Shown piece after piece: positions 1 through 51,787 of a DNA stretch of 51,787 nt (within the stretch, counting starts at the first letter, position 1; every line of letters starts with the position of its first letter). The position numbers and the translations under genes are program-made. The DNA comes from Alphaproteobacteria bacterium. GTDB taxonomy: Bacteria > Pseudomonadota > Alphaproteobacteria > Puniceispirillales > Puniceispirillaceae. The notes under the pieces were generated by a model. The model was not told the DNA's origin and searched no databases. It saw only the letters and a program-made list of their open reading frames with translations. The stretch is taken from contig RFZL01000014.1 of assembly GCA_009920665.1 (NCBI GenBank), positions 1 through 51,787 of the forward strand, written 5' to 3'.

Positions 1-1
1 G

Positions 2-58
2 GCCGCTTCGCAAGGCAGGGGCCGCTTCGCAAGGCAGGGGCCGCTTCGCAAGGCAGGG
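2..58. repeat. Tandem repeat, three copies of a 19-bp unit
   Basis: Three identical 19-bp units (GCCGCTTCGCAAGGCAGGG) lie at 2-20, 21-39 and 40-58. The array touches the left edge, so more copies may lie outside the window. The last copy ends 5 nt before the TTG start of the transglycosylase gene, and its AGGCAGGG end is the only Shine-Dalgarno-like sequence at that start. Copy-number change would therefore move the upstream leader but not this site. Two other short G+C-rich intergenic arrays occur near the right end of the window. Confidence 0.9.
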
Positions 59-63
59 AAATC

Positions 64-1101
64 TTGTATTACGCTCTATCGAATGCAATAGGTTCGCTCA
101 GACGCACTACGCGGTGGTTGAAGCAGTGGTCATTTGCGTTGCTTGTGGCATCTGTCACCGGGCTTGCCTCTCCCGCCTTCGCGGGCGATCAACCATTTGA
201 AGAGTGGCTTGTCGAACTGCGCGCCGAGGCGGGCAGCCTTGGCATATCAGAGTCGACGCTGGATGCCGCCCTGTCCGGCATAGAGCCATTGCCAAGGGTC
301 ATCGAGCTTGATCGCAGCCAACCGGAATTCACCCTTACCTTTGATGAGTATCTTGGCAAGTTTGTCAGCGAGTGGCGGCGCAAGACAGCCGCGCGCATGC
401 TGGTTGAACATGCCGATATTCTTGACAGGGTGGCCGCAAAATATGGCGTCCAGAAGCGCTACATCGTTACCTTCTGGGGGATGGAAACCAGCTTTGGCAA
501 ATATTTGGGCAGTTTCAACATTCCGCAATCGCTCGCCACGCTGGCGCATGACGGTCGGCGCAGCGCCTATTTCCGCAAGGAATTGTTGAACGCGCTGAGG
601 ATCATCGAGCAGGGCCATATCAAGGCTGCCGACATGAAAGGGTCGTGGGCTGGTGCTATGGGGCAGAGCCAGTTCATGCCATCCAGTTTCCTGAATTTCG
701 CCGAAGATTGGGACGGTGATGGCAGACGTGATATCTGGGGGACGACCGAGGATGTGTTTGCCTCGACCGCCAACTATCTTGCCAAGGCAGGCTGGCGCGA
801 TGACATTACCTGGGGGCGTGAGGTGCGGATCCCCGGCGACCTTGTCATTGCTGGCAAGGGGGCAACCAGGCTGTTTGAGACGAAATCGCGCCACGCGCTC
901 CCGGTATGGCAGAAAGCCGGTGTGCGCAGTGCCGATGGCTCCGACCTGCCGTCTCGGCCTCTGTCGGCGCGGCTGGTGATGCCGGAAGGTGTCGGTGGCA
1001 AGGCTTATCTCGTCTACAGCAACTATGAATCGATCCTTCGCTGGAACCGTTCAAATTACTATGCGCTTGCGATCGGCACTCTGTCTGATTCCTTGCGCTA
1101 G
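64..1101 (+). CDS. Lytic murein transglycosylase, MltB family
   Basis: Probable periplasmic enzyme that cleaves the MurNAc-GlcNAc bond of peptidoglycan to leave 1,6-anhydro-MurNAc. The N-terminus has basic residues, then a hydrophobic stretch ending SPAFA at residues 36-40, which looks like a signal peptidase I site. The MltB/SLT_2 fold follows: ELDRSQPEF near residue 82, WGMETSFG with the likely catalytic Glu141, then SWAGAMGQSQFMPSS and DWDGDGRRDIW, all family hallmarks. No C-terminal peptidoglycan-binding domain is visible, so this is the short form. The start is TTG at 64; no ATG occurs before the signal peptide. The SD-like AGGCAGGG belongs to the upstream tandem repeat. It is followed after 11 nt by the rlpA-type gene and is probably co-transcribed with it. 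Confidence 0.9.
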   Translation: MYYALSNAIGSLRRTTRWLKQWSFALLVASVTGLASPAFAGDQPFEEWLVELRAEAGSLGISESTLDAALSGIEPLPRVIELDRSQPEFTLTFDEYLGKFVSEWRRKTAARMLVEHADILDRVAAKYGVQKRYIVTFWGMETSFGKYLGSFNIPQSLATLAHDGRRSAYFRKELLNALRIIEQGHIKAADMKGSWAGAMGQSQFMPSSFLNFAEDWDGDGRRDIWGTTEDVFASTANYLAKAGWRDDITWGREVRIPGDLVIAGKGATRLFETKSRHALPVWQKAGVRSADGSDLPSRPLSARLVMPEGVGGKAYLVYSNYESILRWNRSNYYALAIGTLSDSLR

Positions 1102-1112
1102 GGAGATATCTT

Positions 1113-2105
1113 ATGCGACGGGGACTGGTTGACTGGATGCGGATCATCGCCGGGTTGGGGATCGCCGGGTTCATCCTCGCCGGATGCACGACCGCCGAAC
1201 TTGCCATTGATATGGTGAAGAAATCCCAGAAAGAGAAAAAGATAACAAGGCAGGCCGAGGAAATGGCCGCCGGCACCGTCGTCGCAAAACCGCGCTACAA
1301 GGTGGGTGATCCCTATAATGTTGGCGGCGTCTGGTATTATCCGGCGCGTGACCTTGCCTATGACGAGACCGGGATCGGGTCATGGTATGGCGATGAGTTT
1401 GCCGGCAAGCTAACCGCGAATGGTGAAATCTTCGATCCTGGCAAGATTACCGCCGCGCACAAGACGCTGCCGATGCCGAGCGTGGTGCGGGTGACAAATC
1501 TCGACAATGGACGATCCCTTGTTGTCCGGCTGAATGACCGTGGACCGTTCGTAGCCGGCCGGATCATTGACCTGTCCCGCGAGGCGGCCAGACTTCTGGG
1601 GTTCAAGGACCAGGGCATCGCCAAGGTGCGGGTTAAACTGCTGGCCGAGCAGAGCCTGCGCCTTGAGGATCTCGCAAAGAAAGGCATGTTCCCGCAGGTT
1701 GAGGGCAAGCCGGAAACGCCGATGCCGGAATTCAACGCTGTCGGGGCATCGAATGTGACCTTTTCCGCGACATCGAACAGTGGCCGGTCAAACTACAATG
1801 CCGAGGATGGGCAATCGGCGATTGACCTGCTGGCGAGCGCGCATGTCGGCGAGGTTTTGAATGTGCCGCCGATCGAGACCAGCATCTGGGTACAGGTTGG
1901 CGCTTTCCATTCCGAGACAAATGCCGTCAACGTGTTGAATCGTGTTGACCGCGTTGGTGCCGGCCAGGTGTCGCGGATCAATCGCGACGGGCAGGTTTTG
2001 CATCGCGTCAGGCTGGGCCCGGTGAATGAGGTCGAGGAGGCGGACAAGCTGCTCTCAGCGGTGTTTGACCTTGGCTTCAAGGGGGCGCGGATCATTGTTG
2101 ACTGA
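1113..2105 (+). CDS. rlpA: RlpA-family septal ring lytic transglycosylase with SPOR domain
   Basis: Lipoprotein: a hydrophobic N-terminus ends in LAGC, with Cys25 as the lipidated residue. The RlpA double-psi beta-barrel spans roughly residues 88-175 and contains GIGSWYGDEFAGKLTANGE, the AAHKTLP segment and RLNDRGPF, which carry the His and Asp that are catalytic in Pseudomonas RlpA. A C-terminal SPOR domain (about 254-330, starting WVQVGAFHS) should bind denuded glycan strands at the septum. The family cleaves such glycans during daughter-cell separation. The ATG has GGGAG upstream. It sits between a transglycosylase and a DD-carboxypeptidase, a standard alphaproteobacterial wall-remodelling cluster. 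Confidence 0.93.
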   Translation: MRRGLVDWMRIIAGLGIAGFILAGCTTAELAIDMVKKSQKEKKITRQAEEMAAGTVVAKPRYKVGDPYNVGGVWYYPARDLAYDETGIGSWYGDEFAGKLTANGEIFDPGKITAAHKTLPMPSVVRVTNLDNGRSLVVRLNDRGPFVAGRIIDLSREAARLLGFKDQGIAKVRVKLLAEQSLRLEDLAKKGMFPQVEGKPETPMPEFNAVGASNVTFSATSNSGRSNYNAEDGQSAIDLLASAHVGEVLNVPPIETSIWVQVGAFHSETNAVNVLNRVDRVGAGQVSRINRDGQVLHRVRLGPVNEVEEADKLLSAVFDLGFKGARIIVD

Positions 2106-2176
2106 GGCGACATTATTGTGCCGTTTTTAGCCTTTAGCAGGGGCATGACAAGGGTTCTGGCAGAAAGGAAAGTCCA

Positions 2177-3343
2177 GTGAAATGTTTCCGTGTGGTTCTT
2201 GCCGCCATTCTGACCAGTTGGTTAGCACATTCGGCTGGCGCGGCTGAAATCGACACCTCCGCTGAGTTCGCATATGTGACCGATTTCGGGTCTGGCAAGG
2301 TGTTGATGGAACGGAATCCGGACGCGCCCATGAAGCCGGCCTCCATGGCCAAGATCATGACCGTCTACATCGCATTCCAGCGCATAGCGGATGGGTCGCT
2401 GTCACTCGATGACACCTTTCTGATTTCAACCAAGGCCTGGCGCAAGGGCGGGTCCAAGACATTTGTCGAGGTCGGCAAGCAGGTGTCCGTTCGCGACCTT
2501 CTCTATGGCATTGTCGTGCAGTCGGGCAATGATGCGGCAATTGCCGTGGCCGAGGGCATTTCCGGTACCGAAGAGGGATTTGCCGAGGAAATGAATTATG
2601 TAGCGCGGCAACTCGGGATGGAAAATACAACCTTCCGAAACTCCACCGGCTGGCCGGACCCGGACCAGTTCACCACCGCGCGCGACCTGAATATCCTGGC
2701 AACCGCGATGATCCGTGATTTCCCGCTCGATACCTATCCCGAACTCTATTCCATGTTCGCCGAAAAGGAATTCACCTATAACGGTATCAAGCAAGGCAAC
2801 AGGAACCCGCTTGTCTATGGCACGCAGGGCGCTGATGGGCTGAAAACAGGCCATACCGAGGAATCGGGATATGGTCTTGTCGGGTCCGCCCATCGCGACG
2901 GCCAGCGGGTTGTCATGGTGTTGAACGGTCTTGCAAGCATGAAGCAGCGCTCTTCGGAGTCTCGGCGTCTGATGGATCTGATGTTCCGTGAATTCACGCT
3001 GTACCGCTTCTTCGACAAGGGTAAACCGGTCGATCAGGCCAATGTCTGGCTCGGCAAGACGCCAAAGGTAGATCTGGTTCTTGAGGAGCCGCTGCATCTG
3101 GTGTTGTCGCGCACAGACCGCCGCCGCATGAAAATGTCATTGCAGTGGAGTGATCCGGTGCCGGCGCCCATTACCGCCGGGCAGAAAGTTGGTACGCTGG
3201 TGCTGGAACTGCCGGATGAAAAGCTGGTCTATCCTCTGACCGCAGCCAGTGATGTCGCCGAGCTTGGCATGTTTGACCGCGTTGGCGAGGCATTTAAATA
3301 TCTGATTTTCGGCGCTGGCGCCGATGCAATCCAGTCTCAATAG
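2177..3343 (+). CDS. D-alanyl-D-alanine carboxypeptidase (PBP5/6, peptidase S11)
   Basis: Low-molecular-weight penicillin-binding protein that removes the terminal D-Ala from peptidoglycan stem peptides. A signal peptide ends near HSAGAAE. All three active-site motifs are present: SMAK with nucleophile Ser56 and Lys59, SGN at 116-118, and KTG at 223-225. A C-terminal beta-rich domain (about 280-360) matches the PBP5 stalk domain. The extreme C-terminus lacks an obvious amphipathic membrane anchor, although the last 25 residues (FDRVGEAFKYLIFG) may serve. The start is GTG at 2177, chosen because AGAAAGGAA lies just upstream. The gene is 10 nt before tmk. Confidence 0.93.
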   Translation: MKCFRVVLAAILTSWLAHSAGAAEIDTSAEFAYVTDFGSGKVLMERNPDAPMKPASMAKIMTVYIAFQRIADGSLSLDDTFLISTKAWRKGGSKTFVEVGKQVSVRDLLYGIVVQSGNDAAIAVAEGISGTEEGFAEEMNYVARQLGMENTTFRNSTGWPDPDQFTTARDLNILATAMIRDFPLDTYPELYSMFAEKEFTYNGIKQGNRNPLVYGTQGADGLKTGHTEESGYGLVGSAHRDGQRVVMVLNGLASMKQRSSESRRLMDLMFREFTLYRFFDKGKPVDQANVWLGKTPKVDLVLEEPLHLVLSRTDRRRMKMSLQWSDPVPAPITAGQKVGTLVLELPDEKLVYPLTAASDVAELGMFDRVGEAFKYLIFGAGADAIQSQ

Positions 3344-3352
3344 TCCGATCCC

Positions 3353-3997
3353 ATGGGTGGGTATTTCATTACGTTCGAAGGTGGCGAGGGAAGCGGTAAA
3401 ACCACCCAGATACAAATGCTTGCAGATCACCTCAAAAGTCATATCCAAGGCTGTGATCCATTGCTGACACGCGAGCCGGGCGGAACGGAATCGGCTGAAT
3501 CGATCAGACAGCTTCTCGTTACCGGACGTGCCGACCGCTGGCGCGCGGCGACCGAGGCGATGTTGATGTCGGCATCCCGGCATGAACATGTTGTGCATGT
3601 ATTGCGGCCGGCGCTGGGTGCTGGCCGCATCGTGATCTGTGACCGCTACAATGATTCGACACGGGTATATCAGGGCGTTGTTGGCGGCGTGCCGAACGAG
3701 GATATCGAGGCGCTGAACCGGCTTGCCTGCGGTGATCTTGTTCCCGACCTGACGATCCTGCTGGATATGGATGTCGAAGAGGGACTGCGGCGCGCCGGCA
3801 CGCGTGCTACAACGGAATCCCGTTTTGAGAGCAAGGGTACCGATTTCCATCGCCGGGTCCGCCAGGCCTTTCTTGACCTCGCCGAGCAGCAGAGTGACCG
3901 TTTCGTGGTTATCGATGCGGCGCGGGTTGTTCATGACATCGCCGCCGATATCGTGGCGGCCGTGATGCCGCGACTTGCGGCACGCGGGCTTTCCTGA
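3353..3997 (+). CDS. tmk: Thymidylate kinase (dTMP kinase)
   Basis: Phosphorylates dTMP to dTDP with ATP, in both de novo and salvage dTTP synthesis. The P-loop GGEGSGKT is at residues 10-17, the DRY motif at 97-99 (CDRYNDST), and the LID region follows near residue 150 (RAGTRATTESRFES). At 214 aa it has normal family length. It lies directly upstream of holB, a pairing common across bacteria that places a nucleotide kinase beside a replication factor. The 10-nt gap from the carboxypeptidase gene and the 21-nt gap to holB suggest one transcript. Confidence 0.96.
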   Translation: MGGYFITFEGGEGSGKTTQIQMLADHLKSHIQGCDPLLTREPGGTESAESIRQLLVTGRADRWRAATEAMLMSASRHEHVVHVLRPALGAGRIVICDRYNDSTRVYQGVVGGVPNEDIEALNRLACGDLVPDLTILLDMDVEEGLRRAGTRATTESRFESKGTDFHRRVRQAFLDLAEQQSDRFVVIDAARVVHDIAADIVAAVMPRLAARGLS

Positions 3998-4018
3998 CAT
4001 GTCGGACGGAATACGGGC

Positions 4019-4876
4019 ATGAGTGATCCGGCCCTGTTGATACCCGAGGGCGGGATCCTCGGACACGCGACCTTCACCGAGGCGCTGTCACAATCCATGG
4101 CCAGCGGTCGTGTCGCGCATGGCTGGTTGATCACCGGGCCTCAAGGCATCGGAAAATCGGTCATGGCCTGCATGGCGGCAGCCTGGCTCCTCAGCGAAAA
4201 CAGTCCGGTCGGGCAGGGCTTTGCGCTTGATCGTGAGGATCCCGGGGCCAACCTCGTGATCAGGGGCGCACACCCCGACCTGATGCTTGTCCGCCCGCAG
4301 GTCGATGACAACAAATCCGGCCAGATCAAGATCGACCAGATACGCAAGCTTGCGGGTTTCATGGCGAACAAGCCGGGCCGGGGCGGATGGCGTGTTGCGA
4401 TCATTGATTCCATGGACTTGGTAAATCGTAATGGCGCCAATGCCTTGCTCAAGCTTCTTGAGGAGCCGCCTGAGCGCGCCATGTTGATTCTCGTGGCCTC
4501 GCGTCCCGGGCGTCTTCCGCCAACCATCAGGTCACGCTGCCGGCTGGTAAGGCTGTCTCCGTTGGACCTTGATGACTGCCAAACCATCCTTGCCACACAA
4601 CTTGCCGATGAGGAAGGCGGCCGTGTGGCGGCGTTGGCGTGCCTTTCGGAAGGCGCGCCGGGCCGTGGTCTCGCGCTGGCGGAAAGTCAGTCCGATGATC
4701 TCTACCGGGCCGTCTGTTCATTGCTGGCGCAACCAAAGCTTGACGAAGCGGCGCTGGCGACATTGTGCGAGAAATGGGGCCGGGGCGGGGCTGCCGGGCA
4801 GATGGCGCGGGACGGGGCGATCTGGCTTGTCGGCAGATTGCTGCGGCTTGCGGCATTGCGTGCGGCAAATTCTTGA
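4019..4876 (+). CDS. holB: DNA polymerase III delta-prime subunit, 3' end frameshifted
   Basis: Clamp-loader subunit that works with DnaX and HolA to load the beta clamp. The N-terminal AAA+ domain shows GPQGIGKS at 40-47, NGANALLKLLEEPP near 139-152 and the SRC arginine-finger motif at 172-174. The reading frame stops at 4876 after 285 aa, shorter than usual (about 320-350 aa). The next frame stays open to 5015 with typical codon use and gives a plausible delta-prime C-terminal helix. Removing one A from the AAA at 4867-4869 would fuse the two parts into one protein of about 331 aa. Either this is an assembly or sequencing indel, or a genuine truncation of the oligomerisation collar. Confidence 0.88.
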   Translation: MSDPALLIPEGGILGHATFTEALSQSMASGRVAHGWLITGPQGIGKSVMACMAAAWLLSENSPVGQGFALDREDPGANLVIRGAHPDLMLVRPQVDDNKSGQIKIDQIRKLAGFMANKPGRGGWRVAIIDSMDLVNRNGANALLKLLEEPPERAMLILVASRPGRLPPTIRSRCRLVRLSPLDLDDCQTILATQLADEEGGRVAALACLSEGAPGRGLALAESQSDDLYRAVCSLLAQPKLDEAALATLCEKWGRGGAAGQMARDGAIWLVGRLLRLAALRAANS

Positions 4877-5015
4877 ACACCGCGTTCCAGCCGATCTTGC
4901 CGAGGCGCATGCCTCCTTTCTGCGCCAGGCCACGCAGATGGACAGTCTTTACCTTGATTTTGGACATTTTCTGAGCCGCGAGTTGACAGCTCTTCACCGG
5001 AAATCCTTGCCCTGA
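4869..5015 (+). pseudogene. holB: Displaced C-terminal coding segment of holB
   Basis: This segment continues holB in the next frame. It reads from ILEHRVPADLAEAHASF to the end LTALHRKSLP, with G/C-ending and GAT/CTT codons like the neighbours and no start codon of its own with an SD. The segment LYLDFGHFLSRELTAL resembles the last helix of alphaproteobacterial delta-prime proteins, which often carry an NLDRKQ-like motif. I infer a one-base insertion around 4867-4869 rather than a separate gene. Confidence 0.65.
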
Positions 5016-5092
5016 CAGGGCTATGGCGGTACATCCTTTTCGGTGGCTCAGCACCGCGCCGCAGCCGTTTCAAGGGTATTCAGGACAATCGG

Positions 5093-6661
5093 ATGACCGG
5101 TTCAGACAATGGGCGCTTCTACATCACGACGCCTATCTATTATGTGAATGACAAGCCGCATATCGGCCATGCCTACACCACGCTTGCCTGCGATGTTCTG
5201 GCCAGATTCAAGCGGCTCGACGGCTATGAGGTGATGTTCCTCACCGGCACGGATGAACATGGTCAGAAGGTGGAGAAGGCGGCCAGGGACAAGGATGTCA
5301 CGCCACAATCCTTCACCGACAGCGTCAGTCAGAATTTCCGTGATCTGACCGCGCGGATGAATTTTTCGAATGATGATTTCATCCGCACCACCGAGGCGCG
5401 CCACCGGGTCGCGTGCCAGGCATTGTGGTCAATCCTGATGGAACGTGGCCATATCAGGCTGGGTAGCTATGCCGGCTGGTACGCGGTGCGGGACGAGGCG
5501 TTTTATACCGAGTCCGAGATTGTTGATGGCAAGGCGCCCACCGGCGCGCCGGTGGAATGGCTCGAGGAGCCGTCCTATTTTTTCAACCTGTCGGAATGGC
5601 AGGAACCGCTACTTGAATTCTATGAGGCAAACCCCGATTTCGTCGGGCCCGAGTCTCGCTTCAATGAAGTCAAAAGCTTTGTCCGCGGTGGTCTTCGCGA
5701 TCTGTCAGTCAGCCGCGCCAGTTTCTCATGGGGCGTTCCGGTACCGGGTGATGACGCGCATGTGATGTATGTGTGGCTTGATGCGCTGACAAACTATCTG
5801 ACCGCGACCGGGTGGCCAACGGACGGTGAATTCGCCGATGCCGGGCGGAACGCCAAATTCTGGCCAGCTGATCTGCATATGGTCGGCAAGGATATCCTGC
5901 GCTTTCATGCTGTCTATTGGCCAGCCTTCCTGATGGCAGCGGGCCTGCCCCTGCCAAAGCGGGTTTTCGCGCATGGCTGGTGGACGAATGAGGGTGAGAA
6001 GATATCCAAATCACTTGGCAATGTGATCGATCCCAATACACTTGCTGCGGAATTCGGACTCGACCAGACGCGCTATTTCCTGATGCGCGAGGTGCCGTTC
6101 GGTAATGATGGTGACTTTTCGCGCCGCGCCATGATCCACCGGATGAATGGCGATCTTGCGAATGACCTTGGCAATCTGTCACAGCGCGTGCTGTCGATGA
6201 TTTTCAAGAATTGTGATGGTGTCATGCCGGCGCTCCCCGCCGATCCTCACGATGAGGACAGGGCGCTGTTGGCGGCCACAGATGCGCTGATTGACGAGGT
6301 GCGGGCGCAGATGGGCCGGCAGGCCTTTCATGAGGCGCTACGGTCTATCTGGCAGGTTGTGTCCGACGCCAACCGCTATGTTGATGCAATGGCGCCCTGG
6401 GGCTTGAAAAAGACCGATCCGGCGCGCATGGCCGAGGTGTTGGCGGTATTGGCCGAGACAATCCGTCAGGCGGCGATCCTTGTCCAGCCGGTGATGCCGG
6501 ACTCGGCAGCGCGTATACTCGATCAGCTTGGCGTGGCGGCCGACGCCCGTGATTTCACCGCTGTTGGCGGAAAGGACCGGTTGCAGGGCGGCACCTCCAT
6601 AAACAAGCCGGAACCGGTGTTCCCGCGCTATGTCGAAGATGAAGCCGGGCAGGGCGTTTGA
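5093..6661 (+). CDS. metG: Methionyl-tRNA synthetase
   Basis: Class I synthetase that charges tRNA-Met. The HIGH motif is exact (HIGH at 23-26) and the KMSKS loop reads KISKS at 303-307. The connective peptide (about 118-165) contains no CxxC zinc-knuckle cysteines, so this is the zinc-free type common in alphaproteobacteria. The anticodon-binding helical domain follows from about 380. At 522 aa it lacks the C-terminal Trbp111-like dimerisation domain of the E. coli enzyme. Its TGA stop overlaps the ATG of tatD by one base. The 77 nt between the restored holB end and this ATG hold no clear promoter. Confidence 0.96.
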   Translation: MTGSDNGRFYITTPIYYVNDKPHIGHAYTTLACDVLARFKRLDGYEVMFLTGTDEHGQKVEKAARDKDVTPQSFTDSVSQNFRDLTARMNFSNDDFIRTTEARHRVACQALWSILMERGHIRLGSYAGWYAVRDEAFYTESEIVDGKAPTGAPVEWLEEPSYFFNLSEWQEPLLEFYEANPDFVGPESRFNEVKSFVRGGLRDLSVSRASFSWGVPVPGDDAHVMYVWLDALTNYLTATGWPTDGEFADAGRNAKFWPADLHMVGKDILRFHAVYWPAFLMAAGLPLPKRVFAHGWWTNEGEKISKSLGNVIDPNTLAAEFGLDQTRYFLMREVPFGNDGDFSRRAMIHRMNGDLANDLGNLSQRVLSMIFKNCDGVMPALPADPHDEDRALLAATDALIDEVRAQMGRQAFHEALRSIWQVVSDANRYVDAMAPWGLKKTDPARMAEVLAVLAETIRQAAILVQPVMPDSAARILDQLGVAADARDFTAVGGKDRLQGGTSINKPEPVFPRYVEDEAGQGV

Positions 6662-7443
6662 TGATCATCGACAGCCACGCCCATCTTGACTACCCGCAAC
6701 TTGCCGACGACCTGCCGGCGGTGCTGGCACGCGCCAGCGAGGCGGGTGTCGACCGGGTGATCACCATCGGCGTGAAACTGAGTACGGCGGACCGGCCGCG
6801 CCGTATCGCCGAGACCTTTGACAATGTCTGGTTCAGCGCCGGCATCCACCCGCATGAGGCAGGCAATGAGGACCAGGCCTGCGATATCGACGCCATCATG
6901 GCGGCGGCGGATCACCCGAGATGCGTGGCCATCGGCGAGGCTGGTCTCGATTATCATTATGATTACGCGCCGCGTGACCGCCAGGCGGCAAGTTTTCGCA
7001 CGCAGATTTCCGCAGCACGCCAGCTTAACCTGCCAATTATCGTCCATGCACGTGAGGCTGATGAAGACATTGCCGCCATTATAGAGGATGAGATGACAAA
7101 AGGTGCCTTCACCGGTGTCCTGCATTGTTTCAGTTCGGGCGCGGATCTGGCGCGGCGCGCCCTTGATGTCGGTTTCTATGTCAGTTTTTCCGGCATTCTG
7201 ACCTTCAAATCGGCCACGACAATCCAGCAGGTGGCGCGTGATGCGCCCGCCGACAGGATTCTGGTCGAAACGGATGCGCCGTTTCTGGCACCTGTGCCGA
7301 TGCGCGGCAAATCAAACGAGCCTGCCTATACCAGCCACACACTGGCCAGGCTCGCGCAGATTCGCGGCGTAGAGGCCGATGAAATGGCGGATTTGACACG
7401 CGCCAACACATTGCGATTGTTCTCGCGTATGGAGGCATCATGA
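6661..7443 (+). CDS. tatD: TatD-family metal-dependent hydrolase
   Basis: TIM-barrel metallo-hydrolase of the amidohydrolase superfamily; family members act as 3'-5' DNases, and some are linked to D-aminoacyl-tRNA deacylation. The metal site is visible: HAH at residues 6-8 (IIDSHAHLD), the GEAGLDYHYD glutamate, IVHARE, LHCFSSG and VETDAPFLAP. The start is ATG 6661, overlapping the metG stop; a TTG one codon upstream is less likely. The stop overlaps the next gene in an ATGA. The metG-tatD-MBL trio is widely conserved in alphaproteobacteria, which supports translational coupling. Confidence 0.93.
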   Translation: MIIDSHAHLDYPQLADDLPAVLARASEAGVDRVITIGVKLSTADRPRRIAETFDNVWFSAGIHPHEAGNEDQACDIDAIMAAADHPRCVAIGEAGLDYHYDYAPRDRQAASFRTQISAARQLNLPIIVHAREADEDIAAIIEDEMTKGAFTGVLHCFSSGADLARRALDVGFYVSFSGILTFKSATTIQQVARDAPADRILVETDAPFLAPVPMRGKSNEPAYTSHTLARLAQIRGVEADEMADLTRANTLRLFSRMEAS

Positions 7444-8219
7444 AGGTCACACTTCTGGGATGCGGCACATCCGTGGGGGTTCCGGCGCTTGGCCATGCCG
7501 GCTGGGGACGCTGCAACCCCGATGATCCCCGCAACCGCCGCCAGCGCTGCGCCGTTCTCGTGCAGACCAGTGATACGACAATCCTTGTCGATGCCGGCCC
7601 GGATATCAGGCAGCAGCTGTTGCCACTTGGGCTGAAGAAGATCGATGCGGTGCTGATCACGCACACCCATTCCGACCATATCGCCGGGCTTGATGATTTG
7701 CGGGCCTTTTACTGGCCAGACCGGATTGATCTGCAACTGCATGCAACGCCGTTTCATGGCGACTTCATCAAATCGCGTTTTCCTTATCTGTTCGAAAAAC
7801 AGCCCGAGTCTCCAAGCTATTTCGTCCCGCCAATGAAAATTGTCGAGATCGCACCCGGGCAACACCTTAAGATCGGCGATATCAGCGTCGATGTGTTCCA
7901 CCAGGATCATGGCACGACCAACTCGTTGGGATTCATGTTCAATGACCTGTTTGCCTATTCAACGGATGTTGTCGCGCTTGGTGATGATGTCCTCGACCGT
8001 ATTGCCGGTGTGCCTCTCTGGATTGTCGAGGCACTCCGCGACACGCCGCACCAGTCACACAGCCATTATGAACAGACATTTGACTGGATTGATCGTGTGA
8101 AACCGGAAAGGGCCGTGCTGACGCATCTTGGCCTCGAAGCTGATTACGAGACCCTTGCGGCTTTATGCCCGCCAAGAACCGAGCCTGGGATTGATGGCAT
8201 GGTGTTTGAGTTAAAATGA
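7440..8219 (+). CDS. MBL-fold metallo-hydrolase, PhnP-like
   Basis: Metallo-beta-lactamase-fold enzyme with the dinuclear-metal motif HTHSDH at residues 75-80, an N-terminal GCGTSVGVP loop, and the later histidines in FHQDHGTTNSLGF and LTHLG. Close relatives include PhnP (cyclic ribose phosphodiesterase), but no phosphonate genes are near, so the substrate is unknown. The conserved link to metG and tatD suggests a nucleic-acid or nucleotide-related role; this is inference. It overlaps tatD by 4 nt (ATGA) and ends the operon. No classic terminator follows. Confidence 0.88.
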   Translation: MKVTLLGCGTSVGVPALGHAGWGRCNPDDPRNRRQRCAVLVQTSDTTILVDAGPDIRQQLLPLGLKKIDAVLITHTHSDHIAGLDDLRAFYWPDRIDLQLHATPFHGDFIKSRFPYLFEKQPESPSYFVPPMKIVEIAPGQHLKIGDISVDVFHQDHGTTNSLGFMFNDLFAYSTDVVALGDDVLDRIAGVPLWIVEALRDTPHQSHSHYEQTFDWIDRVKPERAVLTHLGLEADYETLAALCPPRTEPGIDGMVFELK

Positions 8220-8286
8220 CAATTTATCAATGTTATGAAAGACTGATCTAACCTTGGTTCCTAAATGTTAAGCATCGCTCTTTTTT

Positions 8287-8302
8287 CATAATATACATTA
8301 TG
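8287..8302. other. Short A+T-rich inverted repeat in the thi upstream region
   Basis: CATAAT-ATAC-ATTATG is a perfect 6-bp inverted repeat inside an unusually A+T-rich stretch (8220-8340) after the MBL gene. It could be an operator or simply part of the A+T-rich spacer. It has no U-tract, so it is not a good terminator. The rest of 8220-8424 holds no gene that I can support. Confidence 0.35.
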
Positions 8303-8424
8303 CGACAAAAATATTATGATGCTGTCTTTTCAAAATTGTCCTGTGCGATTGATCAAAGCAAGCGGGACTAAAGCATCGTTGGTTTAATCGCAACGGAATT
8401 ATCAGCAGGCGAACTTTCTTCACG

Positions 8425-8454
8425 CTTTCAAGTTTTGCAGTGCCGCTGTATAAC
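8425..8454 (+). promoter_or_regulatory. Candidate sigma-70-type promoter for thiBPQ
   Basis: CTTTCA (8425-8430) and TATAAC (8449-8454) are separated by 18 nt. The predicted transcript would start about 8460, just before the first helix of the TPP riboswitch at 8464. The placement supports the call more than the match quality of the -35 box. Confidence 0.5.
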
Positions 8455-8463
8455 AAGACCAGA

Positions 8464-8543
8464 CGCTTGGGGTGTCCGCGCGATTGGCCGGGCTGAGAAA
8501 AACCCATCGAACCTGAACCAGGTCATGCTGGCGGAGGAAAGCG
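8464..8543 (+). promoter_or_regulatory. TPP riboswitch (thi box)
   Basis: Thiamine pyrophosphate aptamer. The conserved core is clear: GGGGTGTCC at the start, GGGCTGAGA then ACCC, GAACCTGAACCAGGTCATGC, and GGCGGAGGAAAG. The outer helix P1 pairs CGCTT (8464-8468) with AAGCG (8539-8543). It lies upstream of thiB, so high TPP should shut down thiamine uptake. The expression platform is not certain. TTACC (8590-8594) can pair with GGTAA (8625-8629) of the thiB Shine-Dalgarno region, which would fit control of translation initiation. No U-tract terminator is seen before the ATG. Confidence 0.96.
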
Positions 8544-8630
8544 AGTTACGGGACAGGCTTATACGCCGTTGATCCAGACTTCCCCTTCCTTACCGTTCCA
8601 TATGGCTGACTAAGCAGCATTGGAGGTAAC

Positions 8631-9638
8631 ATGCGCACTTTGTTGATACCGGTCATGGCGATAGTCGCCGTGATGGTCACATCCCTTTCGCTACAGGCGG
8701 CCGAAACGCCCGTGCTGACGATCTACACCTATGATTCCTTTGCCTCGGAATGGGGGCCGGGCCCGGCCATTGAAAAGACGTTTGAGGCCGAATGTGCCTG
8801 TGATGTGAATTTCGTCGCTCTCGACAGCTCCATCGGCATTCTTGGCCGTGTGCAGCTTGAGGGTCCTTCCTCAAAAGCTGACATCGTGCTTGGCCTTGAC
8901 ACCAACCTGATGAAAACCGCGCGTGATACGGGCCTGTTCGCACCGCATGGTGTGTCTCTAGACGGCCGCACCTCCCTTCCTGTTGCGTTCGCCGATGATC
9001 ATTTCGTGCCGTTCGACTGGGGCTATTTCGCCTTTGTCTATAACAGCGAGGCAATGGCAACGCCCCCAACATCCCTGAAGGCACTTGTAAACGCGCCTGA
9101 CGATATCAGGATCGTCATCCAGGATCCCCGCACCTCCACCCCGGGCCTCGGCCTGTTGCTATGGGTGCGTTCTGTCTATGGTGATGATGCTGGCGAAGCC
9201 TGGGCCAGCCTTTCACCAAGAATCGTCACCGTCACCAAGGGCTGGTGGGACGCCTATTCGATGTTCCTCGACGGCGAAGCCGATATGGTTCTGTCCTACT
9301 CGACCTCACCTGCCTATCACATTGTTGTGGATGGCACCGACAAATACAGGGCAGCCGCCTTTGACGAGGGCCACTATATGCAGGTCGAGGTGGCTGCGAT
9401 GTTGAAGAACGCACCGCAACCTGAACTTGCCCGCCAATTCATGGATTTCATCCTGTCTTCGGATTTCCAGTCCGTGATCCCGACAAAGAACTGGATGTAT
9501 CCGGCCGGCAAGGCTGATCTGCCGGAGGCTTTCGACGGTCTGATCCAGCCGGTCGAGGCACGTCTCTATTCGCCTGAAGATGTGGCGGCAAACAAGTCCG
9601 CCTGGGTTGGCGAGTGGCAGCGCGCGCTCAGCCAATAG
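8631..9638 (+). CDS. thiB: Thiamine/TPP ABC transporter, substrate-binding protein
   Basis: Periplasmic binding protein that delivers thiamine, thiamine phosphate or TPP to ThiP. A signal peptide of about 23 residues ends LSLQAA. The mature protein starts LTIYTYDSFASEWGPG, a typical ThiB N-terminus, and the IVLGLDTNL, PFDWGYFAFVYN and WMYPA segments match the family. At 335 aa it has normal length. The SD GGAGG lies 6 nt before the ATG. The upstream TPP riboswitch and downstream thiPQ fix the function well. Its 3' end overlaps thiP by 25 nt. Confidence 0.95.
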   Translation: MRTLLIPVMAIVAVMVTSLSLQAAETPVLTIYTYDSFASEWGPGPAIEKTFEAECACDVNFVALDSSIGILGRVQLEGPSSKADIVLGLDTNLMKTARDTGLFAPHGVSLDGRTSLPVAFADDHFVPFDWGYFAFVYNSEAMATPPTSLKALVNAPDDIRIVIQDPRTSTPGLGLLLWVRSVYGDDAGEAWASLSPRIVTVTKGWWDAYSMFLDGEADMVLSYSTSPAYHIVVDGTDKYRAAAFDEGHYMQVEVAAMLKNAPQPELARQFMDFILSSDFQSVIPTKNWMYPAGKADLPEAFDGLIQPVEARLYSPEDVAANKSAWVGEWQRALSQ

Positions 9639-11242
9639 CGCTCTGGCGGCGGCCGGGGCCAATCTCACTGGTTGGTCTCGGAATCGCCATTGGATTGCTC
9701 GCCCTTGCTTTGGCGGCCATCGGCGCGCTGGTTTCGGTCGCCGGTCACGGTCCGGCGGGCGTTGGCGGCAACATCCTCCGCGTCGCGGCCTTCACCGCGA
9801 TGCAGGCCAGTCTGTCCACCCTGCTCGCTCTCGCCCTCGCCCTTCCCGTAGCGCGTGCCTGCTGGCGCCGCGCCGCGACATGGCGCGCTGGCTGGCTGTT
9901 GCCGTTCTCGTTCCTGCCGGTGGTGATGCCGACAACGGTCGCGGCAACCGGTCTTATAGGTGTGTGGGGACAGCGCGGGTTTGTCTCGGACTATCTTGCC
10001 TTGCTGGGGCTTGACAGGCTGCCGCCGATCTATGGGCTTGGCGCGGTCCTGCTGGCGCATGTATTTTTCAACGCTCCTCTGATGCTGCGCGTGCTGAATG
10101 GCGCGCTGACCAGCGTGCCGGCATCACAATGGCGCCTCTCGGCGCAATGGGGACTGTCCGAGTGGGAGCGGTTCCGGCAGATCGAATGGCCGGCGCTGCG
10201 GCCGGTGATCCCGGGTTTGCTGGCGCTGGTGTTCCTTCTGTGTTTCACCTCCTTTTCCCTCATCCTGATGCTTGGCGGCGGGCCCGCAGTGACGACGCTC
10301 GAGGTCAATATCTACACGGCGCTACGGTTCGATTTCGATCTGGCGCTGGCCGGCAAACTGGCGCTTCTGCAACTTGTGATCTGCGGCGCTGTTGTGGTCC
10401 TGCTGACGCGTCTGACCGGCAGGTCATGGGCCGCCACCCCGCGGCCCACACATGGTGTGCCCCATCAAAAAGGCGATACATCAACACTCTGCCGTAGCGT
10501 CGACGCTCTGGCACTGGCGCTGTTCATCATCATTACCATGCTGCCCGTTATCGCGATCCTTGTGCGCGGGCTGGGGCCATATCTGATCGTGGTGAGCGAA
10601 TGGCCTGCCCTTTACCGAGCGACCGTCACCTCACTTGTCATCGCGCTGTCATCAGGCAGCCTTGCGACCATGATCGCCTTGGTCCTTGCCAGCGCGCGAA
10701 CGCGTCGCAGTGATGCCGGGCTGGCCGTATGGCCGCTCGACCTCTCGATCTCGCTTTATCTCGCCGTGTCGGCGATTGTTCTGGGAACCGGGCTGTTCAT
10801 TCTGCTGCGGCAGGTGGCGGATGTGTTCCTGCTGGCACCACTGTTGGTGACGGTTGGTAACATGCTGATCGCCCTGCCCTTCGCCTACCGGGTCCTTGAA
10901 GGTCGGTTGGCGGCCCTTGCGACAGCGCATGACAGGCTATGTGCCGGGCTTGGCCTTCGCGGCTGGCGCCGCCTACGGCGGGTCACCCTTCCCGCCATCG
11001 CGCCGGAACTTGGTTTTGCCGCCGGTCTGTCCTCGGCCTTGTCCCTTGGCGACATGACGATCGTGGCGCTGTTCGGCAGCCAACAATTTCAAACCCTGCC
11101 ATGGCTTCTCTATCAGACAATGGCGCGTTATCGTGCCGGCGAAGCTGCAGCGCTGTCGCTGTGGTTGCTTACTTTGACATTTCTGCTGTTCATGGGGTTC
11201 ACGCTCGCGGCGAGAATGCTGGGGAGGCGCCGTCATGCTTGA
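9614..11242 (+). CDS. thiP: Thiamine ABC transporter permease
   Basis: Inner-membrane permease with two fused BPD_transp_1 halves, as in ThiP/FbpB. About twelve hydrophobic helices run over 542 aa, with an EAA-type loop in each half (SEWERFRQIEWPALRPVIPG near 190 and LRGWRRLRRVTLPAIAPELG near 455) where ThiQ docks. The start is GTG 9614 inside the thiB 3' end; no better in-frame start precedes the first helix. It overlaps thiQ by 8 nt, so the three cistrons are probably translationally coupled. Confidence 0.94.
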   Translation: MAARAQPIALWRRPGPISLVGLGIAIGLLALALAAIGALVSVAGHGPAGVGGNILRVAAFTAMQASLSTLLALALALPVARACWRRAATWRAGWLLPFSFLPVVMPTTVAATGLIGVWGQRGFVSDYLALLGLDRLPPIYGLGAVLLAHVFFNAPLMLRVLNGALTSVPASQWRLSAQWGLSEWERFRQIEWPALRPVIPGLLALVFLLCFTSFSLILMLGGGPAVTTLEVNIYTALRFDFDLALAGKLALLQLVICGAVVVLLTRLTGRSWAATPRPTHGVPHQKGDTSTLCRSVDALALALFIIITMLPVIAILVRGLGPYLIVVSEWPALYRATVTSLVIALSSGSLATMIALVLASARTRRSDAGLAVWPLDLSISLYLAVSAIVLGTGLFILLRQVADVFLLAPLLVTVGNMLIALPFAYRVLEGRLAALATAHDRLCAGLGLRGWRRLRRVTLPAIAPELGFAAGLSSALSLGDMTIVALFGSQQFQTLPWLLYQTMARYRAGEAAALSLWLLTLTFLLFMGFTLAARMLGRRRHA

Positions 11243-11843
11243 AGTCGACAGACTTTCCTTTGAACGCCCCGGCGGGTTGGCATTTCACTATGATTTCACC
11301 CTTGCCGCTGGCGAGATTCTTGCGGTCCAGGGTCCCTCGGGCGTTGGCAAGACTACCCTTCTCGACCTGATCGCCGGGTTCGAGTCACACTTAACCGGGC
11401 GACTCGCCTGGGATGGCATCGAGTTTTCCACCCTTCCGCCATGGGAGCGTCCCGTCACCACCGTCTTTCAGTCCGACAATCTGTTCGCCCATCTGTCATG
11501 TCGCGAGAACGTCACCATCGCCCTTGACGGTGCCACAATCGCGGCCACGGAGGTGGATGGCGCCTTCGCCCGCCTTGATATAGACGGTTTGCAAGCACGC
11601 CTGCCCGAGGAAATCTCCGGCGGCCAGCAACAGCGTGTGGCGCTTGTCCGCGCACTGCTTCGTGACCGGCCGATCCTGCTGCTGGATGAAAGCTTCAGCG
11701 CCCTTGACTGGCCGACGCGACGCGGTTGTTTCGATGCTTTACAGGAAATCGCGACGACACGTCGGATGGCGGTGATTTTCGTCAGCCATGATGAACGTGA
11801 TGCGGCCTATCTGGAGTGCGACGTGCTGAAACTCGACCGCTAA
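11235..11843 (+). CDS. thiQ: Thiamine ABC transporter ATP-binding protein
   Basis: ATPase that powers ThiBP. Walker A GPSGVGKT is at 33-40, the Q-loop is in VFQSDNLFAHL, the signature ISGGQQQRV starts near 127, Walker B LLLDES lies near 152, and the H-loop is VSHDERD. At 202 aa it is slightly shorter than the E. coli protein and has no regulatory C-terminal domain, as usual for ThiQ. It ends the riboswitch-controlled operon and converges on the M48 peptidase gene 21 nt away. Confidence 0.94.
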   Translation: MLEVDRLSFERPGGLAFHYDFTLAAGEILAVQGPSGVGKTTLLDLIAGFESHLTGRLAWDGIEFSTLPPWERPVTTVFQSDNLFAHLSCRENVTIALDGATIAATEVDGAFARLDIDGLQARLPEEISGGQQQRVALVRALLRDRPILLLDESFSALDWPTRRGCFDALQEIATTRRMAVIFVSHDERDAAYLECDVLKLDR

Positions 11844-11844
11844 C

Positions 11845-11863
11845 CCGTCTGCTGTGCCGACGG
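11845..11863. terminator. Weak hairpin between convergent thiQ and the M48 gene
   Basis: CCGTC (11845-11849) pairs with GACGG (11859-11863) around a 9-nt loop, in the 21-nt space between two convergent genes. There is no U-tract, so terminator function rests on position only. Confidence 0.3.
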
Positions 11864-11864
11864 C

Positions 11865-12893
11865 CTAGTTTGTCAGAGCCTCGATCCGGTTACGAAATGA
11901 CGGGTGTGTGGCCAGCAACCCGCCACCATCGCACAACCCGCCACATTCTTGCTGAAGTTTGCTGAAGAACCGAGGCAGCGCCCCGGCATCACGGCCAAGC
12001 CTTTGCATCCAGTCAGCCGACACATGATCAGCCTCCAGTTCAAACGCGCGTGACTGGCTGGACAGAACGAGGTTCCCACCAAATCCGACAATTTCCTCGA
12101 TGACTGACTCATCCGCGCCGACGATCATGCCGACTGCAATGGCCACGACAGCACTGCGCATGATCTGACGCAGCGCGTGTTGTTCCACAACATGACCGAA
12201 TTCATGCGCCAGGACGGCCAGAACGACATCCTCGTCATTGGCAAAGGTCACAAGTTCATCCAGCAGTACGATGTCATGCCCGGGCAGCGCGAAGGCATTC
12301 GGGCCGATAGCCGGCGCATGCCTGAAATGCAGCCTCGTATCGGCGAATGCGGGCGGCGCAAGCAGACGCAGTCTCTCGAATTCACCGGTCAGTCGCTGCC
12401 GCGTCTCATCCGGCAGGCGGCTGTCTTCAAGCAAGGCCAGGTCAAGCTGCGCCAGCACAAGCCCGGAGGCCCGTTCAACAAGCGTATCCGGTATCAGGCG
12501 TGCCAGAAAATCACCGGCCGGGGCAATGGCCAGACGTAACCCGGCAAGTGCCAGCAGAAACAGAACGGACAGTAGCAGAACCCCTCGCCAGCCAACTGTC
12601 TCAAGCCTTGTCAGCCACGATCCCAACCGGGCCGGCTCTGGAAAAAACCGCTCCAACGGGGCCGTGTCCATATCTGCGGGCAGTCGCAGGACATCGCCTG
12701 TCGAGAGGCGTAGGCGCAGATCACCGCCACCGACTTTCGGCAGCACATGAGCGATCGTCACAGGTGTCGAACCGGCCATATCCGCGCGCGTCAGGATCAG
12801 CGTAGCACCGCCCTCACCGGCATCCGCGACACGCAAGGTCGCCCCTACCAGCGCGGTGGTTCCCGCTTTTGTCAGACGGCCTTGAAACTGCAT
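11865..12893 (-). CDS. M48-family metallopeptidase, membrane anchored
   Basis: Zinc peptidase with HEFGH at residues 230-234 and a probable third ligand Glu in FELEADHVSADW downstream. An N-terminal beta-rich region of about 95 residues precedes one clear membrane helix at about 103-123; the catalytic domain follows at 140-342. This arrangement resembles BepA/HtpX-like enzymes involved in envelope quality control, but the substrate is unknown. The stop codon of the upstream DUF898 gene is 2 nt before this ATG, so the two are co-transcribed. DUF898-M48 pairing recurs in proteobacteria, which suggests a joint envelope role. Confidence 0.88.
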   Translation of the reverse strand: MQFQGRLTKAGTTALVGATLRVADAGEGGATLILTRADMAGSTPVTIAHVLPKVGGGDLRLRLSTGDVLRLPADMDTAPLERFFPEPARLGSWLTRLETVGWRGVLLLSVLFLLALAGLRLAIAPAGDFLARLIPDTLVERASGLVLAQLDLALLEDSRLPDETRQRLTGEFERLRLLAPPAFADTRLHFRHAPAIGPNAFALPGHDIVLLDELVTFANDEDVVLAVLAHEFGHVVEQHALRQIMRSAVVAIAVGMIVGADESVIEEIVGFGGNLVLSSQSRAFELEADHVSADWMQRLGRDAGALPRFFSKLQQECGGLCDGGGLLATHPSFRNRIEALTN

Positions 12894-12895
12894 GT

Positions 12896-13969
12896 CTAGA
12901 AACTGATCTCCAGCCCTCCTGCCTCACCCACAGCATCGCCGATCGAACTGCCGGCCTGTATCTGACGGTCGAGGAATCCCTGCATATCCGCGACAGGCCG
13001 GATTTCTGTGTTGCGGGTCAGATAGCGATATTGTCTGACCTGTGCCCAGGGCACGAGCAGGCCAAGCGTGACCACGCAGAGAACAAGATTGCTGACGGCA
13101 ATCCAGGCAAGGCCAGGTCCGGAGACGCGCGAGCGGAAACGTACCCCGCCCTGCAGGCGCAATGCATTGACCATGATATTGCGGGTAAGCGCACGGTAAT
13201 AGCCGCCAACCAGCAGAAAAATCAGGAACAGCAATACCGGGACAAGATAGATGATTGCTGCACCGATTCCATCGCCGAGGATATATGCCAGACCGTCGAT
13301 TGTGGGTGGGTCAGCCACAAGCGAACCATCGATTGCGAAAACCGCAAGAATTGTCAGGCCTGCAACCAATCCGATCAGCAGGACTGACAGAAGCAGCGCC
13401 CGCAACCCGGCACCATAATAGTGAGCAAGCTGACCTTTTCCAGAGAACCGGGCCGTACCAAACCTGTAGTTGCGGGCCACATATTCGCGCATTCCCCTTG
13501 ATGCCAGCGGCAACAGAATGCCAAGGCTGAGCAAGCCGATAAGGGGTAGAAGAAACAGGTACCAGGCTGATCCGAAATAGCTGCCTGAAAAATCGAATCG
13601 TACATCCCGCCAGGCAAGATTACGGGCATTGAAGCGCATTGACCGGTTGATCGCCCAGGGATAGACCGCGACAAGGGCAAGGCTGAAGCCTTCCTGCAGG
13701 AACGGGACGCCCAGCACCGGCAATGCATAAAACCCGATCAGGATCAGTGTCACCACACTCCACCCCTTGAACAGATCAAGTCCGGTGGCGAGATAATCAA
13801 ACCCGTCGCCAAGAATGCGCGTATTGTTATGGAAAAAACGCCGTTTGCGAACGCGTGCCCAGGGTGTCCATATTCCGACGGTCAACAGGATGAGCAGGAT
13901 ATTCACGAATTGAATGCCGAAGAATTCCCGCGCGGTGCCGCTGAACTCCAACGCGGTAAATCTGTTCAC
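12896..13969 (-). CDS. DUF898 (YjgN-family) membrane protein
   Basis: Integral membrane protein of unknown function. The FSGTAREFFGIQFVNILL start, the TVGIWTPWARVRKRRFF segment and its later echo LLVPWAQVRQYRYL are the DUF898 signature, which occurs twice in the protein. Six or more hydrophobic helices are visible. I chose the GTG at 13969 because AAAGGA lies 7 nt upstream and the family homology begins right after it. The frame stays open back to 14224, but those extra 85 residues are low in hydrophobicity, rich in Arg/Gly/Ser and unlike the family. Coupled to the downstream M48 gene. Confidence 0.83.
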   Translation of the reverse strand: MNRFTALEFSGTAREFFGIQFVNILLILLTVGIWTPWARVRKRRFFHNNTRILGDGFDYLATGLDLFKGWSVVTLILIGFYALPVLGVPFLQEGFSLALVAVYPWAINRSMRFNARNLAWRDVRFDFSGSYFGSAWYLFLLPLIGLLSLGILLPLASRGMREYVARNYRFGTARFSGKGQLAHYYGAGLRALLLSVLLIGLVAGLTILAVFAIDGSLVADPPTIDGLAYILGDGIGAAIIYLVPVLLFLIFLLVGGYYRALTRNIMVNALRLQGGVRFRSRVSGPGLAWIAVSNLVLCVVTLGLLVPWAQVRQYRYLTRNTEIRPVADMQGFLDRQIQAGSSIGDAVGEAGGLEISF

Positions 13970-14291
13970 TGGCCGGTCCTTTCGCGACGAGGCGCTGCCA
14001 TGACGCGGTGTTTTTCCGTCAGTGCCACCGGCACCGGAAGGAAGTGTCACAAAGGGATTTTGTAGCTTCTCAGACACTCTTTTCCACGCTTTCCCTTGAT
14101 CGCGACCGTTTGATTCACGTTGATGAATTGCCCGGGTCTCAGTTCGCCCGGGACCGGCAAACTGCATCACCCTACATCGCCATCGACGCCAATGCCAAGC
14201 AACCGTGAAGTTGCCACAGAGCAATCAATCACCTTCGTCACATCTGTGTGATTAGTACTTTACGATTAATTAATAAAGGTAGAGCTAACTT

Positions 14292-14362
14292 GTTACCTGA
14301 CGGCGGCGCCGGGCATTCCTCCACCCGGTGCCGCGGTCACCAAAGGCAGATGTAACAAGGAG
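14292..14362 (+). promoter_or_regulatory. Folded 5' leader of the 67-aa gene
   Basis: GCGGCGCCGGG (14303-14313) pairs with CCCGGTGCCGC (14324-14334) in an 11-bp helix with one G-U pair. Across a G-G mismatch it extends with TGAC (14298-14301) and GTCA (14336-14339). An outer helix is possible between GTTAC (14292-14296) and GTAAC (14352-14356), which directly abuts the Shine-Dalgarno AAGGAG (14357-14362). The apical loop (14314-14323) contains CTCC, complementary to GGAG of the SD. No U-tract follows, so it is not a terminator. Upstream, 13970-14291 holds only the divergent promoters; it is A+T rich at 14245-14280. Confidence 0.6.
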
Positions 14363-14368
14363 TTTCCC

Positions 14369-14572
14369 ATGGCCGAAATAGCTGTTTCCTTCTTCAGCGA
14401 ACCGAATGCAGATAGCCGCACGCGCCGCGTTTCCTTCCCTTGCGCGGCGCCAAGTCAGCTTCATCATGACATTCGTTCGGCAATGCGGGGTCGCGAGTTC
14501 TTCGCCTGTTACATGGCGCCCGAAGGCGGTGTCGTTGCGCTCGACCGTCAGGGCGTCACTGTCAACATCTGA
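14369..14572 (+). CDS. Small protein of unknown function (67 aa)
   Basis: I do not recognise this protein. It begins MAEIAVSFFSEPN, contains a Cys-Ala-Ala-Pro stretch and a second Cys (FFACYM), and ends GGVVALDRQGVTVNI, which looks like two short beta-strands. There is no signal peptide or membrane helix. Support for a real gene is strong for its size: AAGGAG lies 6 nt before the ATG, the leader is highly structured, and a near-perfect intrinsic terminator starts 26 nt after the stop. It is therefore a single-gene transcription unit. Neighbours are DUF898 (divergent) and tRNA-Lys (convergent), which give no functional clue. Confidence 0.75.
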   Translation: MAEIAVSFFSEPNADSRTRRVSFPCAAPSQLHHDIRSAMRGREFFACYMAPEGGVVALDRQGVTVNI

Positions 14573-14598
14573 CTGCTCTTCTCCCGGCAGTTGGATGT

Positions 14599-14632
14599 CA
14601 CCCCTTGGCCAGGAATGGTCGGGGGGTGTTTT
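14599..14632 (+). terminator. Intrinsic terminator after the 67-aa gene
   Basis: A 13-bp stem (14599-14611 with 14616-14628, including three G-U pairs) closes a GGAA tetraloop and is followed by TTTT. This is one of the clearest terminators in the window. Confidence 0.88.
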
Positions 14633-14669
14633 CACTTTCTGGAAAGTTCACCCATGGTCAGCGTCCAAC

Positions 14670-14704
14670 AAAAAAGCCGGCATAATCACAAGGATTACAC
14701 CGGC
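14670..14704 (-). terminator. Intrinsic terminator of tRNA-Lys
   Basis: On the minus strand GCCGGTGTAATC and GATTATGCCGGC form a 12-bp stem with a 5-nt loop, followed by six T. It starts 7 nt past the CCA end of the tRNA, so the tRNA is the last or only gene of its transcript. Confidence 0.9.
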
Positions 14705-14710
14705 CTTTAA

Positions 14711-14786
14711 TGGTGAGCGCGACAGGATTCGAACCTGTGACCCAGTGATTAAAAGTCACTTGCTCTACCAACTGAGCTACGCGCCC
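14711..14786 (-). tRNA. tRNA-Lys (anticodon TTT)
   Basis: A 76-nt cloverleaf on the minus strand starts GGGCGCG and ends CGCGCTCACCA. The acceptor stem pairs fully with one G-U. The D-arm reads GCTC-AGTTGGTAGA-GC, the anticodon loop is CTTTTAA with TTT, and the T-arm contains GGTTCGAATCC. The CCA is encoded. A strong terminator follows; the stretch 14787-14966 upstream should contain its promoter, but I see no convincing boxes. Confidence 0.98.
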
Positions 14787-14966
14787 GTGCCCGTCATGCC
14801 GTGGCAACACGGTCACCTGACCACGGGTCGCCCCGAATGGCCAGACCCTCGTATAAGGATTTGGTGATTCTGTGTCCACCCTTTTTTTCTTTGTCTGGCG
14901 CGCGGTTGCGCCCTGCCCTGCGGCACGCCTGAACCGGCCGGGTTGATGCCCTGTTCCTGCGGCAAC

Positions 14967-15518
14967 TCAAGTCGGCACCGAATCCTGCCTCAGGCGGAAA
15001 CAGTTCACAGCCACCCGCCGCTGCAATGGAATGGAGAAGATTTCATCCTGTCCGTCTGCAACGAAACCAAGCGCGCGAATCAAATTTTGCGAGCGCACAT
15101 TGTCGTGATTGGCGCTGGCAGCAAAACCGGTATATGGCGCGTGTTCGAGAATCTCCTCGATCACCGCCCTCACGGCACGAGGCATGATGCCTTGTCCCCA
15201 TACAGATCGGGACAACCAGAAGCCGAATTCGCGAAGGCCGGGCCGACGCATCGCCGGCACAAGTGACAGGCCGCCGACAAGCCGGTCATCGGCGCAGACA
15301 GCCAGCGCCAGTCTCGCCGTTGCATCCGTCGTCGCCAATGACCATTCACTATGTTCAGGCCACGCGAGATAGGCGTTCGCATGATCGATCCTGTAGGGAT
15401 GTGGGACGCTGGCAAGCCAACGCGCGACCTGCCAGTCATTGATACCGGCGACAAGGTCATCCCGGTCCGAAACCCGGAATGGTCGCACGGATATTCTGTC
15501 CATGATCTGAAGTTTCAT
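14967..15518 (-). CDS. GNAT-family N-acetyltransferase (RimJ/RimL-like)
   Basis: Acetyl-CoA-dependent acyltransferase with unknown substrate. The order of elements fits the RimJ-type Acetyltransf_3 fold: an N-terminal RPF strand, the EFGFWLSRSVWGQGIMPRAV stretch carrying the CoA pyrophosphate-binding loop, and SANHDNVRSQNLIRALGF near the C-terminus. At 183 aa it is a single-domain protein. ATG 15518 is used; ATG 15503 (MDRISVRPF) is an equally good start. It stands alone on this strand and converges on the tRNA-Lys promoter region. Confidence 0.85.
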   Translation of the reverse strand: MKLQIMDRISVRPFRVSDRDDLVAGINDWQVARWLASVPHPYRIDHANAYLAWPEHSEWSLATTDATARLALAVCADDRLVGGLSLVPAMRRPGLREFGFWLSRSVWGQGIMPRAVRAVIEEILEHAPYTGFAASANHDNVRSQNLIRALGFVADGQDEIFSIPLQRRVAVNCFRLRQDSVPT

Positions 15519-15552
15519 CAGCTTTTCAGCTCCCGCCCGAGTTTGGACGTTT

Positions 15553-15576
15553 TGCGGGAAGATATGCGGGAAGATA
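15553..15576. repeat. 12-bp direct duplication
   Basis: TGCGGGAAGATA occurs twice head to tail in the 205-nt spacer between the GNAT gene and the divergent MotA-like gene. It could be a recent slippage event or a doubled binding site. The rest of 15519-15723 shows no other structure that I can name. Confidence 0.6.
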
Positions 15577-15723
15577 TGATAGGGTTGTTTAAAGAATGGT
15601 GACTTGCCGCATCACAGGCACCGGTGGATTTACATTTCTGCGGATTGGAACAGCCACCGGTTAGAATTCAACGCGAACGCCACGATCAAAAACTACAAGC
15701 TTCAGCAATTGGGAGACTTCGGA

Positions 15724-16095
15724 ATGATAGCAATGATCACAGGCATTCTAGGCTCGCTTCTGGTCGTCATCGGCGCGGTCATGACCGTGTCATCGCCGGG
15801 TGTGCTCTTCGACATGCCGGCGGTCATTCTGGTGATTGCCCTGGCGCTGTTCTCGACGTTCGGTGCCAGCACGAAACTGCCACGGGCATCGCTGATCCGG
15901 CATTTTGGCCAGTCAGCCGTGCGCGCCGGCTGGATCGGCTTTCTCGTCGGTATCATCCTGATTTTCTCGATGGCCGACCCTTCGGCTCCGGATGTCATCG
16001 AATACCTTCTACGCGCCAGCGCCGTCGCAATGTTGACATTGCTCTATGGCTATGGACTCGACTATCTGGCGCGAATCATGTCACCGCGTGCCTGA
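15724..16095 (+). CDS. Small membrane protein, MotA/TolQ/ExbB-like
   Basis: A 123-aa protein of almost pure membrane character, with four hydrophobic helices at about 3-23, 29-48, 66-85 and 93-112. The N-terminus (MITGILGSLLVVIGAVMT) and the end (MLTLLYGYGLDYLARIMSP) resemble the first and last helices of MotA/TolQ/ExbB proton-channel subunits, but the large cytoplasmic domain between them is absent. No MotB/TolR/ExbD partner is nearby. The start is ATG 15724, with GGGAG 8 nt upstream; the frame extends back to 15604 without an SD. The family assignment is an inference from pattern only. Confidence 0.6.
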   Translation: MIAMITGILGSLLVVIGAVMTVSSPGVLFDMPAVILVIALALFSTFGASTKLPRASLIRHFGQSAVRAGWIGFLVGIILIFSMADPSAPDVIEYLLRASAVAMLTLLYGYGLDYLARIMSPRA

Positions 16096-16118
16096 TGGTG
16101 GGTAAACTATAATTTGTG

Positions 16119-16382
16119 TCACGCAGAATTGGTCCCCAACCCGCCTGATATCTGGCGCTGTTCAAGCGCGGTCAGAACGGCGGTAACAGAGGATACGGTA
16201 TATGGCACGAAGCAGGTTGCGATCATCTTGATCCAGCAGGCCGTGGTCAACGTGCCCGAAAAGATCAGGTCTCCATGGTTGATAAAGGCGAGAATAGTGC
16301 CGACAATGAGGGCTACAATCGCTGACCGCTTGGCAACCCTGCGACTGAAAAACACCGACGCCGCGAATTTTAGATCGAACAT
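16119..16382 (-). CDS. NrtS-like small membrane protein
   Basis: An 87-aa protein with two hydrophobic helices. Residues 16-65 (AKRSAIVALIVGTILAFINHG, then KMIATCFVPYTVSS) match the NrtS family pattern: an R/K-rich start, VGT.L..IN.GD, and a VPY..S motif. NrtS proteins have been linked to nitrate/nitrite transport in other bacteria, but no nitrate genes are present here and the role is unproven. The start is ATG 16382. The gene diverges from the 98-aa gene with only 20 nt between the two start codons, so each promoter must lie within the neighbouring gene. Confidence 0.65.
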   Translation of the reverse strand: MFDLKFAASVFFSRRVAKRSAIVALIVGTILAFINHGDLIFSGTLTTACWIKMIATCFVPYTVSSVTAVLTALEQRQISGGLGTNSA

Positions 16383-16402
16383 GAAATGAACCCGGAGACA
16401 CG

Positions 16403-16699
16403 ATGTTTACCAAGATCTTTATCAGGACGTTCCCGTCCGCAGAAGAATGTGAACTATTTGAATCGATCTTACAAACGAAATGGCCCGACCTGCTGAAGGA
16501 CGCGCAGGGAGTGACCTTTCAGGCATTCCGCAACGCGCAGGCACCACATATATCGACCGTGATCTGGGAATTTCCCGATGAGGCCACGCAGCGCAAGATC
16601 GAGCAGCTCATCGAGGAGAACATCGTCCGCTTCACCAAGACGCTGTCACCGAAGACGCTGACCTTTTCTGGCGAACGGATCATGTATCTCAAAACCTGA
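16403..16699 (+). CDS. Hypothetical protein (98 aa)
   Basis: I do not recognise this protein. It is a soluble alpha/beta protein starting MFTKIFIRTFPSAEECELF, with central strand STVIWEFPDEATQRKI and ending ERIMYLKT. The beta-alpha-beta pattern and size resemble small dimeric alpha-beta barrel (ABM-like) domains, but I see no diagnostic residue. The SD GGAG lies 9 nt before the ATG. It ends 8 nt before the convergent coaD stop. It belongs to a short run of small accessory-looking genes at 14967-16699. Confidence 0.7.
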   Translation: MFTKIFIRTFPSAEECELFESILQTKWPDLLKDAQGVTFQAFRNAQAPHISTVIWEFPDEATQRKIEQLIEENIVRFTKTLSPKTLTFSGERIMYLKT

Positions 16700-16707
16700 A
16701 AATCACG

Positions 16708-17220
16708 TCAGTCGTTGGTGCTGGAAAGCTCTTTCAAGCGGCGCACAACACTGGCCGGAACAAAGCTTGAGATGTCACCACCATAGCGGTTCACTTCCTT
16801 CACAAATCGCGAAGCCACGAAATGCTGATGCTCGGCTGCCATCAGAAAGACCGTCTCAAGATCACCGTGTAACCTTTTGTTTATACTTGCCATTTGAAAC
16901 TCGATCTCGAAATCTGATACAGCACGCAATCCCCGTACGATAATCGAGGCGCCCTGATCATGCGCGAAATCCGTCAGCAAATTTGCAAAATTCAGAACAC
17001 GGACCGGCGTCGTGACCGTGCCATCTTCATTAAGCCGCCGGCATTCTGCGGCGACAAGTTCGGTGCGCTCCTCGACGCTCAGCAACGGGCCCTTGCCGGT
17101 ATTCGACGCCACCGCAACGATCAACTCGTCACCAAGTCGCGCCGCCCGCTCGATAATATCCATATGGCCAAATGTCAGCGGATCAAACGTGCCGGGGTAA
17201 ATGACGATACGCCGGCTCAT
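16708..17220 (-). CDS. coaD: Phosphopantetheine adenylyltransferase
   Basis: Catalyses the penultimate step of coenzyme A synthesis, transferring AMP from ATP to 4'-phosphopantetheine. The nucleotidyltransferase motif TFGH is at residues 16-19 ([14 protein letters not shown]), and the [13 protein letters not shown] segment near the C-terminus is typical of bacterial CoaD. At 170 aa the length is normal. Its ATG overlaps the gyrA TGA (ATGA), so it is translated from the gyrA message; gyrA-coaD linkage is common in alphaproteobacteria. Confidence 0.96.
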
Positions 17221-19904
17221 TCTTCGTCCGCCGGTTGCGCCGGTTCCCCAACGGTATCATCATCTCCACCCCGCGCTGACCCGGTCATATCAGCGGCGAT
17301 GCCTTCATCCCCGCCACCATTTTCTTCGCTGGCACCATCATCCTCGCTGTCATCGGCATCGCGGATCAAGCCGGCTGACACCACCCGCTCATCCTCATCT
17401 CCGGACACGTCGAACAGCCTGACCCCCTGGGTCTTGCGGCCGGCGATGCGGATCGAATCGCCCTCACCGCCATGAACACGGATGCGGATGATCTGGCCAT
17501 GATTAGTGACCAGCATCAACTGGTCCTCCTCAACCACGGTAAAGCTGGCCATCACCCGCCCGTTGCGGGCGCTTGTCTCGATATTGGCGACCCCCTGCCC
17601 ACCACGGCCGGTGCGCCGGTAATCGGTTACAGGGGTGCGCTTGCCATAGCCGTTTTCGGTAACCGACAGAACAAATTCGCTGGATTCATCGGTGATGATC
17701 GACATCGACACCACCGAATCCTTGCCAAGAAGCTTGACCCCCCGCACGCCGGTGCTGTCTCGGCCGCGAAATACCCGCACTGCATCGACGGCAAAGCGGA
17801 TCGCCTTGCCATCACGCGTGGCCAGCAGCAGATCATCGCTCTCATTGCAGGGGGCGACCCCGACAAGCTCATCACCCTCGGCAAGCTTCATGGCAATTTT
17901 GCCATTGCGCTTGATATTGGTGAAATCGCTCAGCCTGTTGCGCCGGATGTTTCCGGCCGCGGTGGCGAACATGACATGCAGATCGTCCCAACTGTTGGCA
18001 TCATCCGGCATCGGCATGACAGTGTTGATCGTCTCGCCTGTCTCGATCGGCAACAGATTGACCATCGCCTTGCCAAGCGCCTGCGGCGCGGATTCGGGCA
18101 GGCGGTAACATTTCAGCTGATAGACCATACCGCTGGAGGTGAAGAACAGGATAGGGGTATGCGTATTGGCAACAAACAGCCGCGTGACGAAATCCTCATC
18201 GCGCGTTTTCATGCCGGCACGTCCCTTGCCGCCCCGCCGCTGTGCGCGATAGACAGATAACGGCACACGTTTGATATAGCCGCGATGGCTGACCGTCACC
18301 ACCATGTCTTCCTGCTGGATCAGGTCCTCGTCATCCTGGTCGACAAGCTGATCGGAGATTTCGGTGCGGCGCGGGTCGGCAAGACGTTCCCGTGCCGCCG
18401 CCAGCTCGCCAAGAATGACCTCGTTCACCCGGTCGGCAGATCCGAGGATGCCAAGGTAGTCCGCAATCCTGTCGGCAAGTTCGCGCGTCTCGTCGGCAAG
18501 TTTCTCACGCTCCATACCGGTCAGGCGCTGCAGGCGCAGCTCTAGAATAGCCCGAGCCTGCGCTTCTGACAGACGGTAGGCACCATCGACAACCTCATGT
18601 CCCGGGTCATCGATCAGCGTGATGAAAGCTTCCACCTCGGCCGCCGGCCAGGCGCGTTCGCATAGCTGATTGCGCGCGGTTTCGGTATCCGGCGCCCGCT
18701 TGATCAGTTCGATCACCTCATCGATCGAGGCCAGCGCCACCATCAGCCCGGCCAACAGATGCGCTCGCTCACGCGCCTTGCCAAGCTGGTAGACCGAGCG
18801 GCGTGTTACAACCTCGCGCCGGAACTCGCAGAACGCGGCAATGACCTCCTTCAGCCCCATCTGCTCGGGCCGCCCGCCATTCATCGCCAGCATGTTCACC
18901 GGAAAGCTGGTCTGTAGCCGCGTGTGCCGCCAGAGCTGGTTCAGCACCACATCGCCGGCCGCGTCACGCTTGATCTCGATGACAATGCGCATACCGGTAC
19001 GGTCGGATTCATCGCGAATGTCGGAAATGCCCTCGATGGTCTTCTCGCGGACAAGCTCACCAACCCGCTCCAGCAAGTGGGCCTTGTTCACCTGATAGGG
19101 AATTTCGTGAACGATAATGGTTTCGCGATCTCTCGCGTCGGTCACAACCTCGGCCCGCGCCCGCATGATCACCGAACCGCGTCCCGTATGATAGGCATCA
19201 CGGATGCCGGCCCGCCCCATGATCAGCGCCCCGGTCGGAAAATCGGGCCCGGGAACAATCTCGATCAATTCCTCGATCGTGATCGCCGGATTGCGGATAT
19301 AGGCCTCACAGGCGGCAATGACCTCGGCCGGATTATGCGGCGGTATATTTGTCGCCATGCCAACCGCGATGCCGTTCGCACCATTCACCAGCAGATTCGG
19401 ATATTCCGCTGGCAGAACCGTCGGCTCAAGCTGGGTCTCGTCATAATTCTCGGTGAAATCGACAGTTTGCTTGTCGATATCGCGAAGCAGACTTTCGGCA
19501 GCGCGCGCGAGGCGGGATTCGGTGTAGCGCATCGCGGCCGGCGGATCACCATCGACCGAACCGAAATTTCCCTGGCCGTCAACAAGCGGCAGGCGCATGG
19601 AGAAATCCTGCGCCATCCGCACCATCGCCTCATAGATCGAACTGTCGCCATGCGGATGGTAATTACCCATCACGTCACCGACGATGCGCGCCGATTTACG
19701 GGGCGGCTTCGACCAGTCGTAATTGCCTTCCATCATCGCGTACAGGATCCGCCGATGGACCGGCTTCAACCCGTCACGCACATCCGGCAGCGCCCGCGAT
19801 ACGATCACGCTCATGGCGTAGTCGAGATAGGATTTCCGCATTTCCTCGGAAATCGAAATGGTCGGATTCAAGGGGTCGGCAGGTGGCGTCGAGGTGTCAG
19901 TCAC
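17217..19904 (-). CDS. gyrA: DNA gyrase subunit A
   Basis: Breakage-reunion subunit of gyrase. The catalytic tyrosine is Tyr127 (AAMRYTES). The quinolone-resistance region reads [10 protein letters not shown], with Ser88 and Glu92 at the positions of E. coli Ser83 and Asp87, a wild-type, drug-sensitive-like pattern. The GyrA box QRRGGKG starts the C-terminal wrapping domain and separates gyrase from topoisomerase IV. The C-terminal tail is strongly acidic and Gly/Asp-rich. The start is GTG 19904, with GAAGAG upstream. The predicted promoter carries a perfect inverted repeat. coaD overlaps the 3' end. Confidence 0.97.
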
Positions 19905-19964
19905 TGTCGTCTCTTCGGGCCGGTACGGCCATCATGGTCAGCAGACGGTCAACAACACCGCCAT

Positions 19965-20002
19965 CCACAAGATATATACCATATCTTGTGGTCACACCTC
20001 AA
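19965..20002 (-). promoter_or_regulatory. Predicted gyrA promoter with an 11-bp perfect inverted repeat
   Basis: On the minus strand TTGAGG (19997-20002) and TATATA (19973-19978) are 18 nt apart, a good sigma-70-like promoter for gyrA. CCACAAGATAT (19965-19975) and ATATCTTGTGG (19981-19991) form a perfect inverted repeat with a 5-nt centre that covers the -10 box and half the spacer. It could be an operator or a supercoiling-sensitive cruciform. The transcript would have a leader of about 60 nt. Confidence 0.6.
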
Positions 20003-20021
20003 AATATTGTTGATTTAAGAG

Positions 20022-20056
20022 GAAAAAAAGAAAACACCACCTTTTGCAAGGTGGTG
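20022..20056 (-). terminator. Intrinsic terminator of ssb
   Basis: On the minus strand CACCACCTT and AAGGTGGTG form a perfect 9-bp stem with a GCAA tetraloop, followed by TTTTCTTTTTTT. It lies 28 nt after the ssb stop and isolates ssb from the gyrA promoter. Confidence 0.92.
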
Positions 20057-20084
20057 CAATAATTTCATGATCTATTTAGCTGAT

Positions 20085-20603
20085 TTAGAACGGAATATCG
20101 TCATCCGGCGCATCACCGCCATGCATGGGAGGCGGGCTTGCCGGTGTCGAGGCTCCCGGGGCCTGCCCACCGGCCGGGGCGCCGCCGCCGCCACCGCCAT
20201 AACCACCGCCCATGGAATCACCGTAACCGCCGCCCGCGCCGCCACCTTCACCGCGCCCGCCAAGCAGTGTCAGTTCACCGCGGAAGCGCCCGAGAACAAC
20301 TTCGGTTGTATATTTCTCGACCCCCTGCTGGTCGGTCCATTTGCGGGTCTGGAGCTGACCTTCGACATAGACACTGGAACCCTTGCGGAGATATTGCTCG
20401 GCGATGCGGGCGAGGTTCTCGTTGAAGATGACCACACGATGCCATTCGGTCCGCTCGCGCGGCTCGCCACTCATCCGGTCCTTCCATTTTTCGGAGGTTG
20501 CAATCGACAGGTTCACGATCTTGTTGCCGTCCTGTGTATTCCTGATTTCGGGATCACGGCCCAGATTACCCAAAAGGATAACCTTGTTCACACTGCCTGC
20601 CAT
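20085..20603 (-). CDS. ssb: Single-stranded DNA-binding protein
   Basis: Homotetrameric SSB for replication, recombination and repair. The OB-fold covers about residues 1-110, starting [19 protein letters not shown], with ERTEWHRVV and [16 protein letters not shown] Gly-rich linker (about 118-150) follows, and the acidic tip ends DDDIPF at 167-172, the docking site for partner proteins. At 172 aa the length is normal. It is transcribed divergently from uvrA, a classic arrangement. I found no clear alphaproteobacterial LexA box (GTTC-N7-GTTC) in the 176-nt spacer. Confidence 0.97.
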
Positions 20604-20779
20604 GGCTGACCAACTCCTTCGCGCGCGGTTTTCGGGGGTTACTGATAAAAAGCATCGACGAGGGCTTTAGATTAGCCAGTCGGACGCATAAATGACAACA
20701 ACAATGATGACGATTTCGCCGCAGCCAGCCGTTCCGCTTTGGGGTGGTCCGGTCCGGTGGTGACGGGTATAGTCGCGCG

Positions 20780-23743
20780 ATGCCGAATGAAACCAAAAAG
20801 TCCCCTCCCGCCGCCGGCGCGCTGTTTGACAGCACGGTGGCAACAACCACCTCCAGCGATATCCATCCACCGGAAGACGGTGTGGCGGCAGCGCGGATCG
20901 AACCGCGTGTGATCTCGGTCCGCGGCGCGCGCGAGCATAATCTCGACGATGTCAGCATCGACCTGCCGCGTGACCGGCTTGTGGTGCTGACCGGCCTTTC
21001 GGGGTCCGGCAAGTCCTCGCTTGCCTTCGATACCATCTATGCCGAGGGACAGCGGCGTTATGTTGAGTCCCTGTCCGCGTATGCGCGGCAGTTTCTCGAA
21101 ATGATGCAGAAACCCGATGTGGACCTGATCGAGGGTCTGTCACCGGCAATTTCGATTGAACAGAAAACAACCTCGCGCAATCCGCGTTCAACCGTCGGGA
21201 CGGTGACCGAGATCTATGATTATATGCGGCTCCTGTGGGCGCGTATCGGCATCCCCTACTCGCCGGCGACGGGCCTGCCGATCCGCAGCCAGACGGTCAG
21301 CCAGATGGTCGACATCCTGCTGGCGATGGAAGAAGGCACGCGCCTGTATCTGCTGGCTCCCGTGGTGCGCGGCCGCAAGGGTGAATATCGCAGGGAACTT
21401 GCCGAATATCATCGCAAGGGGTTCAGCCGGGTCCGTATCGATGGCGAGATTTATGACCTCGATGATACACCGGAACTCGACAAGAAACGCAAGCATGATA
21501 TCGAGCTTGTCGTCGACCGGCTGGTCATCCGTGGCGACCCGGATGACCTCTCGACCCGCCTTGCGGATTCACTTGAGACGGCGCTGGCCCTGACGGACGG
21601 GCTGGCTTTCGCGGATCATGCCGACACTGGCGCGCGGACAGTGTTCTCGGCCAATTTTGCCTGTCCCGAATCGGGTTTCACGATTGACGAGATCGAACCT
21701 AGACTGTTTTCCTTCAATAACCCGTTCGGTGCCTGTCCGGCCTGTGACGGCCTTGGTGTCAGCAGCCATTTCGACGAACAGCTTGTCGTGCCGGACCACC
21801 GTCAGACGCTGCGTGGCGGTGCCATTGCGCCCTGGGCCAACAGCAGTTCCCGCTATTACATCCAGACACTGGACTCACTGGCGCGGCAGTTCGGCTTTTC
21901 GCTCGACATGCCATTCGGCGAGCTGGATGACGAGATCAAGTCACTGATCCTTCATGGATCGGGCAAGATTCCTGTCACCATGGAATTCGATGACGGCATG
22001 CGGTCCTACAAGACCAAACGTCCCTTTGAAGGATTGATGCCGAATTTGGCACGACGCTATCGCGAGACGGACTCCTCCTGGGTGCGTGAGGAGCTTGAGA
22101 AATTCCGCGCCAATCATCCCTGCGACGCCTGTGATGGCAAGCGGCTGAAGCCGGAGGCACTGGCGGTAAAGGTCGACCAGAGTGATATCTCCGACATTGC
22201 CCGCCTGTCGATCGGCGATGCGCGTGACTGGTTTGCCGGCCTCAGTGACAAGCTTCAGGGCCAGGAGTCGGAAATCGCCGCGCGGATCCTGAAGGAAATC
22301 AACGAGCGTCTAGGCTTTCTGGTCAATGTCGGTCTTGGCTATCTGTCGATGGCACGCAATTCCGGCACCCTGTCGGGCGGCGAATCCCAGCGGATCAGGC
22401 TGGCCTCGCAGATCGGGTCGGGCCTTACCGGCGTTCTCTATGTTCTTGACGAGCCGTCAATAGGTCTTCACCAGCGTGACAACGAACGGCTGCTGGCAAC
22501 GCTTGTGCGGCTGCGAGACCTTGGTAACACGGTTCTTGTGGTCGAACATGACGAGGATTCAATCCGCCTGGCCGACTATGTCATCGATATGGGGCCCGGC
22601 GCCGGTGTGCATGGCGGCAAGGTCGTCGCCGCAGGAACGCCCGACCAGATCATCGCCAGCCAGGCCTCGCTGACCGGCCAGTATCTGTCAGGCGTCAGGG
22701 ACATCAGCCTGCCGGCAAGCCGGCGCAAGTCACGCAAGGGCCGTTTCGTGCGGGTCGAGAACGCCACTGGCAACAATCTGCGCGACGTATCGGTTGATTT
22801 CCCTCTTGGTGTGCTGACATGTGTAACCGGTGTCTCAGGTGGCGGTAAATCAACGCTCGTTCTGGAGACATTATGGAAGGGTCTGGCCCGACGCCTGCAC
22901 AAGGCGCGCGAGATGCCGGCCCCGCACCGGGCGATCAACGGGGCCGAACTCCTCGACAAGGTGGTCGATATCGACCAGTCACCGATTGGCCGCACACCGC
23001 GCTCGAACCCGGCCACCTATACAGGTGCCTTCACCCCGATACGCGAATGGTTTGCCGGCTTGCCCGAGGCGAAGGCGCGTGGCTACGCGCCGGGACGTTT
23101 CTCGTTCAATGTTAAAGGTGGTCGCTGCGAGGCCTGTCAGGGTGACGGTCTGATCAAGATCGAGATGCACTTCCTTCCCGATGTCTATGTCACCTGCGAT
23201 TCCTGCAAGGGACGTCGCTATAACCGGGAGACGCTGGAGATCACATTCCGTGGGAAGTCCATCGCAGATATCCTTGAAATGACTGTGGAAGAAGGTGTCG
23301 AATTCTTCAAGGCGGTGCCGTCAATCCGGGAAAAGCTGGAAACCATGTTCCGGGTCGGCCTTGGCTATGTCCGCATCGGTCAGCAGGCCACGACGCTATC
23401 CGGCGGCGAGGCACAGCGTGTCAAGCTGTCGAAGGAACTGTCACGGCGGGCGACCGGGCGCACCATCTATATCCTCGATGAGCCGACAACCGGCCTGCAT
23501 TTCCATGATATCGCCAAGCTTCTGGAGGTGTTGCAGGAACTTGTCGACCAGGGCAATACGGTGATTGTGATCGAGCATAATATGGATGTGATCAAGACCG
23601 CCGACTGGATTATCGATCTTGGTCCGGAGGGTGGTGACGGTGGCGGCATGATTGTCGCCGAGGGCACACCCGAACAGGTTGCCAAGGTCAAGGCATCGCA
23701 TACGGGTGCCTATCTGGCGCGCATGCTGCCGACAAAGGGGTGA
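20780..23743 (+). CDS. uvrA: UvrABC excinuclease subunit A
   Basis: Damage-recognition ATPase of nucleotide excision repair. It has two ABC modules: the first Walker A GLSGSGKS at 72-79 and signature [15 protein letters not shown] in the first half, then GVSGGGKS and [13 protein letters not shown] in the second. Zinc-binding segments are visible (GACPACDG, and the CEACQGDG...CDSCKGRR pair). The first zinc site has only one Cys in CPESGF, as in several alphaproteobacterial UvrA proteins. About 45 residues precede the usual start, so the N-terminus may be overestimated. ATG 20780 is used; the frame opens at GTG 20744. Its stop abuts trmFO. Confidence 0.96.
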
Positions 23744-23745
23744 TC

Positions 23746-25122
23746 ATGCCGCATACTGACAGCGACAGACCGGTTGTTCATATCATTGGCGGCGGGCTTG
23801 CCGGCAGCGAGGCGGCCTTTCAGGTCGCGCAGCGCGGCATCCGCGTCGTTCTTCACGAAATGCGGCCGGTGCGCAAGACCGATGCTCACCATACTGACAA
23901 CCTCGCCGAGCTTGTCTGTTCCAACAGCTTCCGCTCCGATGATGCCGAGGCGAATGCTGTGGGTGTGCTTCACGCCGAGATGCGGATAATGGGCTCGGTG
24001 ATCATGAGCGCCGCTGATGAACACAAGGTGCCGGCGGGTGGGGCGCTGGCGGTTGATCGGGAAGGCTTTTCCACCGGTGTGCAGGCGCGTCTCGCCGACC
24101 ATCCGCTGATCGAACTGGCGCGCGAGGAAGTGACCGACATTCCCGATGACTGGGACAATGTCATCATCGCGACCGGCCCCCTCACCTCGCCGCCATTGGC
24201 ACAGATGGTGCGCACGCTTGGCGGCGAGGACGATCTTGCTTTCTTCGACGCCATCGCGCCAATCGTGCATTTCGACAGCATCGACATGGATGTGGCCTGG
24301 TTCCAGTCGCGCTATGACAAGGCAACCGATGGCGGTGATGGCAAGGATTACATCAACTGCCCGATGGACAAGGCACAATATGAAGGCTTCATCGACGCGC
24401 TGCTCACCGGCGAGAAGATGAGCTTTCGCGAATGGGAGGAGACCACCCCCTATTTCGAAGGCTGCATGCCGATCGAGGTCATGGCCTCTCGCGGGGCGGA
24501 AACACTGCGTTTTGGCCCGATGAAGCCGGTTGGTCTCACCAACGCGCATGATGGCAGCCGCCCATATGCGGTGATCCAGCTCCGTCAGGACAACGCCCTT
24601 GGCACACTGTACAACATGGTCGGTTTCCAGACGAAATTGAAATATGCCGAACAGGTGCGCGTGTTCCAGACCATTCCGGCACTGGAAAATGCGCAGTTCG
24701 CGCGTCTTGGCGGGCTGCACCGCAACACCTTCATCAATTCACCGCGTCTGCTGGATGGCCAGTTGCGAATGAAGGCCCGGCCGTCACTGCGTTTCGCCGG
24801 CCAGATCACCGGCGTCGAGGGCTATGTCGAATCCGCTGCCATTGGCCTGATGGCCGGGATTATGGCGGCCTCGCAGGCCACCGGCGCGCACTGGACACCG
24901 CCACCTGTCGATACGGCGCATGGCGCCCTGCTGGCCCATATCACGGGCGGGGCCGATGCTGACACTTTTCAGCCGATGAATGTGAATTTCGGCCTGTTTC
25001 CGCCGATTGATGGCGCTGCGAGTGGTGGCAAGCGCAAGCTTCGTGGCCGTGACCGCAAAACTGCCTATGCCAGCCGGGCGCTTGCTTCCTTCAGAGGCTG
25101 GGCGATGGTGAAGGCCGCGTAA
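23746..25122 (+). CDS. trmFO: tRNA (uracil-54-C5)-methyltransferase, folate- and FAD-dependent
   Basis: Methylates U54 of tRNA to ribothymidine using 5,10-methylene-tetrahydrofolate and FADH2. The N-terminal dinucleotide-binding motif [10 protein letters not shown] starts at residue 15. The segments [24 protein letters not shown] and CMPIEVMA are typical of TrmFO (the small GidA paralogue). The last two contain or neighbour the catalytic-cysteine regions. ATG 23746 is chosen for the AAAGGGG just upstream; GTG 23740 overlaps the uvrA stop and is also possible. Its 3' end overlaps the convergent squalene synthase-like gene by 32 nt. Confidence 0.94.
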
Positions 25123-25708
25123 CACCAAGCCGCCAGCCAAGCATCCGCCACACCAACAGCGCGTCATCGTCCCGGTATTGGCCGGAGCCGCGATAGCGCG
25201 CCACCTGCCCGGCCATCCAGATCCAATACAGACGGTACCTGCGCAGCACGGCCAGACTATCGTCATCAAGCCGTGATGCCTCCGCACCCTCATGAAGGGA
25301 CATGCCGACCAGCCCTGCGGCATGTCTTGCCGGCTCCATCCCCGCCAGCATCACGAACAGCTTCTGCCAACAGGCCCCGGCCGAGATCGTGTTGTCCGCC
25401 AGCCGGTCCTGCCAGATCGCCAGCTGTGTCAGCAATTCGTCCTGATCGATGTGAGCGGATTCAAGATGCACCAGCAACCGGCGCATCAGCGGCACATTCT
25501 CGTCACGCCCGGCCTCGATGGCCTCGGCCCACCATTGCAGCCGGATCGCGGCCAGCATCGGTTCAGACGCCACACGCACCGAATTTTCCGCTTCCAGCGC
25601 GAGGCACAGCCTGTCTGCCAGCAGCGCCCGCATGTCTGCAGGGCTGAAAAGAAGGCACAGTGCCAGATCCCTGTCACTGTCACGAAGCGCCGCCCAGCTT
25701 CCCGACAT
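25091..25708 (-). CDS. Squalene/phytoene synthase-like protein
   Basis: All-helical protein of the trans-isoprenyl synthase HH fold. [13 protein letters not shown] (about 55-67) matches the family region near the first aspartate-rich motif, but a DxxxD-type pair is not intact: only AIEAGRDEN is present. No second Asp-rich motif is visible. At 205 aa it is shorter than true synthases (about 280 aa or more). It resembles the NDUFAF6-type relatives that sit near Sec genes in alphaproteobacteria and may lack prenyl synthase activity. The start overlaps the Mth938-like stop (TGATG). Confidence 0.72.
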
Positions 25709-26088
25709 CAGATGGCTACAAGTGCGGCGGCGGCGGCGCGGCCCTCGCTCATCAACACGTTCCAGGTGCGGCAGGCCGCCGGCGTGGACAGCAATTCAAA
25801 AGCCACCCCATGGCCGCGTAGTGCCGCACCAAGCTCGCTGAAGGGATGCTGCGGTGCCGCGCCCGCGCCGAGAACCAGCAATGGTGCCACAGGGTCGCCA
25901 AGCAATGGTAGCAGATCCGCCGCTGTCAGACTGTCGAGGTCAGATGGCGGCGTCCAGGCACTGGTCAGCCGTGGTAGCAGAAACAGACAACCGCTGTGGC
26001 GGTTGCCGGACACACGAAACCCGCCATCACCATAGCCGTGAATGAGCTGGAGATCGCTTCCCTCGCCAAAACTCTTGATATCAACCAT
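25708..26088 (-). CDS. Mth938-like domain protein (NDUFAF3-related)
   Basis: A 126-aa single-domain protein of the DUF498/Mth938 fold; the human relative NDUFAF3 is a complex I assembly factor. The LLVLGAGAAPQHP stretch and the final TPAACRTWNVLMSEGRAAAAAL are diagnostic. It lies between secF and the squalene synthase-like gene, whose human relative NDUFAF6 is also a complex I assembly factor. The adjacency hints at a shared role, but this is inference. It starts 7 nt after the secF stop and overlaps the next gene by 1 nt. Confidence 0.87.
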   Translation of the reverse strand: MVDIKSFGEGSDLQLIHGYGDGGFRVSGNRHSGCLFLLPRLTSAWTPPSDLDSLTAADLLPLLGDPVAPLLVLGAGAAPQHPFSELGAALRGHGVAFELLSTPAACRTWNVLMSEGRAAAAALVAI

Positions 26089-26095
26089 GCGCCGG

Positions 26096-27031
26096 TCAGA
26101 CGTCCTCGGTCACCGCGCCGGGATCATCATCCTCATCAAGATGCCGCTTCAGATCGAATGAAGCCAACATGCCGACAGCGACAAAGATCGATGAATAGGT
26201 GCCGATCAGGACACCCCACATCATGGCAAGCGCGAAATCACGTAGCACCGCACCGCCGAACAGGACAATCGCCAGCAGGGCCAGCAGGGTGGTCACCGAT
26301 GTCATCACCGTCCGCGACAAGGTTTCGTTCAGCGACATATTCAGGATTTCGCGCTGTTCGAAGGATTTGTAGCGGCGCAAATTCTCGCGCACCCGGTCAA
26401 ACACCACCACGGTGTCATTGATCGAATAGCCGGCGATTGTCAGGATCGCTGCCACTGTTGCCAGATTGAACTCGAAGGATGTCAGGGCGAATAACCCTAT
26501 AGTTGACAGCACGTCATGCGCCAGCGCCAGAATGGCGGCGATTGAGAACTGCCATTCAAAGCGGAACCAGATATACACCATGATGGCCAGCAAGGCGCAG
26601 ACAACGGCCAGAATGCCCTTCTCGGCCAACTCCGCTCCGACCGTCGGGCCGACAAATTCTGTCCGGCGGATGTCATAGCCGCTGCCAAGCGCGTCGGTGA
26701 TGGCCCTGATCGCCGCGATCTGCGCCGCCTCGTCACCTTCCTGGCGCTGCACGCGCACCAGAACATCGGTTTCACTGCCGAAACCCTGGATGCTGATATC
26801 GCCAAGGCCGAGTTGATCGAGATCGGACCGGATACCGCCAATATCGGCCGGGCCATCGGCGTGACGTGCCTCGATCAGGATACCGCCGCGAAAATCGATC
26901 CCGAGATTCAGGCCGACCAGTGCGAACAGGGCCACCGAAGCGGCGACAAGCAGGGCCGAGAAGATGATGGCCGGCTTGCGAAGACGAAGGAAATCGAGGC
27001 TGGTTTCGCTGGGAACTAGTTTCAAACGCAT
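26096..27031 (-). CDS. secF: Protein translocase subunit SecF
   Basis: RND-like membrane subunit that works with SecD to use the proton motive force in late stages of Sec export. Six membrane helices are visible. The first periplasmic domain follows NLGIDFRGG (about 48), and the conserved core has YIWFRFEW, LAHDVLSTIGL and AGYSINDTVVVFDRVREN. At 311 aa it has normal length. It starts 11 nt after the secD stop and precedes the Mth938-like gene by 7 nt. Confidence 0.96.
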   Translation of the reverse strand: MRLKLVPSETSLDFLRLRKPAIIFSALLVAASVALFALVGLNLGIDFRGGILIEARHADGPADIGGIRSDLDQLGLGDISIQGFGSETDVLVRVQRQEGDEAAQIAAIRAITDALGSGYDIRRTEFVGPTVGAELAEKGILAVVCALLAIMVYIWFRFEWQFSIAAILALAHDVLSTIGLFALTSFEFNLATVAAILTIAGYSINDTVVVFDRVRENLRRYKSFEQREILNMSLNETLSRTVMTSVTTLLALLAIVLFGGAVLRDFALAMMWGVLIGTYSSIFVAVGMLASFDLKRHLDEDDDPGAVTEDV

Positions 27032-27042
27032 TTCTCGTCTCC

Positions 27043-28602
27043 CTACAGGACCAGCTGGCGCGGGCGTTTCCGCTCAAGCCAGATGATGATCAGCATCCGC
27101 GTGACCATCACCGCCGTGAACAGCGAGGTCGCGATGCCGATTGACAGCGTTACCGCAAAGCCCTTGATCGGGCCGGAACCAAACACATAGAGGAACAATG
27201 CGGCAAACAGCGTTGTCAGGTTGGAGTCGATAATGGTTGAAATCGCCCGGCTGTACCCGCCTTCGATCGCCGCCATGACACTGCGCCCGCGCCGCAATTC
27301 CTCGCGTATGCGCTCGAAGACAAGGACGTTGGCATCCACCGCCATGCCCATCGTCAGGACGATACCGGCAATGCCGGGCAATGTCAGGGTCGCCTGAATC
27401 GCCGACAGCGCGCCAAGGATCAGCACCACATTGACCGCTAGCGCCACATCCGCCAACAGGCCGAACAGTCCATAGCTGAGGATCATATAGACAATGACAA
27501 GTACCAGCGCGACCACTGCCGCGATCTGGCCTGCCGCCACAGAATCCGCACCGAGGCCGGGGCCGATGGAACGCTCCTCCATCACGATCAACGGTGCCGG
27601 CAGCGCGCCGGCGCGAAGGATCAGCGCCAATTCATTCGTCTCGGCGACAGTGAAGCTGCCGGTAATCTGCCCGCTGCCGAAAATCTGTGACTGGATCGTC
27701 GGCGCGGACACAACCTTGCCATCCAGAATGATCGCGAAGGGCCGCCCGACATTCGCACCGGTCACACGCCCGAACCGCTTGGCGCCGGTGGCGTTGAGGG
27801 TGAAGCTCACCGAGGGACGGTTGTTTTGGTCGAAACTCGCCTGCGCTGTTTCCAGCAACTCGCCGCTGACCATGACACGCTTCTCGACGACATAGAACTG
27901 GCCGTCATCACCGTCACCCGCCAACAGAACAGAGCCGGGCGGCGTCCGGCCACGGTCCATCGCTTCCTGCGCGGTCATCGATGTGTCAACAAGCTGGAAG
28001 GTCAGCTTCGCTGTGCGGCCAAGCAGGCGTTTGATCTCCTCGGGATCGTCAACCCCGGGAAGCTGGACCAGGATCCGGTCGGCGCCCTGCCTTTGGATCA
28101 CCGGCTCCTTTGTCCCGTCAGGATCTATCCGTCGGCGGATGATTTCCATCGACTGTTCGATCGTCTGTGTGCGCAGCGTAAGCAAACCTGCCTCATTGAA
28201 GGCGATGCGGTATTCCGGTGATCCATCCACAACATCGAAATCGCGTCCGAAATCGCCGAATATCTGCGCTGCTGCCGCGCTGTCATCGGTTTTGCGGAGG
28301 CGTACGCTGACCACGCCATCATCCACATCAAGGCCACTGAACCTGATTTTCTTGTCCCGAAACTCCTGGCGGATTGCCTCGGCCACACCGTCAAGACGTT
28401 CCTGCGCCACGACATCCATGTCGACGCGTAGTAACAGGTGCGAGCCACCCTGCAGATCGAGACCAAGATTGATCTTCTGACCCGGCAGAAATCCTCCGCC
28501 CGCGTCATCATCACCCGACAACAGGTTTGGCGCCGCATAAACGATGCCAAGCACCGCGATCAGGATCACGACAAGTTTTTTCCAGCCTTCAAACTGTAGC
28601 AT
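27043..28602 (-). CDS. secD: Protein translocase subunit SecD
   Basis: Partner of SecF in the SecDF-YajC accessory complex. An N-terminal helix is followed by KINLGLDLQGGSHLLL and the large P1 periplasmic domain (about 45-320). The C-terminal five-helix bundle has AGQIAAVVALVLVIVYM, MGMAVDANVLVFERIREE and a final basic tail. The proton-relay Asp lies in the VDANV motif. At 519 aa it is typical of alphaproteobacteria. It lies 61 nt after yajC. Confidence 0.96.
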   Translation of the reverse strand: MLQFEGWKKLVVILIAVLGIVYAAPNLLSGDDDAGGGFLPGQKINLGLDLQGGSHLLLRVDMDVVAQERLDGVAEAIRQEFRDKKIRFSGLDVDDGVVSVRLRKTDDSAAAAQIFGDFGRDFDVVDGSPEYRIAFNEAGLLTLRTQTIEQSMEIIRRRIDPDGTKEPVIQRQGADRILVQLPGVDDPEEIKRLLGRTAKLTFQLVDTSMTAQEAMDRGRTPPGSVLLAGDGDDGQFYVVEKRVMVSGELLETAQASFDQNNRPSVSFTLNATGAKRFGRVTGANVGRPFAIILDGKVVSAPTIQSQIFGSGQITGSFTVAETNELALILRAGALPAPLIVMEERSIGPGLGADSVAAGQIAAVVALVLVIVYMILSYGLFGLLADVALAVNVVLILGALSAIQATLTLPGIAGIVLTMGMAVDANVLVFERIREELRRGRSVMAAIEGGYSRAISTIIDSNLTTLFAALFLYVFGSGPIKGFAVTLSIGIATSLFTAVMVTRMLIIIWLERKRPRQLVL

Positions 28603-28663
28603 GGCGGCGGGCTCTCTTCAGATCAACGTATGCCGCGGCACCGCCGCGGCGACGCGAGGTCGG

Positions 28664-28984
28664 TTACTTCTTGGCTTCAGTCTTGCCACGCACGTCGGCG
28701 ATCATCGTGCGGACAACATTGACTTTCACATCCTTGGCAATCTCGACCTCGATGGTCTCGCTGTCATCGACTGCCTTGATGATGGTGCCTGTCAGGCCGC
28801 CATTGGTGACGATCTTGTCACCACGTTTCAGCGCTGCCAGCATTTCCTTGTGCTGCTTGGCGCGCTTCTGCTGTGGCCGGATCAGAAGAAAATAGAAAAT
28901 GACCATCACAAGGATGATCGGCATCAACCCGAGGCCGCCTTCGGCAAAGCCGCCTGACTGGGCAAAAGCTGGGGTAATAAGCAT
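28664..28984 (-). CDS. yajC: Preprotein translocase subunit YajC
   Basis: Small single-pass membrane protein of the SecDF-YajC complex. The membrane helix is IILVMVIFYFLLIRPQQKR (about 24-42), followed by the soluble part with GDKIVTNGGLTGTI and VDDSETIEVEI. ATG 28984 is used (106 aa), since the family starts close to its helix; the frame opens further upstream to 29065 without family support. It is the first gene of a yajC-secD-secF operon. TTGCTC-N17-TATGGT on the minus strand (about 29020-29048) is a possible promoter. Confidence 0.94.
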   Translation of the reverse strand: MLITPAFAQSGGFAEGGLGLMPIILVMVIFYFLLIRPQQKRAKQHKEMLAALKRGDKIVTNGGLTGTIIKAVDDSETIEVEIAKDVKVNVVRTMIADVRGKTEAKK

Positions 28985-29145
28985 GTCGTTACAACTCCGG
29001 ACTGTGCTTTGAGATTCTGGTCCCGCACCATAAACACCAAGATAGGGTTGAGCAATGATCAACACCCTCCCAGCTGCTGAATTCGGCGTAAAAAATGCCG
29101 TCTGGAGGAGTTGTTAGGTGCCTCCGGCCCTGTTAGATTCGCGCG

Positions 29146-30021
29146 ATGACTGTTTCAGATACCGATTCCGAGTTTCTGCGCCATCTCTCGCGCATTGCCG
29201 ATGCCCTCGAAAAATATAGCCCCACCGATCCGACAGTGGCGGATATGGAGCCCGCCGGGGCCTATGTGTGGAACCATGCAAGCCGCCGCCTTGCCGCCGT
29301 CGCACGGGTCAATCGCGTTGACCTGCGGCTGCTATGTGGCGTCGATCACCAGCGTGACAGCCTGCTTTCCAACACCATCGCCTTCGTGCGCGGCTTTGCT
29401 GCCAACAACGCGTTGTTGTGGGGCGCGCGCGGTACCGGCAAATCCTCGCTTGTCAAGGCTGTGCACGGCACCGTGACCGAGCGCGGAATGGATTGTGCGC
29501 TTGTCGAGGTGCATCGCGAGGACATTTCCGACCTGCCCTTTCTGATGCATTACCTGTCGCAGATCGACCGCCGGTTTATCGTCTTCACAGATGATCTGAC
29601 CTTCGATCATGGTGACAGCAGCTACAAGTCGCTGAAGGCGGCACTTGATGGCGGGGTCGAGGGGCGGCCGGACAATGTGATTTTCTATGCCACCTCCAAC
29701 CGGCGCCATCTGATGCCGAGACAGATGATCGAGAATGAACGGTCAACCGCGATCAACCCGTCGGAAAGCGTCGAGGAAAGCGTGTCGCTCTCGGATCGTT
29801 TCGGCCTGTGGATCGGGTTCCATTCGATTGACCAGGACACCTACTTTGCGATTGTCGAAGGCTATGTGGCGCATTTTGGAATGAATACCAGCAATGTCGA
29901 TGTGCGCCGCGAGGCACTTGCCTGGTCGATGGAACGGGGATCACGATCCGGCCGCGTGGCCTGGCAGTTCATTGTCGATCTGGCAGCGCGCACCGAAACA
30001 GACCTGACAGGAAAGCGCTAG
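29146..30021 (+). CDS. DUF815-family AAA+ ATPase
   Basis: A 291-aa protein with Walker A GARGTGKSS at about 95-103 and a Walker B-like FIVFTDDLTF near 142-151. The EINPSE-like segment (AINPSESVEESVSLSDRFG) and the end GRVAWQFIVDLA are typical of DUF815 proteins. These are AAA+ ATPases found across proteobacteria with no settled function. The start is ATG 29146, with no strong SD. CGGCGT/ATGCCG (about 29084-29100) can form a 6-bp hairpin upstream. It diverges from yajC and converges on the LysM gene, so it is a single-gene unit. DUF815 next to yajC is a common alphaproteobacterial arrangement. Confidence 0.88.
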   Translation: MTVSDTDSEFLRHLSRIADALEKYSPTDPTVADMEPAGAYVWNHASRRLAAVARVNRVDLRLLCGVDHQRDSLLSNTIAFVRGFAANNALLWGARGTGKSSLVKAVHGTVTERGMDCALVEVHREDISDLPFLMHYLSQIDRRFIVFTDDLTFDHGDSSYKSLKAALDGGVEGRPDNVIFYATSNRRHLMPRQMIENERSTAINPSESVEESVSLSDRFGLWIGFHSIDQDTYFAIVEGYVAHFGMNTSNVDVRREALAWSMERGSRSGRVAWQFIVDLAARTETDLTGKR

Positions 30022-30051
30022 CCGGCATCGGGCGCGAACCACCGCACCATA

Positions 30052-31005
30052 TCAGGCTATCAATGTGCGCGGGTCGATCGGCTTGCGTGACTGGCGAATT
30101 TCGAAATGCAGTTGCGGTGTATCAACCTTGCCGGTCTGCCCGACCGTGGCGATTTTCTGCCCGACTTCGATGACGTCGCCCTCCTTGACCAGAACATCGC
30201 CAAGATGCGCATAAGCGGTGATGATTCCCCCATCATGCTTGACAAGGATCAGCGTGCCGAAGGATTTGATCTCGCGCCCGACAAAAGCGACGGTGCCGCG
30301 CGCCGCCGCCCGGACATCGGTTCCCGCAGCAGCAGCTATATTGACCCCGTCATTATGGACGCCGCGCGCTGCCGGGCCGAATTCGGCAACAATCTCTCCC
30401 TCGACAGGCCAGCGAAACGCGCCGGTTCCGGACGGTGCGACAAACCTTTTCCGCACCGCCGGTGTGGCGGACGGGGTCGGTGGCGGCGTTGCCACGGCAG
30501 CGGCAATGGTTGTGGCCTCGGGCGCGACATCAAGAACCGAGAAATCCAGCCGGTCAGGCAAGTTCAAACGCTGGCCGACCTCAAGTGTGAAGGGGGCGTC
30601 GACGCCATTCGCCTCGGCAAGCTGATACTGGCTGACAGCATAACGCTGCGACAGCGAATAGATTGTGTCTTCCGGCCCGACAATATGGACACGTGGCGGT
30701 GTCAGCCGCAGCGCCTGGCCGACCACCACCGCATAGGGTGGGCCGATTTGATTGTCGCGGATGATCGAGGTTGGCGGGACCCCATAACGCGCCGCAATGG
30801 CATAGATATTGTCACCGTCCCGCACCGTGACCCGTCCGTCGGGCGGGATCGCCTCACGCGCCTGGCGCAGCGGCGCGTTGAGGACCGGTGCCGGCGTGTC
30901 CCGTGTCAACGACAAATTGGGGGTCTTGCATCCGGCTAGCGGCACCAGACAGATGACAAATGCGCCGATCATCAGCGGTCTCAGGCCACCCTGTTGCAGC
31001 GCCAT
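30052..31005 (-). CDS. NlpD-like lipoprotein, two LysM domains and a degenerate M23 domain
   Basis: Lipoprotein signal with LAGC and Cys26. Two LysM domains span about 58-101 and 105-150. A Pro/Ala/Thr linker precedes the M23 (LytM) domain at about 195-317. The first metal motif is degenerate: NDGVN at 218-222 replaces the canonical HxGxD, while AYAHL and LHFEIR remain. This is the NlpD/EnvC pattern, so it more likely activates an amidase than cuts peptidoglycan itself. It is the last gene of the dgt-to-pcm run; its ATG lies 3 nt after the pcm stop. Confidence 0.9.
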   Translation of the reverse strand: MALQQGGLRPLMIGAFVICLVPLAGCKTPNLSLTRDTPAPVLNAPLRQAREAIPPDGRVTVRDGDNIYAIAARYGVPPTSIIRDNQIGPPYAVVVGQALRLTPPRVHIVGPEDTIYSLSQRYAVSQYQLAEANGVDAPFTLEVGQRLNLPDRLDFSVLDVAPEATTIAAAVATPPPTPSATPAVRKRFVAPSGTGAFRWPVEGEIVAEFGPAARGVHNDGVNIAAAAGTDVRAAARGTVAFVGREIKSFGTLILVKHDGGIITAYAHLGDVLVKEGDVIEVGQKIATVGQTGKVDTPQLHFEIRQSRKPIDPRTLIA

Positions 31006-31008
31006 TCT

Positions 31009-31635
31009 TCAGTCCTCCACCAACGGAACGAATTTCACCGGGAGCAGTTCCTCTTTGTCAAAACCGGTTTCCGTCCGGCGCACCCTCACAAGTGCCTGTG
31101 AGCGGTCACGCCCTTCGGGTGCCACCATGATGCCGTCAGTTTTCAATTGATTCAACAGTGCTTCCGGAATGGATGCCGGCGCGCAGGTCAGAATGATTCT
31201 GTCGAACGGAGCGCCTTCCGGCCAACCGCGCGCGCCATCACCGACTTTCGTCGTGATGTTGGTGATCCGCAGCTTGCGAAACTGTGCCTCAGCCTCGACA
31301 AGTAACGGTCGCAAACGCTCAATCGAATAAACCCGCCGACACAGCAATGACAGTATGGCAGCCTGGTAACCGCTGCCGGTACCGATCTCCAGAACACGCT
31401 CGCGGCCGGTCAGTTGCAGCGCTGCCGTCATTCTGGCGACGATATAGGGTTGGCTGATCGTCTGTTCCATGGCGATGGGAAGCGAGGCGTTTTCATAGGC
31501 ATGGTCACGAAGCGCGGCCGGGACAAATAACTCGCGCGGCACCTGTTCAATCGCGGACAGCACATCGGCCTCGACGACTCCCATGCCACGCAGCGTCATG
31601 GTAAGCCGGGCCTTCTCATGTTGGAAGTCAGTCAT
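31009..31635 (-). CDS. pcm: Protein-L-isoaspartate O-methyltransferase
   Basis: Repairs isoaspartyl residues in damaged proteins using SAM. The SAM-binding motif VLEIGTGSGYQAAIL and the active-site segment ISQPYIVARMT are exact matches to the family, with RIILTCAPASIPEALLNQL as the later motif. At 208 aa it has normal length. It sits in the widespread surE-pcm-nlpD order, where all three genes are linked to stress and stationary-phase survival. A second, more divergent family member is at 50477-51142. Confidence 0.95.
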   Translation of the reverse strand: MTDFQHEKARLTMTLRGMGVVEADVLSAIEQVPRELFVPAALRDHAYENASLPIAMEQTISQPYIVARMTAALQLTGRERVLEIGTGSGYQAAILSLLCRRVYSIERLRPLLVEAEAQFRKLRITNITTKVGDGARGWPEGAPFDRIILTCAPASIPEALLNQLKTDGIMVAPEGRDRSQALVRVRRTETGFDKEELLPVKFVPLVED

Positions 31636-31692
31636 ATGCCTGCCTGAACGCGATCTGCCAGCAGGGATTTTCCGGGGGGTGGGTCGGCGGTA

Positions 31693-32460
31693 TCAGAAAT
31701 CAACTGATGTCAGCCCGGCCTGGATGTCGCCTGCAGTGATATCCATACCCAAAGCTGTCAATGATATCCACCCCTCGTCCATCACCGCGCGGTCACTTCC
31801 GGGAATTGTCTGCTCGCGCGTCATCAGCGGACCAAGGCGGTAGGAGTTCGGTCCGTCACCGTCAACCACATGATCACCGAATTTGTGGCGGTCAAGAGTG
31901 GCCGGCCGTATGCCGCGAACATCATTGCCGGACACCGGTGGGAAATTGACATTCATCACAGTCCGGTCCGGAATGCCAGCCTCGAGAATGGCCCGGATCA
32001 CGGTTTCACCATGAATGATGGCAGCATCATATTCGGCTTCATCGATCCCGCCATTCCGTTGCGACAGGGCGATGGCCGGCACCCCCATCAGCGCGCCTTC
32101 CATGGCCGCGGCGATGGTGCCGGAATACAGCACATCATCAGCCGCATTCATACCGGCATTGATGCCTGACAGCACCAGATCGGGCTTGCTGTCAAGAACG
32201 CGTGACATGCCCATGATCACACAGTCGCTTGGTGTGCCGGAACAGGAGAACTGCCTGTCACCGCACGGTTCGATCACCACGTCGCGGCGCAATGTGATGG
32301 CGCGTGACATGCCGGACCGGTTCCCGTCCGGCGCGATCACCCAGACGTCATCGCTGAAACGGGAGGCGATATCCTTCAGGATGCGAATGCCGATGGCATC
32401 AATCCCGTCATCATTGCTGATCAGAATGCGCCCGGGTGAAATTGGTGAAAAGGGTGACAT
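31693..32460 (-). CDS. surE: 5'/3'-nucleotidase SurE
   Basis: Survival protein with metal-dependent nucleoside monophosphate phosphatase activity. The metal-binding SNDDG motif is at residues 15-19 (ILISNDDGIDA), with LSGINAGMNAADDVLYSGT and the conserved NVNFPP later. At 255 aa it has normal length. It precedes pcm by 57 nt. The 71-nt spacer from serS is A+T rich, with GCGC-TTATG-GCGC followed by TTTT, at best a weak attenuator. Confidence 0.95.
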   Translation of the reverse strand: MSPFSPISPGRILISNDDGIDAIGIRILKDIASRFSDDVWVIAPDGNRSGMSRAITLRRDVVIEPCGDRQFSCSGTPSDCVIMGMSRVLDSKPDLVLSGINAGMNAADDVLYSGTIAAAMEGALMGVPAIALSQRNGGIDEAEYDAAIIHGETVIRAILEAGIPDRTVMNVNFPPVSGNDVRGIRPATLDRHKFGDHVVDGDGPNSYRLGPLMTREQTIPGSDRAVMDEGWISLTALGMDITAGDIQAGLTSVDF

Positions 32461-32531
32461 TGACTACCTCGGCCAAACAAAAAACCATCACAATTACAAA
32501 AGCCTTCAGCGCCATAAGCGCCCTATTCGCA

Positions 32532-33809
32532 TCAGAGCGGCATGATCACATCGCAGCCCATATAGTCATGCAGTGCCGCGGGAAGCCTTACCGACCCGTC
32601 TTCCTGCTGCCCGGTTTCCAGAACGGCAATCATCGTGCGCCCAACGGCAAGACCGGAACCGTTCAGGGTATGAACAAACTGTGTGCCCCCCTCGGCATCG
32701 CGGAAACGTGCCTTCATGCGGCGTGCCTGGAACGGACCACAATTCGAACAGGAGGAAATCTCACGATATTGGCCACGTCCTTCATTCTGGCCGGGAAGCC
32801 ACACTTCGAGGTCATAGGTCTTCTGCGCACCAAAGCCCGTATCCCCGGTACACAGTGTCATCACCCGATAGGCAAGCCCGAGACGTTGCAGGATTGTTTC
32901 GGCGCAGCCGGTCATCCGCTCATGCTCGGCCGCTGACTGGTCAGGGTGGGTAATACTGACCAGCTCGACCTTGGAAAACTGGTGCTGACGGATCATCCCG
33001 CGCGTATCGCGCCCGGCCGCGCCGGCTTCGGACCGGAAGCAGGGTGTATGCGCGGTGAAGCGCATCGGCAGGCTGTCCACCGGCCAGATTTCATCAGCGG
33101 CTATGTTGGTCAGCGGCACCTCGGCGGTCGGGATCAGCCATTTGTCATCCGCCCGGAACAGATCCTCGCCGAATTTCGGCAATTGGCCGGTGCCGGTCAT
33201 CGCCGCGCTGTTGACCAGCACTGGCGGCAGCATTTCCTGATAGCCGAATTCACCGGTATGGATATCCAGCATGAAAGCGGCAAGCGCCCGTTCAAGACGC
33301 GCCAGCTGGCCACGAAGAACGACAAACCGGGCGCCGGCAAGCTTGGCTGCCACGGCGAAATCCATCTGGCCAAGCCCCTCGCCGATGGCGACATGGTCGC
33401 GCGGGGTGAAATCGAATGAGGGAATATCCCCCCATTCACGAAGAAGCCTGTTATCTGCCTCGTCACCGCCATCGGGGACATCGACATCGAGGATGTTGGG
33501 AAGTCCCATGAGATGCTCGTCCAGCGTGGCGGCAAGCGCGCCCTCTTCCTGCTCCAGCGCCGGCATCCGAACCTTAATGTCGTTCACCTCGGCAATCAGA
33601 TCATCAGCATCCTCGCCCTTGCCCTTGCGCATGCCGATTTCCTTCGACGCCTGATTACGGCGTGACTGCAGGTCCTGAATTTCCACCTGCAGGGCACGAC
33701 GACGCGAATCGATGTCAAGGATCACACTGGCAAGCGGATCCATGCTGCGGCGCGCCAGCGCCGCGTCAAAATCATCGGGATTGTCACGGATGAAGCGGAT
33801 GTCATGCAT
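32532..33809 (-). CDS. serS: Seryl-tRNA synthetase
   Basis: Class II synthetase that charges tRNA-Ser and tRNA-Sec. The N-terminal coiled-coil arm spans about 25-105 ([13 protein letters not shown] and following). Motif 2 is [21 protein letters not shown] and motif 3 [15 protein letters not shown]. The [10 protein letters not shown] and [15 protein letters not shown] segments are typical. At 425 aa it has normal length. It follows tatC by 45 nt; tatC-serS-surE order is characteristic of alphaproteobacteria. Confidence 0.97.
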
Positions 33810-33854
33810 CGGTTGGCTCGTTTCACATGGTCGAGGCGGATGAACGCCCTGGCC

Positions 33855-34670
33855 CTACTCGGCCGCCTCTTCGGTTGCCTTCGGGGCGATGATTTTCGCT
33901 CCGAAAATGGAAATCTCGTAAAGAGCTATTATCGGCAGTGCCAGCATCAGCTGCGAGACAACGTCGGGCGGCGTCAGGATGGCCGCGGCGACGAAGGCGA
34001 TGACGATGGCGAATTTGCGTTTTTCCGCCAACCCCTCCGGCGAGACAAGACCCGCCCGCACCAGGAGAAGCAGCACGACGGGAAGTTCGAAGGCCAGCCC
34101 AAAGGCGAAAATGAGCCGCATGATGAGCGACAGATATTCGGAAATCCGTGGCTCTATCTCGATCGCAAGGGCACCTTCCGAGCCGGCCATTTCAAAGCCG
34201 ACAAAGAAATTCCAGGCCATCGGCGTGACGATGTAATAGACCATGGCTGCGCCAAGGGTGAACAGAACCGGCGTGGCGATAAGAAAGGGCAGAAACGCGC
34301 TCTTTTCATTCTTGTAAAGGGCCGGCGCGATGAATTTCCATATCTGTATGCTGAGGATCGGAAATGTCACACAGATGGAGGTGAAGAAACCGACCTTGAT
34401 CTGCGTGAAAAATCCTTCATGGAGGGCTGTGAAGATCATCCGGCCGCCACCTTTTTCCTCAAGGATCTCGGCAAGTGGCGCCTGCAGGAACATGAAAACA
34501 TGGCTGGCGATACTGTTATTCATGCCACCGCCCGGCATCGGCGCCACGGTGATCAGGAACAACACGATGAACGCAAGCAACGCCACCCCGAGCCGATTGC
34601 GAAGCTCAGTCAGGTGGTCGATCAGCGACATCTGTGCGCCATCACCCTCATTTTCCAGTTCCTCGGCCAT
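33855..34670 (-). CDS. tatC: Sec-independent protein translocase subunit TatC
   Basis: Polytopic receptor for twin-arginine signal peptides. Six membrane helices are visible over 271 aa. The N-terminal cytoplasmic HLTELRNRL segment, which binds the signal peptide, and the FxxE-like LAFELPVVL motif are present. The protein is longer than E. coli TatC at both ends. It starts 6 nt after the tatB stop, so the Tat genes form one translationally tight unit. Confidence 0.96.
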   Translation of the reverse strand: MAEELENEGDGAQMSLIDHLTELRNRLGVALLAFIVLFLITVAPMPGGGMNNSIASHVFMFLQAPLAEILEEKGGGRMIFTALHEGFFTQIKVGFFTSICVTFPILSIQIWKFIAPALYKNEKSAFLPFLIATPVLFTLGAAMVYYIVTPMAWNFFVGFEMAGSEGALAIEIEPRISEYLSLIMRLIFAFGLAFELPVVLLLLVRAGLVSPEGLAEKRKFAIVIAFVAAAILTPPDVVSQLMLALPIIALYEISIFGAKIIAPKATEEAAE

Positions 34671-34676
34671 GCGTCG

Positions 34677-35141
34677 TCAGCTCTTGTCCGCTTTTTTCTT
34701 CTTGTCCGCCTTCTTTGGCGTATCGTCTTCTTGGGGCGTGTCGTCTTCTTGGGGCGTGTTGTCTTCCCTGGCGTCAGCGGCTATGCGGTCACCGGCTTGC
34801 GAGGCCAGTTCGCCAATTTCCTTCATTTCATCGGAGCCGGTTCCGCTGACGCTGTCCTTCATCTCGCGCACCGAATCACCCATTGTCCCGCCCGGATCAA
34901 TGGCTTGCGCAAGTTCGTCAAGATCGCCCGATTTCGCCTTGTTCACCGCCTGTTTCAGCTCGGCCACCTCGGCATCCTCGGCAATCTGGTTCATGCCATC
35001 GGTGAATTCCCGCGCCATACGGCGCATCTGCCTTGACAGCTTTGTAAAGCTGCGCAGCATTTTTGGCAGTTCCTTCGGGCCGACCACCATGATCAGCACG
35101 AAGGCAACAACCAGAAATTCCCAGCCACCAATGTCCAGCAT
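34677..35141 (-). CDS. tatB: Sec-independent protein translocase subunit TatB
   Basis: Forms the receptor complex with TatC. The short N-terminal helix has the TatB pattern MLDIGGWEFLVVAFVLIMVV with the GPKELP hinge after it. An amphipathic helix spans about 26-55, and the rest is an acidic, probably disordered tail. Near the C-terminus an exact 18-bp duplication repeats the peptide TPQEDD, and the tail ends in a Lys-rich run. At 154 aa it is in range. It starts 14 nt after the tatA stop. Confidence 0.95.
   Translation of the reverse strand: MLDIGGWEFLVVAFVLIMVVGPKELPKMLRSFTKLSRQMRRMAREFTDGMNQIAEDAEVAELKQAVNKAKSGDLDELAQAIDPGGTMGDSVREMKDSVSGTGSDEMKEIGELASQAGDRIAADAREDNTPQEDDTPQEDDTPKKADKKKKADKS
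34723..34758. repeat. 18-bp in-frame direct duplication in tatB
   Basis: TCGTCTTCTTGGGGCGTG occurs at 34723-34740 and again at 34741-34758. It encodes a repeated six-residue acidic motif in the disordered TatB tail. Exact identity suggests recent slippage that the tail tolerates. Confidence 0.85.
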
Positions 35142-35154
35142 GACGGGACCCTAT

Positions 35155-35475
35155 TTAGCTTTTCTTGGCGGCTTTTTTCTTCGCTGCGGCCTTTTTGGCA
35201 GGCGCCTTTTTCTTTGCCGCAGCCTTTTTCTTCGCGGCAGCCTTCTTCGCAGGAGCCTTCTTCTTTGGCGCCGGAGCCTCTTCGATCGCCTCGACTTCTT
35301 CGGCCTCGTCGGCGTCAGCGGACTCACCGTCGCCCTTCAGGCCGGTTTTGAAATTGCGCAATCCCTTGCCGAAATCGCCCATGATTGCCGAGACTTTGCC
35401 CCGCCCGCCGAAAAGCAGCAGAACGACTGCAAGTACGACAAGCCAGTGCATGATGCTGAACGTACCACCAAACAT
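35155..35475 (-). CDS. tatA: Sec-independent protein translocase subunit TatA
   Basis: Pore-forming subunit of the Tat translocase. A short membrane helix (about 9-23, [15 protein letters not shown]) leads to the amphipathic helix ([19 protein letters not shown]) after the conserved FGG hinge. From about residue 65 the protein becomes a striking Lys/Ala repeat tail ([19 protein letters not shown] style), resembling histone H1-like or PHB-granule proteins. This tail is unusual for TatA, whose C-terminus is normally acidic. At 106 aa it is somewhat long. Confidence 0.93.
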
Positions 35476-35545
35476 TGTATTCCCTCTGGGTTATGAAGCG
35501 GCACGCAGGAATGCCGCGCCGCGTAGAATGCCCCGAGAATATAGA

Positions 35546-35605
35546 CAGGCTGGGAAAGATGAACAAGCGATCGTTGCTGCCCCTGCGGCAAAGACGCCCA
35601 GCCTG
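35546..35605. other. 9-bp inverted repeat in the ABC-tatA spacer
   Basis: CAGGCTGGG (35546-35554) and CCCAGCCTG (35597-35605) are perfect inverted repeats 42 nt apart within the 172-nt gap between the ABC gene and tatA. They could form a long-range hairpin in the transcript or be paired binding sites. This is the only sizeable gap in the scpA-tatC run, so a tatA promoter may lie here. Confidence 0.35.
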
Positions 35606-35647
35606 GCACTGCAGCAGTTCGGCTATTCCGTGAACCTCGCCGGTTCG

Positions 35648-36694
35648 TCACTCATTCGCCGGAAAAACAAAGGCCTGCGCCGTATCGACGGTTATCCTTA
35701 CCGGGCTGCCTGTCTGGAGCGAATTCAACCCCGGTACGCGAGCGTGGAAATGCAATTCCTCGGTGCCGGCGGGAACCGACAGGTGGATCAGCGAGGCCCG
35801 GCCGAGAAGCCTGGCCTCCATGACAAAAGCATTGGCTTCCGCCTCCGACCCGTTCGGTTCGATATTCAGCGCCTCATGCCGGATGACGATGCTTGCCGGA
35901 TCACCTTCCTGCATTGACTCAGGCGCAGAAAAATTACCAAGAACAGTTTTGATACAACCATTTGACACGTGACCTTCAAGTCGGTTTACCTCACCGAAGA
36001 ACTCCGCAACAAAGGCACTGTTCGGCTGGCAATAGAGATTCACCGGGCGGCCTGTCTGCTGCACCTCGCCTTCGCGCATGACGATGATGTTGTCCGACAT
36101 GAACATGGCTTCCTCGGCATCATGTGTCACCATCAGCGCCGCCGTTCCGGCAGCCTTCAACACATGCAGCATCTGGTCGCGGATGCGCTCGCGCAGCCGG
36201 CTGTCCAGCCCGGCATAGGGCTCATCCAGCAGGATCACCGAAGGTCGCGGGGCCAGCGCCCGCGCGAGAGCCACCCTTTGCTGTTGCCCGCCCGACAACT
36301 CATGCGGATAGGAATCGGCAACAGCTTCGATGTTTGCCTCGGCCAGAACATCAAGCCCGCGCCGTGTTGCTTCGCTGCCCCGGTGGCGCAGGCCGAACAG
36401 AACATTCTCGAGAACTGTCAGATGTGGGAACAGCGCATAATCCTGAAACATATATCCGACGCCACGCGTCTCGGGCGGCACCACCTGCCCGGGGTCGGAC
36501 ACAAGCCGGTCATCGAGCAAGATTTCACCGGATTTCGGCCGTTCAAGCCCGGCCGCCAGCCGTAGCAGCGTTGTCTTGCCACAACCTGACGGGCCAAGAA
36601 GCGTCACAACCTCGCCGGCATTCACCACAAAGCTGACATCCTTGACCGAAGTCTTGCCATTATAGGCATGCGAAATATGGCGGAACTCAAGCAT
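35648..36694 (-). CDS. Orphan ABC transporter ATP-binding protein (FbpC/PotA-like)
   Basis: ABC ATPase with Walker A GPSGCGKT at 34-41, signature LSGGQQQRVALARALA, Walker B VILLDEPYAGLD, and H-loop VTHDAEEA. A C-terminal TOBE-type domain (about 240-348) places it with the iron(III)/polyamine/molybdate importers (CUT1-FbpC group). No permease or binding protein is nearby. ATG 36694 is used: GAAGG lies 8 nt upstream and homology starts at once. The frame opens 14 codons earlier. It overlaps the scpB stop by 8 nt, so it is coupled to scpB. The substrate cannot be told from sequence. Confidence 0.88.
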   Translation of the reverse strand: MLEFRHISHAYNGKTSVKDVSFVVNAGEVVTLLGPSGCGKTTLLRLAAGLERPKSGEILLDDRLVSDPGQVVPPETRGVGYMFQDYALFPHLTVLENVLFGLRHRGSEATRRGLDVLAEANIEAVADSYPHELSGGQQQRVALARALAPRPSVILLDEPYAGLDSRLRERIRDQMLHVLKAAGTAALMVTHDAEEAMFMSDNIIVMREGEVQQTGRPVNLYCQPNSAFVAEFFGEVNRLEGHVSNGCIKTVLGNFSAPESMQEGDPASIVIRHEALNIEPNGSEAEANAFVMEARLLGRASLIHLSVPAGTEELHFHARVPGLNSLQTGSPVRITVDTAQAFVFPANE

Positions 36695-37379
36695 CGATAT
36701 GGCCTTCCCCGTCCTCCTCAACCGCAAGCCCAGCATCGATCATCGCCTCTTCGAGCAGGTCCGGCCCCTCCTCGTCGATCATCTCTTCATCCTCGTCATC
36801 ACCAACCGACACCGCATCGACAAGACCGCCGATTACCTGCCCCTTGCGCAACAGGCCAGCCGCCTTGAGATCATCGAGCCCGGGCAAATCAGACAGGGTC
36901 TCAAGGCCGAAATGATCAAGAAAGGCCGGGCTGGTGCCCCAGGTCAGAGGCCGGCCCGGCGTGCGCCGGCGACCACGCGGCTTGATCCAGCCAAGCTCCA
37001 GCAGAATATCGATGGTGCCACGTGACAGGCTGATACCGCGAATCTCCTCGATTTCCGCACGGGTGATCGGCTGATGATAGGCGACGATCGCCAGAACCTC
37101 GAGGGCGGCTCGCGACAATGGCCTTTCAACCTGACGGTGGGTATTCAGTCGCTCGGCGATCTCGGCGCGTGTCCTGAAGGCGAAGGCATCGCCAATACGG
37201 CAGAACTCGATACCGCTGGTCGCATCAAACCGGGCCTCGATCAGCGGCAGAATGGAGTCAAGCTCGATGCCATCGGGAAGCTGTGCCTGAAGCTCGCTGC
37301 CACGAACCGGCTTCGGCGCCGCGAAAATGACCGCTTCGATGGTGGCGGCCCACCGGGTAAGCGAAGTCTCGCCTGTCAT
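36687..37379 (-). CDS. scpB: Segregation and condensation protein B
   Basis: Winged-helix partner of ScpA that regulates the SMC complex for chromosome organisation. Two winged-helix modules are visible: EAVIFAAPKPVRGSELQ at about 14-30, and LSRAALEVLAIVAYHQPITRAEIEEIRGIS further on, which is the diagnostic ScpB stretch. The C-terminus carries a long acidic tail. At 230 aa it has normal length. Its ATG overlaps the scpA stop (ATGA), and its end overlaps the ABC ATPase start. Confidence 0.95.
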   Translation of the reverse strand: MTGETSLTRWAATIEAVIFAAPKPVRGSELQAQLPDGIELDSILPLIEARFDATSGIEFCRIGDAFAFRTRAEIAERLNTHRQVERPLSRAALEVLAIVAYHQPITRAEIEEIRGISLSRGTIDILLELGWIKPRGRRRTPGRPLTWGTSPAFLDHFGLETLSDLPGLDDLKAAGLLRKGQVIGGLVDAVSVGDDEDEEMIDEEGPDLLEEAMIDAGLAVEEDGEGHIDA

Positions 37380-38173
37380 GCTTGATCCCTTGATCTGAGA
37401 AAAAGAGGTGCGAACCGGCTGTCCTGACGCAAACGTACCATGCCTTCGCGCGCCAGTTCCAGCGAGGCGACGAAATGCGATGCCGTTGCCGAGCGGCGGT
37501 CAAGGTCGGTTTTCAGATTGGGCGGCAGAAAGGTTTCAAGCACCGTCCATTCAGGCACCCCGCCAATGAGCGAACGCAGCCGGTTTGTCGCCTCCTCGAC
37601 CGAGAAGAGCCGCGTCGCGGCAATGGTCAGGGTGCGGTTCTCGACCCCCGACTGGATCGACCCGTAACAGGCCAGCAAATCGTAAAGCGTCGCCGTCCAG
37701 ACCGGTTCGGTCACGCTTTCGAACGTTTCCGGTTCACCGCGGGCAAAACGCTGTTGGCCAAGTCGTGGCAATGAGATCAGTCTTTTTGATGCCTGCTGCA
37801 TCGATTCGAGGCGCAGCAGCTGATATTTCAGCGCATCGGTCATGTCGATGACTTCTTCGGCCTGCTCGGGCTCCGGTTCGGGGAGGAGGAGCCGCGATTT
37901 CAGATAGGCAAGCCAGGCCGCCATCACCAGATAATCGGCGGCGACTTCAAGATCGAGACGCCGCACCGTGTCGATATAGCTGAGATATTGTTCAGCCAGT
38001 GGTAGAATGGCAATTCGTGACAGATCGACCTTTTGCTCGCGGGCGAGCGACAGCAGCAGGTCGATAGGCCCCTCAAATCCGTCAAGATTGACGAATAGTG
38101 ACAGCTGCTCGGGTACCGTGCGCGGCGGCTGCCCCTCGTCAAACGGCTCGGCTGTGGTGTTGTTTTCAGTCAT
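37376..38173 (-). CDS. scpA: Segregation and condensation protein A
   Basis: Kleisin subunit that bridges SMC heads. The N-terminal FEGPIDLLLSLAREQKVDLS is the ScpA hallmark, followed by ILPLAEQYLSYI and YLVMAAWLAYLKSRLLLP. The C-terminal winged helix (about 195-265) binds the other SMC head. ATG 38173 is used (MTENNTTAEPF); the open frame continues to a TTG at 38215 that overlaps the previous gene. In many alphaproteobacteria nagZ separates this gene from the SPOR gene; here only 22 nt lie between them. Confidence 0.94.
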   Translation of the reverse strand: MTENNTTAEPFDEGQPPRTVPEQLSLFVNLDGFEGPIDLLLSLAREQKVDLSRIAILPLAEQYLSYIDTVRRLDLEVAADYLVMAAWLAYLKSRLLLPEPEPEQAEEVIDMTDALKYQLLRLESMQQASKRLISLPRLGQQRFARGEPETFESVTEPVWTATLYDLLACYGSIQSGVENRTLTIAATRLFSVEEATNRLRSLIGGVPEWTVLETFLPPNLKTDLDRRSATASHFVASLELAREGMVRLRQDSRFAPLFLRSRDQA

Positions 38174-38195
38174 GCTGGCAGAATGTCCGCATTGA

Positions 38196-39128
38196 TCATG
38201 ATGACCGGCTGTCAAACTTGCGAAGGATACAGTCCTGACCTGCCCGTTTCAGCGCCGCACAGAGGGTATCGGCACTCGCCCGTTCAAGCGGTTCGGTGAC
38301 CACGCGCCAGAAAACACCGTTCTCTCCGGCATCAACCTTCATTGTGCCAAGCTCGATCGCGCCAAGGCGTGACTGGTGCTTGCCGCCCAACATGGCCGCC
38401 TGTTCGCGGGCCGTATCAGCATTCCGAAAGGCGGCAAGCTGCACGAGATAAAGCGGCACATCACCTTCGACTTTCGGTCCCTTTGCGCGCGCCGGAACGT
38501 CGGGCTTTGATTGCGGCATGGTTTGCGGCGATGCCGGCGAAGCCTCATCAGTGTCTGCGGGTGAAGGCGTTACCGACGCCGTGATGTTGTCACTCTCACT
38601 CTTTCTGGCAGCCATCCCGGATGCTTCGCTGCCTGCCTCGCCTCCAGTGGTGCCGTCGTCGGTGACAATATTGGCAGCAGCCGTGTCAGGTGCCGGTCTG
38701 GACGCGGCAGCCAGGTTGTCAGCCTTCACAGCATCATCTGTGGCGATGTCGGTGGCATCGGCCTGTTCAACCGGCGCTGGCGCCGGTGCCATGACAATAT
38801 CCTTATCCGATGTTTCAGGCAGCGGCGGCATTTCCGGCACATCTGCCGGTGGTTGCAGGATTTCAACATCGCTATCCCGGTCATCACCGCCGCCAAGCAT
38901 GCCCATCAAAGTGCTGTCAGTATGCGAGATTTTGGCACCGCCCGGATCTTTGGGCTTTTCGCGGAAAGGCCCGGGCTCGGCCTTGATCAGCGCGACATCC
39001 GAGGACGGCGTGACAAGCATCGGTTGCAGGATGATTACGGCAGCAGCAATGCCGCCAATGGCAAGCACTCCAAAAAGCAGCGTCTTCAGCCAGATACCGC
39101 CGCCTTTGTCTGCCCGACTACGTGCCAT
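38196..39128 (-). CDS. SPOR-domain membrane protein
   Basis: Bitopic inner-membrane protein. A short cytoplasmic basic head (MARSRADKG) is followed by one membrane helix at about 13-33. A long Pro/Ala/Asp/Thr-rich periplasmic linker comes next, then a C-terminal SPOR domain at about 228-305 starting YLVQLAAFRNADTAREQA. The SPOR domain should bind septal glycan strands lacking stem peptides, so the protein probably acts in division. It lies between argS and scpA, its standard alphaproteobacterial position. It starts 5 nt after the argS stop. Confidence 0.9.
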   Translation of the reverse strand: MARSRADKGGGIWLKTLLFGVLAIGGIAAAVIILQPMLVTPSSDVALIKAEPGPFREKPKDPGGAKISHTDSTLMGMLGGGDDRDSDVEILQPPADVPEMPPLPETSDKDIVMAPAPAPVEQADATDIATDDAVKADNLAAASRPAPDTAAANIVTDDGTTGGEAGSEASGMAARKSESDNITASVTPSPADTDEASPASPQTMPQSKPDVPARAKGPKVEGDVPLYLVQLAAFRNADTAREQAAMLGGKHQSRLGAIELGTMKVDAGENGVFWRVVTEPLERASADTLCAALKRAGQDCILRKFDSRSS

Positions 39129-39133
39129 ACGCC

Positions 39134-40867
39134 TTACATCTCCTCCCGTGCGTCGATCGCCAGAACGTCAAACCCCGATCTAATCACCAATGAAGTTGCC
39201 TTGACAAGGCGCAGCCGCGCCGCGGTCAGTTCAGGAGCATCTTCACGAATGAAACGAAGCGCCGGTGTCTCGCGCCCGGCTGTCCACAATGCGTGAAAAG
39301 CGGCGGCCAGATCCATCAGGTAAAAGGCAATACGGTGCGGTTCATGTGCGCGCGCGGCAGATACCACCTGACGCGGCCAGCTTGCCAGCTGGCGGATCAC
39401 CGCCATCTCGGCCGGGTCGCTCAGCAGGTCGAGTGACACCGCGCTGCAGATGCCCTCATCGCCAGTCTGGCGAAGCACCGAACAGGCGCGGGCATGCGCG
39501 TATTGCACATAGAACACCGGGTTGTCACGCGATTGTTCGGTCACCCGCGCATAGTCGAAATCAAGTGTCTGTTCACTGCGGCGGGTCAGCATGATGAACC
39601 GAATTACATCGGCCCCGACGGCGTCAATGACATCGCGGACGGTAACGAAATTACCGGCCCGCTTGGACATCTTCACCGGCTTGCCGTCAGCCATCAGATT
39701 GACAAGCTGACACAGCTGGATATCGAGCTGCCCCTTCTGTCCCGACAGGGCCTCGACCGCCGCCATCATGCGCTTGACATAACCGCCATGGTCAACGCCG
39801 AAAATATTGATCAGTGGCCCGCCGGTCCGGTCCAGCTTGTCCATGTGATAGGCGACGTCAGAGGCAAAATATGTCCAGCTTCCGTCGGATTTCTGAAGCG
39901 GCCGGTCTGTATCGTCACCAAAGGCAGAGGCGCGAAACAACAATTGCTCGCGTGGCTCCCAATCCTCCGGCTCCTTGCCCTTTGGCGGCTCGAGAATGCC
40001 GCGATAGACATGGCCGGCGCCCTCGAGCCGGTCAATCGCTGTCTGCACGGCGCCGCTGTCGACAAGCGCACGTTCCGAGGAGAATCTGTCCATTTCTATG
40101 CCAAGAGCCAAAAGGTCCTCGCGGATGCCGGCCATCATGGCATCAATGGTGAAAGAGCGAACCGGCGCGAGCCATTCCGCCTCGTCCTTGTCAAGGAACC
40201 GGTCACCAAATTTGGTCGCCAGCGCCGTCCCGACCTCGATCAGATAGGCACCGGGATAGAGACCGGGTGGAATCTCGCCGATATCGCGACCCCGCACCTC
40301 GCAATATCGCAGATAGGCCGAGCGCGCCAGGACATCGACCTGCGCCCCGGCGTCATTGATGTAATATTCGCGGGTGACCTTCCAGCCGCAGAAATCCAGC
40401 AATCCGGCCATGGCATCGCCAAGTACCGCGCCGCGGGCATGCGCCGCGTGCAGCGGCCCGGTCGGGTTTGCCGAGACATATTCGACATTGACCGGCATGC
40501 CCGCCCCGCTGTCATTGCGGCCATAATCAGTGCCGGCGGCGATGATGGCGTCGATTTCCCGTGCCCATAACCCTGCCTCGACCCGCAGATTGAGAAACCC
40601 CGGACCGGCAATCTCGACCGCGGTCACCCCGTCAATCCCGGCCAGCGCCGGCACCAGCATTTCCGCGAGGTCGCGGGGCTTCATGCCAGCCTGCTTGGCC
40701 AGCACCATCGCCGCATTGCAGGCAAGATCGCCATGTGAGGGGTCACGCGGCAGTTCAAAGACAACGCGGCCTGTATCAAGGTCCGGGGCCAGGGATCCGG
40801 CCGACTGCAACGAAGCGAGGATCGTCTCGAATTCAGCCTCGAATAGGGAAAATATATTCATTCTCAT
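39134..40867 (-). CDS. argS: Arginyl-tRNA synthetase
   Basis: Class I synthetase that charges tRNA-Arg. The N-terminal Add-1 domain covers about 1-110. The HIGH signature reads HAAH at 140-143 (SANPTGPLHAAHARG), an Ala in place of the usual Gly. The KMSKS loop is KMSKR (VKMSKRAGNFVTVRD), and the YVQYAHAR motif starts the anticodon-binding domain. At 577 aa it has normal length. It is co-transcribed with the SPOR gene; it follows dgt by 13 nt. Confidence 0.96.
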   Translation of the reverse strand: MRMNIFSLFEAEFETILASLQSAGSLAPDLDTGRVVFELPRDPSHGDLACNAAMVLAKQAGMKPRDLAEMLVPALAGIDGVTAVEIAGPGFLNLRVEAGLWAREIDAIIAAGTDYGRNDSGAGMPVNVEYVSANPTGPLHAAHARGAVLGDAMAGLLDFCGWKVTREYYINDAGAQVDVLARSAYLRYCEVRGRDIGEIPPGLYPGAYLIEVGTALATKFGDRFLDKDEAEWLAPVRSFTIDAMMAGIREDLLALGIEMDRFSSERALVDSGAVQTAIDRLEGAGHVYRGILEPPKGKEPEDWEPREQLLFRASAFGDDTDRPLQKSDGSWTYFASDVAYHMDKLDRTGGPLINIFGVDHGGYVKRMMAAVEALSGQKGQLDIQLCQLVNLMADGKPVKMSKRAGNFVTVRDVIDAVGADVIRFIMLTRRSEQTLDFDYARVTEQSRDNPVFYVQYAHARACSVLRQTGDEGICSAVSLDLLSDPAEMAVIRQLASWPRQVVSAARAHEPHRIAFYLMDLAAAFHALWTAGRETPALRFIREDAPELTAARLRLVKATSLVIRSGFDVLAIDAREEM

Positions 40868-40880
40868 CTCAGAATAGGGC

Positions 40881-42080
40881 TTATCTCAGAATGGGGCCAG
40901 GTTCGAAGAGACGCTCATGTTCCAGAATGGCATAGCGGTCGGTCATCGATGCGATGTAGTCTGCAATGATCCGTGCACGCGCACGTTCCGGCAGTAACTC
41001 GATACCGGTTTCACCGCTGGATTGCCACTCGTCCGGCAGGGTGTTGGTCTCGGACATAAACAAATTGAACAACTCTGTCACCACCCGTTTCGCCTTGCTG
41101 GTCATGCGATTGACCTTGTAGTGCCGCCACATGTTGGTGAACAGAAACCCGCGAATGGTCTCCAGATCGCCAGCCATGTCGCCGCTGAAGGCAATCACGG
41201 CATGACCCGCCTGCCTTATGTCATCGGCACTGGATGCGGAAAGAGCCTTGATATTCTGCGAAGACTGATCCAGAAGGTCCTGAACAAAAACGGAAATAAG
41301 CCGTCTTACCAGCTCATGCGCGAGGCGCGAGAGCGGCAGTTTACCATGCCTTGCATCAATGTCCCGCAGAATGCTGTCGACCTGGGGCAGATCACAGATG
41401 GCGTCGATATCAAACAGGCCGGCGCGCAGCGCGTCATCAAAATCATGCGACAGATAAGCAATGTCATCGGCGAGGTTGGCAAGCTGGGCTTCCGCCGAGG
41501 GATAATGGCCAAGTTCAAGGCCGAACCGCGAATCAAGATCGGCAATCGCCGGGCGGACCTCCTCGCTCTCGCTCATCGGGCCGTTGTGTTTCACCACACC
41601 TTCCAGCGTTTCCCACGTCAAATTGAGTCCGTCAAAACCTGCATAGCGATGTTCAAGGCTGGTCACCACCCGCACTGTCTGCTCATTATGGTCGAACCCG
41701 CCGTGCGGGTGCATGGCCCGGCCAAGCGCGTCCTCTCCGGCATGGCCAAAGGGCGTGTGTCCAAGATCATGCGCCAGTGATACGGCCTCGGCGAGATCAT
41801 CATTCAGCCGCAACGCCCGCGCCATCGACCTTGCGATCTGCGCCACCTCGATGGAATGCGTCATGCGGGTGCGGAAATAATCCCCCTCATGATAGACAAA
41901 AACCTGGGTCTTGTGTTTCAGCTTGCGAAAAGCGCCAGAATGCAGGATGCGGTCACGGTCCCTCTGGAACGGTGTTCGCGCCGCAAGACCGGACGGTGCG
42001 GCGGTGCCTTCATCGGGTTCCCGGTGCAGGCGTCCGCGGCTTGCCGGCCCATGACAGGCATAGGCGGCCAGATCGCGCAT
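40881..42080 (-). CDS. dgt: Deoxyguanosinetriphosphate triphosphohydrolase-like protein
   Basis: HD-domain dNTPase that hydrolyses dNTPs to deoxynucleosides and triphosphate. The QRDRDRILHSGAFRKLKHKTQV stretch is diagnostic, and the HD site is visible with His75 (TRMTHSIEVAQ) and His104-Asp105 (LAHDLGHTPFGH). I used ATG 42080 (MRDLAAYAC), where family homology starts, giving 399 aa. The frame is open to an ATG at 42230, which would add 50 residues without homology. It is the first gene of the long minus-strand run, divergent from the erpA-like gene. Confidence 0.92.
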   Translation of the reverse strand: MRDLAAYACHGPASRGRLHREPDEGTAAPSGLAARTPFQRDRDRILHSGAFRKLKHKTQVFVYHEGDYFRTRMTHSIEVAQIARSMARALRLNDDLAEAVSLAHDLGHTPFGHAGEDALGRAMHPHGGFDHNEQTVRVVTSLEHRYAGFDGLNLTWETLEGVVKHNGPMSESEEVRPAIADLDSRFGLELGHYPSAEAQLANLADDIAYLSHDFDDALRAGLFDIDAICDLPQVDSILRDIDARHGKLPLSRLAHELVRRLISVFVQDLLDQSSQNIKALSASSADDIRQAGHAVIAFSGDMAGDLETIRGFLFTNMWRHYKVNRMTSKAKRVVTELFNLFMSETNTLPDEWQSSGETGIELLPERARARIIADYIASMTDRYAILEHERLFEPGPILR

Positions 42081-42284
42081 TTCATATCCCAGGGATGTGG
42101 AGTCTGACGACACGATGGCCTGATCCGGATGCTGGCTGAAATCAAGTGACAATGTAGGCGCGGCGCTCGGTATACTCAATCGGAAAGCGTGCCGACCTAA
42201 AGCACCACCGCCGCTTGATTTGACCGCCATGTCACTTCATATTGAAAGGGTAACAGGTGCCCCGCAATCCCGCATGGAGATCCC

Positions 42285-42644
42285 ATGGATACGACACTGG
42301 CCACAGTCGACACCCTGCCCGGCTTTTTCGGGTTGAGCGAGTCCGCCGCCAAGCGAATCCGGTCCATGCTGTCCGGCGAGCCTGATGGCAGTTTCTTCCG
42401 TGTCGCGGTAAATGGCGGCGGCTGTTCCGGTTTCCAGTATGAATTCAGCATTGACACCGCGCGGCAGGATGACGACAGGGTTTTCGTCAGCCATGACGTC
42501 GAGGTGGTGATCGACGAGATGTCGCTTGAGCTTGTCGATAAAGCCGAACTGGATTACGTGCAGGATCTCATGGGGTCGTATTTTTCTGTCAGCAACCCGA
42601 ACGCGACGGCATCCTGCGGTTGCGGCACGTCCTTCTCCGTCTGA
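42285..42644 (+). CDS. erpA: A-type iron-sulfur carrier protein (ErpA/IscA family)
   Basis: Binds and hands over Fe-S clusters to apoproteins. The three conserved cysteines are present: Cys47 in NGGGCSGFQY, and Cys111 and Cys113 in the C-terminal CGCG. The YEFSID and SMLSGEP segments match ErpA/IscA. At 119 aa it has normal length. It is outside any isc or suf cluster, and in alphaproteobacteria the lone dgt-linked gene is usually called erpA, so the symbol rests on context. SD GGAGA lies 5 nt before the ATG. Confidence 0.92.
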   Translation: MDTTLATVDTLPGFFGLSESAAKRIRSMLSGEPDGSFFRVAVNGGGCSGFQYEFSIDTARQDDDRVFVSHDVEVVIDEMSLELVDKAELDYVQDLMGSYFSVSNPNATASCGCGTSFSV

Positions 42645-42647
42645 TCC

Positions 42648-43418
42648 ATGCGGATTGCCAGCTGGAACGTCAATTCGGCCAAGGCACGTCAGAATCATAT
42701 CATTGATTACCTGTCGTCAGATGCCTGCGATGTATTGCTGATCCAGGAAACCAAGACGCAGGACCCAAATTTCCCGGTCGATCTCTACACCGAGATTGGC
42801 TGGAACGTCGCCTTTCACGGTCAGAAAAGCTATAACGGCGTCGCCATCGCCGCCCGCGCCAAGCTAATGGATGTTGTCTGCGGTCTGCCGGGGGATGATT
42901 CTGACGAGCAGGCCCGCTACATGGAGGCCACCGTCGAAGGTGTGCGCGTCGCGACAATCTACCTGCCGAACGGCAACCCGGCGCCGGGCCCGAAATTCGA
43001 CTACAAGATTGCCTGGATGGACCGGCTGCGGGATCGCGCTGCCGCTCTGCTGGAAAGTGAAATGCCGGTCGTTCTTGGTGGCGACTTCAATGTCATTCCG
43101 CAGGATATCGATTGTTACGACCCGGCCGGATGGGAAGGCGATGCGCTGACCCGCGATGAAAGCCGCGCCGCTTTCTTCCGCATCTGTCATGACGGCTATA
43201 TCGATGCCATCAGGTCCTGCCATCCGCAGGAGGTCAGATACAGCTACTGGGACTATCAGGCCGGTGCCTGGCAGAAGGACAATGGCGTGCGGATCGACCA
43301 TCTGCTGCTGTCACCGGAAGCCGCCGACAGGCTGGTTTCATCGGATGTCGACAAGAGGCCGCGCGGCCTTGAAAAGCCGTCGGACCATACACCTGTAAGG
43401 GTGGAGCTTCGTGACTGA
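42648..43418 (+). CDS. xth: Exodeoxyribonuclease III
   Basis: AP endonuclease and 3'-5' exonuclease of base excision repair. The EEP fold motifs are present: IASWNVNSAKAR at the start, IQETKTQD with the metal-binding Glu, YNGVAI, VLGGDFNVIPQDIDC, and the final SDHTPV. At 256 aa it has normal length. It starts 3 nt after the erpA-like stop. A stem ACCGCC/GGCGGT (43418-43441) lies at the convergent junction with the dehydratase gene but has no U-tract. Confidence 0.95.
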   Translation: MRIASWNVNSAKARQNHIIDYLSSDACDVLLIQETKTQDPNFPVDLYTEIGWNVAFHGQKSYNGVAIAARAKLMDVVCGLPGDDSDEQARYMEATVEGVRVATIYLPNGNPAPGPKFDYKIAWMDRLRDRAAALLESEMPVVLGGDFNVIPQDIDCYDPAGWEGDALTRDESRAAFFRICHDGYIDAIRSCHPQEVRYSYWDYQAGAWQKDNGVRIDHLLLSPEAADRLVSSDVDKRPRGLEKPSDHTPVRVELRD

Positions 43419-43427
43419 CCGCCGCGC

Positions 43428-45275
43428 CTAGCGGTGGCGGTTCGCCGGTGTGAAGCCGGAGGCGGCCGGCGCCCGCGGGTCACTGACAAACAGCTCGCCC
43501 CCGGGATGCATCCCGGCCCCCTGCACCGCCGACACCGCCGAGCAGCGCATCCGGTTCAGCAGCCTGGTGCTGGCATCACCAACCGACGGGTGCGTCCCCC
43601 CATTGGCATCGACCGCCGCCTGCCACGCCGTGCGGCGCGCTTGTAGTACCGTAGCGTCATCCAGCTGCGGGCAGTTCAACTCGTTGCTGTTGAGATCGAC
43701 AATCACCTGATCGCCATCCTCGAGCAGGCCGATGGGACCGCCGACAGCCGCCTCCTGACCGACATGACCGATGACAAGCCCGACCGACCCGCCGGAGAAC
43801 CGGCCATCCGTCATCAGCCCCACAACGATGCCACGCTCCCGGCACAGCGCGGTAATCCGCGATGTTGAATCCAGCATTTCCGGCATGCCGGGGCCACCGA
43901 CCGGGCCTTCGTACCGGACCACAATCATGTCGCCATCCTGAAAATGGCCAGGATTGTTGTCGAGCATCTCCAGTAATTTCTGCTCACCATCAAAAATCCG
44001 CGCCGTGCCGGCAAAGATATTGTTTTCAAGACCGCCCTCGACGCCGGCAAGCTTCAGGACCGCGCTGAATTCGGGCGACAGATTGCCACCCAGAACACGC
44101 AGGCCGCCGGTCGGCTTGAAGGGCTTTGCGACCGGGTGGATCACATCACCGTCGGGTGCCGGCGGGTCAAGCCGCGCGATCTGTTCGGCAAGTGTCTCGC
44201 CGGTGCAGGTCAGCACATCGCCATTCAGCAACCCTGCATCAAGCAGATCCTTCACAAAGACCTGGACGCCGCCCCTGGCGTCGATATCGACCATGGAGAA
44301 CCGGCCGAACGGCCGCGCATCGACGATGACTGGCACGACATTCTTTGACAGATGGTTGAATTCCTCGGCGCTCATCACATCGCGGGAGAAATTCTCATAG
44401 CCGGCGGCACGGGCGATTTCCGGGGCGTGAAGCATCACATTCGTGGAGCCACCAACAGCCATCGCCACGATGATGGCGTTTCGGATTGACTGGCTGGTGA
44501 CGATGTCGCGCGGCTTGATGTCCTTTGCGATCATATTCTCCAGGCAGTCGATCAGCTGGTTCGGAAACTCGGTGAGGCGCCGCTCATCCTGCGAGGCGGG
44601 CGAGACCATATGCAGCGGCTGCATGCCGACAACGCCGATGAATGTCTGCATCGTATTGTAGGTGAACATGCCGCCACAACTGCCAAAGCCGGGGCAGGAT
44701 TCAATAGCGATGCGGCGCTTCAGCTCTTCATCCGGGCTGCCGGCAAGCTGGTAGCTGGTGATGATATCGATCGGCTCGCCGGTGACGGAGTCGGTGCCGG
44801 GCCGGATCGAGCCGTCGGACATGATGATGGCCGGCCGGTTATGCTCCAGAACCGCGGCAAGCGTGCCGACGGGCGGCTTGTCACAGGCGACAACGGCGAT
44901 AACACCTTCAAGGCCGGAGGCACTGAGATGTTCGCACAGCGAATCATTGGTCACCTCACGCCCGATCAGCGAATAGCGCATTTCCTTGGTGCCGTTGCGA
45001 ATGCCGTCCGATGTCGCGATGGTGAATTCGGGCTGGACAAGACGCATTGACATCTTGCCTTCTTCCTCGCCGATGCGCGCGCGAAGCGCGTCATGGATGC
45101 TGTTGACCTTGGCGCCAACCCCCAGATAGCACTGCGAGTCACCCTTGTTGCCAACAACGCCGACCGACGGCTCATGAATCAAATCCACCGAAGTGCCAAG
45201 TTCGCGCGCCACGCCAAAGGTCTGGCAATTGCGCCCGGGGTTGGTGTCGATCAGAACGGTCTTCGAGTTTTTCAT
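43428..45275 (-). CDS. IlvD/Edd-family dehydratase (probable dihydroxy-acid dehydratase)
   Basis: Fe-S dehydratase that should remove water from a polyhydroxy acid; dihydroxy-acid dehydratase of valine/isoleucine synthesis is the likeliest role. The three cluster cysteines are probably Cys49 (DSQCYLG), Cys131 (CDKPP) and Cys200 (CGGMFTYNTM); TDGRFSGG and GPVGGPGMPEM are also conserved. It is divergent: the usual ANSF.....GH.HL segment near the N-terminus is replaced by an unfamiliar sequence, and the C-terminus has an extra region of about 60 residues. A sugar-acid dehydratase is possible. It follows valS on the same strand. Confidence 0.78.
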   Translation of the reverse strand: MKNSKTVLIDTNPGRNCQTFGVARELGTSVDLIHEPSVGVVGNKGDSQCYLGVGAKVNSIHDALRARIGEEEGKMSMRLVQPEFTIATSDGIRNGTKEMRYSLIGREVTNDSLCEHLSASGLEGVIAVVACDKPPVGTLAAVLEHNRPAIIMSDGSIRPGTDSVTGEPIDIITSYQLAGSPDEELKRRIAIESCPGFGSCGGMFTYNTMQTFIGVVGMQPLHMVSPASQDERRLTEFPNQLIDCLENMIAKDIKPRDIVTSQSIRNAIIVAMAVGGSTNVMLHAPEIARAAGYENFSRDVMSAEEFNHLSKNVVPVIVDARPFGRFSMVDIDARGGVQVFVKDLLDAGLLNGDVLTCTGETLAEQIARLDPPAPDGDVIHPVAKPFKPTGGLRVLGGNLSPEFSAVLKLAGVEGGLENNIFAGTARIFDGEQKLLEMLDNNPGHFQDGDMIVVRYEGPVGGPGMPEMLDSTSRITALCRERGIVVGLMTDGRFSGGSVGLVIGHVGQEAAVGGPIGLLEDGDQVIVDLNSNELNCPQLDDATVLQARRTAWQAAVDANGGTHPSVGDASTRLLNRMRCSAVSAVQGAGMHPGGELFVSDPRAPAASGFTPANRHR

Positions 45276-45380
45276 GTCAGCCCTGACTGTTTCCAGCTTT
45301 CCTGTTGTATTTGATCAGCGTTTCCGTGACACCAGCTTAGGCAGTTTGCGCCGGTCCTGCAATGTCGTCCGATGGCATTG

Positions 45381-48041
<2,661 letters not shown>

Positions 48042-48200
48042 GATCGGTTCTGAAAATGATGGACCGCGGTGGAAACTTCAAAGCCCGAGCCACAAAACGG
48101 TACCAATCAAACCATGCAAGCCTGATCAGCCCGCATCCTGCGAGCCTTGCTGAGCGGAGGTTTTACGCAAATCGGCGCGCTCGTGCAACGCATCTTGAAC

Positions 48201-48719
48201 CTATTCTTTCGAATGCGTTGCCAGCCAGGCGTCAATCTGCGCCCGGACCATCGCTTTCAATTCCGTCTCCGGGATGGTGATACGACCGGACGCATCGATC
48301 TTTCCCTGCTCCCGTAATGACTCGGTCAGCAGCGCCCGGATTGCCGTCTCCGCCTCATCGACGGAAAAGGACGGTGGCCGGCGATCGAAATCTGCCCGTG
48401 CCTCGGCGCGGGTTGGCCCCGGGTCTGATACCAGATCGGGGGCTTCGCGCAGAACCGCCGCACGCGGTGGCGGCATTTCAGTACCGACCGCAACCTTGTC
48501 GGCCTCTTCGGCAAGACGGGTGATGGTGTCCGTGGGGTCTATCGCGACGCGGCCGGGGTTGCGCCACACCACCTCCTCAAGATCGAGAATGCTATCTTCA
48601 AGACCGACCTCCAGACCAGCGAGGCTTTCGCGGTTGGCCTCGACAAGGGCGCGGATGGCCGCCATCGCCTCATCTGGCATGACCTCATCTGGTCGGTCGG
48701 AGTCCCTCTGGTCACTCAT
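48201..48719 (-). CDS. Hypothetical acidic protein in the popZ (DUF2497) position
   Basis: A 172-aa protein, Asp/Glu-rich with a proline-rich middle. It starts MSDQRDSDRPDEVMPDEAM and ends with a charged helix (ELKAMVRAQIDAWLATHSKE). In alphaproteobacteria the gene between tolC and valS is usually the DUF2497/PopZ polar organiser. The C-terminal helix and acidic body fit that type loosely, but the WLdanLP..VE PopZ signature is not present, so homology is unproven. ATG 48719 has no strong SD. It lies 159 nt from valS and 138 nt from the tolC end. Confidence 0.65.
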   Translation of the reverse strand: MSDQRDSDRPDEVMPDEAMAAIRALVEANRESLAGLEVGLEDSILDLEEVVWRNPGRVAIDPTDTITRLAEEADKVAVGTEMPPPRAAVLREAPDLVSDPGPTRAEARADFDRRPPSFSVDEAETAIRALLTESLREQGKIDASGRITIPETELKAMVRAQIDAWLATHSKE

Positions 48720-48799
48720 AGGATCGGTTACTTTCCCTCGGCAACAGCCTTGGCAACAGATGTTCCGGCTCGTCCAGCGCCAGCACCGCCGGCACTTCA

Positions 48800-48869
48800 G
48801 GTCAGGGCCTGTCGGTCAGGGCCTGTCTGTCAGGGCCCGTCGGTCAGGGCCCGTCGGTCAGGGCCTGTC
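48800..48869. repeat. Tandem repeat, five copies of a 14-bp unit
   Basis: Five near-identical units of GGTCAGGGCCTGTC lie at 48800-48869; copies 3 and 4 have a T-to-C change, and copy 3 begins T instead of G. A partial sixth GGTC follows. The tolC stop codon lies inside the array, so the last TolC residues (TDRP) are encoded by repeat DNA. The rest spans the tolC-to-downstream gene spacer. Unit length is not a multiple of 3, so copy-number changes upstream of the stop would shift the TolC tail. Confidence 0.9.
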
Positions 48870-50423
48870 GGTCTTGATATCCCATACAATGCCGTCAACC
48901 ACCACAGTCTGCGACGGTTCCGGCACCGTGGCGACAACCGTTTCAACGACCGGTTCGGCCTTTGTCACTGGCATGGCGGGAACGGTCTCGGGTTCAGGCA
49001 GTTCGGCAACCGGTAGAGGCTGGCCGCTGGAGGCGTCATCAATCGTGCCTTCCGGCCATTCAACCTCCAGCGGGATCCAGCGTTTGAACCGCGGCTCAAC
49101 CGGTTCCATCTGATCAAGCGGGCCATAGACATCATCGAGACCAAAACTTTTCGCGGTCAGCGTGCCGCTGGCAGCGCGAAGACGGAAGCTTGCCATCAGC
49201 ACAGCGTGGTCAGCATCGACCTGTCGCATCTCGGCGTCATTGACGTCCTGTTCGGCATCGAGAAGGTCGAGTGTTGTCTTCTGACCAAACTGGAATTCGT
49301 TGTTGATTCCCTCGGCGACAAGGCGAAGCGCCTTCAATTCAACATTCACCGCCTCGAGCTGCGCGCGCGCTGTTTCCAGATTGCGGAAGGCATTGCGAAC
49401 ATCGAGACTTGCCTGGCGCAGCGTATCATCGCGCCGGAGGCGTGACGCCTCAAGGCCGGCTGCCAGACCGCGCGATTTCGCCCGGATCGATAGCGTCGGC
49501 ATCAGCGGCGTTGACAACTGCAACTGGGCGCTGAGTTCGGTCTTGTCACTCGCCGTGCCCTCAGCCATGGACTCCGTGGCCTTGAGTGAAAAGGCCACAT
49601 TCGGCCTGACACTTGCCAACAGGGCATTGAATTGCTGGCTGGCAATCTCGACCGACAGCCGCGCCACCGCAACGGACGGATTGTTCTGGCGTGCGGAATC
49701 GTCTGCCTCGAGAAGCGTTGGCAACAAATAGCCGGGGTCGATATCACCGCTGACAGCACCGGCCTCGATATCAGTCTGCGACAGGAATCCGTCCTCGGCA
49801 TTGCGCATCGCGGTCAGAGCCGCGATCAGCGTCGTGCGCGCGCGTGACAGTCTTGATTCCGCCTGGGCCAGCGCTGTCTGGGTTGAGGCGCCAGCCTCGA
49901 GGCGCACCCGTGCTGCAGTGACATGCTCCTCCAGCCGGCTCACATTCGCCTTGTTGAGCTCGACTTCCTTGCGCGCCTTCACCACGGCAAGATAGGTGTC
50001 GATGGTGTCAATCAGCACTTGCTGTTCGGTGACGCGATATCTCGCCTCGGCAAGATCGGTCTGAAGCTGGCGCAGTGTGGTGTTTTCCTTGGTCTGGCCA
50101 CCATCATACAGATTGCGTGACAGGCTGAGCGTGGCGTTGGCGCTTTGCGAATCAAGGAACCCGGATTTTCTGCCGCTGGCGGCATCCTTCTTGGTCTGCG
50201 TACCGGTGACGGTACCGTTGGTCCGCCATTCCGAGGTCGACACTGCTGTGCCGATCTCTTCATGTGCGGCCAACCAGTCCTGTCGCGCGGATTGCAGTGT
50301 CAGGCTGTTGCCGAGGGCGGCGCGAAGTGTGGTATCAAGCGATGTTGCCGTTGCCGGTGAAGCCATTGAAAACACAAGAAAAATGACCGGTGTCAGCAAT
50401 GTGAGTATGGAAAGTTTGTGCAT
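48858..50423 (-). CDS. tolC: TolC-family outer membrane efflux protein
   Basis: Outer-membrane channel for type I secretion and multidrug efflux. A signal peptide (about 1-27, LTPVIFLVFSMASPATA) is followed by the two repeated OEP halves: LRAALGNSLTLQSARQDW and LEADDSARQNNPSVAVARL, with long coiled-coil helices in each. GINNEFQFGQKTTLDLLDAEQD is the family signature. ATG 50423 is used because GGAA lies just upstream; the longer frame needs a TTG. The C-terminal tail (about 430-521) is Pro/Val/Glu-rich and disordered. The PIMT-tolC-popZ-valS order is typical of alphaproteobacteria. Its stop lies within a tandem repeat. Confidence 0.94.
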   Translation of the reverse strand: MHKLSILTLLTPVIFLVFSMASPATATSLDTTLRAALGNSLTLQSARQDWLAAHEEIGTAVSTSEWRTNGTVTGTQTKKDAASGRKSGFLDSQSANATLSLSRNLYDGGQTKENTTLRQLQTDLAEARYRVTEQQVLIDTIDTYLAVVKARKEVELNKANVSRLEEHVTAARVRLEAGASTQTALAQAESRLSRARTTLIAALTAMRNAEDGFLSQTDIEAGAVSGDIDPGYLLPTLLEADDSARQNNPSVAVARLSVEIASQQFNALLASVRPNVAFSLKATESMAEGTASDKTELSAQLQLSTPLMPTLSIRAKSRGLAAGLEASRLRRDDTLRQASLDVRNAFRNLETARAQLEAVNVELKALRLVAEGINNEFQFGQKTTLDLLDAEQDVNDAEMRQVDADHAVLMASFRLRAASGTLTAKSFGLDDVYGPLDQMEPVEPRFKRWIPLEVEWPEGTIDDASSGQPLPVAELPEPETVPAMPVTKAEPVVETVVATVPEPSQTVVVDGIVWDIKTDRP

Positions 50424-50476
50424 CTGGTTCCATTTCAAAACAAATGAATGCCGGCCCCTGCCCCACCGGCACCCAA

Positions 50477-51142
50477 TTAGAAGACAAATTCGCGCTTTGC
50501 TCGGAATTCGTCAAGAGGCGGCACCTGGGCGTCAAACAGCGGCTTGCGTGTGAACCCGGCACCGGCCCTTGTCCATTTGCTGGCCACGCCGACCGGATGC
50601 CCCGCCGGTCGCCATACGGCGACAAGCTTCCCGCGCTCGCTCAACTGGTCAAGCAACTGATCCGGGATTGTTTCCACCGCACCTTCGACCAGGATGCCGT
50701 CATAGGGACCTTCCTTGGCAAAGCCGTCGGTCAGGCGCCCCTTGATGGCAACGGCGTTGTCAATGCCAGTTGCAACAAGTGTTTCCTGTGCTTTTTCAAC
50801 AAGCTGCGCCCTTGTTTCAACCGCAATGACCGAGCCGGCAATGCGCGCCAGGATGGCGGCGCTGTAGCCTGTGCCACAACCAACGACCAGAATATTGTCT
50901 CCGGCTTCCACGGCCAGTGCCTGAATCATTCTGGCCAGCACCATCGGTTCCATCATGCAGCGTCCGCCCGGCACCGGCAGATCCTCGTCGATATAGGCGA
51001 TGGCACGCTGGTGGCGGCTGACGAAATCCTCACGCGGGATAGTCCCGAACGCATCGAGAACGCGGGGGTCAGTCACCTTGGTTGGCCTGATCTGACAATC
51101 CACCATCATCTTGCGCGCCTGCGCGAATTCACAATTGTCCAT
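50477..51142 (-). CDS. Protein-L-isoaspartate O-methyltransferase family protein (second copy)
   Basis: SAM-dependent methyltransferase of the PCMT family. Motif I is ILVVGCGTGYSAAIL, and the N-terminal part has QIRPTKVTDPRVLDAFGTIPREDFV, typical of the tolC-linked branch. The usual SQP active-site segment is replaced by MMEPMVLARM, so isoaspartyl repair activity is uncertain. ATG 51142 is used (221 aa), with GAGG upstream; the open frame to 51307 has no family similarity and includes the tandem repeat. It lies 54 nt upstream of tolC. Confidence 0.88.
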   Translation of the reverse strand: MDNCEFAQARKMMVDCQIRPTKVTDPRVLDAFGTIPREDFVSRHQRAIAYIDEDLPVPGGRCMMEPMVLARMIQALAVEAGDNILVVGCGTGYSAAILARIAGSVIAVETRAQLVEKAQETLVATGIDNAVAIKGRLTDGFAKEGPYDGILVEGAVETIPDQLLDQLSERGKLVAVWRPAGHPVGVASKWTRAGAGFTRKPLFDAQVPPLDEFRAKREFVF

Positions 51143-51209
51143 TTCCTCAATCCAGCACCTGAAAACAGAACATGACGAGGTTATATGGTGATAATCATTC
51201 AAACACAAT

Positions 51210-51248
51210 GGGGCGCTTTGCCGGGGCGCTTTGCCGGGGCGCTTTGCC
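51210..51248. repeat. Tandem repeat, three copies of a 13-bp unit
   Basis: GGGGCGCTTTGCC occurs three times head to tail at 51210-51222, 51223-51235 and 51236-51248. A degenerate inverted copy follows (GAAGCGCCTTTGG), so on the minus strand GGCGCTT and AAGCGCC can form a 7-bp hairpin. It lies in the upstream region of the second isoaspartyl methyltransferase gene. Confidence 0.88.
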
Positions 51249-51313
51249 GAAGCGCCTTTGGCAGCATCATGTCTTGCAGGCCCGTTGAAATCCTGTCTCC
51301 ATCCCATGATGGA

Positions 51314-51787
51314 TCAGCTTCCGGCGCAAAACTCCCTGAACCGATCCATATTCACGGTCAGCTTCTCCCCCAGGATCACGCCTGCCGGCAGGCCGGTTGA
51401 GTCAAACTCCCGATAATATCCGCAGATGGAATCACTTTGATTGGGGTCGCATTGGGCTGTTGTGCCGGGCATGCTCACCCATGTGCCATCGCGGCCCATA
51501 TGACTGTGGATGGCAACCGCGGAGCCCCCCGCCGTAAGACGCGGCTCACAGAGTTGCGCACGCTGCGTTGTGCTGACACCCGAGCGGCTGTCACACGTAT
51601 TCGTATCCGTGCCACCAGCCCAGTTGGTATAACGATATCGCGCCGTGGGTGTTCCATTGCGATCCTGCATCAGAACGCGTTTCCGGTGGCCGGGTACAGA
51701 GGGCTTATGATCAAACTCAAAAAAGCTTACATTGCGGCCTGTTGAGAGTTGACCGGTGGCGACATCATAGGGGACCCCCGTTGCCCC
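51314..51787 (-). CDS. 3' end of an unrecognised gene, truncated by the window
   Basis: The frame is open from the right edge to the TGA at 51314, giving at least 157 residues; the N-terminus is outside. Visible features are a YDVATGQLSTG stretch, RYTNWAGGTDTNT, at least five cysteines (CDSRSG, QLCEP, AQCDPNQ, ICGYY, FCAGS), and many Thr/Ser/Gly. The spaced cysteines and lack of hydrophobic helices suggest an exported, disulfide-containing protein. The start at 51670 seen in isolation is not needed. Prepilin-like or surface proteins are possible, but I do not recognise the family. Confidence 0.7.
   Translation of the reverse strand, partial: GATGVPYDVATGQLSTGRNVSFFEFDHKPSVPGHRKRVLMQDRNGTPTARYRYTNWAGGTDTNTCDSRSGVSTTQRAQLCEPRLTAGGSAVAIHSHMGRDGTWVSMPGTTAQCDPNQSDSICGYYREFDSTGLPAGVILGEKLTVNMDRFREFCAGS

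Follow-up and report, generated by a model that had tools for sequence, protein, structure and literature searches.

Loops of the anti-Shine-Dalgarno (‘aSD’) type that block ribosome sites have been described in rhizobia (PMC10746234; PMC3927594, section 2.7), where the sequences of the supporting stems vary and those of the loops stay (PMC3927594, section 2.7); one such RNA, NfeR1, carries three functionally redundant aSD motifs and silences ntrBC (PMC10746234). A related arrangement is the ‘CIN1’ locus of Rhodobacter sphaeroides, a member of the ‘cuckoo’ RNA family, in which four stress-induced RNAs (CcsR1-4) are cut by RNase E from the ccaF1 transcript; CcaF1 itself, a DUF1127 protein of 71 residues, is an RNA-binding protein that assists in the maturation of those four RNAs (PMC10253847; PMC8625941). 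In Staphylococcus aureus, an aSD motif lies in the 3' untranslated region (UTR) of the regulator gene icaR and pairs with that gene’s own Shine-Dalgarno (SD) sequence (PMC3868564), and in Sinorhizobium meliloti an attenuated DUF1127 gene possesses a translation-sensing leader with C-rich codons that are able to pair with a ribosome site (PMC12218461). A report on a Caulobacter RNA sponge (PMC12559287) offers no closer precedent.

The locus considered here lies in a window (the whole stretch of DNA that was analysed) of 51,787 nucleotides, from the 2.69 Mb genome of an uncultured ocean bacterium of the SAR116 group. SAR116 bacteria are abundant in the ocean; within the literature searched, no paper on their small RNAs was found. 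The locus consists of an unannotated gene for a protein of 67 amino acids, with one hairpin before the reading frame and one after it (Table 1). The loops of both hairpins resemble CCUCC, the anti-SD core of 16S ribosomal RNA. The reading favored here, to which a probability of about one half is assigned, is that the locus encodes a protein and that its UTRs, above all the 3' one, serve as an aSD RNA regulator.

In its layout the locus is closest to CcsR1-4/ccaF1: both are alphaproteobacterial, and both place a small protein gene, an aSD-loop RNA and a Rho-independent terminator (present in the window) in one transcript, which for the window is a predicted one. In contrast to that system, however, the protein is not a DUF1127 protein and has a predicted fold that is rich in beta structure; there is one aSD hairpin after the reading frame and one before it rather than a tandem array; the stop codon lies inside a hairpin; and the loop motifs, UCCUCCA and UCUCCC, are shorter than the 9-mer CCUCCUCCC of the cuckoo RNAs (PMC3927594, section 2.7). 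An exact copy of that 9-mer follows the stop codon in only two of 18 homologues (L011 and L012, both distant members), and DUF1127 was absent from the Pfam matches of 17 family members up to an E-value of 1. Because the 9-mer, the tandem hairpins and DUF1127 are all missing, the locus has not been filed as a member of the cuckoo/CIN1 group; on the features of that group as given in citing papers, it would work like such a locus without belonging to it. The single DUF1127 match in the same genome (L034) is not closely followed by CCTCC or CTCCC, and none of nine other exact 9-mer sites, in four genomes of the family, has a terminator-like stem within the 110 nucleotides that follow. One of the nine (CCTCCTCCC, L058) occurs on the minus strand of the window at 37881-37889, mostly in a predicted hairpin loop but inside a frame of 290 codons. 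Nothing relevant that links CCUCCUCCC with DUF1127 was encountered within the literature searched.

The likeness to NfeR1 and to the alpha-r14 small RNAs of rhizobia resides in CCUCC-type loops borne on changing stems, which in those RNAs silence messengers at the ribosome site (PMC10746234; PMC3927594, section 2.7); NfeR1, however, is a trans-acting RNA with three 9-mer hairpins, whereas the hairpins described here flank a reading frame. In the Sinorhizobium meliloti leader, it is the C-rich codons of an upstream reading frame that cause premature termination, while here the motif occupies the loops of hairpins and the gene encodes an unrelated protein.

Table 1. Positions of the features of the locus, numbered from the first base of the window
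Feature	Position	Strand	Basis or remark
Inverted repeat TCAC-N6-GTGA, putative operator at promoter	14238-14251	+	conservation
Leader outer helix	14289-14296/14352-14359	+	fold; pairs AAG of the SD
Leader middle helix	14298-14301/14336-14339	+	fold
Leader inner helix, 11 bp	14303-14313/14324-14334	+	fold
Leader loop CAUUCCUCCA, aSD motif CCUCC	14314-14323	+	conservation, fold
Shine-Dalgarno AAGGAG of the 67-residue frame	14357-14362	+	sequence; 6 nt upstream of the ATG at 14369
Reading frame, 67 amino acids	14369-14572	+	unannotated SAR116 small protein family
3' hairpin	14565-14598	+	fold; between reading frame and terminator
3' hairpin, 5' arm	14565-14577	+	stop codon with the final five coding bases before it and five bases after it
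3' hairpin, loop CUUCUCCC	14578-14585	+	fold
aSD motif UCUCCC in 3' loop	14580-14585	+	conservation
3' hairpin, 3' arm	14586-14598	+	fold; terminator adjoins directly at 14599
Intrinsic terminator	14599-14632	+	13-pair stem 14599-14611/14616-14628, 4-nt loop, T run

The small protein gene and its distribution

The original prediction had proposed a search for relatives of the 67-residue protein; of the 61 genomes of the family, 21 were found to carry a homologue, including 13 of the 28 that are near-complete (an additional weak place, L029 in genome G063, was left out of this count). Within the genus the corresponding figures are 6 of 12 genomes and all three near-complete ones. A scan of the order, which covered 72 genomes at least 80% complete and produced matches in 17, recovered no homologue from the 33 genomes of other families; two weak matches (L032 and L033) were dropped as unrelated by eye. 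A scan of the class, in which up to 15 candidates were scored in each of 387 genomes at least 90% complete, gave seven matches at an E-value of 0.01 or below, five of them in the same family; the other two (E-values of 0.0037 and 0.0076) have frames unlike those of the family and were dropped as chance matches. Downstream of the gene, the window has a convergent tRNA-Lys(TTT) gene, and 11 of the 19 other loci scanned have one within about 1.1 kb; the recurrence of this neighbor indicates that the homologous loci largely represent one orthologous place.

The ratio dN/dS is between 0.06 and 0.30 in 18 of 20 homologue pairs, and between 0.15 and 0.30 in 14 of 15 pairs within the genus; the nearest genus pair gives a value of 0.50, which rests on very few changes. 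Values within genus g10 are 0.06-0.12, and two further pairs gave 0.14 (L007/L020) and 0.42 (L008/L025). Eight residues, Ala46-Cys47 among them, are invariant across 17 sequences. Judged from comparison of the homologous sequences, the gene is real and its protein is conserved under purifying selection. In three loci Cys47 is replaced (by His in L025 and by Arg in L026 and L028), and the L028 copy is also frameshifted; the gene seems to be decaying in these lineages. In one further homologue (L024) neither ATG nor GTG nor TTG occurs in the chosen frame, such that its start, and hence its ribosome site, is uncertain. On the minus strand of the window, an open frame of 116 amino acids (14285-14635) spans the whole gene.

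The AlphaFold2 model of the protein is confident (pLDDT 88.7, pTM 0.74) and displays a beta-beta-alpha-beta-beta topology. Searches of NCBIfam, Pfam, PHROGs and the sequences in the PDB with 17 members returned no credible family. The best E-values (0.024 in NCBIfam, 0.054 in Pfam and 0.0094 in PHROGs) involved one or two members each and were rejected, as was the best match among PDB sequences (E-value 1.3). Three weak and mixed fold look-alikes were also set aside: AcrIF9 (Z 6.2), a designed protein (Z 5.4) and the small chain of the LsoA-Dmd complex (Z 4.7).

The 3' hairpin at the stop codon

The strongest feature of the locus is the hairpin that encloses the stop codon, which was missed in the original prediction; the proposal made there, of a regulated small protein or a dual-function RNA, draws most of its support from this structure. 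Among six species of the genus, 92.3% of the cells of the aligned stem hold standard pairs, as compared with 22-42% when the partner strand is slid by one to three columns, and 4 of 13 pairs have changed on both sides. In one such position a base of codon 66 faces a base of the 3' UTR, and the two form G-C in three species and A-U in two, the pair being broken in the remaining one. For neither hairpin of the locus are further pair types more numerous than in shuffled alignments (335-345 of 500 shuffles were as high). In other genera, read by eye, a hairpin of different stem sequence occupies the same position relative to the stop codon.

The aSD motif in the loop has been widely retained. Either CUCCC or CCUCC occurs within 30 nucleotides after the stop codon in 17 of 18 homologues (which are related to one another, so that these are not independent counts), as against 271 of 11,102 control 30-mers from the same loci with the gene regions included, and 161 of 9,528 (1.7%) with those regions removed. 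Once three partial or degenerate copies are added the motif is kept in 19 of 21 loci, the exceptions being L025 and L026, both with CGCCC in place of CUCCC and both also lacking Cys47. When stretches of 63 nucleotides were folded, the last four bases of the motif were open inside at least ten enclosing pairs in 17 of 17 members, where 4.0 would be expected from shuffled flanks; when 118 nucleotides were folded, 16 of the 17 had the motif in an apical loop (the exception being L023). A MAFFT alignment that joined further homologues to those of the genus mis-set the motif and was left out of the counting.

The loops themselves are 8 to about 29 nucleotides long, with only the aSD core constant. 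Four members of genus g10 (L010, L019, L022 and L024) have enlarged loops with at least two CUCC units, the region between the arms in that genus and in L011 being about 19-29 bases long and rich in such units; L012 has long arms and a 13-base loop that carries the CCUCCUCCC 9-mer. The folding energy of the 3' region ranges from a z-score of -4.6 to one of +0.6, with 8 of the 18 members at values from -1.5 to +0.6; since it is unremarkable in several of them, the case for the hairpin rests on covariation and on the placement of the motif. An RNA model of the hairpin, run against 61 genomes, recovered the six members of the genus together with two weak matches, and no homologues from other genera; the weak matches (L047 and L048) both lie in long open frames and were rejected.

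Directly behind the hairpin stands the predicted 13-bp intrinsic terminator, which is present as a stem that includes 8 G-C pairs and some G-U pairs, followed by a short T run. It is the only match of a mechanical scan of positions 14150-14720, in which 0.7 would be expected by chance, such that the scan on its own is weak evidence; a strong stem stands at the same place in each of 18 folded homologues.

Two similar loops on either side of one small reading frame might also be binding sites for a protein, either the 67-residue protein itself (in an autoregulatory circuit) or an RNA chaperone, with the likeness to an aSD sequence being incidental. CcaF1, which binds RNA and assists in maturing the RNAs of its own transcript, provides a parallel (PMC10253847). 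This explanation is nevertheless quite improbable: the protein is near neutral in charge and not markedly basic (7 Lys plus Arg, 7 Asp plus Glu), no RNA-binding family is credibly related to it, the best of its fold matches (AcrIF9) is weak, and the wide variation in 3' loop length leaves nothing constant except the aSD core.

The leader hairpin and its relation to the ribosome site

The leader has the architecture that was originally ascribed to it, with an inner helix of 11 bp seen both by reading and by folding, an outer helix that touches the SD, an AAGGAG sequence ahead of the start codon and a CCUCC-bearing loop that is complementary to it. The minimum free energy of positions 14282-14385 is -42.2 kcal/mol, against a mean of -31.9 (standard deviation 3.3) for dinucleotide shuffles (z-score -3.15; 1 of 200 shuffles was as stable). 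The loop sequence UCCUCCA is invariant in all six members of the genus that carry the gene, on stems that differ. In these six species 93.3% of the cells of the innermost five pairs hold standard pairs, and the compensatory changes that the prediction had proposed looking for are present, 4 of the 5 pairs having changed on both sides; the covariation score is 0.69, where shuffles give 0.28 and sliding the partner gives no more than 0.42. Comparative sequence evidence of this kind supports the predicted hairpin. With homologues of the protein found and the stem changes compensated, neither of the two observations named as refuting the original prediction was made. The loop is predicted to be unpaired with a probability of 0.80-1.00 between 10 and 37 C in all six members; when a longer and slightly different stretch of L005 was folded, three of its bases were paired. 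Outside the genus, a leader loop with an aSD motif was found in L011 only.

Stable short messenger RNAs commonly carry strong stems at both ends, and the two hairpins might accordingly be plain stabilizers that protect a short message and whose loops have no target. However, a stabilizer needs no fixed loop sequence, yet here the loops hold UCCUCCA in 6 of 6 cases and CUCCC or CCUCC in 17 of 18, which makes this explanation highly improbable.

The outer helix that pairs three bases of the SD in the window’s species is found in four of the six genus members (L001-L004) and is missing in L005 and L006. This helix speaks for the RNA thermometer or riboswitch that was originally suggested, a reading that is nevertheless very improbable. 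The predicted mean opening of the SD in the window is flat with temperature (0.28 at 10 C and 0.29 at 37 C), and over that range it changes by no more than 0.06 in five of the six species, while in L006 it rises from 0.43 to 0.66. As for a riboswitch, no Rfam match was obtained between 14000 and 14700 up to an E-value of 5, and no metabolic gene is attached to the leader. At gathering scores, the only Rfam matches in the whole window are tRNA-Lys and a TPP riboswitch (RF00059, positions 8458-8556), the latter followed by genes (8631-11843) that presumably encode a thiamine ABC transporter.

A start-stop pair, AUGUAA, is located at 14350-14355, just upstream of the SD, and could be a minimal upstream reading frame. 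It lies inside a block of 23 bases (CAAAGGCAGATGTAACAAGGAGT) that is common to L001-L004, even where the hairpin differs, and absent in L005 and L006; within that block, GUAACAAGG resembles a stretch from the 3' part of 16S rRNA.

The position of the leader loop also invites a cis-acting explanation in the manner of icaR, in which the leader loop (through a pseudoknot) and/or the 3' loop would pair with the gene’s own SD and repress its translation. Complementarity of 4-6 bp to the gene’s own SD exists in most members, four species have part of the SD tied up in the outer helix in any case, and the 3' UTR of icaR in Staphylococcus aureus furnishes a precedent (PMC3868564). Pairing of the 3' loop is on average slightly stronger with a member’s own SD than with swapped ones (-6.5 vs -6.2); the difference is not significant, as 239 of 2000 permutations were as strong, in a comparison that includes L024 with its uncertain start. 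The pseudoknot originally envisaged is possible, since pairing between the leader loop and the SD of the same gene is predicted, but the loop pairs about equally well with the SDs of most other members. In addition, L006 has a changed SD and a retained loop, and the leader loop of the window binds a made-up consensus SD (-9.2 kcal/mol) better than its own (about -6.2 kcal/mol). Whereas icaR pairs with its own SD, no specific coevolution with the gene’s own SD was found here. Autoregulation in cis is judged unlikely. Since pairing with the gene’s own SD is weak and not clearly specific, action in trans upon other messenger RNAs is the better guess, at about even odds.

A proposed dual gene for a protein and an anti-Shine-Dalgarno RNA

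Upstream of the presumed transcript, 15 of 18 homologues carry an inverted repeat of the form TC[AG]C-N6-GTGA, at 85-141 bases ahead of the start assigned to them, as compared with two occurrences in 48,113 bases of control stretches from the same loci. A sigma-70 scan found no promoter, and no RpoH promoter was recognized at the locus by eye. A search for the palindrome in three genomes returned one site in each, that of G001 being elsewhere, from which no regulon can be inferred. Near the palindrome, spacing like that of the CtrA motif, TTAA-N7-TTAA, was seen by eye, which brought control by CtrA into consideration.

Comparison of the homologues establishes a conserved protein, conserved loops, compensated stems, a hairpin placed at the stop codon, and the terminator. 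From these elements the following sequence of events may be proposed for the dual protein and aSD RNA gene. One short transcript, probably starting near 14275-14285, would be controlled by some regulator at the TCAC-N6-GTGA site. The same transcript would encode the 67-residue protein and display two aSD loops, of which the leader would present UCCUCCA and the stretch right behind the stop codon UCUCCC. The 3' hairpin and terminator might then accumulate as a small RNA, either free or cut from the messenger, which by analogy with the aSD-loop RNAs of rhizobia would pair with the ribosome-binding sites of other messenger RNAs and lower their translation. The 67-residue protein may possibly play a role in the handling of RNA. 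That CCUCC is the aSD core of 16S rRNA is given in PMC6288834; a sequence pattern for the 16S 3' end found no match in four genomes, and the ribosome’s own aSD sequence is therefore assumed to be the usual one.

The position of the stop codon inside the 3' hairpin carries a further implication, because terminating ribosomes would have to open the hairpin and exposure of its loop would consequently be tied to the level at which the reading frame is translated. Extended in this manner, the proposal becomes a speculative and rather doubtful one, in which the small protein and its flanking aSD hairpins form a single riboregulatory device specific to SAR116: terminating ribosomes would gate the exposure of the RNA, and a shortage of ribosomes or of translation would free it to damp the translation of other messengers. 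If true, aSD regulators tied to small protein genes would exist with a different and unrelated protein, and a hairpin at a stop codon would couple the release of an RNA to translation. For a family of 67-residue proteins that carries no annotation, the locus would thereby provide a lead to function.
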